From Clostridia bacterium (GTDB lineage: Bacteria; Bacillota; Clostridia; Christensenellales; Aristaeellaceae): DNA of 37,301 nt. The stretch covers positions 1-37,301 of the forward strand of contig JAFSKN010000058.1 of NCBI GenBank assembly GCA_017448975.1, given 5' to 3'. Numbering within the stretch: position 1 is the first letter of the stretch; every line of letters starts with the position of its first letter. Made by a program: the position numbers and the translations under genes. The notes beneath the pieces were generated by a model. That model had not been told where the DNA came from and searched no databases. It saw only the letters and a list, made by a program, of their open reading frames with translations. Below are positions 1 through 37,301 of this stretch, piece by piece.

Positions 1-5
1 GGGTT

Positions 6-163
6 GGCCGCCAAAGGCGGCCGGGCCAGAAGCACAAGGCTATCAAGTTGGTCATTTCTTCCAAGTAACAGCGGGAACTTGCTTTCTTTCCGCGTCAGGT
101 AATATCCGCGGGTGAGGGTCCAGGGAGATCATCTCCCTGGTGGGGTGTGGGGCAAAGCCCCAC
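6..163. repeat. Intergenic multi-hairpin repeat, copy 1
   Basis: Three hairpins lie in the leader before the first gene: GGCCGCC-aaa-GGCGGCC (6-22), CCAGGGAGAT around one central base (120-140) and GTGGGGC-aaa-GCCCCAC (147-163). The 120-163 part is related to the reverse complement of 37190-37254. Both have a CGGGT..AG..GGTCCAGG lead, a first hairpin closing with CCTGGTG, and a second GC-rich hairpin. The stem interiors differ but remain complementary. No gene is seen in bases 1-225. Confidence 0.65.
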
Positions 164-225
164 TGGTCTCCTGGTTTCTTAAAGTGTTCTTTATCAACCC
201 CCATTACACAGTAGGAGGACCCCAA

Positions 226-900
226 ATGCGTATTCTGTTCATCCGCCACGGCCAGCCCAATTATGAAAAGGATTGCCTGACTGAAATCGGCCTGCGTCAG
301 GCAAAAGACACCGCCCTGCGTTTAAAAGACGAGGGCATTGAAGCTGTGTATTCCTCTCCCTTCGGCCGGGCACGGGAAACCGCGGCGTGTACCGCCGAGA
401 TTCTGGGCCTGCCCGTTACCATCCTGCCCTTCATGCGGGAATTGTACTGGGGCAACAGCGAGGGCAAGCCCGTATTCCACCACGGCCATCCCTGGGAAAC
501 GGCCAACGAGCTCATGCGCCGGGGCTATGATTTGACCGACCCCGCTTGGGCCAGCCATCCCATTTATGAAAACAACGTGGTGGTGGAGGACGCCGCCCGG
601 GTGGGCCGGGAGCTCGACAAATGGATGGCGTCCTTGGGCTACGAACACGACGGGCATTATTACCGCTGCGTGAAGGCCGATCATCCCGCCGCGGTGGCCC
701 TGTTCAGCCATGGCGGTTCCTCCGTGGCGGCCATGAGCCGCGTTTTCAACCTCACCTTCCCCTACCTGTGCGCCACCATGCACGAGCCCTTCTGCGGCAT
801 CACCGTTGCCCGGTTCACCGACGAGCTGAACGAACCGGCCCTGCCCTGCTTAGCGCTTGCCAACGACGGGCGGCATGTGCCCTACGGCCAGGGCGGCTGA
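226..900 (+). CDS. Histidine phosphatase family protein
   Basis: A 224-residue soluble protein of the phosphoglycerate-mutase-like histidine phosphatase superfamily. The catalytic RHGQ motif lies at residues 6-9, the phosphate-binding SSPFGRARETA segment near residue 45, an acidic RELYWG segment near residue 70 and the second catalytic histidine in LFSHGGSS near residue 160. Members transfer phosphate from small metabolites, sugars or proteins to the first histidine; the substrate cannot be read from the sequence. The start at 226 was chosen over an in-frame upstream codon because GTAGGAGG lies just before it and the RHG motif sits close to the N terminus, as usual. It converges on the methyltransferase gene with 24 bases between stops. 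Confidence 0.88.
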   Translation: MRILFIRHGQPNYEKDCLTEIGLRQAKDTALRLKDEGIEAVYSSPFGRARETAACTAEILGLPVTILPFMRELYWGNSEGKPVFHHGHPWETANELMRRGYDLTDPAWASHPIYENNVVVEDAARVGRELDKWMASLGYEHDGHYYRCVKADHPAAVALFSHGGSSVAAMSRVFNLTFPYLCATMHEPFCGITVARFTDELNEPALPCLALANDGRHVPYGQGG

Positions 901-924
901 CGGGCCCGCCCGCCCGCCGCAGGA

Positions 925-1803
925 TCACCCTTTCCGCACGGCCAGCGTGTAGCATACGCCCTTGGGGGCCTCCATCCGGTGCGCCGGATTGGCCGCGTTA
1001 TAATCCGCAAAAAACCGGTGGGTCATGTCCTTGTGATCCGCATGTTCATAGATCAGGAAGCCGCACGCCGCCAGCATGCTTTCCATTTCCCGCTCCGTAT
1101 ACCGGGCTTTCATCCTTTCCCCCGCGCCCCGGGCCAGTTCCCGGTTCGCGCGCGTTTCCGCGCTTCCCTCTTTGAGGGGATAATCAAAGCAAAGGGCCGA
1201 CCCTTCGGAGAAGATTTCGCCGATCCCATTCAGGAGATTTTGAAACGCGCCTTTGTCCAGGTAATAGCTGATCCCCAGCAGGCTGCCGAAGGCTTTCGCG
1301 CCGCGGTCAAAACCGCCCGCGATCAGCCGATCCTTCCAGGACGCTTCCGCAAGATTGCAGGGGATGGAACCCGCCTTGGACTTCATTCCCGCCTGCCGGA
1401 TCCTTTTTTCCTTATCGGCCAGCACATCCGGCAGATCCAGTTCAAAAACTTCCAGGAACGGGTCCCGATTCCGGATGGCGAAGGTATCGTACCCGGCGGC
1501 GAAAAGAACGTACTGGCGGCATCCAAAGCGCTGTTCATTTTTCAGCGCCCGTTCGCAGTACGCGCTTCTGCCCAGCACCGACGGGGAAAGCTGCCTGTCC
1601 ACGATCAGGCGCAGACCCTCCTCCGCGCCGCCGTGAAAATCCGGCAGAAAAAAGTCCATTCCCTGACGCATGCTTTGGGCGATTTGATCGTAATCCAGCC
1701 CCAGCAGCCCTTCCGCCGCCGTATCGGCGAAAATGGGCACGGCGCTGTTTTTGCAGTGATACGCTCTGGCAAAGCAGCTGACCTTCGCGGTTAAATTCTC
1801 CAT
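925..1803 (-). CDS. LCM-type class I SAM-dependent methyltransferase
   Basis: A 292-residue protein resembling the leucine carboxyl methyltransferase (LCM/PPM1) family of SAM-dependent O-methyltransferases, which in bacteria often act on small molecules or polyketide-like products. Visible marks are the SAM-binding YVLFAAGYDTFAIR segment (family pattern: GAGLDTRAYR), the acidic VFELDLPDV strand that contacts the cofactor, and the GISYYLDKGAF segment typical of LCM proteins. I place the start at 1803 because GGGGG ends 7 bases upstream; the ATG at 1809 would sit almost on top of that site. The substrate is unknown. No biosynthetic neighbours are present, so it is probably a stand-alone modifying enzyme. 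Confidence 0.82.
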   Translation of the reverse strand: MENLTAKVSCFARAYHCKNSAVPIFADTAAEGLLGLDYDQIAQSMRQGMDFFLPDFHGGAEEGLRLIVDRQLSPSVLGRSAYCERALKNEQRFGCRQYVLFAAGYDTFAIRNRDPFLEVFELDLPDVLADKEKRIRQAGMKSKAGSIPCNLAEASWKDRLIAGGFDRGAKAFGSLLGISYYLDKGAFQNLLNGIGEIFSEGSALCFDYPLKEGSAETRANRELARGAGERMKARYTEREMESMLAACGFLIYEHADHKDMTHRFFADYNAANPAHRMEAPKGVCYTLAVRKG

Positions 1804-1866
1804 TTTCATGCCCCCTTTCTGCATTGGCGAATACTTATTATCACATCTTCAAACCGAATACAAGGC

Positions 1867-1895
1867 TTGAAATTTTACCCAAAATGTGGTAATAT
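1867..1895 (+). promoter_or_regulatory. Promoter-like sequence (TTGAAA-17-TAATAT)
   Basis: TTGAAA (1867-1872) and TAATAT (1890-1895) are separated by 17 bases. Transcription would start about 1902, immediately at the hairpin of 1901-1926. No clear gene follows directly, so its role is uncertain. Confidence 0.35.
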
Positions 1896-1900
1896 AAGGC

Positions 1901-1935
1901 CGTCGAAGGGAGAAAATTCCTTCGGCTTTTGTTTT
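1901..1935 (+). terminator. Hairpin with U-run, possible terminator
   Basis: The arms GTCGAAGG and CCTTCGGC form an 8-bp stem with one G-U pair, followed by TTTTGTTTT. No + strand gene ends nearby. It may stop stray transcription or form part of an untranslated leader. Confidence 0.35.
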
Positions 1936-2112
1936 GAAACGCGCAAAAATGCCGCGCCGCGTCCCAAGCAGGATGCGCGCGGCATTAAACTTTTTGTGGG
2001 GGTCATCAGTAATTATTTGGTTTTTCCCGGACCGTGGGCCATGGTTTTGCATTTGCGCGCCAAATTTGGCCGAGCCATAAGAAAAAATGATGGGTGCTTC
2101 TGGAAGTTTGAT

Positions 2113-2141
2113 TTGCAATCTGGCGTGGAAGTTTATAAGAT
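2113..2141 (+). promoter_or_regulatory. Sigma-A-type promoter for the MATE/LysR pair
   Basis: TTGCAA (2113-2118) and TAAGAT (2136-2141) have exact 17-base spacing. The MATE start codon lies about 110 bases downstream. Confidence 0.5.
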
Positions 2142-2257
2142 AGGGAAAACGAAGAACAGGTGAAAGAAACTGAGCGTGAACCCTTCGGGCATCACGCAGG
2201 GCATGCCGTTTCCTTTTTTCCTGGTCGGGGACTAAACAGAATGGGGGGTGACGCTTC

Positions 2258-3649
2258 ATGAATCCGAAAGAAAAAGAGCTGTTTGAGCATTGCAGTATCC
2301 CCAGGGCCATCTATCGCCTGGCCTTTCCAACGGTGATCGGCCAGATCATTCTGGTGGTCTACAACATGGCGGATATCTTTTTCGTGGGCCTGGCGCGCAA
2401 CGACGCCATGATGACCGCCGTGACCGTGTGCATGCCCGCCTTCATGTTCCTTTCCGCCATTTCCAATCTGTTCGGCGTGGGCGGGGCCAGCGTGATTTCC
2501 CGCGCCTTGGGAAAGCGGAAGGAAGACCGGGTGAAAGCCGCGTCGGCCTTCGCGTTCTGGGGGTGCCTGGCAACGGTGCTGCTGTATTCCGGCCTGGCTT
2601 TTATGGGGCGGCATCTGTTCGCGGATCTGCTGGGCGGCACGAACCCCGGCGTACACAAAAACGCAGTGGAATACCTTGTGGTCACGGTGGTGATCGGCGG
2701 GGCCGCCACGTCCATGGGCGGGCTGTTTTCTCACCTGATCCGCTCCGAGGGGCGTTCCGTTCACGCCAGCGCCGGGATCATGTTGGGCGGCATATTGAAC
2801 ATCGTTCTGGACCCGCTCTTTATGTTCGTGCTGCTGCCCCCTGGAAAAGAAGCCCTGGGCGCGGCTATCGCCACCGCCCTTTCCAATTTTGTTTCGCTGC
2901 TCTATTTCATCGCCGTTCAGGTGGCCATTCGGAAAAAATCCCTGCTGTCCTATCGGTATACCGCCCGCATGTGGTATAATCGGGTGCCGGCGGCGGTGCT
3001 GACGGCGGGGCTGCCCGCGTGCATCATGACGCTGTTTGAAAATATTTCCTACGCCATGCTGGATAAGCTCATGTCCCTCTCCGGCCTGGCCATGCAGACG
3101 GGGGTCGGCGTGGCGAAGAAGATCAACATGCTGGCCCACTGCATCGTGCGCGGCATCGCCCAGGGCGCGCTGCCCCTCATCGGTTACAGCTACGCGGCGG
3201 GCAACTGGGAGCGCATGCGCAAGGCTGTGCGGGCCGCCCATTTCGCGGCGGTGGGTACGGCGTGCGTTTGCGTAGCCGTCAATTTGGCCTTTGCCCGGCA
3301 GCTGACGGGGATTTTTATCCACAGTGCATCGCCTTCGCTGCGCTTTGGCGAATCGTTCCTGCGCATCCTGTGCGTGGGCGGGCCGTTTTCGGCCAGCGCG
3401 TATACCTATATTTCCTTTTTCCAGGCCACGGGCGAAGGGAAAAAATCCTTTTTCCTGGCCATGCTGCGTAAGGGGCTGGTGGATATCCCCTTGATGTTCC
3501 TGCTCGATCGCATATGGCCGGCCTACGGCATCGTGCTGGCGACGCCCCTGGCGGATGCCCTCTGCTGCGCCGCGGCGAACGGAATGTACAGAAAATACCT
3601 GCGCGAAAAAGCCGGAGCCGTCCGGCAAATCCGAGCGGAAACCGTTTGA
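2258..3649 (+). CDS. MATE family multidrug/cation efflux transporter
   Basis: A 463-residue integral membrane protein with about twelve hydrophobic segments in two homologous halves, the normal size and layout of MATE exporters. The N-terminal half carries the typical PTVIGQIILVVYNMADIFFVG helix-1 region and the GVGGASVISRALGKRK loop. The second half has TAGLPACIMTLFENISYAMLD and QGALPLIGYSYAAGN. The protein would exchange Na+ or H+ for organic cations or drugs at the cytoplasmic membrane. The start has GGGGGTG 7 bases upstream. The gene is followed after 15 bases by a LysR-type regulator on the same strand, suggesting co-transcription. The transported compound cannot be inferred. Confidence 0.92.
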   Translation: MNPKEKELFEHCSIPRAIYRLAFPTVIGQIILVVYNMADIFFVGLARNDAMMTAVTVCMPAFMFLSAISNLFGVGGASVISRALGKRKEDRVKAASAFAFWGCLATVLLYSGLAFMGRHLFADLLGGTNPGVHKNAVEYLVVTVVIGGAATSMGGLFSHLIRSEGRSVHASAGIMLGGILNIVLDPLFMFVLLPPGKEALGAAIATALSNFVSLLYFIAVQVAIRKKSLLSYRYTARMWYNRVPAAVLTAGLPACIMTLFENISYAMLDKLMSLSGLAMQTGVGVAKKINMLAHCIVRGIAQGALPLIGYSYAAGNWERMRKAVRAAHFAAVGTACVCVAVNLAFARQLTGIFIHSASPSLRFGESFLRILCVGGPFSASAYTYISFFQATGEGKKSFFLAMLRKGLVDIPLMFLLDRIWPAYGIVLATPLADALCCAAANGMYRKYLREKAGAVRQIRAETV

Positions 3650-3664
3650 AAGGAGGTAAAGGAG

Positions 3665-4558
3665 ATGGTGGATTACCGTCTGCTGTCGCTGCTGAAAATC
3701 GTGGAAACCGGCAGCTTCACCAAGGCTTCCAGTCTGCTGGGGCTGTCGCAGCCCGCCGTGAGCCAGCATATCCGGCAGCTGGAGGAATACTGGAACGTAA
3801 AAATCTTTGAGCACGCCCACAACCGCTTCACGCTCACCCCGGAAGGGGAATTGATCGTGCGTTACGCCCAGCGCATGGCGGCGCTGAGCAACAACCTGAA
3901 GCAGGCGCTGAAAAACGAGAAGGAGCAGATCCATTCCCTCACCATCGGCATCACCCACACCGCCGAAAGCAGCGCCATCATCGAAGCCCTGGCGGCCTAC
4001 ACCAACAATCTGGACCGGCTGAACCTGAAAATCCTCACCAATACCACCGATAACCTGTACACCATGCTGCGCAGCTATGAACTGGATTTCGCTTTTGTGG
4101 AGGGAAAAATCGCCGACCCCGCGTTCCGCTATCTGATGCTGGATACGGACTGCCTGGTGCTGGCGGTGCCGCCCACCCACCGGCTGGCGAAGCAGACCAT
4201 GATCAGCATCAATCAATTGAAGGAAGAAAGGCTGATCCTGCGGCTGCCCAATTCCAACACCCGCAATCTGTTCACGGCCTCCCTGGAAACCCAGGGCCTG
4301 AGCATCGACGATTTCAACGTGGCTATGGAAATCGACAGCATTGCCAGCATCAAGGATCTGATCCGGCGCGGCTTCGGCGTTTCCATCCTGGCTCGAAGCG
4401 CCTGCATGGACGAGATCAAAAAAGAAAAGCTGGTGGTGCTGTCGGTGGAAAACCTGAGCATGATGCGGGAAATCAACATCGTGTATTTGAAGGGCTATGA
4501 GCATTTGGATTTTCTCAACGGGATCGTGAAACAATATAATGGGATGCAGAGAAAATAA
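3665..4558 (+). CDS. LysR family transcriptional regulator
   Basis: A 297-residue LysR-type regulator of normal length. The N-terminal winged helix-turn-helix spans about residues 1-60 (FTKASSLLGLSQPAVSQHIRQLEE is split by the recognition helix around LSQPAVSQHI). A linker helix follows, then an effector-binding domain from about residue 90 with the periplasmic-binding-protein fold. A strong GAAAGGAGG site precedes the ATG. It lies 15 bases after the MATE exporter and reads the same way, so it probably shares that transcript. Most LysR regulators sit divergent from their target, so control of this exporter is plausible but not shown. The inducer is unknown. Confidence 0.92.
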   Translation: MVDYRLLSLLKIVETGSFTKASSLLGLSQPAVSQHIRQLEEYWNVKIFEHAHNRFTLTPEGELIVRYAQRMAALSNNLKQALKNEKEQIHSLTIGITHTAESSAIIEALAAYTNNLDRLNLKILTNTTDNLYTMLRSYELDFAFVEGKIADPAFRYLMLDTDCLVLAVPPTHRLAKQTMISINQLKEERLILRLPNSNTRNLFTASLETQGLSIDDFNVAMEIDSIASIKDLIRRGFGVSILARSACMDEIKKEKLVVLSVENLSMMREINIVYLKGYEHLDFLNGIVKQYNGMQRK

Positions 4559-4609
4559 TACGGCCGTGCCGGAACGGACCGACACAGCCCAAATGACCAA
4601 ATCGATATT

Positions 4610-5449
4610 TTATTTGGACGGCTTTTCCGTTTGCATGGAAACATGGGTAACGGGAGAAACGGTGCGCAGGAAACGGGAAAAATTCAGCGCGGCGGGGTCG
4701 GGCAGCTCGTCTAAGCTGGTCAGGCGGTATTCCACCGTCTCCAGCCCGTCGGCCCGCAGGATTCCCACCGCGGCCAGGTAGCTGTCGCCGGTGGCAGCGC
4801 CGTCCTGCACCGTCGTATCCAGGGCGGCGTCGGCAAAAACCAGTTCGCCGTTCCGAACGCAAAAACGGAACAGTTCAGAGCCCGTAGTCTGGCCGTTCAG
4901 GGAATCGGTCAGGGTCACCGTACCGCTGGACAAATCCTCCGATACGTCGTAATCCCGCGCCCGGTCGAACAGACCGCCGCCGGACACGGCGTAATCCCCG
5001 TTCAGCTGGCTGTCCAGGGGCGTTTCATCGGCGGGGTTCGGGGTGGCGCTGCCTTCCTGGACGTATTCATCCATGGCTTCCCAGGCTGTGGCCTCGTAGG
5101 TATAATCGCCCGTCTCATGCCGGGTGAAGCGCCAGCGGCCCGCCAGGGCCTGGGCTCCCGCCGCTTCCGCGTCCAGCGCCATCTGGTTCAGCAGATCGCC
5201 GGGAATGGTGTAGGCTAAGCTTTCCGGGCTTTTCTGCGCCGCCTGGGAAAGCGTTTCCTGATAGGGCTCCATGAGCGCCCGCACCGCGTCCCCCAGCGGG
5301 CCCTGGGCCTTGTTCAGTACGGAGGCGGCCGCCTCCTGCCCGCCCTCCGGCCCGGCGGTGGGAGACGCCTCCCCCTGCTGTCCTCCGCAGCCGGAAAGCG
5401 CCAGGGCGGCGAGCAGCAGCAAAACCGGCAAACCCTTTCTTTTTTCCAT
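4610..5449 (-). CDS. Putative secreted lipoprotein, unknown function
   Basis: A 279-residue protein with a lipoprotein signal peptide: basic MEKRKG, a leucine/alanine-rich core and the lipobox LALSGC with cysteine near residue 21, followed by a low-complexity Gly/Gln/Glu linker to about residue 45. It should be lipid-anchored on the outer face of the membrane. The rest is an acidic, soluble-looking domain rich in Asp, Thr and Tyr that I do not recognise. The start at 5449 is chosen because GGGGAGGA lies 11 bases upstream and the signal peptide begins there; the longer frame would put charged residues in front. It is transcribed from its own promoter, divergent from the HD-GYP gene. Confidence 0.8.
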   Translation of the reverse strand: MEKRKGLPVLLLLAALALSGCGGQQGEASPTAGPEGGQEAAASVLNKAQGPLGDAVRALMEPYQETLSQAAQKSPESLAYTIPGDLLNQMALDAEAAGAQALAGRWRFTRHETGDYTYEATAWEAMDEYVQEGSATPNPADETPLDSQLNGDYAVSGGGLFDRARDYDVSEDLSSGTVTLTDSLNGQTTGSELFRFCVRNGELVFADAALDTTVQDGAATGDSYLAAVGILRADGLETVEYRLTSLDELPDPAALNFSRFLRTVSPVTHVSMQTEKPSK

Positions 5450-5480
5450 AAACAAATGTCCTCCCCGATTCATTGGCCTT

Positions 5481-5509
5481 ATTATACTATAATTGATTCC
5501 CCGCTTCAA
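5481..5509 (-). promoter_or_regulatory. Sigma-A promoter for the lipoprotein gene
   Basis: On the minus strand TTGAAG (5509-5504) and TATAAT (5486-5481) are separated by 17 bases, a near-consensus arrangement. It lies about 30 bases upstream of the lipoprotein start codon. Confidence 0.75.
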
Positions 5510-5583
5510 GCGAATAAAACCGACAGGATTTTTCATGCCTACAGTTTTTTTACAGTTTTTATCATGACATTTTTGGAAAAAAC

Positions 5584-5612
5584 TTGCCCAAATGATCTTT
5601 TTCCTGTATAAT
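5584..5612 (+). promoter_or_regulatory. Sigma-A promoter for the HD-GYP/GGDEF gene
   Basis: TTGCCC (5584-5589) and a perfect TATAAT (5607-5612) have 17-base spacing. Transcription should begin near 5619, which argues against the upstream ATG at 5617 and for the start at 5707. Confidence 0.75.
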
Positions 5613-5706
5613 AGATTTGATTAGGTGGGTATTTATTTGCAGAAATGCAGGAATGTTCGGCGTATTTTCGGTTTTCATCGCCATCCAGGAGAGAGGGCAT
5701 ATCCTG

Positions 5707-7998
5707 ATGAAGAATCCTTTCGGGAAACTGCGGGCAAACAAGCTGTCCACAAAGATCATCCTGCTGGTGGAGATCATCGCCATCGTCTCCGGCAGCGTAT
5801 TTTGCGTGGTTTCCATTATCAACAGCAGGCTCGGCATCAAAAAATCCATCCAGCAGCGCATGCTGGACATCGCCAACTGCGCCGCCGGTTCCATCAACGG
5901 CGATATTTTGGGCAGCCTGAAAGCGGAGGACGCGGACACGCCGGAATACCGGCAGATTTATCACACGCTGGAGGTGTTCCGGAACAACACGGAGCTGGAA
6001 TATGTGTATGGCGTCCGGGACGAGGGAAACGGCCGCTTCACCTTTACCGTGGATCCGGATCCCGTTGATCCCGGCGAATTCGGCGAGGAAGTAAAATACA
6101 CCGAAGCGCTCGCGGCGGCCGGCAGGGGCACTGCGGCGCTGGACGAAACGCCCTATACCGACGCCTGGGGCACCTTTTACAGCGCGTACAGCCCGGTGCT
6201 CGATTCTGCCGGCAGGATCGCCGGCATCATTGCCGCCGATTTCTCCTCCCAATGGTTCGAGGCCCAGCTTTCGCAGCGCACCGGCACAACTATTTTAAGT
6301 TCCGTCGCCATCCTGCTTACGACCGTGCTGATCGCGGCGGTGATGTCGCTGATCACGGTGCGCCCCTTCGTTCAGCGCCAGGAGCAGCTTTCCCGGGAGG
6401 TGGAGAAAAAAGCTGCCGAGAATAAGCAGCTCTCCTTGCAGGTCGTCCGTTCCCTGGTGGACGCCATCGACGCCAAGGACGTATATACCAAAAATCACGC
6501 CTCCCGCGTGAGCCAGTATGCCGTCAAGATCGCGGAAACCGTCGGGTGGAAGGAAGACAGGATCAGCGATTTGCGGTATGCCGCCCTGCTGCACGACATC
6601 GGCAAGATCGGCGTGCCCGATTCCATTCTGAGCAATCCCAACCCGCTGTCAGACGTGGAGTATGACATCATCAAATCCCATACCACCATCGGCGGGGACA
6701 TCTTAAAGAACAAAAGCATCATCAAAACAGCCGAGGGCGTGGCCAGAAGCCACCACGAACGCTACGACGGCGCGGGCTACCCCCAGGGGCTGAAGGGCGA
6801 GGAAATATCCGAGGAAGCCCGCATCGTCACCATCGCGGACGCTTTTGATTCCATGAACTCCCACCGCGCCTACAGAAGGGCGTGCGACCCCGCGTACATC
6901 CGGAAGGAACTGACCGAGGGCCGGGGAACGCAGTTCGATCCCCATTTTGTGGACGTGTTCGTCGGGCTGTGGGACAAGGGCCTGCTGGACGATATCATCA
7001 GGCAGGACGCACAGGAAGACACGGGGGGCCTGGAAGCGTCCTCCGCGCTGCTGCAGGAGGTCATGGAGAAATTCGTCACCCAGGGCGTAACGGACGATTA
7101 CGACGCCATTACCGGCGTCATGACCAGGAGCACCGGCGAAGCGGCCATCGTGCAGGCCATGAAAGGCAGCGGATGCTTAGCGTTTATGGATCTGGACAAT
7201 CTGAAAAAAATCAACGATATTTACGGCCATAAGGTCGGGGATCAGGCGCTTCGCTTCGCGGGCGACGTGCTGACGGAAAACGGCCAAAACACCGTTTGCT
7301 GCCGTTTGGGCGGGGATGAATTCCTTTGCTTCATGAAGGGCGTTACCCAGGAAGAAGCGGAAACCGGGATTCAAAAGATCATCAGCGATTTTGAGCAAAA
7401 GAAGAACGCCGAGCCCGAAACCTCCATGGCAACGATTTCCGCCGGCCTGGTGATGTGCACTCCCGCCGATACCTATATGAAGGCCTATAACCGGGCGGAC
7501 CGGGCGCTCTATTATGTGAAGCAGCACGGCAAAAACGGCTATCAGTTCTACACCCCGGATTCCGAGATTTTCCGCAGCGAAACGGTGGACGTGAACCGCA
7601 TCGTCACCGGCATCCGCACCAGCGGCAGCTACAACGGAGCCATGGATGTGGAATACAGGCAATTCGCCACCCTGTACGAATTCATCGAAAATATCAAAAA
7701 ACGGTTCTCCCACCCCTTTATGCTCATCATGATCACCCTTGAAACGGACGCCCACGAACCTCCTCTGCCCGAAGAGCTGGAAAAAGCCATGTATTACATG
7801 GAACAGTCCATTCAGCAAACCATCCGCAACGTGGACGTGCTCACCCGCTACAGCCGCAAGCAGTTCCTGATCATCCTGCTGGGCTCCAACGCGGAAGGCG
7901 TACAGATCGCCGTGGACCGCATTTTCCGGGGCTACTACAAAATGTGCGGCAGCGGCGCGTTCTCCCCGTCCTACGCGGTGGCGGAAGTGGACGCATAA
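5707..7998 (+). CDS. Membrane Cache sensor with HD-GYP and GGDEF domains
   Basis: A 763-residue transmembrane signalling protein. An N-terminal helix (about 17-39) and a second helix (about 200-222) bracket an extracellular Cache-like sensor. A short coiled linker leads to an HD-GYP phosphodiesterase domain with LLHDIGKIG (about 292-300) and HHERYDGAGYP (about 348-358), which typically hydrolyses c-di-GMP. Next is a GGDEF domain with an intact LGGDEF motif (about 535-539). A third domain (about 645-763) looks like a degenerate GGDEF fold, with SRKQF where GGDEF would be. Both synthesis and breakdown of c-di-GMP are therefore possible. ATG 5707 follows AGGAGAG; the longer frame begins at the predicted transcription start. 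Confidence 0.88.
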   Translation: MKNPFGKLRANKLSTKIILLVEIIAIVSGSVFCVVSIINSRLGIKKSIQQRMLDIANCAAGSINGDILGSLKAEDADTPEYRQIYHTLEVFRNNTELEYVYGVRDEGNGRFTFTVDPDPVDPGEFGEEVKYTEALAAAGRGTAALDETPYTDAWGTFYSAYSPVLDSAGRIAGIIAADFSSQWFEAQLSQRTGTTILSSVAILLTTVLIAAVMSLITVRPFVQRQEQLSREVEKKAAENKQLSLQVVRSLVDAIDAKDVYTKNHASRVSQYAVKIAETVGWKEDRISDLRYAALLHDIGKIGVPDSILSNPNPLSDVEYDIIKSHTTIGGDILKNKSIIKTAEGVARSHHERYDGAGYPQGLKGEEISEEARIVTIADAFDSMNSHRAYRRACDPAYIRKELTEGRGTQFDPHFVDVFVGLWDKGLLDDIIRQDAQEDTGGLEASSALLQEVMEKFVTQGVTDDYDAITGVMTRSTGEAAIVQAMKGSGCLAFMDLDNLKKINDIYGHKVGDQALRFAGDVLTENGQNTVCCRLGGDEFLCFMKGVTQEEAETGIQKIISDFEQKKNAEPETSMATISAGLVMCTPADTYMKAYNRADRALYYVKQHGKNGYQFYTPDSEIFRSETVDVNRIVTGIRTSGSYNGAMDVEYRQFATLYEFIENIKKRFSHPFMLIMITLETDAHEPPLPEELEKAMYYMEQSIQQTIRNVDVLTRYSRKQFLIILLGSNAEGVQIAVDRIFRGYYKMCGSGAFSPSYAVAEVDA

Positions 7999-8237
7999 TT
8001 CCCATGCAGCTATCGCTGAATGGGACGAATGAAAGCGGAATCAGGAAGGATATACGGCTTTCAGTCCGGATTTCAAGCATAAGTCCCGCATTGTCACAAG
8101 AACAGTGACGGCCGAGGAATGTGTCAACAAGGAAACCGGAAAAATCATTTCTTTTCGGAAATCACAGCTGAACGGAAGATGACGTATGACTGCTACGGCT
8201 GCTAATTTGGGCTGTACTCCCGCTTTTCTTGGTTTTC
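7999..8237. other. Non-coding region after the HD-GYP gene
   Basis: No gene is seen. Short imperfect hairpins occur (GTCAC..GTGAC, and CCGGAAAA..TTTTCGG near 8136-8159). No U-run terminator follows the stop codon. The sequence merges into the hairpin array that begins at 8238. Confidence 0.4.
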
Positions 8238-8650
8238 GTTACTACTCAGCCTTCGGCTTCGTAGTAACACGCGGGCGGGGATTTCATCCCCCCCGCGAAT
8301 CCGCAGCCTCAATGGTCGCAACTCCCCTTCATGGGGAGATTGCTCCCTTTCGGCTGATCTCACCGCCGATGAAATTCCCGCCGCAGGCGGTCATCGGCGG
8401 TTCGTCCCCCCGCACGGTTTTTCCTCTCGCACCTTCGGTGCTCCCGGGCGGAAAAACCGCAAGGAAGGAAAATTTCATCTGGTCGTCTACGCTCCCGCCT
8501 GAAATTTTCTGGTCGGGGCCTTCCGGCCCGGCCTCCGCTGAAAATATGCCAAAGGGCATATTTTCCGGGCGCTTCGGCCCCTCCCGGCGTACACGCCGCC
8601 GGTGCGGATTTCAGTCAAGGGGTGTTCCCCTTGACAATCCCCCCTTGACG
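8238..8650. repeat. Hairpin array, locus A
   Basis: A dense series of long inverted repeats: 8238-8268 (8-bp arms GTTACTAC/GTAGTAAC), 8415-8459 (10-bp arms enclosing GCACC-ttc-GGTGC), 8468-8509 (10-bp arms), 8540-8565 (11-bp perfect stem, 4-base loop), 8565-8582 (GGGCGCTTCGGCCC), 8585-8598 and 8615-8634 (8-bp stem, loop TGTT). No plausible protein is encoded; a 165-codon open frame here is a by-product of GC-rich palindromes. The segment 8525-8634 is homologous to 19261-19344, with both stems altered in a complementary way. Confidence 0.75.
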
Positions 8651-8712
8651 CCGTTTCTCGGTGGTTCTTCCAGGGGAGGCTGAGTAGGAACTGGTTTTCG
8701 ACCAAATACCGC

Positions 8713-8749
8713 ATGGGCACTTGACAAACAGGTGTCCCATTATTAAAAT
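8713..8749 (+). promoter_or_regulatory. Promoter inside a palindrome, for the 8917 gene
   Basis: TTGACA (8721-8726, consensus -35) and TAAAAT (8744-8749) are 17 bases apart. The -35 box lies in the loop of an inverted repeat, ATGGGCAC (8713-8720) and GTGTCCCAT (8732-8740). A symmetrical repeat over the -35 and spacer is what an operator would look like, though it may simply be a REP-like palindrome. Confidence 0.55.
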
Positions 8750-8763
8750 TTGGGGCAGTTAAA

Positions 8764-8807
8764 GGGACAGCTTGCAGGACACCTGCAAATGTGATGGGGA
8801 CTGTCCC
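8764..8807 (+). repeat. GGGACAG/CTGTCCC hairpin in the leader
   Basis: Outer arms GGGACAG (8764-8770) and CTGTCCC (8801-8807) enclose an inner stem GCAGG/CCTGC. It resembles the GGGAC-rich palindromes often spread by REP-associated elements in Firmicutes (family resemblance only). It would fold in the 5' leader of the 8917 transcript. Confidence 0.45.
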
Positions 8808-8916
8808 AAAAAAGATCATATTGCCGAGTGATACCATTTCTAAAAGATAGAGAGTGGGAATCAAGCAAAGTATCGGGTATCAGCGGTTAGAAGATAATGA
8901 ACAGGAGGAAATCACC

Positions 8917-9363
8917 ATGAAGAAAAACGGAACGATTATCGCGGTCATCATTTCCATCGTCAGCCTGTGCTGCTCGGCGGTGTGCGCCGGGCTGCTGCTG
9001 ACGCATATCAACGCGGCAAACGCGCCGGAAGCGGACACGGGCAAGAGCGTCCAGTACGTGATGTACGTAGGCACCAACGATAAGGACACCTACAAGATGG
9101 AAATGAGCCAGGAGGAAGCGCGGAACATCGTGGATCAAGTATGCCTCAAATACTTTGAGGGCTACACCCTCCAGGACGCTACCGGCGCGTGGACGGACGA
9201 AACAGGCGCTATCACCCATGAATACACCCTGGTTTGTTACTTCGACTTCGCGGACAAGGCCACAGTGTATAAGGCAGCGGATGATGTCATCAAAGCGTTG
9301 AACCAGAACACGGTGCTGATCGAGGAAGACGAGATCACCATGGACTATTACAGCGGAAAATAA
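8917..9363 (+). CDS. Membrane-anchored protein, DUF3574-like domain
   Basis: A 148-residue protein with one N-terminal hydrophobic segment (about residues 7-29) and a short soluble extracytoplasmic domain. The domain has an order resembling DUF3574: a short strand (YVMYVGTNDKD), a helix beginning with a serine-glutamate pair (MSQEEARNIVDQV), then FEGYTLQDATGAWTDETG and a hydrophobic strand. The DUF3574 assignment is by eye and tentative. The biochemical role is unknown. The start follows ACAGGAGG. The C26/HAD fusion begins 41 bases downstream with no terminator between, so the two likely form an operon and may act together outside the membrane. Confidence 0.7.
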   Translation: MKKNGTIIAVIISIVSLCCSAVCAGLLLTHINAANAPEADTGKSVQYVMYVGTNDKDTYKMEMSQEEARNIVDQVCLKYFEGYTLQDATGAWTDETGAITHEYTLVCYFDFADKATVYKAADDVIKALNQNTVLIEEDEITMDYYSGK

Positions 9364-9404
9364 ACCGGAACGTTTACTCAACAAAAAACAGGAGGAGCAG
9401 GAAA

Positions 9405-11342
9405 ATGAAAAAGACGTTTGCGCTGCTGCTGGGATTCGTTCTGCTGGTGAGCGTCTGCTGCGTTTCGCTGGCTGAGGTGCCTCAAAAAACCGTGGTCGGC
9501 ATCGCCTGGCGGGCCGATACGGATTCGGAGTTCTTTACCAACGTGTGCCGCGCCGTGGAAGCGGCGGGCGGCGAATGGGTGATGCTGGATCAGGTGTTCT
9601 CGGCTGATTTAAGCTACGACGCGGAAGGCCGCCTGACAAGCGGCAAAACCGAGATCGGCATGCTGGACGCGGATGCCGCCAAGTATGTGAAATGCAATAC
9701 CTGGCACGGCTCCAACGCGGCGGAAGCCGTGGGGAACGTGAGCATCGTCCTGTTTACCGGCGGCGAGGACATCAGCCCTACTCTATACTATACGCCCGAG
9801 GAATGGCATGGCATCGAAGCGGAAATCGACTATAACGCGGAACGGGACGTTTCGGACTATCTGACCATGGCTTACTGCCTGGACATGGATATTCCCCTCA
9901 TGGGTTTCTGCCGCGGCTCGCAAATGCTCGGCGTCATTTCCGGCGGGGAAGTCATTCAGGACATTCCCACCTGGTTTGAAAATCAGGGCATGGCATATGA
10001 CTACACCCACCGCAACCAGAAGGCCACCCCCGAAAGCTACCGGGATTACGCGCCCCATACCGTGCAGGTGGCGAAGGGGTCCCGGCTTTCTGACATCGTG
10101 GGCACAGATACCCTCACCGGCTGTCCCTCCTGGCATCACCAGGCGGTGAAGAACGTGGACAACACCCGGCTCGCCGTGACCGGTTACACGGAAACGAACG
10201 GCGTTCCCATGATTGAAGCGCTGGAGCGAACCGATAAGACCTTTGCCGTGGGCCTCCAGTTCCACCCCGAAGCCGCTCTGGTGAAAAATTTAGACGGCGC
10301 GGCGAACAAGGACGATTATATGGACTACGAAACGGCTTTGTCCATTTTCCAATACATCGTCGACGAAGCCTATTTAAAGCTGCCCTCCTGGAGCGCGGGC
10401 GCGGAACCCAAAGCCGCGCTCATGGATTATATCGCCGCCATTACGGATGAAACCAGTGAAAGCTACATCCCCGTTGCGGACCGCGTCGCCGTGTTCGATT
10501 TGGACGGCACCCTCATGTGCGAAACCTATCCCCGGTGCTTTGAATACATGGTGTTCGTGGACTTTGCCCTGAACAATCCCGATTACACACCCACAGAGGA
10601 CGTGCTGGCCGTTGCCCGGGAGATCGTGGACACCAAATGGCAGGAAAAGCCCTCGGGCATCAGCACCCGGCAGGCTGCCGCCGCCGCCCTTGCCTACGCG
10701 GGCATGACCCCCGCCGAGCTTGGGGAGTACGTGAAGGGCTTCATGGATTCCGAAGCGGAGGGCTTCACGGGCATGACCCGGGGCGAAGCGTTCTACCTGC
10801 CCATGGTGGAGCTTTTGAACTATCTGCGGGACAATGATTTCACCATCTATATCGTCACCGCCACCGAGCGCAACATCGTCCGCGCCATCGTAAAGGATAC
10901 GCTGGACATTGCCCCCGCTTACGTCATCGGCACGGAATACGGCTGCACCGCCACGGGCCAGGGCGATTCCGCCGATGGGGATTACACCTTCAAAAGCACG
11001 GACAAGGTGGTGTTCGACGGCACCTATTACGGCGAGAACGCCAAAATGTCCAAGGTGGACGCCATCGTGCGGGAGATCGGCCAACAGCCGGTGCTGGCTT
11101 TCGGCAACAGCTCCGGGGACGTGGCCATGTGCGTATATACGGTGACGGACAATCCCTATCCCGCCCTTTCTTACATCGTGCTGGCGGACGACGAAGCGCG
11201 GGAATGGGGCGATTATGAAAGCGCCCAGGCCAAGATCGCGGGCTACAACGCGCAGGGTATCGGCACCATCTCCATGCGGGACGATTTCGCTACCATTTAC
11301 GGCGCTGGCGTGGAAAAGGACGCAAACGCTGCCGCAAAGTGA
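9405..11342 (+). CDS. Exported fusion: C26-type amidotransferase plus HAD phosphatase
   Basis: A 645-residue secreted protein. The signal peptide ends at about SLA-E (residue 24). Residues about 28-330 resemble peptidase C26/PuuD-like class I glutamine amidotransferases, with the nucleophile elbow GFCRGSQMLG and the His-Glu pair in QFHPEA. That family hydrolyses gamma-glutamyl bonds, for example gamma-glutamyl-GABA. Residues about 360-620 are a HAD hydrolase with FDLDGTL (two catalytic aspartates), IVTATERN (motif II Thr) and FGNSSGDVAM (motif IV), most like secreted phosphorylcholine-phosphatase-type HADs. All expected catalytic residues are visible in both halves. AGGAGG precedes the ATG. 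The joint substrate is unknown; the fusion itself is unusual. Confidence 0.85.
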   Translation: MKKTFALLLGFVLLVSVCCVSLAEVPQKTVVGIAWRADTDSEFFTNVCRAVEAAGGEWVMLDQVFSADLSYDAEGRLTSGKTEIGMLDADAAKYVKCNTWHGSNAAEAVGNVSIVLFTGGEDISPTLYYTPEEWHGIEAEIDYNAERDVSDYLTMAYCLDMDIPLMGFCRGSQMLGVISGGEVIQDIPTWFENQGMAYDYTHRNQKATPESYRDYAPHTVQVAKGSRLSDIVGTDTLTGCPSWHHQAVKNVDNTRLAVTGYTETNGVPMIEALERTDKTFAVGLQFHPEAALVKNLDGAANKDDYMDYETALSIFQYIVDEAYLKLPSWSAGAEPKAALMDYIAAITDETSESYIPVADRVAVFDLDGTLMCETYPRCFEYMVFVDFALNNPDYTPTEDVLAVAREIVDTKWQEKPSGISTRQAAAAALAYAGMTPAELGEYVKGFMDSEAEGFTGMTRGEAFYLPMVELLNYLRDNDFTIYIVTATERNIVRAIVKDTLDIAPAYVIGTEYGCTATGQGDSADGDYTFKSTDKVVFDGTYYGENAKMSKVDAIVREIGQQPVLAFGNSSGDVAMCVYTVTDNPYPALSYIVLADDEAREWGDYESAQAKIAGYNAQGIGTISMRDDFATIYGAGVEKDANAAAK

Positions 11343-11444
11343 CAGAAAATTTTCTGAAGAGAAATCAGATTTCGCCGGAACCGTCACCGTATGCATCGTC
11401 GGGACGAAGAGAACGAAAGAGAAACTGAGTTGGGGGTAAGCGGA

Positions 11445-12317
11445 ATGAAAGGTATCATTTTGGCCGGAGGGAAAGGAACGCGGCTGTATCCTTTGACCCA
11501 AGCGGTTTCCAAGCAGTTATTGCCGATTTACGACAAGCCGCTGATATATTATCCGTTATCGATTCTCATGCTCGGCAGCATCCGGGAGGTGCTGATCATC
11601 TCCACACCGGAGGATACGCCGCTGTATGAAAAGCTGTTGGGAGACGGAAGCCAGCTGGGCATGAAGTTTTCTTACAAGGGGCAGGATACACCCCGGGGCC
11701 TGGCGGACGCTTTTATCTTAGGCGAAGAATTCATTGGCGACGACAGCGTATGCCTGATCCTGGGCGATAACGTGTTCTATGGCCAGGACATGACGCGGAT
11801 GCTGCGGAAGGCCATGGAAAACAAAACGGGCGCAACGATCTTCGGCTATCCGGTGAAGGACGCGCGCTCCTTCGGCGTGGTGGAATTTGATAAAAACCAT
11901 AAAGTCATTTCCATCGAAGAAAAGCCGGAAAAACCCAAGAGCAATTACGCCGTACCCGGGCTGTACTTCTACGACAATCGGGTGGTGGAGATTGCCAAGA
12001 ACGTGAAGCCCTCCGCCCGGGGTGAAATTGAAATCACGGCGGTCAATAACGCCTACCTGGAAATGGGCGAGCTGAGCGTGACGCTGCTGGGCCGCGGCAT
12101 GGCCTGGCTGGATACCGGCACGCCCAGCAATATGCTGAAAGCGGCGGAATTTGTGGAAGCGGTGCAGGACCGGCAGGGCTTCTATGTGTCCTGCATCGAG
12201 GAAATTGCCTGGCGGCGCGGCTTCATCACCACGGAACAGCTTGCCGCGCTGGGCAAAGAATTGAAAATGACGGATTACGGTCAATATCTGCTGACGATTG
12301 CGGAGGAAGAGAAATGA
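11445..12317 (+). CDS. rfbA: Glucose-1-phosphate thymidylyltransferase
   Basis: A 290-residue nucleotidyltransferase that makes dTDP-glucose from dTTP and glucose 1-phosphate, the first step of dTDP-L-rhamnose synthesis. The N-terminal signature [16 protein letters not shown], the [16 protein letters not shown] segment, the metal-binding LGDNVFYG and the C-terminal WLDTGTP segment all match RfbA/RmlA. The start at 11445 follows TTGGGGGT; longer frames have no family match. Its last four bases overlap the rfbB start (ATGA), implying translational coupling. It begins 102 bases after the exported C26/HAD gene with no obvious terminator. Confidence 0.95.
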
Positions 12318-13333
12318 AAATTCTTGTTACAGGCGGCGCGGGATTTATCGGCAGCAATTTTGTCTATCTGCTTCTTGAAGAACGGCCGGAATGGAAAATC
12401 ATCTGTGTGGATGCCCTGACGTATGCCGCCAATATTCACACGCTGAATGACGCTTTTAAATCGCCCAATTTTGTTTTTTACAAGGAAGATATCCGGAATC
12501 GGGAGGGCATCAGCGCCATCTTTGAAAAAGAACGCCCGGATGTGGTCGTCAACTTCGCGGCGGAATCGCATGTGGACCGTTCCATTGAGAACCCGGCCAT
12601 CTTCCTGGAGACGAACATCATCGGCACGGCTGTGCTGATGGATGCCTGCCGGAAGTATGGGATCCAGCGGTTCCATCAGGTGGGCACGGACGAGGTATAC
12701 GGCGATCTGCCGCTGGATCGTCCCGACCTGTTCTTCCATGAGGACACGCCCATCCACACCAGCTCCCCATACTCTACGTCCAAGGCGTCCGCCGATCTGC
12801 TGGTGCAGGCCTATCACCGCACGTATGGCTTGCCTGTGACCATCTCCCGCTGTTCCAACAACTACGGGCCTTATCAGTTCCCGGAGAAGCTGATCCCGCT
12901 GATGATTAACAACGCTTCCCAGAACAAACCGCTGCCGGTCTACGGGGAAGGGCTCAATGTCCGTGATTGGCTGTATGTGAAGGATCATTGCTATGGCATC
13001 CTGGCTGTGCTGGAAAAGGGCCGCGTTGGAGAAGTCTATAATCTTGGCGGCCACAATGAAAAGGCGAATATTGAGATCGTAAAGATCATCCTGTCCGAAC
13101 TGGGGAAACCGGAAAGCCTGATCACCTTCGTAACGGATCGGAAGGGACATGATCAGCGCTATGCCATCGACCCCGGCAAAGCCATGGCGGAACTTGGCTG
13201 GGCCCCGACCACGATGTTCAAGGACGGCATCAAGCTGACGATCCAATGGTACAGGGAGCATATGGATTGGATGGCTGAATGTACGTCCGGCGGCTATATG
13301 AAGTATTATGAGGAAATGTACGGGAATCGGTGA
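12314..13333 (+). CDS. rfbB: dTDP-glucose 4,6-dehydratase
   Basis: A 339-residue short-chain dehydrogenase/reductase-type enzyme that converts dTDP-glucose to dTDP-4-keto-6-deoxyglucose using bound NAD+. The Rossmann motif [11 protein letters not shown] is at the N terminus, the catalytic TDEVYG segment near residue 123 and the YSTSKASAD tyrosine-lysine pair near residue 155. [13 protein letters not shown] and [11 protein letters not shown] are standard RfbB segments. The length is normal. It overlaps rfbA by four bases. The remaining rhamnose genes rfbC and rfbD do not follow, so either they are elsewhere or the 4-keto sugar feeds another deoxysugar branch. Confidence 0.95.
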
Positions 13334-13447
13334 GCGTATCCGGGCGCGGAGGACCGTACCGCGGATTTAGCGCTGCGAAACGATATTTTGGATTCGCAGG
13401 TTCCGAGGAATGTGCGGAACTGCTTGCAATAAAGGATCGGAAGTGCC

Positions 13448-14020
13448 ATGAAACCGTTTTTTATCCTCATCACAGCCTTTGAACCTTTCGGGGGCAGTAT
13501 GATCAATACCTCCGCGGAGGTTTTGCGTCTGCTGCCGGATTCCATCGCCGGCCATCCGGTAAGGAAACTTCTTCTTCCCGTGGTATTCGGCAAAGCCGCG
13601 GAAACGGCGCTGCAATGTCCTGCGGATTGTATCTTCCTGCTTGGAGAAGCGGGCGGCAGAAACGCGGTCACACCGGAGAAAAAAGCGAAAAACCTGCGCG
13701 ACGCCAGAATCCCTGATAACGCGGGGAAGCAGCCCCAAAAAGAAACGATCCTTCCAAACGGTCCGGCTGAATACTGTACAGCCCTTCCATTGGAAGAAAT
13801 CGTCGCGGAAATGCGGGATGATCCCATTGAAATATCGGAGGACGCCGGGACTTTCGTTTGTAACGATACGTTCTATCTCGTGGGAACGGGCAGTTCCGTG
13901 CCTGTTGAGTTCATCCACGTGCCCGCTGTGCCCGATCAGGCGGAAAAATACGCGGGGATACTGAAACGCTTCATTGAGCTTGCCATCACCGTTACTGAAC
14001 GCGATTTTCATCGGAAATGA
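13448..14020 (+). CDS. pcp: Pyroglutamyl-peptidase I-like cysteine peptidase
   Basis: A 190-residue cytoplasmic peptidase of family C15, which removes N-terminal pyroglutamate from peptides. The signature ITAFEPFGGS lies at residues 8-17 (family TGFEPFGG), the catalytic-glutamate region is LLGEAGGRN near residue 65, the cysteine is in DAGTFVCNDTFY near residue 138 and the histidine is in EFIHVPAVP near residue 158. The triad is therefore complete. It is slightly shorter and more divergent than typical Pcp (about 200-215 residues). No strong ribosome binding site is visible, only GGATCGGAAG before the ATG. It lies 114 bases after rfbB and has no functional link to it. Confidence 0.85.
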   Translation: MKPFFILITAFEPFGGSMINTSAEVLRLLPDSIAGHPVRKLLLPVVFGKAAETALQCPADCIFLLGEAGGRNAVTPEKKAKNLRDARIPDNAGKQPQKETILPNGPAEYCTALPLEEIVAEMRDDPIEISEDAGTFVCNDTFYLVGTGSSVPVEFIHVPAVPDQAEKYAGILKRFIELAITVTERDFHRK

Positions 14021-14096
14021 GCGTTTGGGATGTATCTGGTTCTAATGGCTTCAAAATCTTTTGCGGGGATCGGCTTCATTTTTGCCTCCAACCGCT

Positions 14097-14768
14097 TTAT
14101 TCACGTATTCTGTCGATCCGCGCGAAAGCCGCCTGACACCAGGAAAACAAAGCGGCAAAAGCAGAATCAAAATCAAATCCGTCCGGCAGCTCCGCCAGCT
14201 CCAAAACCCGGCGGTCCTCCGGCGAAACTGCCTCCTTTAATTCCCGCTTGGCGAGAATAAAGCGGCCGCTTTCCAGATAGTACAGATTCTGCATGAGGAA
14301 ATATACGCTTTTGCAGGTGTCCCGAAACTTTCTGACATTTTTGGCCCTGTCCGCATGAATAAAACGATGGCAGATTTCGTGATACAGATTTCCCAAACTG
14401 AACTTGACGTAATTGATCTCGTCTTCCCGCGTCGCGGAGGGCAGATAATCGGTCAATACGCCGAACAAATCCTTCGTCGTATGGCGCAGCTGGCAGACCT
14501 CCAGGGGATTCCAGCGCTTCATTTCCTCTTTTCCGCAGATAAAGCCGCAGGATTTCTCATAGAAGCCGACCTTTTTCAAGGTCTCCCGGTAGGTATCCAT
14601 ATCCTCCAAGGAAAACCGGTCCAGGATCACCATCACGTCGATATCGCTGTCCTCATGGGCTTCTCCCCGCAGATAGCTGCCCTGCAGCCCGACGTACAGC
14701 AGGCGATCCCCAAAGGACGCCTGACAGCACGAAATCAAATCGCGCAGATAGCTGTTCAGGTCAAACAT
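14097..14768 (-). CDS. Nucleotidyltransferase-domain protein
   Basis: A 223-residue protein whose N-terminal half carries the polymerase-beta-like nucleotidyltransferase signature GSYLRGEAHEDSDIDVMVI (GS...G.....SDxDxxV), the metal- and nucleotide-binding core. The C-terminal half (about 110-223) is helical and resembles the HEPN-like or KNTase-type C-terminal helices of such proteins. Relatives modify antibiotics, tRNA or proteins with nucleotides; the target here is not evident. The start overlaps the end of a 25-codon ORF. It is the last gene of the minus-strand row that contains thpR and the GGDEF genes. Confidence 0.82.
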   Translation of the reverse strand: MFDLNSYLRDLISCCQASFGDRLLYVGLQGSYLRGEAHEDSDIDVMVILDRFSLEDMDTYRETLKKVGFYEKSCGFICGKEEMKRWNPLEVCQLRHTTKDLFGVLTDYLPSATREDEINYVKFSLGNLYHEICHRFIHADRAKNVRKFRDTCKSVYFLMQNLYYLESGRFILAKRELKEAVSPEDRRVLELAELPDGFDFDSAFAALFSWCQAAFARIDRIRE

Positions 14769-14838
14769 GGCCGCTCCCGGAAGATACGGCTTTGATCAGC
14801 CGGTTTTTCGCTTCTGTCCATTCGACGTGATTGTTCAT
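14761..14838 (-). CDS. Possible 25-residue leader or remnant ORF
   Basis: A 25-codon frame (begins MNNHVEWTEAKNRL) with GCAGAAGGA before its ATG. It ends by overlapping the nucleotidyltransferase start in ATGTTTGA. Its size and position fit a coupling leader peptide or the N-terminal stub of a lost protein. There is no family match by eye. Confidence 0.3.
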   Translation of the reverse strand: MNNHVEWTEAKNRLIKAVSSGSGHV

Positions 14839-14880
14839 ATATCCTTCTGCTCCATTCTGCCGGCGAAGTTCTCATTGTTG

Positions 14881-15396
14881 TTATGACCCCTCCTTCTTGC
14901 TGCGGCCAATCACCGTGTATTCCATTCCGTTTTCAAGATGATCGGATCGGTAGAGACATACATCCTTTACGATCATCGTTGCCTGCGGCATTTCGATTTC
15001 TGAAAGCAGCCTATGCTCCGGCACGGCGGGCTTTCGCACCAGGGTGATATGCGGATTGAAGTCTTGTTTATCGAAGGGGATTTCTGCCGCTGACAGCACG
15101 TTCCGGACCTGTCGGGCCAAACCGCTCAGCGCTTCGGAGGCTTCCACACCGGCCCACAGCACCCTGGCTTTGGGGAAGATGCCCAGGTGCGACAGCGTGA
15201 CGGGAAAAGGGGTCTGAACCGACGGAAGAAGCCCCGTAATATCCTCCGGCCACATCCCGATGAACGCCAGCGTCAGATGCAGATTGGAGGGCGGCAGGTA
15301 CCGTCCGGTCACCCCGGCAGTGCGAAGACGGTCTTGCACTGACAGCAGAGCATCCCGAAATGCGGGCGCAGGCTGCAAAGCAACAAAGATTCGCAT
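14881..15396 (-). CDS. thpR: RNA 2',3'-cyclic phosphodiesterase (2H family)
   Basis: A 171-residue member of the 2H phosphoesterase/LigT family, which opens 2',3'-cyclic phosphates to 2'-phosphomonoesters on RNA. It begins with MRIFVAL, typical of ThpR. The two catalytic HxTx motifs are HLTLAF (about 40) and HITLVR (about 115). The length is normal. GAGGGG lies upstream of the ATG. It sits 30 bases after the GGDEF gene on the same strand and is probably co-transcribed. 2H enzymes can also act on other cyclic phosphodiesters, but nothing here shows a cyclic-dinucleotide role. Confidence 0.9.
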   Translation of the reverse strand: MRIFVALQPAPAFRDALLSVQDRLRTAGVTGRYLPPSNLHLTLAFIGMWPEDITGLLPSVQTPFPVTLSHLGIFPKARVLWAGVEASEALSGLARQVRNVLSAAEIPFDKQDFNPHITLVRKPAVPEHRLLSEIEMPQATMIVKDVCLYRSDHLENGMEYTVIGRSKKEGS

Positions 15397-15426
15397 ATCA
15401 GGTCAGCCCCTCAACGGTTCGTTCAA

Positions 15427-16815
15427 TTACCGCGCTCTGGGCGGCGGCTGTTTATCCTTCAATTTTTCCGAATAGAAACAGCAGCCGTCCCGCCCATGAT
15501 CCTTGACGTAATACAGGGCGGTATCCGCCTGGCGGAACATCTCCGCCGGGTCTTCTCCCTCCGGGCAATACGCCACGCCCGCGCTGAGCGTGATCGACGG
15601 AAGGCCGTCTTCTTCACGCTGCAAATCCTCATTGATCTTGGCTATCTTGCGCGTGATCAAATCCTTTGGATTGCCGGTCGTATGCACCATGAAAACGACA
15701 AACTCGTCTCCGCCGATCCTGCACACATAGTCATCGGAACGGAAATTCTTCTTCAGCACAGCGGCAATCTTTTTCAGCACCTGATCTCCCGTCTCGTGGC
15801 CGTACTGATCATTGATCCGCTTAAACTGATCCGCGTCGAAGAGCAGCATGGCCGTGGTGCTCATATCCAGGCTGGTCTTGATCAGATCGAAACCGGCCCG
15901 GTTATATACCCCGGTCAGTTCATCGTGGGAAGCCTTGAAGCTGAGGTTTGCGATGCTCTTTTTGTAGGCGTTATACATCACGTTATAGGTTCCGGCCAGA
16001 TAGCGGAATTCAGAGGCCCCCATGATCGGAATTTTCTGGTCCTTCTTGATGTGGTCCACCGCGCTCAGCACCGGATTGACGCCAAGATGGGTGGTCACCC
16101 ACATCATCGCGATCATTGCCGCGGACTGGATAAAGATGAGCGCCGCCATCCATATCAGATCACGATTTGCTTGGTCCTGGGTCTCCTGCTGAGCGCCGTG
16201 CGTGCCGGATTTCAGCGTCTGAATGCATTCCGCCATGTTGTTTCGTATCTGGGTTTTTTGTTCGGAATACGCTTGATCATGAACCATACGCTGCGCAAGG
16301 AGGATCTTTTCTGCCGGGGGCAGAGCGCTGTCCGCTTCCGTCAGCGTCACATCCTTTAGCGCCTGCGGCATATCGGCGTCGCCCTGGGCGTCCATCATCA
16401 GCCGCATGGCGTAGTACTCGCGATTCATGAGCGACAGGGATTCCGCCATGCCTTCTTTCAGCTTTGCCAATGCGGGCGAATCCGGCATCGCTTCCTCCAT
16501 GACGGAGATCGCGTGTTCACGGCGGCGCGCAGCGTCCGCTTCCGCAAAATAGTTCTCCATGTGCGTCCGGTCGCCCAATACCGTATAGCACCGCGCTTCT
16601 TCGGTAAGATAATCCGAAGCCTGCATCAGCTCCTCCGCCGCTTCTTCCATTTGAATGAAATCATCCGTTGAGTCTTCCATGTTCCTGAAGCTCCGGAACG
16701 TGCGGAAGGCCATAAACAGCAGTATCACAGTAATGACCAGCGATACGATCATCATGATCATGGACGTGGTTTTCAGCGATAAGCCCTTTTCTTTTGTCAC
16801 ATTTTGGGTTTGCAA
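15427..16815 (-). CDS. Membrane sensor diguanylate cyclase (GGDEF)
   Basis: A 462-residue protein with transmembrane helices at about 18-38 and 225-245 bracketing an extracytoplasmic four-helix-type sensor of about 180 residues. A HAMP-like linker (SAVDHIKKDQKIPIMG) and a GGDEF domain follow. The GGDEF motif is intact (about residue 366) and preceded at the usual distance by RSDD, an RxxD inhibitory site, so it is probably an active, feedback-controlled c-di-GMP synthase. TTG at 16815 is my preferred start because GGAGG lies 8 bases upstream; a TTG at 16830 would place that site inside the gene. It follows the REC/EAL remnant by 30 bases. Confidence 0.88.
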   Translation of the reverse strand: MQTQNVTKEKGLSLKTTSMIMMIVSLVITVILLFMAFRTFRSFRNMEDSTDDFIQMEEAAEELMQASDYLTEEARCYTVLGDRTHMENYFAEADAARRREHAISVMEEAMPDSPALAKLKEGMAESLSLMNREYYAMRLMMDAQGDADMPQALKDVTLTEADSALPPAEKILLAQRMVHDQAYSEQKTQIRNNMAECIQTLKSGTHGAQQETQDQANRDLIWMAALIFIQSAAMIAMMWVTTHLGVNPVLSAVDHIKKDQKIPIMGASEFRYLAGTYNVMYNAYKKSIANLSFKASHDELTGVYNRAGFDLIKTSLDMSTTAMLLFDADQFKRINDQYGHETGDQVLKKIAAVLKKNFRSDDYVCRIGGDEFVVFMVHTTGNPKDLITRKIAKINEDLQREEDGLPSITLSAGVAYCPEGEDPAEMFRQADTALYYVKDHGRDGCCFYSEKLKDKQPPPRAR

Positions 16816-16845
16816 TATCTTGACCTCCAAGGGAAATGATGTTCC

Positions 16846-17185
16846 TTACCGGATATTCTTGAGAATCTTTCTCGAAAATTCTTCGGCGGGCAGCGGACGG
16901 GAGAAATAATAGCCCTGTACGATGTCGCATCCCGCGTCCTTCAATGGCCATCAGGTCTTCATCCACCTGCATTTCCGCCAAAACCTCCCGTCCGTTCTTG
17001 ACCGGCATTTCCAGGTCAAGCAGCAGAAGGTCAATTTCATCTTTATGGCCGCGCAGCGCTTCCAGGGCCTCGGCGCCATTCGCCGCGCAAGAAATATCGT
17101 AGTCCTCCCGAAGCAGATCGCCCATGATTTCACGGTTGACCTCCATATCATCGGTGATCAGGATATGCTTGCGGGCGTGGATCAC
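16846..17185 (-). pseudogene. REC/EAL gene remnant with internal deletion
   Basis: The first ~80 codons encode a response-regulator receiver: KHILITDDMEVNREI (acidic pocket), LLLLDLEMPVKNG (phospho-aspartate) and EVLAEMQVDEDLMAI, after which the receiver stops abruptly. About 10 bases later a different frame reads LKDAGCDIVQGYYFSRPLP and ends in TAA at 16846. That is the conserved C-terminal end of an EAL phosphodiesterase domain. The rest of REC and nearly all of EAL, plus any domain between them, are missing. The scar lies at about 16937-16945. The GTG at 17185 has no good ribosome binding site and the frame stays open to about 17330, so the true start is uncertain. Confidence 0.75.
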
Positions 17186-17331
17186 GGGAATGTATTCAGG
17201 CTGCGTATTGCCTTCGGGCTGATTGTTCTTTGATAAGCCGAGCGTTTTCAGAAGCTGCTTCCGCCCGTACGTGATTGCGCAATATCTGGGGCAGATAATC
17301 TGACGGGCTGTGAAATGAAATTGTTTTCCTC

Positions 17332-18861
17332 TCAGCGCGTCGGCGAACTTTCAGCCTCGCGTTTCTTCTTCTCTTCAACTAAATCCTCATAGAATGTGAA
17401 TCCGTTTTTCCCATTGTTCTTGGTTTCATACAGCGCTTGATCGGCGTGCTCAAACAGTTCTTCCGCGTATCTCGCGTTTCGTCCGTGGGCAATGCCGACG
17501 CTTATCGTTACGGGCGGGACGCCTTCTTCCGGTGTGCTGAGGATCGTGTTGATCTTCTTTACTCTGTCTATAATCAGGTTTTTTTGATCTGAATCCGAAT
17601 GGGTCATCATCACCACAAACTCATCCCCGCCGTACCGGCAGACACTGTCTTCTGCCCGAAAGCTCTGCTTGATTGTGGCTGCGATTCTTTGAAGCACCTT
17701 GTCGCCAACTTCATGCCCGTAGGTATCATTGACTGATTTGAAACCATCCCCGTCAATCAGCAGCATGATGGTCTTCCAAAGCTCCGCTTTGCCCAGCAGG
17801 ATGTTATAGCCCGCCCGGTTGTACACCCCCGTCAGGGGATCATGGGTGGCTTTGTACACTTCCTCCCGAAGCGTCATCTGCTCGGAGGTGTTGTCCCTGA
17901 CGCTTAGGAAGGAGCCTGTAATACGTCCTTTTTCATCTACGATATCGTGCTTCTCCACCACAAAGGTCTTTATTTCCCCGTCCATCTGAATCTCGTGCTG
18001 TTTAGATTCTCCGGCTTTAAATTCTCCAAACAGCTTTCTCAGCCGGGTTGTGGCGACTTCGTAATCTTCATCCTCTATCTTGACCAGATCGATACCGGAT
18101 TGATTGGCCCATATGCATTGGTCGAACGCGTCGTAGAAATAGAGCGCCTCCGGCAGGCCCGAAGCGATATTTGACAGCATGCTGTCCAGCAGACGCAACG
18201 GGCGGTATTTCAGGGAGAAGAAATAAACCAGCAGGCCAAACACGCCAAAACCGATCATGGAACGGTCGATGGGGGTTCGAGAGAAAATGTAGAAGGATTC
18301 CCATGCCGTGATCGCAAGCATGGTGAAAAGAATCACATAATACCTTTCCGCGTTGATCTTCGGGGAATTGTATGCCTTCAGGAAGAAAATGATGATCGAA
18401 ACGGCAAGAAGCCCGTAGTCAACGATCCGGTGAAACGTCTGGCCGGTAAGGGGAACAAGGCCAAAATAGGTATATCCGCCAGCTTCCAGCGCCGCTGTTG
18501 AGAAAGCATGCCCCCATTTCATATTGCAAAGCAGCTGGATGGTATCGATTGTCAATAGAATAATTCCAGGTATTTTGTAAATCTTTTTTTCTTTCCCTAT
18601 CCCGCAGTATTGATCCGTAAAATGGATCAGGGCCGCCATAACCACATTCATACCCAGGAAATAGACGTAGTAGCCAATCGTGGAAAGAAACTGGTTGGAA
18701 GAAATGATGATGATGCCGTTTCCAATCATTGGCGGAACAAGCGCGCATAACATATAAGAAACGGCTCTGCCGATCTTCTTCGTTGAGCGAAAAGCTGCTC
18801 TCGCAAATATGCCTAATGCGGCGATTAAGGATATCAAAATACAAAAAAAGACAATTCTCAT
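17332..18861 (-). CDS. 7TM-PAS-GGDEF diguanylate cyclase
   Basis: A 509-residue protein with about seven N-terminal membrane helices (residues 1-215), like the 7TM receptor region found on histidine kinases and cyclases. A PAS-like domain follows (about 225-325, from LDSMLSNIASGLPEALYFYD), then a GGDEF domain. The motif YGGDEF is intact near residue 409 and RAED at the standard upstream position is an RxxD inhibitory site, so c-di-GMP synthesis is expected, with the PAS and 7TM parts as sensors. GGAGATG precedes the ATG. It leads a minus-strand row with the REC/EAL remnant and a second GGDEF gene. Confidence 0.9.
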   Translation of the reverse strand: MRIVFFCILISLIAALGIFARAAFRSTKKIGRAVSYMLCALVPPMIGNGIIIISSNQFLSTIGYYVYFLGMNVVMAALIHFTDQYCGIGKEKKIYKIPGIILLTIDTIQLLCNMKWGHAFSTAALEAGGYTYFGLVPLTGQTFHRIVDYGLLAVSIIIFFLKAYNSPKINAERYYVILFTMLAITAWESFYIFSRTPIDRSMIGFGVFGLLVYFFSLKYRPLRLLDSMLSNIASGLPEALYFYDAFDQCIWANQSGIDLVKIEDEDYEVATTRLRKLFGEFKAGESKQHEIQMDGEIKTFVVEKHDIVDEKGRITGSFLSVRDNTSEQMTLREEVYKATHDPLTGVYNRAGYNILLGKAELWKTIMLLIDGDGFKSVNDTYGHEVGDKVLQRIAATIKQSFRAEDSVCRYGGDEFVVMMTHSDSDQKNLIIDRVKKINTILSTPEEGVPPVTISVGIAHGRNARYAEELFEHADQALYETKNNGKNGFTFYEDLVEEKKKREAESSPTR

Positions 18862-19041
18862 ATTCGCATCTCCATGTAGATCATTTACGGTATAATCATA
18901 TCACATGCCCGGGCAAATTGCCAGACCAAAAAAGCAAAAAAACGCCGAGTTTTCCGGTAATTGAAATAACGTTTCTTTCCTCCCCGCCGCCTGAAAAATT
19001 TTTGCTTTAGGGGCTTGACTTTTTATTCGCAGACTTGTTTA

Positions 19042-19073
19042 TGCAGTATGCATTGCAGAATATTCCATACTGC
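19042..19073. repeat. 8-bp inverted repeat GCAGTATG/CATACTGC
   Basis: Perfect arms GCAGTATG and CATACTGC are separated by 16 bases. It could be an operator or a weak hairpin; no gene starts immediately beside it. Confidence 0.35.
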
Positions 19074-19147
19074 GCCTCCTGGCTGCGGAACCATTCCCTA
19101 TAGAATGCTCGGCTTTCGGTATAGTTTGTCATCAACCTGATTATACC

Positions 19148-19199
19148 AAAAAAACGGAAATTTCCCAAGTACCTTCTCTTGAGAGATTTCTGTTTTTTT
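19148..19199. terminator. Bidirectional terminator-like hairpin
   Basis: The arms AAAAAAAC-g-GAAAT and ATTTC-t-GTTTTTTT pair with one mismatch around a loop of about 24 bases. Each strand therefore shows a stem ending in a U-run. Confidence 0.4.
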
Positions 19200-19231
19200 G
19201 TTGCGGTTTGAAGTGCTATTTTTTCACAGCC

Positions 19232-19344
19232 CCTCGGCGACGTACACGCCTTGGGCTGCCGCCCGGCCTACGCTGAAAACGGTACACTGTACCGTTTTCC
19301 GGGCGCTTCGGCCCCTGCGGATTACAGTCGGGGGATTTCCCCCG
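19232..19344. repeat. Hairpin array, locus B
   Basis: It contains CCTCGGCGACGTACACGCC (19232-19250), whose exact reverse complement is at 28431-28449, an 11-bp perfect stem with a 3-base loop (19275-19299), GGGCGCTTCGGCCC (19301-19314) and a 6-bp stem CGGGGG-attt-CCCCCG (19329-19344). The flanks CCGGGCGCTTCGGCCCCT (19299-19316) and GCGGATT-CAGTC match locus A at 8565-8582 and 8604-8615, while the stem arms differ. Confidence 0.75.
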
Positions 19345-19382
19345 CCCCCCTGCGGCGAATGCGGCTTGGTCTTTTAAATGAA

Positions 19383-19427
19383 CGAAAAGCGCCGGAGGCT
19401 TCACAGCTTCCGGCGTTCGTTTTTTTC
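19383..19427. terminator. Terminator of the GGDEF-EAL operon
   Basis: The stem GCGCCGGAGGCT/AGCTTCCGGCG (one mismatch) lies a few bases past the restored stop of the GGDEF-EAL gene. On the minus strand it runs into CTTTTCG; on the plus strand it ends in a seven-T run, so it may work in both directions. Confidence 0.65.
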
Positions 19428-19430
19428 GGC

Positions 19431-22314
19431 TTATCCGTGCAGCGCCACCACCAGGATGGCGGTGCCGCCCTGATAACGGGCGGGAGACACCTGGCGAAGA
19501 TAGATATTCACGGGGGCCTTCTTCTTCGGTGGAAACGCCGTAATTGATCCAGCCCTCCGTTTCGCCGCAGCGGATCATCGCGGCAAGGAACTGCCTGGGC
19601 GGATTGTCGTTCAGCACACGAAGCCGCGGCTGCTCATCCGCGTCGGCAGGCAGCGCGCCGAAGCTTTTCAGAATTTGCATGAAACGGGCGTTGCACCGCA
19701 GGCAGCGCGCCGAAGCTTTTCAGAATTTGCATGAAACGGGCGTTGCACCGCAGGCAGCGCGCCGAAGCTTTTCAGAATTTGCATGAAACGGGCGTTGCAC
19801 CGCAGGCAGCTCAAATGCCCCTCCCGCAGCTCCAGCACCCCGGCGGGCACCTCGCTGTCCGCCCATGCCGCGGCCACGTCGCCGCTGTGGGCCAGCGGCT
19901 CGCTCAAATCGATGCGGCCCACGGCCTCGTAGTAGGGGGCGGCCTCCGGGTCCTCAAAGGTAAGGCCCGTTTTGTGCAGGGCGCGGTCCACAATATAATC
20001 GAAGGAATTGGGCCGGTTAAAGAGGTAGCCCTGGATTTTTTCGCAGCCCAAGGATTGCAGGATCTGGAAATGCTCCCAGCTTTCCACGCCCTCGATCAGG
20101 GTGGTGATGCCCATGCGCCGGGCCATATCGATGATATCGGAAATGATGATATAGTTTTTGCCCGAAATAGAAAAATTCTTCATGAACTGCATATCGATTT
20201 TGATCAAATCGAAGTCCAGCTCCTGCAGCAGGTTCAGGGTGGAATACTCGCTGCCGAAATCGTCCATCCACACGTCGAATCCGCTGCTGCGGAACCGCGC
20301 CACCTCCCGCTTGAGCAATTCCTGGTTTTGCATAAAAGCCGATTCTGTGATCTCGATTTTCAGCAGGCTGCGGGAGAAGCCGGATGCGTCCACCCGGTCG
20401 GTGATCTCCTGCACCATATCGCACTTTTCAAAGTCCCGCCGGGACAGGTTCACCGAAATGGGCACGATGGGAACGCCCAATTCCTTCCTGCGCTGAAAGT
20501 CCCGCAGCACTTGGCTCACTACGTTCAGGTTCACCTTGTACATCAGCCCGTTTTCCTCCAGGGTATGGATGAAGCGGGAGGGCATCAGGAAGCCGTACTG
20601 GGGATCGAGCCAACGGGAAAGAGCCTCTTCGTTGCATATATGGCCGGTCACGGTGCGGGCAATGGGCTGATAATACAGCTGCAGCCAGCCCTTTTCGATG
20701 GCTTCGTCCACATGGCTGATGACGTATTGCCGGAAACGCTGCTCCGCATCGATTTCCTGATCGTAGTAGCAGAAGGCGGTTTCGCTGTCGCCGGACAGGG
20801 TCTGCAGGGCGGCGCGGGCCTGAGCCAGAAGGGAGATGACGCTTTCGCCCTCCGCGAACCTGGCGAACCCGGCTTTGCCGATGACAGGAAAACTGGGCTT
20901 GTAGTTCCGCAGGGCGGCGTTGACTTTGTCCAGCGCCTCCTTCACCTCGGCCTCATAGCACAGGATGCCGAACTGCGCGCCGGAGATATGGCAAATATAG
21001 CGGTTGGTGAAATGCCGCTGCAAAAGCCGCGCCGTTTCCGCGATCAGGGCGTCGCCCTGGGCATAGCCGAAAGCGTCGTTAAAGGCGCGCATCTGCACCA
21101 GCTTGAAGCAGCCCACCACCGGGCTGCGGTTCCTGTATATCATGCCGCTGGCGATCAGCGCGTCGGACCGGCTGACAAAATAGCCCATGCCCGGCAGGCC
21201 GGTAAGCTGGTCGATTTCGGAGGCGTTGGCGTGGGTGAGCATGTTGCTTTCCGCAATGGCGGCCCGCAGGTTTGCCTGGCTGTATTCCGTGCTTAAATCG
21301 GCGTTGGCCCCCGATTTTTTGGCCTTGTGGGTGTTGATGTCGGCCAGCTGCACCATTTCCTGGAATTCTTTCGCCGTAGCGGGCGTCCCCACGGCGCAGC
21401 CGAAAGCGCAGGTGAGGGACAGCTTTACGCCGTCCAGGGAAAAATCGTTCAGCGCTTTGCGGCAGCGGGCGATCTTTTCTTTGCAGGCCTCCGGCCCGCC
21501 GTGCACCACGCATAGAAATTCATCGCCGTTGTAATGGTAGGTATCCTCCGCGCCGAAGCAGCTCATGAGGGCGCCGGAAAAAAACCATGATCTTCATGCC
21601 CGTGTCGTGGCCGTAAAAATCATTGTAAAGGATGAAGCGGTCCATATCCGCCAGCAGCACGGTAATCTGCTGCCCCACATAGGCGGTGGCCCTGCTGGCC
21701 AGGGCATACCGGTTCAGGCAGCCCGTGCGCTGCTCATGCGCCAAATGGTATTCGCCCTGCATCAGATGCCGCAGGGATTCCATGCGTATCCGCAGGATCA
21801 CGTTCACCAGGGCCACGGTGGTAAAGTAAAATTCAAAGATGTGCACCGTGTCCGTTCCCCACAGGGATCGATCCTTGAACAAAAAACACAGGGCCAGGAA
21901 CACCGCCACCCACGCGCCGGAAAACAGCGTCAGGCGGCCGGGCTTGTCCATGATGAACACAGGCAGGGCCACCAGGAATAAAAGCACCGTAATGGCCTGC
22001 CGGCTTGGGTCCAGCACCGTGCCCAGCAAGATCGCCATCACCATCACCGGGGTTTCCAAAATATACAGCAGCCTCGTGGCGCGAGGATAATCCAGCGGCA
22101 GCAAAAAGTTTTCGGCCACCAGAAAAAGCAGGAAATACATGACCATAAAAAGGCTGCATACCAGCGCCGGGCCAAAACCGGAGGTGGCGTACTGCGCCAC
22201 GGCGTTCATCACGCTCAGCGGAAGGCCGGCCAAACCCAGCAGATGAATGGCGATGCGGTTTTCCTTATTGATTTCCTCTTTATACCGGATCCATTCCTCG
22301 CCCCGGCTGCTCAA
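19431..22314 (-). pseudogene. Frameshifted GGDEF-GGDEF-EAL protein
   Basis: It starts at TTG 22314 after AAGGA. Domains: about six membrane helices (1-175), a GGDEF domain with a YNGDEF motif, a second degenerate GGDEF domain (SGAQF), then an EAL domain with EEALSRW, ISVNLSRRDF, ITESAF, DDFGSEYS, IKIDMQF, EGVES and QGYLFNRP, consistent with an active c-di-GMP phosphodiesterase. A small C-terminal domain follows. The reading frame is broken by an extra A in the A7 run at 21578-21584, a 52-bp triplication at 19646-19801 and an extra G in the G5 run near 19512-19516. Removing these gives 2778 bp (925 codons plus stop) ending at TAA 19431, right before a terminator. As written, the downstream frame stops at 19668. 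Damage could be real or assembly error. Confidence 0.85.
19646..19810. repeat. Three tandem copies of a 52-bp coding unit
   Basis: Identical 52-bp units occupy 19646-19697, 19698-19749 and 19750-19801, followed by the first nine bases of the unit, GCAGGCAGC (19802-19810). The 9-bp direct repeat around a single ancestral unit is a natural seed for slippage or unequal exchange. The 52-bp length shifts the frame at each added copy. Confidence 0.95.
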
Positions 22315-22345
22315 AAAATTCCTTTTCCTATGTCACTTCGGCTTC

Positions 22346-23329
22346 TCAATTATTTTTCCGAAATACCAGCCAGTTATGGGAAAAGGGCCAGGGCGTGCCG
22401 ATAATGTCTACGGCCTTTCCTTCCTCATTTCGATACCAGGAATAATTCCAGCCGCTTCCCATATCGCAGTAGAGCGCGTCCCGGATCCCCAGATTCTCCA
22501 GCGCGCTGATAAATTCGCTGTAATGCATCTGGGTTCGGGAATCGATGATGCACGCTTTCCCGTTCAGGACCGCCACCACCCGGTAGCAGCGGAATTCGTC
22601 GCTCTGGTGGCCGCCCCGTTCCCCGTCCGCCAGCACAATAAACTGCTGATAGCCGCATCCTCCCCGGTCTGCTGCCTCCCTGATGGCCTCCTCCGCTTCA
22701 TCAATACTCCAGATCCGCGCGTTTCCGTCCACATACGTAAAAGCTCCCAGCCTGGCCTGAGGCTTTCCCTGTTCCAGCTGTCCGCCGGCGGTGTGCCATC
22801 CGACGATATTGCTGTGCCGGAAATCCAGCTGATACTTGTCCTGAAAGGCTGCCGCCACACACATCACGATGCTTTCATCCTCCCGGGACGGCCTCTCGCC
22901 CGCCGCAAAGGAGATCTCATCATAATTCGGGCAGTAAATATACAGCTTATCTGTTTCCATCAGCGTCAAGCCATGTCCCTTTTCCCCCATTGCCTGCTCC
23001 AGTTCTGCCGCGGATGAAATGCTCCGGTACGGTGTCTGGGGATTGTGATACTGGCTCGTCAGGATAAACATGCTCAGTCCCAGCATCAGGAATACGGAAA
23101 CGGAATTCAGAAAAAGGATCAGCTGGGCTGCCCGCGCAAGCATGCGCTTCTTTGCGGTTTCATTCACGTGCATTTGAAAGATCAGACCGCCCAGGGAAAG
23201 CACCACGTTCGCTGTCACCGCGTAAAAGGGCCAGTCGTACCCGTCAAAAATACGGATGGTGCAGATATTGAATATGCCCAGCAGCGTGGTAAACAGGTAC
23301 CATGTCGCCCAATGTCTGTTCCTGGTCAT
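22346..23329 (-). CDS. Membrane-anchored phosphodiester-glycosidase-like protein
   Basis: A 327-residue protein with three or so N-terminal hydrophobic segments (about 10-110), then an extracytoplasmic domain. The last ~90 residues (FRCYRVVAVLNGKACIIDS, ISALENLGIRDALYCDMGSGW) have the look of the NAGPA/DUF2233 phosphodiester glycosidase family, which cleaves sugar-phosphodiester bonds. This assignment is by eye. ATG 23329 follows GAGGGAG and begins 5 bases after the upstream gene's stop, so the two are coupled. The GGDEF-EAL gene follows after 31 bases. A link between surface polymer processing and c-di-GMP is an inference from the operon. Confidence 0.6.
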   Translation of the reverse strand: MTRNRHWATWYLFTTLLGIFNICTIRIFDGYDWPFYAVTANVVLSLGGLIFQMHVNETAKKRMLARAAQLILFLNSVSVFLMLGLSMFILTSQYHNPQTPYRSISSAAELEQAMGEKGHGLTLMETDKLYIYCPNYDEISFAAGERPSREDESIVMCVAAAFQDKYQLDFRHSNIVGWHTAGGQLEQGKPQARLGAFTYVDGNARIWSIDEAEEAIREAADRGGCGYQQFIVLADGERGGHQSDEFRCYRVVAVLNGKACIIDSRTQMHYSEFISALENLGIRDALYCDMGSGWNYSWYRNEEGKAVDIIGTPWPFSHNWLVFRKNN

Positions 23330-23334
23330 CTGTG

Positions 23335-23979
23335 TCACACTCCCTCGAATTCCCTCTGATCGATCATCAGTATCAGTTCCGCGCACGCAATCAGAACAAA
23401 GATAAACAGCTCATCCAGATGCAGGGTCCAGACATACAGCACATAATCCCTTTCAAAGCTCAGCATCGGCGCGATGACCAGCTGGATGATCACCAGGGCA
23501 AGCAGAAAGAGAATGGAAACCTGATTAACGGACACCCGGATCGCTTCCTGCTTTCTGGCGGCATGGATGATAAAATGGCTGACGCACACAAAGGACTGGA
23601 TAAACAGCACCATTCGTTCCCCTGCCAGAAAAATGAATCCCTGCAGTCCCATCCTGATATAGGTCTCAGAGTCCCTGCTGGCCAGATTTCCCAGCGCGTA
23701 CTGGGACTGAGTGCACAGCATGCAGAACAGCAGTCCGACTGTGGCCGCCTGCATCAGAAACAGCTTGTGCTTTTTCAGCGCGTACTGCAGCGTCACGATC
23801 AGCACCAGCCGCATCACCAGATCATACCGGCCCGCCAGATCCAGCCCGCCGGACCGGTTTCCGAAATAATAGATGACCGGCAGAATCAGCAGGCTCAGCA
23901 CGGCCGCAATCATGGAAGTCCTTTCGTTCAGGAAAAAGCGCTTGTACCACTCGCTCAGGGAAAACTTTTTTCTGGCCAT
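23335..23979 (-). CDS. Multi-pass membrane protein, unknown function
   Basis: A 214-residue integral membrane protein with about six hydrophobic segments from residue 20 onward and a basic N terminus (MARKKFSLSEWYKRFF). I recognise no family motif. It is the first gene of the operon that starts at the promoter 24052-24080, with AAAGAGGAA before the ATG, and is followed by the phosphodiester-glycosidase-like gene after 5 bases. It may be a membrane partner of that protein or of the c-di-GMP enzyme at the end of the operon. Confidence 0.75.
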   Translation of the reverse strand: MARKKFSLSEWYKRFFLNERTSMIAAVLSLLILPVIYYFGNRSGGLDLAGRYDLVMRLVLIVTLQYALKKHKLFLMQAATVGLLFCMLCTQSQYALGNLASRDSETYIRMGLQGFIFLAGERMVLFIQSFVCVSHFIIHAARKQEAIRVSVNQVSILFLLALVIIQLVIAPMLSFERDYVLYVWTLHLDELFIFVLIACAELILMIDQREFEGV

Positions 23980-24051
23980 GGTGTTCCTCTTTCTTCGGCA
24001 GCGGATTTCATTCTGCTGTCTTTTTTGTGTTGCTGTCCATCTGTAGATTTT

Positions 24052-24080
24052 ATTTTAACATAATGTGCTCCCCACGTCAA
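24052..24080 (-). promoter_or_regulatory. Sigma-A promoter for the three-gene operon
   Basis: On the minus strand TTGACG (24080-24075) and TAAAAT (24057-24052) have exact 17-base spacing, about 70 bases upstream of the first start codon. Confidence 0.7.
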
Positions 24081-24105
24081 GGACAATCGAATTTTCGACC
24101 ACGGC

Positions 24106-24675
24106 TCACGCATGAATGGATATCAAAACTTTTTCAAGGTAAGCATCGTCATAAGCGCAACGCCGTCTTCTTCTGGCGACAGAAAGCTTATCATCCATGT
24201 TTTTCAAAACATTCAAAACAATGTGTCTGACAACAGCGAAGTTTTCGGCAGAATGATCCTTTCTCATTCGAGAATGGTCTTCGCGGAAAGTAACGTCCAA
24301 GCACCAATGGAGAGAGTTTTCAATGCCCCAATGACATCGAGCGGCGTTGGCGAACTCTGTTACATCCAGTAAGGAAGAAATAAAATAATGCGTTTCTTCC
24401 GTAGTAATTTCATCATGAATCACAGTTGATTTCATCATGCCTACACTGCGAAGATTTGTCCACTCGGGATATAGTTTCAAAAAATCAGGGTCTGTACAGA
24501 GATAGTATTTTCTCGTTTCGATCCTGCCATGACCTTTCTCCTGAGTTTTTGTCTGGCTGACATACGGATAAAATTGAGGCGTTTCCAATGCGCTGATGAA
24601 GTACTCTCTTGTTTCCTTGCACAGCGTAGGCTGATTGTCTTTTAGCCCGATTACATAATCCGCGCCTTTTTTCGG
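24106..24675 (-). pseudogene. 5'-truncated ISAs1-type transposase
   Basis: An open frame of 189 codons without its own start, bounded upstream by TGA at 24678. It contains the C-terminal half of an ISAs1-family DDE transposase: KGADYVIGLKDNQPTL, EKGHGRIETRKYYL, HWGIENSLHWCLDVTFREDH (with the catalytic-type glutamate region) and a basic C terminus ending in YLEKVLISIHA. Full transposases are about 370 residues, so roughly half is missing. No terminal inverted repeats were found by eye. The remnant lies between two unrelated operons and directly upstream of the addA promoter region. Confidence 0.82.
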
Positions 24676-24866
24676 TCAATTTCAAATCATCACGTTCTTT
24701 GCCCGATCGAACCGGCGCAAAAGCCGGCTGGCCTGCGGATGGACGCTCCGCTTTCGTTCTTCACGGTTCCGCTGCAATCATTTCTTGGTTTCATTATGAC
24801 AAAAATATCGATGGGAAGCAACCATAATTGATCAAATTGCGCGTCTCTGTTCATTAACTCCTTTTC

Positions 24867-24895
24867 TTGCCAGAAACGGCGGATTGCGGTACAAT
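24867..24895 (+). promoter_or_regulatory. Sigma-A promoter for addA
   Basis: TTGCCA (24867-24872) and TACAAT (24890-24895) are 17 bases apart, 31 bases before the addA start codon. The 24676-24866 stretch upstream holds no recognisable gene. Confidence 0.6.
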
Positions 24896-24926
24896 AATGA
24901 ACAGAAATTCAAGCGGAGGAATCTGT

Positions 24927-27900
24927 ATGCAGTGGACGGAGGGACAGCGGGCGGCCATCGAGGCGCGCAACGGCAGCGTGCTGGTGAGCGCGGCGGCGGG
25001 CTCGGGCAAAACGGCGGTGCTGGTGGAACGGGTGCTGTCCTTGCTGCGGGAGGGCGGCCGCATCGACCGCATGCTCATCGTCACCTTCACCCGGGCGGCG
25101 GCGGGTGAAATGCGGGAACGCATCGGCAAACGGCTCAATCAGGAGGGGGCGGAAAACGCCCATCTGCGCCTGCAGGCCATGCGGCTGAACCGGGCGGCCA
25201 TCTGTACCCTGCACGTATTCTGCGCCCGGGTGCTGAAAGAGCATTTCCAGGCCGTGGGGGTGGACCCCCTGGCCCGGATCGGAGACGAAGAAAAGCTGAA
25301 CGCCCTGCGCCGCCAGGCCCAGGACGAAACGCTGGAAAAGGCCTACGCGGAGCCCGGCGAGGACGAGCGCGCCCTGTTTTCCCAGTTCGAGGACGCCCAG
25401 ATCACCGCGCTGATGGATGAATTGTATACCTTCCTCATGGCCCAGGCGGACCCCTGGAGCTGGACGGAAACGCAGTGCGGGCCGGACCGCGCCCGCCTGG
25501 ACGCCTGGACGCCCCTGCTTCGGGCCCTGTGCCTGGCCCGATTGGAGGGCGCGGCGGAGCTGATCCCCGAAATGGAAGCGCTGATGAAGCAGGCGGACGG
25601 CCCGGCCCGGTACGCCGCCGCCTTCGAGGCGGACCGCGCCATGACGGAAGAACTGCTGGCCCAGCTCCGGGAAGCGCTGCCCTCCGGCGGGAAAACCAAT
25701 TTCGCCCGGCTGAGCACCAAGCGCGCCGCCCCGGAGGAGAACCCCGACACCGCGGCCCGGTTCAAGGCCCTGCGGGAGGAATGGAAGGAGCGGTTCAGCG
25801 CCGCCCGCCAGCTTTTGCCCGATGATCCGGAGCGGGCGGAAATGGATTTACAGCATACCCTGCCCGCCCTGCGTGCCCTGTGCGGACTGGTGAAGCGCAT
25901 GGACGCGCGGTATTTTGCGCTCAAGCAGCGCCGGAATTATCTGGATTACAGCGATTTGGAGCACTTGACCCTGAAAGCCCTGGAAAACGACGCCGTGCGC
26001 GACGCGGTGGCGGGGAGCTTCGACGCCCTGTTTATCGACGAATACCAGGACGTGTCCGGCATTCAGGAAGCCATCCTGCGAAGGCTGCACGAAGGGCAGA
26101 AAAACCTGCTGTTCATGGTGGGCGACGTAAAGCAGAGCATTTACCGCTTCCGGCTGGCCGATCCCACCCTGTTTCTGGAAAAATACCGGACTTACTCCCC
26201 GGAGGAAACGGCGGAGGAAAGAAAAATTTTGCTCCAGCAGAATTTCCGGTCCGACGAAAACGTGCTGCTTTCGGTGAACGAGGTGTTTTCCCACGCTATG
26301 CGGGAAAAGGAAACGGAAATCGCCTACGACGAAAATGCCATGCTGCGTCCCGGCGGGGGCCAGCCCTTAGGCGCGCCCGTGGAAATCCACCTGATCGCCG
26401 CTCCGGAGGAGGACGGCGGCGAGGGCACCGAGCTGACCCAGGGCTACCGGTACGAGGCTGCTTTTGTCGCCAAAAGAATCAAAGAACTCATGCGCTTCGC
26501 CACTGTACGGGAAGGAGAGGGCGCCCGTCCTTTGCGCTTCCGGGACATCGCCCTGCTTTTGCGCTACGCCTCCGGCCGCGCCCCTTATATCGCAAGGGCG
26601 CTGCAATTGGAGGGCATCCCGGTATACAGCGACGCCGACGCCCAGTTTTTCGATCTGCCCGAGGTGGCGGATCTGATGAACCTGCTGCGGGTGATCGATA
26701 ACCCCTTGCAGGATATCCCGCTGCTTTCCGCCCTGCGCTGCCCCTGCTTCGGCTTTACGGAGGAGGAATTGGCCCGCGTCCGTTTGGTGGGCCGCGCTCC
26801 CGGCACGCCCTTTTACGCCGCCTTTGAGGACGCCTTGACGGAAGAAAGCCCCTTGGGCGACAAAGCCCGGGCCGCCTGGGACACGTTCAATTGGTGGCGC
26901 TTCCTGTCCGGCAGCCTCACGGTGGATCAGCTGATCTGGCGGGTGCTGGAGGAAAGCGGGCTGTACATGCGGGCGGGGGCCCTGCCCGAAGGGGAGCTGC
27001 GCCAGGCCAACCTGCGATTGCTTGCCGAGCGCGCCCAGGGCGAAAGCGCCCTGGAGGGCTTGGGGGCGTTCCTGCGGGAAACCGGGCGGCTCCACGGCTC
27101 CGACGACGGCAAGGCCGCCAAGACCCTTGGGGAAAACGAGGACGTGGTGCGCATCCTGACCCTGCATAAATCCAAGGGCCTGGAATTTCCCGTGGTGTTT
27201 CTGCTGGAAATGGCCCGGAGCTTCCGCAAGAGCGGCGGAAGCCTCCTTCGCCTGCACGCCCATCACGGCATGGCCCTGCAATATATCGACGGGGAACGGC
27301 GGGTGACGCGGGAAACCTGCGCGTTCAGCGCTTTGAGCGGGGTCAGCGAAAAAGAAGCCCGGGCCGAGGAAGCGCGGCTTCTGTACGTGGGCATGACCCG
27401 CGCCCGGGAACGGCTGATTTTAGTGGGTTCCCCCCGCAGGCTGGACGCTTCCCTGGAAAAGTGGAGCCGTCCCGCCACCGCCTACGCCGCAGGGGCGGCG
27501 GGCTGCATGCTGGATTGGGTCATGCAGAGCTTAGGCGGCTTCCGGGAGGGAGAATCCATTGGAAAAAACGGCAGTGTGTGGCGCATGCGCGCAGAAAAAG
27601 CGGATGAGTTGACAGCTCCCGCCGTCGCCCATGTGATCCCCCCCGTTCTCGCCCTGGACGCACCGCCGGACGAGCGCACCCAGGCCCGCATGACCCGGCG
27701 GCTGCCCGTGAACCCGCCGCTTAAAACCTCCGTCACCGCCATCGCCAAGACCCTGCGGGAGGAAAAGGACGCCTGGGAATCCCCCGCCGACAAGCGCCGC
27801 CTGCCCGAGGAAGCGCCCAAGCCCGCGTTTCTTACGGAGCAACGCGTCACCGCCGCCCAGCGCGGCACCATCACCCACCGGGTGCTGGGCCAGATCGACT

Positions 27901-28322
27901 ACGCGCTGGTGCGCCAGGGGAAATTGGCCCAGGCCCTGGACCGGCTGCAGCAGCAGGGCGTGCTGACCGACGGAGAGCGGGCCGCTGTGCGCATGCACTG
28001 GCTCACCGGCTTTTTCTCCTCTCCCCTGGGCCGGCGGGCCCTGGCGGCAAAGGAGATACACCGGGAATGGTCCTTTAACCTCAAGGGGGACAAGGGCAGC
28101 ATGATCCAGGGTGTCATCGACCTGTGTTTTCTGGAAAATGGCCGTTGGGTGCTGGCCGACTACAAAACCGACGCCGCCGACGGGGACGAGCTGCTGCGCC
28201 GCTACGCCCTGCAGCTGCGCTGGTACGCCAAGGCCCTTTCCCAAATCACCGGCGTCCCCGTGGGCGAAACCCTGATTTTCAGCCTGCGGGCGGGGAAATG
28301 CTTTGAAGTGCCGGAAGAATAA
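24927..28322 (+). CDS. addA: ATP-dependent helicase/nuclease subunit A
   Basis: A 1131-residue AddA-type UvrD-family helicase with a C-terminal nuclease, which with AddB processes double-strand DNA ends for RecA-dependent repair. Motifs in order: the Q-motif region MQWTEGQRAAIEA, Walker A SAAAGSGKTAVLVERV, TFTRAAAGEMRERI (Ia), FIDEYQDVSGIQ (II), VGDVKQSIYRFRLADPTLF (III), LTLHKSKGLEFPVVFL (V), LLYVGMTRARERL (VI), and the RecB-type nuclease core VIDLCF...WVLADYKTD near the C terminus. The start at 24927 follows GCGGAGG; upstream in-frame codons lie over the promoter. addB, normally just upstream, is absent here; an IS remnant occupies that side. Confidence 0.95.
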   Translation: MQWTEGQRAAIEARNGSVLVSAAAGSGKTAVLVERVLSLLREGGRIDRMLIVTFTRAAAGEMRERIGKRLNQEGAENAHLRLQAMRLNRAAICTLHVFCARVLKEHFQAVGVDPLARIGDEEKLNALRRQAQDETLEKAYAEPGEDERALFSQFEDAQITALMDELYTFLMAQADPWSWTETQCGPDRARLDAWTPLLRALCLARLEGAAELIPEMEALMKQADGPARYAAAFEADRAMTEELLAQLREALPSGGKTNFARLSTKRAAPEENPDTAARFKALREEWKERFSAARQLLPDDPERAEMDLQHTLPALRALCGLVKRMDARYFALKQRRNYLDYSDLEHLTLKALENDAVRDAVAGSFDALFIDEYQDVSGIQEAILRRLHEGQKNLLFMVGDVKQSIYRFRLADPTLFLEKYRTYSPEETAEERKILLQQNFRSDENVLLSVNEVFSHAMREKETEIAYDENAMLRPGGGQPLGAPVEIHLIAAPEEDGGEGTELTQGYRYEAAFVAKRIKELMRFATVREGEGARPLRFRDIALLLRYASGRAPYIARALQLEGIPVYSDADAQFFDLPEVADLMNLLRVIDNPLQDIPLLSALRCPCFGFTEEELARVRLVGRAPGTPFYAAFEDALTEESPLGDKARAAWDTFNWWRFLSGSLTVDQLIWRVLEESGLYMRAGALPEGELRQANLRLLAERAQGESALEGLGAFLRETGRLHGSDDGKAAKTLGENEDVVRILTLHKSKGLEFPVVFLLEMARSFRKSGGSLLRLHAHHGMALQYIDGERRVTRETCAFSALSGVSEKEARAEEARLLYVGMTRARERLILVGSPRRLDASLEKWSRPATAYAAGAAGCMLDWVMQSLGGFREGESIGKNGSVWRMRAEKADELTAPAVAHVIPPVLALDAPPDERTQARMTRRLPVNPPLKTSVTAIAKTLREEKDAWESPADKRRLPEEAPKPAFLTEQRVTAAQRGTITHRVLGQIDYALVRQGKLAQALDRLQQQGVLTDGERAAVRMHWLTGFFSSPLGRRALAAKEIHREWSFNLKGDKGSMIQGVIDLCFLENGRWVLADYKTDAADGDELLRRYALQLRWYAKALSQITGVPVGETLIFSLRAGKCFEVPEE

Positions 28323-28325
28323 CAC

Positions 28326-28360
28326 AAAAAATCGCCGGAGGACAAGTGCCTCCGGCGATT
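28326..28360 (-). terminator. Rho-independent terminator, mreB side
   Basis: A perfect 12-bp stem AATCGCCGGAGG/CCTCCGGCGATT with a 7-base loop. Read on the minus strand it is followed by a T-run, so it ends transcripts coming from the mreB-like gene across the hairpin array. On the plus strand it may also end addA, less efficiently. Confidence 0.7.
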
Positions 28361-28386
28361 CAGACCATCAACAAACCCCGGGATGC

Positions 28387-28632
28387 ATCGAAGGGCCCTC
28401 AGGCCCTTCGATTTTCATTCCGCAGGCGGCGGCGTGTACGTCGCCGAGGAGCGGCTGAAAGCCGCTTCCTATATCAATTTCTGGCCGTAAAATGTGCGGT
28501 TCCGACCTATCGGGTCGAAACCGCCATTTTACAAGAAATTGATGCAACCCATCGAAAGACTGCTTTAGCTGACTTTCGATGGCAGAGCATCGACTTTGTC
28601 GATGCTCTGAAACGCAGGGGCGCTTGGCCCCG
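28387..28632. repeat. Hairpin array, locus C
   Basis: It fills the space between addA and the mreB-like gene. Hairpins: 28387-28412 (11-bp perfect stem, 4-base loop), 28431-28449 (exact inverse of the 19-mer at 19232), AGCGGC-tgaaa-GCCGCT near 28450-28465, a 71-base nested hairpin 28473-28543, 28550-28581 (9-bp arms), 28584-28608 (11-bp perfect stem, 3-base loop) and GGGGC-gcttg-GCCCC near 28617-28631. No protein is likely to be encoded. Confidence 0.75.
28473..28543. repeat. 71-base nested hairpin
   Basis: Successive complementary blocks nest from outside in: ATCAATTTCT/AGAAATTGAT, GTAAAATG/CATTTTAC, GCGGTT/AACCGC, then CGACC/GGTCG around the apex. Small asymmetric interruptions separate the blocks. 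It is the longest single fold seen in the window. Confidence 0.8.
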
Positions 28633-28649
28633 GCAAAATTTTTTCAAGC

Positions 28650-29678
28650 TTACCGCCGCTTCCGCCGGTCGCTTAAATATTTCCCGAATTCGCTCCAGTT
28701 TTCCAGGGTCTGTCCGCAGCCCCGGGCCACGCATTCCTGGGGATATTCCGCCAGGCGGCAGTCCACCTTGAGGCCCATGGTGATGGCCTCCGTCAGGCCC
28801 GAAAGCAGCGCGCCGCCGCCGGTGAGGATAATGCCGGTTTCAAAAATATCGGCCAGCAGCTCGGCAGGGGTTTTTTCCAGCACGGCCTGGATGGCTTCCA
28901 TCAGGCTGTGGAGGGGTTCGTCCAAGGCTTCGGTGATTTCGTCGCTGGTGATGCGCATGATCTTGGGCAGGCCGGAAAGCAGGTTGCGCCCGGTGATTTC
29001 CATATAGAACTGTTCGTTCCGGGGCAGGGCGGACCCAATGCTGATTTTCAGGTCCTCGGCGGTGGGCTGACCGATGAGCAGATTGTGCTTGCGCCGGATG
29101 TAGCGGATAATGGCGTCGTCAAAGGCGTCGCTGCCGATCTGATTGACGGATTCCTTGTTGCTGGCGATAACCTGGCCCTGGGAAATCACGGCGATGTCCG
29201 CCGTACCGCCGCCGATATCCACGATCATTTTCCCGTAGGCTTCTCCGATGGGCAGGCCCGCCCCGATGGCCGCCGCGATGGGACGGTCCATCAATTGGGT
29301 GCGGCGCGCGCCGGTTTCAAACAGGCTGGTGGTGATCCGGTGCCTTTCCATTTCATTCACGCCCGAAGGCACGGAAATCAGCACCCGGGGGCCGCCGATC
29401 AGGCGCTTGCCCACCACTTTACCCACGAAATAGCGCAGCATGGTGCAGGTCATGTCCAAATCGCCCACCATACCGTTCTGCAGCGGGCGGATGGCGGCGA
29501 TATTGCTGGGCGTGCGGCCCATCATGCGGCGCGCGTCCTCGCCCACAGCAAGCACGCTGCGTGTGTCCCGGTCAAAAGCGATCACGGCGGGCTCGTTGAG
29601 CACAATGTCCTTCCCCTTGCCGAAGATCACCACGCTGGCCGTGCCTAAATCCACCCCAATGTCCAGAACCGTTGCCAT
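28650..29678 (-). CDS. mreB: MreB/Mbl family rod-shape-determining protein
   Basis: A 342-residue bacterial actin homologue of normal length that assembles under the membrane and guides cell-wall synthesis. The phosphate-1 loop IGVDLGTASVVIF, the PSGVNEMERHR segment, the phosphate-2 loop MIVDIGGGTADIAVIS and the adenosine motif GIILTGGGALLSGL are all present. AAAAGGAG precedes the ATG. mreC and mreD are not adjacent, so this may be an Mbl or MreBH paralogue rather than the main mre-operon copy; the symbol is used in the family sense. It is divergent from the parAB row and ends against hairpin locus C. Confidence 0.9.
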   Translation of the reverse strand: MATVLDIGVDLGTASVVIFGKGKDIVLNEPAVIAFDRDTRSVLAVGEDARRMMGRTPSNIAAIRPLQNGMVGDLDMTCTMLRYFVGKVVGKRLIGGPRVLISVPSGVNEMERHRITTSLFETGARRTQLMDRPIAAAIGAGLPIGEAYGKMIVDIGGGTADIAVISQGQVIASNKESVNQIGSDAFDDAIIRYIRRKHNLLIGQPTAEDLKISIGSALPRNEQFYMEITGRNLLSGLPKIMRITSDEITEALDEPLHSLMEAIQAVLEKTPAELLADIFETGIILTGGGALLSGLTEAITMGLKVDCRLAEYPQECVARGCGQTLENWSEFGKYLSDRRKRR

Positions 29679-30076
29679 TCCTGCTTCTCCTTTTCTTGCA
29701 GCTTCTATACCTTGTGAGTAATACGACGCAGGAACGGAAATTCCTTCTTTGGGCCGTATTTTTGGGATTTAAATGCTACTTTCTTTGAAAAATCACCGCA
29801 ATTTTGGCGCACATTCTCCACTTTTTTTGAAAAATCGACCTTGCGGCAAAGAAGCGCAGCCCGAAAACTGCGGAAAAGACCCTTGACGCTTTCCTCGGGC
29901 TATGACATAATGAAGCCGCGGCAGGCCATGATAAACGTTTATTCGGCACGCATATAAAAACTGTTTCCTTTCCGGCAGAAATCGTGTATAATGAGCTTAT
30001 CACAGACGGGATCAGCGCGGTTTGCCAGAGAATTTTCATTCAACGGATGATACGCCCGTGAGGGGAGGAAAGACCC
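29679..30076. other. Divergent intergenic region, mreB / parAB row
   Basis: A 398-base region without genes, more AT-rich than its surroundings. The plus strand carries a promoter at 29883-29911 and an additional TATAAT at 29987-29992. An inverted repeat AATACG/CGTATT encloses GGAA/TTCC at about 29721-29760. I could not assign a convincing minus promoter for the mreB-like gene. Confidence 0.45.
29883..29911 (+). promoter_or_regulatory. Sigma-A promoter for the parAB row
   Basis: TTGACG (29883-29888) and CATAAT (29906-29911) have 17-base spacing. A second TATAAT at 29987-29992 has only a weak -35 match (TTTCCT) and could be an alternative start. Confidence 0.55.
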
Positions 30077-30553
30077 ATGGTTTCCCAGGCGCAGGTGATG
30101 ATCGTGCTCAGGCCCTGGCTGGGCGGGCCGCTGCTGGAGGCCCTGGCGCCCACGGTGCGCGAGATCGCCGGACGGCTGAACGGCTTTTCCTTCGGAGACG
30201 GCCGGGACGGCTTGGCCGGGGAACTGGACAGCCTGCTGTTTCGCGCCGTGCGGCAGGCCACGGGCGGCAGCATGCTCATCGCTCTGGACGACGGCACCTG
30301 GGTGCGTTCCCGGCTGGAGGATTTTGCCGCCATGGCCGACGAACTGATGCTGCTTCCCTTCCTGGAACTGCCTGTGGACGAAGAGCACCTGCAATCCCTT
30401 CGGGATTATTCCATGCGTTACCCCAGCCTGTCCGCCCTGCGGGCCCTGTACACCCGCTTTGCATCCCTCCAGACGCGGGAGGAGCTCGCCGCAATCGCGT
30501 CGGTGGCCCAAAAATGCTATCCGGCGTTCCGGTGGCGGGAATGGCTGCAATAA
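30077..30553 (+). CDS. Unknown small protein preceding parA
   Basis: A 158-residue, soluble, mostly helical protein that I do not recognise. The N terminus (MVSQAQVMIVLRPWLGG) is hydrophobic but not a clear membrane segment. A central GGSMLIALDDGTWVRSR stretch looks like a beta hairpin and the C terminus is rich in Arg and aromatic residues. GAGGGGAGG precedes the ATG. It ends 24 bases before parA on the same strand and is first in the row, so a role tied to chromosome segregation or its regulation is possible but only by position. Confidence 0.7.
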   Translation: MVSQAQVMIVLRPWLGGPLLEALAPTVREIAGRLNGFSFGDGRDGLAGELDSLLFRAVRQATGGSMLIALDDGTWVRSRLEDFAAMADELMLLPFLELPVDEEHLQSLRDYSMRYPSLSALRALYTRFASLQTREELAAIASVAQKCYPAFRWREWLQ

Positions 30554-30577
30554 CAAACAAAAGGATTTGATTATTTC

Positions 30578-31345
30578 GTGAGCAAAATCATCTGCATCGC
30601 CAACCAGAAGGGCGGCGTGGGCAAAACCACCACCGCCGTGAATTTAGCGGCCTGCCTGGCCGAAGCGGGAAGGAAAACCCTGCTGGTGGATATGGACCCC
30701 CAGGGCAACGCCAGCAGCGGCTTGGGCGTGAAGGCCGGAAAGAAAACGGTTTATGAAGCGCTGTTGGGGGAATGCACCCTGGACAGCACCCTGGCGTCCA
30801 CCCGGCAGAACCGCTTATGGGTGGCCCCTGCGGATATCCGTCTGGCCGGAGCCGAGCTGGAACTGGCCAACATGAGCCGCCGGGAATACCGCATGCGGGC
30901 GGCGCTGGAGCCCATCCGCGCCCAGTACGATTTCATCATCATCGACTGCCCGCCCTCCCTGGGCCTGCTGACGGTGAACGCCCTCACCGCCGCCCAAAGC
31001 ATTCTGATCCCCATCCAGTGCGAATACTATGCCTTGGAAGGGGTCACCGCCCTGATGAACACCGTGCAGCGGGTGAAGCGGGGGCTGAATCCGGGGCTGG
31101 AAATCGAAGGCGTGCTGCTGACCATGCTGGATGGCCGCACCAATTTGGGCCTGCAGGTGGTGGCGGAAGTGAAGAAGCACTTCAAATCCTCGGTATTCAA
31201 AACCACCGTGCCCCGCACCGTGCGCTTAGGCGAAGCCCCCAGCCACGGCCTGCCCATTCACTTGTACGATCCCCGCAGCACCGGCACGGAAGCGTATATG
31301 GCGCTTTCCCAAGAGGTCATTAAGAAGAACAAGAATTTGAAATAA
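30578..31345 (+). CDS. parA: Chromosome-partitioning ATPase ParA/Soj
   Basis: A 255-residue ParA-type P-loop ATPase that binds DNA as an ATP dimer and is released by ParB. The deviant Walker A motif [17 protein letters not shown] is at the N terminus, switch I at [14 protein letters not shown] and Walker B at [14 protein letters not shown]. There is no N-terminal DNA-binding extension, which fits a chromosomal Soj rather than a plasmid ParA of the long type. The start codon is GTG, with AAAGGA upstream. parB follows after a 159-base gap that contains a dispersed inverted-repeat element. Confidence 0.94.
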
Positions 31346-31370
31346 TTTCAAGGATTCGATTCGATAGAGC

Positions 31371-31464
31371 GGAGAGTTGAGATATTATATAGTGTTTAAC
31401 ACAGGAGATACCTATTTGATTGACTATATAAATCTCACCTCTCAGCTCTTCACTCTCAACTCTC
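31371..31464. repeat. GAGAGTTGAGAT inverted-repeat element, copy 1
   Basis: A 94-base element between parA and parB begins with GGAGAGTTGAGAT and ends with CTCAACTCTC, with ATATAGT/ACTATAT paired further in. A related copy lies at 35632-35723. The outer arms and the AATAAATCTCA-type inner edge are shared, whereas the centre is not. It encodes no transposase and looks like a small non-autonomous repeat. Confidence 0.7.
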
Positions 31465-31504
31465 ATTCAAAATCATATTATCCAGGATGGAGTGGAAATC
31501 AATC

Positions 31505-32356
31505 ATGAAAAAGACCGGCCTGGGAAGGGGCCTGGACGCCCTGCTGCCTGAAAGCGGCGATCTGGAAAACACGGTGAGCATGATCGCCGTGACGGAGCTG
31601 GACCGAAATCCCGATCAGCCCCGGCGGGAATTTGACGAAGCCTCCCTCCAGGCGCTGGCGGATTCCATCAAGCAGGCGGGGGTGCTGCAGCCCCTGCTGG
31701 TGGTGGAAAAGAACGGGCGCTACCGCATCGTAGCGGGAGAGCGGCGTTTCCGGGCCGCCCGCATGGCGGGGCTGGACGCGGTGCCCTGCATCGTGCGGGC
31801 CTTCACCCCCGCCGAGCAGATGGAAGCCGCGCTCATCGAAAACCTGCAGCGGGAGGACTTAAACCCCATCGAGGAAGCCGCCGCCATGAAGCAGTTCATG
31901 GAAGCCTGCGGCTATACCCAGGAGCAGGCGGCGAAAAAGTTAGGCAAATCCCGTCCCGCCGTGGCCAACAGCCTGCGCCTGCTTTCCCTTCCGGAAACCG
32001 TGCGGCAGGACGTGATCGCGGGCCGCATCAGCGCGGGCCACGCCCGGGTGCTGGCAGGGCTTGAGGACGAAAAACGCCAGGCGGCCCTGGCGCAGCTGGT
32101 GATCCTGGAGGGGTTAAGCGTCCGCGCCCTGGAAAAGCTGGCCGCGCAGCCGGAGTCCGCCATGCCCAAGCTCAAGCCCGCCCCTCGGCCCCTGCCCCTG
32201 GAATTGCAGGATATGGAAAGCCGCATGCGGGAAACCTTCGGCCTGCGCACCATGTTCAAGGGCAACCGCAAGCACGGGAAAATCATTCTGCAATACGAAA
32301 GCGAAGACGATTTGGAGAGGCTGTATCAATGCTTGGAACGGCTGGAAAAGCTGTAA
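31505..32356 (+). CDS. parB: Chromosome-partitioning protein ParB/Spo0J
   Basis: A 283-residue ParB that binds parS sites and, as a CTP-dependent clamp, spreads on DNA. It begins with the canonical MKKTGLGRGLDALLPE, the ParA-interacting tail. The CTP-binding/ParB-core segment includes NPDQPRREFDE and AGERRFRAARMAG, with the ENLQREDLNPIEEA motif next and the helix-turn-helix at YTQEQAAKKLGKSRPAVANSLRLL. The start at 31505 is preferred over 31487 because of this conserved N terminus. Its last 28 bases overlap the serine hydrolase gene. I did not find a parS palindrome by eye. Confidence 0.94.
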   Translation: MKKTGLGRGLDALLPESGDLENTVSMIAVTELDRNPDQPRREFDEASLQALADSIKQAGVLQPLLVVEKNGRYRIVAGERRFRAARMAGLDAVPCIVRAFTPAEQMEAALIENLQREDLNPIEEAAAMKQFMEACGYTQEQAAKKLGKSRPAVANSLRLLSLPETVRQDVIAGRISAGHARVLAGLEDEKRQAALAQLVILEGLSVRALEKLAAQPESAMPKLKPAPRPLPLELQDMESRMRETFGLRTMFKGNRKHGKIILQYESEDDLERLYQCLERLEKL

Positions 32357-33570
32357 GACGGCTGATTTCGCTGGCACTGATTCTGGCGCTGCTGGCGATC
32401 CCCTGCGGGGGCGTCGGCGAATTGGACGAGGAAACGGCCGCGGCGGCGGACGCCTATTTTCTGCGCATGTTCACCAATGCGGAAGCCATCGGCGGCGGCG
32501 TGATCGTGAACCGGGACGGGGAAACCCTGTACGCCTACTATTTCGGCGCGGACGCCAAGTATAACGGCCGCCCCGTGGACGGCGATACGGTGTTCAAGGT
32601 GGCTTCCCTGACCAAAATGATCACCGCCGTGGGCGTGATGCGGCTCAAGGAGGCGGGCAAGCTGAATCTGGACGCGCCGCTCACCTACGGGGAAGGCACG
32701 CCCATCCGCAATCCCCGCTTTCCCGATACGCCCGTCACCCTGCGCCAGGCCATGAGCCACACCTCCTCCCTGCTGGGCAGCGCGCCTTACGCCACCGCCC
32801 CCGCGTGGGAAAAGATCACCCCGGATCAGAACCGTTTTTTTTCCAAATATGAGCCGGGCACAAATTACGAATACGCCAACCTGAACGGCGGCATCATGGG
32901 CAGCGCCATCGAGCGGGCCTCGGGCCAGAGCCTGAACGCCTACATGCGCGATGCTATTTTCTCTCCCCTGGGCATCAACGCCGCCTACGCCGCCCATCTG
33001 CTGCCCGATCCCGCGCCTCTGTCCCGCACCTACACCCAGGACGGCGAGGTGTATATGAAAGCGGAAAAATATTTGGAGGAAGACCAGGCGTTTTACGAGG
33101 ATACCTGCGACCCGGACAGCCATTACCGTGCCTCCGTGGGCAGCCTGTACATCAGCCTGTCCGGCATGGCGAAAATCGGCGAGATGCTGGCCTGCGGCGG
33201 CGCGGCTGACGGCGTGCGGCTGCTCTCGCCCCAGGCAACGGCGGAAATGCGGGCCGATCAGCGCGCTGTGCGGGGGTCCAGCGTAACTGGGGAAAGCCCC
33301 TACGGCTTGGGCGTATACCGCTTCACCGCTTCCGACGGCCGCACCTGGTACGGCCATCAGGGACGCTGGGTGGGCATGCTGACCGATCTGTTCGTGGATC
33401 CGGATACCCGCACCGCCGTCGTGCTGGTGATGAACGGCGTGGGCCGCAGCGGCAGCGGCGAACTGGACGCCAAGGCCGAACGCACCCTTTTGCGGGTGGG
33501 GCAATGGCTGGATGGCGGAAGCGCGGACGAGGGCCCCGGCAGCTTTGTGGTGGATGAGGATCTGCCGTAA
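32329..33570 (+). CDS. Exported serine hydrolase, class C beta-lactamase type
   Basis: A 413-residue exported protein of the beta-lactamase/DD-peptidase-like serine hydrolase family. The signal peptide is residues 1 to about 30 (core LISLALILALLAIPC). The catalytic SxxK is in VASLTKMI (about 100), the YxN motif is YANLNG (about 185) and the third motif is HQG in GHQGRWVGM, which replaces the KTG of true lactamases. It probably acts on peptidoglycan peptides or D-amino-acid amides; drug resistance should not be assumed. The start lies inside parB, preceded there by GGAGAGG, giving a 28-base overlap and likely coupled translation. Confidence 0.87.
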   Translation: MLGTAGKAVRRLISLALILALLAIPCGGVGELDEETAAAADAYFLRMFTNAEAIGGGVIVNRDGETLYAYYFGADAKYNGRPVDGDTVFKVASLTKMITAVGVMRLKEAGKLNLDAPLTYGEGTPIRNPRFPDTPVTLRQAMSHTSSLLGSAPYATAPAWEKITPDQNRFFSKYEPGTNYEYANLNGGIMGSAIERASGQSLNAYMRDAIFSPLGINAAYAAHLLPDPAPLSRTYTQDGEVYMKAEKYLEEDQAFYEDTCDPDSHYRASVGSLYISLSGMAKIGEMLACGGAADGVRLLSPQATAEMRADQRAVRGSSVTGESPYGLGVYRFTASDGRTWYGHQGRWVGMLTDLFVDPDTRTAVVLVMNGVGRSGSGELDAKAERTLLRVGQWLDGGSADEGPGSFVVDEDLP

Positions 33571-33630
33571 TCATTCCGAAATAAGCGGAGGAAATCCGTT
33601 TAAAATATATAACAGTAGGAGGAAAAAAAC

Positions 33631-34734
33631 ATGAGGAAATTCTTGGCTCTGATGCTCCTTGCTTCTCTGCTGACCGCATCTGTGATCTCCACTGCCGCCG
33701 CTTCCGCGTGGGGAACCAGCGTCATGTATGTGAAAACGGAAAACGGCGGACCGGTGAACGTCCGCAGCGCCCCCTTCAAAGGGGATAACGTCATCGGCAG
33801 TGTGAAATACGGCGACTCCGTGCTGGTGGACTGGTCCTATGCCGGGAACGACGGCTGGTTCAGAGTGGTCTGGGGCAGCATGGGCGACGGCTACATCATG
33901 GCCCGCTACCTGGTTGATTCCAAGCCCGGCCCCTCCAAGAGCGATGAGGAGAAGGAAGCGAAAGAAAAGCTCGACAAGGAGCTCAAGAGCGAAAAGGACG
34001 TGGCGGAACCCTTCTACATCGTGTCCCGTCCCGCCCGCGCTTCCGGCTGGGTCAATTTCCGTTCCGGCCCCTCCTCCACCACCGCCCGCATCCGTTCGCT
34101 CACGGACGGCACGGAGCTGCTCGTTCAGGGCGAGACCACCAACTGGTATCGGGCTTACGACGCGCAGACCGGCAAGGTAGGCTACATCTTTAAGAAGTAT
34201 ACCGCGAAGTCGGCGAAACAGTACGTTGCCGAGACGAAAACGGAAAACAGCGCGCAGAAGCTGGGTTCTCTGAACGTCAACGGCGAATTTGACCTGACCT
34301 GCAAGCTGCCGGAAGGCTACGAGCTGCAGGTGGTGAATGTGCGCGGAGACAAGATCATCGCCTCCGTCCTTTCCCAAGACATGACCAAGCCCCAGATGTA
34401 CCTGTCCATCGCCTATGACGAAAGCTACAGCAATGTGGATCGGATGAACGATCTGTCGGCTGAAGAACTGGCGCTGCTGGAGAGCACCTTCCAGGACATG
34501 AACGAGGTGGAGATCACCTACAGGGAAACCGGCCACGGCACCAAGCTGCTCATTGCCCGTGAAACTGGCAGCGACGTGGATTTCGTGGACATTCTGTCGA
34601 TCTACAAGGGCTACTTCGTTGAGTTCAACATGACGCCCAATCCAAAGGCCGCGAGCCAGACGCTGACCGACGCGCAGGTTCAGCTGTGCATCGATTTCCT
34701 GACAAACGTGGACTTCAATCCTGTCCAGAAATAA
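33631..34734 (+). CDS. Exported protein with two bacterial SH3 domains
   Basis: A 367-residue secreted protein. The signal peptide ends near AASA (residue 25). Two SH3b domains are visible: about 30-95 (GPVNVRSAPFKGDNVIGSV, WFRVVWG, GYIMARYL) and about 132-190 (GWVNFRSGPSSTTARI, WYRAY, GYIFKKY), separated by a charged Glu/Lys linker that is probably coiled. The rest (about 200-367) is an unrecognised alpha/beta domain. SH3b domains usually bind cell-wall peptides, so the protein likely sits at the wall. AGGAGG precedes the ATG. A strong terminator follows. No catalytic domain is visible. Confidence 0.85.
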   Translation: MRKFLALMLLASLLTASVISTAAASAWGTSVMYVKTENGGPVNVRSAPFKGDNVIGSVKYGDSVLVDWSYAGNDGWFRVVWGSMGDGYIMARYLVDSKPGPSKSDEEKEAKEKLDKELKSEKDVAEPFYIVSRPARASGWVNFRSGPSSTTARIRSLTDGTELLVQGETTNWYRAYDAQTGKVGYIFKKYTAKSAKQYVAETKTENSAQKLGSLNVNGEFDLTCKLPEGYELQVVNVRGDKIIASVLSQDMTKPQMYLSIAYDESYSNVDRMNDLSAEELALLESTFQDMNEVEITYRETGHGTKLLIARETGSDVDFVDILSIYKGYFVEFNMTPNPKAASQTLTDAQVQLCIDFLTNVDFNPVQK

Positions 34735-34752
34735 GGCTTGTTCCTGATTCCG

Positions 34753-34778
34753 GGGGGCCGCTTCGGCGGCCCCCTTTT
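34753..34778 (+). terminator. Terminator after the SH3-domain gene
   Basis: A perfect 9-bp stem GGGGGCCGC/GCGGCCCCC closed by the stable tetraloop TTCG and followed by TTTT. It ends the plus-strand row that begins at 30077. Confidence 0.88.
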
Positions 34779-34786
34779 GCGTGCGC

Positions 34787-34859
34787 AAAAAAGAGAGCGC
34801 GCCGCATCCGGCAGGCTCTCTTAGGGCTTTCAGCAGCGTGCCTGCTTCGCGGCGCGCTC
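34787..34859 (-). terminator. Terminator of udk with a competing fold
   Basis: On the minus strand AAGAGAGC (34822-34815) pairs with GCTCTCTT (34798-34791) and is followed by a T-run, a standard terminator for the uridine kinase transcript. The same bases can pair differently: GAGCGCGCCGC (34795-34805) with GCGGCGCGCTC (34849-34859), with GCAGGC/GCCTGC nested inside. The two folds exclude each other. Confidence 0.6.
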
Positions 34860-34921
34860 CCCGCCCCGGGATCAGGATGTCCCGAAACAGCGGAAATATA
34901 CCTGTATTTCAGGATTTTCTT

Positions 34922-35542
34922 TTATACCTTGCCGCCCTTGGTCAGCACGCTTTGCAGATAGCCCGCCAAAATCGGCACGATGCGGGTGTCCTTGCCGCCC
35001 TTCATCACCACCACGTCGGCGTAGTGGATATAATTGCGGATGTACTGATCGTACATGGGCTTTACGGTTGCCAAGTACTGTTCGCCGATATTGTCGATCT
35101 GGCGGCCCCGCTCCTTGATGTCCCGGCTGATGCGGCGCAGCAGGCAGATGTCCGGCTCCACGTTGATGTACAGCTTCAGGAACATTTTTTCCCGCAGCCG
35201 GGGATCATAGAACGCGTGAATGCCCTCCACAATCACCACCGTGGCGGGATGGATGATCTCGTCGGTATCGCAGCGGCGGTGCTGGGTGAAATCGTAAGCC
35301 TTGCGGGTGATAGCCTTTCCCGCCAGCAGGCTGCAAATGTCGCTGTACAGTAAATCGTGGTCGAAGATGCCCGGCTCGTCGTAATTCAGGTGAACGCGTT
35401 CTTCAAAGGTCAGATCGGGATGGTCGATGTAATAGGCGTCCTGATTGATCAGCACGCTGTCCACGCCCATATCCCGCACCAGCTCGTCCGCCAGGGTGGT
35501 TTTGCCCGAGCCGCTGGCGCCGCAGATCCCGATAAACAACAT
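34922..35542 (-). CDS. udk: Uridine kinase
   Basis: A 206-residue P-loop kinase that phosphorylates uridine and cytidine in pyrimidine salvage. Walker A is GICGASGSGKTTLADEL at the N terminus. INQDAYYID and NYDEPGIFDHDLL are the characteristic nucleoside-binding segments, followed by YDFTQHRR, VVIVEGIHAFYDPRLRE, the lid RRISRDIKERGR and the C-terminal VKPMYDQYI. The length is normal for Udk. The start at 35542 puts Walker A near the N terminus and has AAAGGGGG 12 bases upstream; the longer frame has no family support. It is a single-gene unit between two plus-strand units. Confidence 0.93.
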   Translation of the reverse strand: MLFIGICGASGSGKTTLADELVRDMGVDSVLINQDAYYIDHPDLTFEERVHLNYDEPGIFDHDLLYSDICSLLAGKAITRKAYDFTQHRRCDTDEIIHPATVVIVEGIHAFYDPRLREKMFLKLYINVEPDICLLRRISRDIKERGRQIDNIGEQYLATVKPMYDQYIRNYIHYADVVVMKGGKDTRIVPILAGYLQSVLTKGGKV

Positions 35543-35631
35543 CGCAGGGTGCCCCCTTTGCCCTTTTTGTACAAGATACCGCAAATTTCGGGCCGCGTCA
35601 AGGGGGAAAACAGAGAACAGCGTACAGAGCA

Positions 35632-35723
35632 AGGAGTTGAGAGTTGAGATAAAATAAAGTTATTCATTGAGGATTCCAAATGTATAAGCAAAATAAATCT
35701 CAACTCCCAACGCTCCACTCTCT
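35632..35723. repeat. GAGAGTTGAGAT inverted-repeat element, copy 2
   Basis: A 92-base element with GGAGTTGAGAGTTGAGAT at the left and AATCTCAACTCCCAACGCTC continuing to CACTCTC at the right. It matches the element between parA and parB at both ends. It lies between udk and the promoter of the T-box leader, outside any gene. Confidence 0.7.
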
Positions 35724-35768
35724 TATTCTTCCTCCGCCAAGAAAAACATTCCAAGTACAGTTTTAGTA

Positions 35769-35798
35769 TTGACAGCAAGGGAGAAAAGAAGGTATGAT
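35769..35798 (+). promoter_or_regulatory. Promoter of the Trp T-box transcript
   Basis: A consensus TTGACA (35769-35774) and TATGAT (35793-35798) are separated by 18 bases. Transcription should start near 35805, at the beginning of the T-box leader. Confidence 0.7.
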
Positions 35799-35804
35799 AC
35801 TCCC

Positions 35805-36076
35805 ATCAAACCTGCGAGGGAGAAGAGTAGTCCTTCCAAGCCACGGCAAAGGGAACCGCCGATAGTGGGACGGCGGTGCGCGGCAGATGGATGAATGGAC
35901 TCCTGAGGGCGCTCCGAAAGACAGCGAGTAGGCAGCGACGTGTTCCGTCCCCGTTACCGGACGGCGCGTATCATGGGTACGCGACAGAGATTGCTTCCCC
36001 AGCGGAAGCGAAGCTGAGTGGCACCGCGGAAATTCCGCCTCAGCGTGCAGAGCGACTGCGCGTTGAGGCGTTTTTT
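35805..36076 (+). promoter_or_regulatory. T-box riboswitch, tryptophan specifier
   Basis: A leader of about 270 bases. Stem I begins with GAGGGAGAAGAGTAG (AG-rich S-turn). The specifier region reads GATGAATGGACTCC, giving UGG (35896-35898) as the likely codon, tryptophan. The conserved T-box TGGCACCGCGG (36019-36029) can pair with the acceptor end of uncharged tRNA. It is followed by a terminator, CGCCTCAGCGTGCAG (36036-36050) pairing with CTGCGCGTTGAGGCG, then TTTTTT (36071-36076). Uncharged tRNA-Trp should stabilise the antiterminator and switch on the transporter gene. An adjacent TGG at 35888 would give the same codon assignment. Confidence 0.9.
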
Positions 36077-36120
36077 CATCCCCAACAAAAACGAACGGAT
36101 TTGAAAGGAAGGTATCTGCA

Positions 36121-37149
36121 ATGAAAAAGTGTTTGGCTCTGGCCCTCGCCCTGATCATGACCCTGTGCCTCTGCTCCGCGTCCCTGGCGGAGGAAAAAAC
36201 CACCTTCAAAGTCGGCATCTGCAACTTCGTGGACGACGCTTCCCTGAACCAGATCATCGCCAACATCCGATCCCAGCTGGCCGCCATCGAGGCCGAAAAG
36301 GGCGTGACCTTTGAGATTCAGGAAGACAACTGCAACTTAGACGGCAGCGTGATGCAGCAGATCATCGCTGATTTCATTGCCGACGGCGTGGACCTGATGG
36401 TGGGCGTAGCCACTCCCGTTGCCATGACCATGCAGGGCATGACCGAGGATAACCAGATTCCCGTGGTCTTTGCCGCCGTGTCCGACCCCGTGGGCGCGGG
36501 CCTGGTGAACAGCCTGGAAGCCCCCGGCGCCAACATCACCGGCACCTCCGACTATTTAGACACCAACGCCGTATTCAACCTGATCTTCGCCGCCGATCCC
36601 GACGCCAGCAAAATCGCCCTGCTGTATAACCCCAGCGAGGACGCCTCCACCGCCCCCATCGCCGCCGCCAAGGAAATCCTGACCGCCAAGGGCGTTTCCT
36701 TCAAGGAATATTCCGGCGCCAACATCTCCGAAGTGATCTTAGCCGCCAACGCCATCATCGCCGATGAAATGGACGCTGTGTTCACCCCCACCGACAACAC
36801 CATCATGGCCGCCGAGCTTGCCATCTACGAAGCCCTGGCCGAGGCGGGCATCCCCCACTACACCGGCGCGGACTCCTTCGCCCTCAACGGCGCATTCCTC
36901 GGCTACGGCGTGGACTACGCCAACTTAGGCAAGGAAACCGCCAACATGATCGCCGCTATCCTGCTGGATAAGGCCGATATCGCCGCGCTGCCCGTGAAGA
37001 CCTTCGATAACGGCACCGCCACCGTGAACACCGAAACCTGCGCCCTGATCGGCTTCGACTATGACGCCATCGCCGACGCTTTCGCCCCCTTCTGCACCAC
37101 CGTGCAGCCCATCACCACCGCCGAGAGCTTCGACGAGCTGGGACAATGA
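36121..37149 (+). CDS. trpX: ABC transporter substrate-binding protein, TrpX type
   Basis: A 342-residue exported binding protein of the ABC_sub_bind (DUF534) family. The signal peptide ends at about SLA-E (residue 24). VGICNFVDDASLNQIIANI, FIADGVDLMVGVATPVAM, PVVFAAVSDPVGAGLV, ANITGTSDYLD and DAVFTPTDNTIM are typical segments, with two alpha/beta lobes. The Trp T-box directly upstream makes tryptophan the likely substrate, as in known T-box-controlled TrpXYZ systems; the permease and ATPase genes should lie downstream but are beyond the window. AAGGAAGG precedes the ATG. A hairpin repeat follows the stop codon. Confidence 0.88.
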   Translation: MKKCLALALALIMTLCLCSASLAEEKTTFKVGICNFVDDASLNQIIANIRSQLAAIEAEKGVTFEIQEDNCNLDGSVMQQIIADFIADGVDLMVGVATPVAMTMQGMTEDNQIPVVFAAVSDPVGAGLVNSLEAPGANITGTSDYLDTNAVFNLIFAADPDASKIALLYNPSEDASTAPIAAAKEILTAKGVSFKEYSGANISEVILAANAIIADEMDAVFTPTDNTIMAAELAIYEALAEAGIPHYTGADSFALNGAFLGYGVDYANLGKETANMIAAILLDKADIAALPVKTFDNGTATVNTETCALIGFDYDAIADAFAPFCTTVQPITTAESFDELGQ

Positions 37150-37189
37150 GGATGGAAGACGCGAAAAGAACACTTTAAGTCACAAGGAA

Positions 37190-37254
37190 GCGAGGGCCTG
37201 TGCGGCCCTCGCGCACCTGCACCAGGAGGTTTCACCTCCTGGACCTCTTACCCG
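37190..37254. repeat. Intergenic multi-hairpin repeat, copy 2
   Basis: Two perfect hairpins: GCGAGGGCC/GGCCCTCGC (37190-37212) and CCAGGAGGT-ttc-ACCTCCTGG (37222-37242). In reverse orientation it matches 113-163 in layout and in the outer bases GGTCCAGG and CCTGGTG, with different inner stem bases. No U-run follows, so it is not a standard terminator for the TrpX-type gene. It would allow read-through to a downstream permease gene. Confidence 0.7.
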
Positions 37255-37301
37255 GAAGCCGCTTGAAAGGGAAAAGGAAGTTGGTTCCCGGTGATGCATG
37301 A

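Follow-up and report, generated by a model that had tools for sequence, protein, structure and literature searches.

A small palindromic DNA cassette with changing, complementary hairpin arms in certain gut and a few unrelated bacteria

Introduction

Several families of short palindromic repeats have been described in bacterial genomes. Members of the CGTC-tagged REP group carry the tag CGTC, TGTC or CCTC, stems of 8–9 bp that start with A-T pairs, and a CCA tail, as set out in excerpts of PMC3733652. Compensatory changes across the hairpin are reported for REPINs in the accessible text of PMC3116915. Template switching has been described as a source of multi-base compensatory changes (PMC8794818, in excerpt). 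Covarying arms are usually read as strong evidence for a functional RNA.

Here we describe M, a gene-less DNA cassette of 63–67 bp that occupies many genomic places, with arms that change from copy to copy and stay complementary. It probably represents a new family of an already known sort of small mobile repeat, and its hosts are certain gut bacteria together with a small number of unrelated ones. No description resembling M was found in the literature covered, outside which lay subscription papers and preprints.

Results

Two copies of M, termed A and B, lie on the plus strand of the window, by which we mean the whole analysed stretch of 37,301 nucleotides from a Clostridia bacterium (contig JAFSKN010000058.1). 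Copy A spans 8515–8581 and copy B 19253–19315. Both were delimited from the sequence and scored with a covariance model (A, 68.5 bits; B, 83.7 bits), the scores being partly by construction because A and B are in the model's own alignment. The edges of A were set from repeat copies that lack M and from the information content of 201 copies. M opens at its 5′ end with a small hairpin (H1). The outer helix (P1) comes next, then the tag CGCT, the long hairpin (P2) and CGGGCGC. In A these occupy 8516–8529 (H1), 8530–8533 paired with 8576–8579 (P1), 8536–8539 (tag), 8540–8565 (P2, GAAAATATGCC/GGCATATTTTC) and 8566–8572 (CGGGCGC). The corresponding parts of B are H1 at 19253–19264, P1 at 19265–19268 with 19310–19313, the tag at 19271–19274, P2 (GAAAACGGTAC/GTACCGTTTTC) and CGGGCGC, which runs to 19306.

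An earlier note on this DNA had described 8525–8634 and 19261–19344 as two copies of a single element, made of two hairpins with different arms between near-identical linkers. Direct reading bore out the linkers and the arms. GCCCGGCCT-N-CGCTGAAAA is exact at 8526–8544 and 19261–19279, the middle 18-mer CCGGGCGCTTCGGCCCCT at 8565–8582 and 19299–19316, and the right linker GCGGATT-N-CAGTC at 8604–8616 and 19317–19329. Only one further window site falls within four mismatches of CCGGGCGCTTCGGCCCCT, and it has four. Stem 1 is TATGCC/GGCATA in A (loop AAAG) and CGGTAC/GTACCG in B (loop ACT), and stem 2 is TCAAGGGG/CCCCTTGA in A and CGGGGG/CCCCCG in B; the arms differ yet remain complementary in both. 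The gapped pattern CGCTGAAAA-N6..30-TTTTCCGGGCGC gave 14 matches in the 3.08 Mb genome, compared with 0 for the reversed control, and the likeness of A and B is therefore not due to chance.

The extent and unity of the described unit required revision. M starts further left, at 8515 and 19253. The part added on the left includes a sequence able to form a hairpin (A, GGGCCTTCCGGCCC; B, GGGCTGCCGCCC) and a possible GGCC/GGCC helix. The second hairpin shares its linkers between the two loci but is a separate module, located on the plus strand at 8604–8635 in A (GCGGATT-N-CA plus GTCAAGGGG/CCCCTTGAC) and at 19317–19344 in B. An additional stretch, CCCGGCGTACACGCCGCCGG, lies between M and this module in A only. 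Elsewhere, several complementary arm types stand behind the GCGGATT linker, with a hairpin at 31 of 552 GCGGATT sites versus 7 of 790 control-word sites. Among 12 left arms, GTCAAGGGG, ATCGAAGGGC, GTCGGGGG and ATGAAGGGGT are repeated types, and some of the single ones look unrelated.

P2 combines GAAAA with six variable pairs in an 11-pair stem. For a consensus structure, 65 copies were picked and 62 diverse ones aligned (L053, L085 and L172 left out). RNAalifold, run with no preset structure, returned P1, a short CGCT/GGCG helix and the long hairpin P2, with changes on both sides at 8 of 17 pairs. Linkers are fixed by design in copy sets found with the exact pattern; GAAAA/TTTTC and CGCT/GGCG form part of that pattern, so their lack of variation gives no evidence either way on covariation. 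H1 lies outside the consensus. Its arms vary too (39 distinct sequences, with 159 of 176 cells Watson–Crick in the best local hairpins), and the arms of P1, P2 and H1 each change together with their partners.

Information content falls to background beyond about 20 bases before CGCT and about 10 after GGGCGC (201 copies), and a T directly after GGGCGC, outside the pattern, is kept in 196 of the 201. M has GGGGC...GCCCC-like ends, and the outer units vary by context. Folded as single molecules, L063 and L078 form H1 and P1. For A, B and L037 the fold of lowest energy lacks H1 plus P1, and the left part pairs instead with the right end; this we count against our best explanation.

Complementarity of the arms reached 90.7% Watson–Crick cells, compared with 52.0% (maximum 58.8%) in 1000 shuffles of arms among copies; the shuffled set comprised 72 of 78 distinct inserts, those of 15–16 bases, and included the likely chance match L053. 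Wobble was rare in P2 (12 G·U and 5 A·C in 545 cells). With three helices pooled, the excess of G·U over A·C was not significant (20 versus 11, p 0.15), and wobble asymmetry was accordingly rejected as a sign of RNA. These counts exclude 6 of 214 distinct copies, whose arms were poor, and those for P1/H1 also exclude 17 of 208 without P1; P1 was the better of two registers and H1 the best local hairpin. All these choices raise the paired percentages. Of 255 readings with at most 2 mismatches, 202 had perfect arms, some places entering this total more than once. The 30 distinct perfect stems include 37 pairs that are one base pair apart, and 27 of these 37 differences are transversion-type, with no path through a single G·U step. 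Such transversion-rich changes, seen in a pairwise rather than tree-based comparison, are not what ordinary RNA compensation predicts.

The earlier note had read the changed arms as selection on structure or as the swapping of whole palindromes, and had proposed a covariance-model search of this genome and its relatives. That search returned numerous further copies in which the linkers recur and the arms covary, supporting the upkeep of structure or palindrome. Wholesale swapping is not needed because so many stems are a single base pair apart. Nor are A and B the only copies: the model has 21 matches in their own genome.

M recurs widely among relatives. The exact pattern is present in 14 of 29 genomes of the genus, with a maximum of 44 copies per genome, and model matches occur in 100 of 300 genomes of the family, with up to 15 candidates scored per genome. 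In a 398-genome sample of the phylum, the exact pattern was absent from every genome other than its own, so within the phylum M may be restricted to its own family, or nearly so. A scan of named genomes yielded at least 119 stretches with the exact pattern. At least 79 are labelled Clostridia, Clostridiales or Christensenella, and at least 24, counted from titles, belong to Coriobacteriia (Coriobacteriales, Eggerthellaceae included). Among the named matches listed, there are at least 12 stretches from eight species of Paracoccus (at least five in P. alkenifer DSM 11593) and at least one each from Antarcticimicrobium, Gemmobacter, Lacimicrobium and Desulfovibrio, the last (L053) being a likely chance match. 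A further 13 stretches are on viral contigs.

The commonest arms differ between genomes, for example TGATCC in G016 and G020, CAGTCC in G021 and TGTGCC in G027. Arrays of M and M-like copies occur at L083:5870–7508 (minus strand), where the array is nested with the repeat CCTCATCCGGC...CACCTTCCCC, and at L085:225–430. Seven Paracoccus copies (L063, L114, L116, L107, L054, L091 and L142), each 19–37 bp past a gene in sense, are followed by GGATATTT or GGGATATTT-like sequence of terminator-like character (GGATATTT in L142, GGGTATTTT in L116).

Copy A is embedded in a 454-bp composite repeat on the plus strand (8238–8691) that holds several palindromes and has imperfect ends GTTACTACTCAGCC and GGCTGAGTAGGAAC. 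Partial copies elsewhere in the same genome, with or without M, show 83–98% identity, and parts of the repeat match many places in the genus. Eight copies (L293–L299 and L310), drawn from this genome and its relatives and chosen for a split match at the M site, run straight through that site without M. M is present in the copies A, L005, L007 and L008, and L015 has it in a shortened version; L308 and L309, with part of M only, and L311, a different repeat, were not counted. At a locus in G117, a 103-bp unit with M is missing from G290, where the flanks are 92% and 96% identical, and in G117 the unit recurs at 100% identity 4.6 kb away. G290 may instead have lost the unit. No target-site duplication was visible by eye at the compared sites, that is, in the composite-repeat copies and the G117/G290 locus.

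Copies of M sit inside different outer repeats, sometimes within the loop of a longer palindrome. Only certain outer repeats, GGGGGAAACC...GGTTTCCCCC among them, showed loop insertion clearly. Insertion into hairpin loops as a general rule was rejected, since 9 of 101 contexts lay above 99% of the null and the overall shift was marginal (p 0.049). M is thus about 65 bp long with sharp edges, has many dispersed copies, is present or absent in matching repeats and loci, and is intergenic; its dispersed, cassette-like nature is well supported.

Relative to flanking genes, 27 copies lie between convergent genes, 24 in reverse and 21 in forward orientation between tandem genes, and 10 between divergent genes. 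These 82 classified copies are what remained of 145 matches once 58 close to the end of their locus and 5 whose genes lay far off had been removed; orientation was assigned with a home-made gene caller, frames over the element being ignored. Paracoccus is an exception, in that 7 of its 8 classified copies stand 19–37 bp behind a gene, in sense, and this placement looks like terminator use.

The tagged strand of M is on the lagging-strand template (leading-strand sense) in 31 of 43 copies (p 0.005). The count is drawn from three complete genomes that share a genus, their origins and termini placed from sampled GC skew, and takes in 43 of 45 matches, the two in G117 having no skew sampled there. 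After merging neighbours, the proportion was 24 of 35 (p 0.041) within 2 kb and 23 of 34 (p 0.058) within 5 kb. Local skew, taken for one copy per locus with similar flanks removed, was positive around 86 of 148 copies (p 0.058; Wilcoxon p 0.005). Its sign was unbiased in the 82 named contigs alone (44 positive, p 0.58), and above 0.03, a threshold picked afterwards, 62 of 95 were positive (p 0.004). The lagging-template bias is weak, and copies from related genomes are not independent.

The statement in the earlier note that both loci lie at 3′ ends of c-di-GMP genes holds loosely. A starts 517 bp after the stop of an HD-GYP/GGDEF gene (5617–7998). The end of B is some 115 bp away from where a GGDEF-EAL gene probably stops, past the terminator-like hairpin of that gene, as judged from sequence, homology and domains. 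This context looks incidental because copies elsewhere adjoin other genes. G008 and G024 have the two c-di-GMP genes side by side, with 8 bases between the two DNA matches, and the same pair is close in G018 too, with a different spacer. In the window, a block of about 11.4 kb (roughly 7999–19375) stands between the two convergent genes, with M-bearing repeats near both of its ends. It may be a real rearrangement at the repeats or a metagenome misjoin. The GGDEF-EAL gene also contains a 52-bp tandem duplication at about 19661–19713, which shifts the frame, so that the open frame is split relative to relatives; the duplication could be an assembly error.

A mover was sought near M. The 5006 stop-to-stop frames of 132 loci were clustered, and inspection of the 25 largest recurrent clusters by eye revealed no linked transposase. 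Nor did similar inspection of the frames that separate the paired copies at L042 and L064, where an autonomous element might lie. The genome of the window has a RAYT-like gene (C64; 73.7 bits for NF047646, cut-off 80), and RAYT homologues occur in 45 of 300 family genomes. M was carried by 0 of 20 RAYT loci fetched from these matches with about 1 kb per side, some cut by contig ends. The palindromes beside these loci (L347–L366) contain GGGACGGTTC in 16 of 20 and close variants in the other 4, with differing outer arms. M is found in 33 of 45 RAYT-positive and 67 of 255 RAYT-negative family genomes (p 4e-9, uncorrected for kinship), both searches having covered the same 300 genomes, as inferred from the genome handles. 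This association follows genera: g7, g12 and g44 together have 24 M-positive genomes, in none of which a RAYT homologue was found, and g1 has 18, of which 1 has a homologue. Within the genus, M occurs in 6 of 10 genomes with PF01797 and 12 of 19 without (p 1.0). A Y1_Tnp/RAYT gene as a linked mover of M was rejected, the 20 RAYT loci lacking M and holding other palindromes, though such a gene could still act in trans.

Discussion

The even overall orientation, scarce G·U pairs, transversion-type changes and clean presence or absence of M speak for mobile DNA rather than for an RNA element. M probably belongs with the REP/MITE elements, as a palindromic DNA cassette that is mobile but non-autonomous. 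We infer that it moves as a folded single strand and that hairpin templating maintains its arms. An enzyme supplied in trans would copy or move M, recognising the folded strand by the tag CGCT, the hairpin and a CGG at its 3′ side. Enzymes of the IS200/IS605 type act on the lagging-strand template, and the putative enzyme would probably act there as well. Arms could stay matched if only well-folded copies were propagated, if template switching copied one arm onto the other, or by both routes. Effects at mRNA ends may occur and would be secondary, except perhaps in Paracoccus. A bolder form of this proposal, which we offer as possible rather than probable, is that M represents a third tagged REP superfamily (CGCT...CGGGCGC) spread across distant phyla. 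Its folded single strand would be moved by an unlinked enzyme, and its arms would drift freely with arm templating arm, so that complementarity would be inherited as DNA and not selected as RNA.

M could instead be a structured RNA element, a 3′-UTR signal for processing, stability or termination, kept by selection on the RNA fold. The helices do covary, five copies gave stable RNA folds (z-scores −3.0 to −4.4), M is enriched between convergent and depleted between divergent genes, and the Paracoccus copies follow genes closely in sense. However, copies between tandem genes face either way about equally (21 versus 24), both DNA strands fold about equally, and the EAL gene has a terminator-like hairpin of its own ahead of B. 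The low wobble and the many neighbouring stems without a G·U path also speak against it. Rfam gave 0 matches at gathering score in the window and, in 14 loci, only tmRNA, T-box and L10 leader, none of them on M itself; names raised at low threshold (psaA, miRNAs) scored well below their own gathering scores and were discarded. Self-cleaving ribozymes and integron attC sites, considered as further candidates, were compared through Rfam. Taken together, the missing overall strand preference, scarce G·U and transversion-type changes disfavour an RNA role, and we regard it as unlikely.

Matched arms might also be a by-product of mutation by hairpin template switching, with M spread by recombination and segmental duplication and no dedicated enzyme. 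This fits the high share of perfect arms, the transversion-type changes, the multi-base changes attributed to template switching (PMC8794818, in excerpt), the tandem arrays at L083 and L085, and the lack of a linked transposase in neighbour frames and RAYT loci. It leaves unexplained the same linkers in distant phyla, the sharp cassette edges across different contexts and the genome-specific commonest arms, and seems to us rather improbable, though a shade less so than an RNA role. Least credible is mobilisation of M by a RAYT (REP-associated tyrosine transposase) from some of the same genomes. The co-occurrence of M and RAYT, the REP-like layout of tag and hairpin and the weak lagging-template bias point that way, but the 20 RAYT loci hold other palindromes, no homologue was found where M occurs in g7, g12 and g44 and a single one in g1, and the PF01797 comparison within the genus is flat; we consider it very doubtful.

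As a mobile cassette, M would extend the REP-like families by one that has a new tag and occurs in Clostridia, Coriobacteriia and Paracoccus. It is a test case for DNA-level upkeep of palindromes because covariation coincides with signs of mobile DNA, no overall gene-strand preference and little wobble. It is also a caution for the discovery of RNA families, and it raises the question of which enzyme moves a tagged hairpin without accompanying RAYT genes.

The idea in the earlier note that the segments might match a known REP/MITE family with similarly variable arms applies in part, given the compensatory changes reported for REPINs (PMC3116915, in excerpt). Like the GTAG REPs and BIMEs, as far as excerpts of PMC3733652 and PMC8266576 describe them, M is a short intergenic palindrome after a four-base tag, in many copies, sometimes with a bulge in the stem; stems differ between families, and copies lie mainly between tandem and convergent genes. 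M also shares with GTAG REPs dispersed intergenic copies that avoid divergent pairs (10 of 82). It differs in its tag, CGCT and not GTAG or GTGG (in A, B and 62 aligned copies, where the pattern fixes it), in its length (63–67 bp versus 20–40 bp for REPs, same excerpts), in its fixed GAAAA stem base and flanking helices, and in its absence from the 20 RAYT loci tested. With CGTC-tagged REPs, on the evidence of the excerpted PMC3733652, M shares stems that vary between and within families, the lack of a recognised dedicated transposase, and a range of several phyla with alphaproteobacterial members. Its CGCT tag, 11-pair stem starting from G-C and CGG at the 3′ side set it apart. Membership of the GTAG and CGTC groups thus fails because the tag differs and, for CGTC, the stem and tail as well (excerpts of PMC3733652, PMC6006769 and PMC8266576).

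M resembles a REPIN, as excerpted in PMC3116915, in being small and mobile and in folding into a hairpin, but it is without two inverted REP units, and the antisense model match in the window spans P2 only. With MITEs, M has in common that gene-less palindromic units spread; no parent IS was found in the frames inspected and no target duplication seen for M, which alone is just under the 70–300 bp given for MITEs (PMC3733652, in excerpt). The GC clusters of yeast mitochondria, in the accessible part of PMC4478555, are likewise gene-less palindromes that spread, and they also merge and shuffle.
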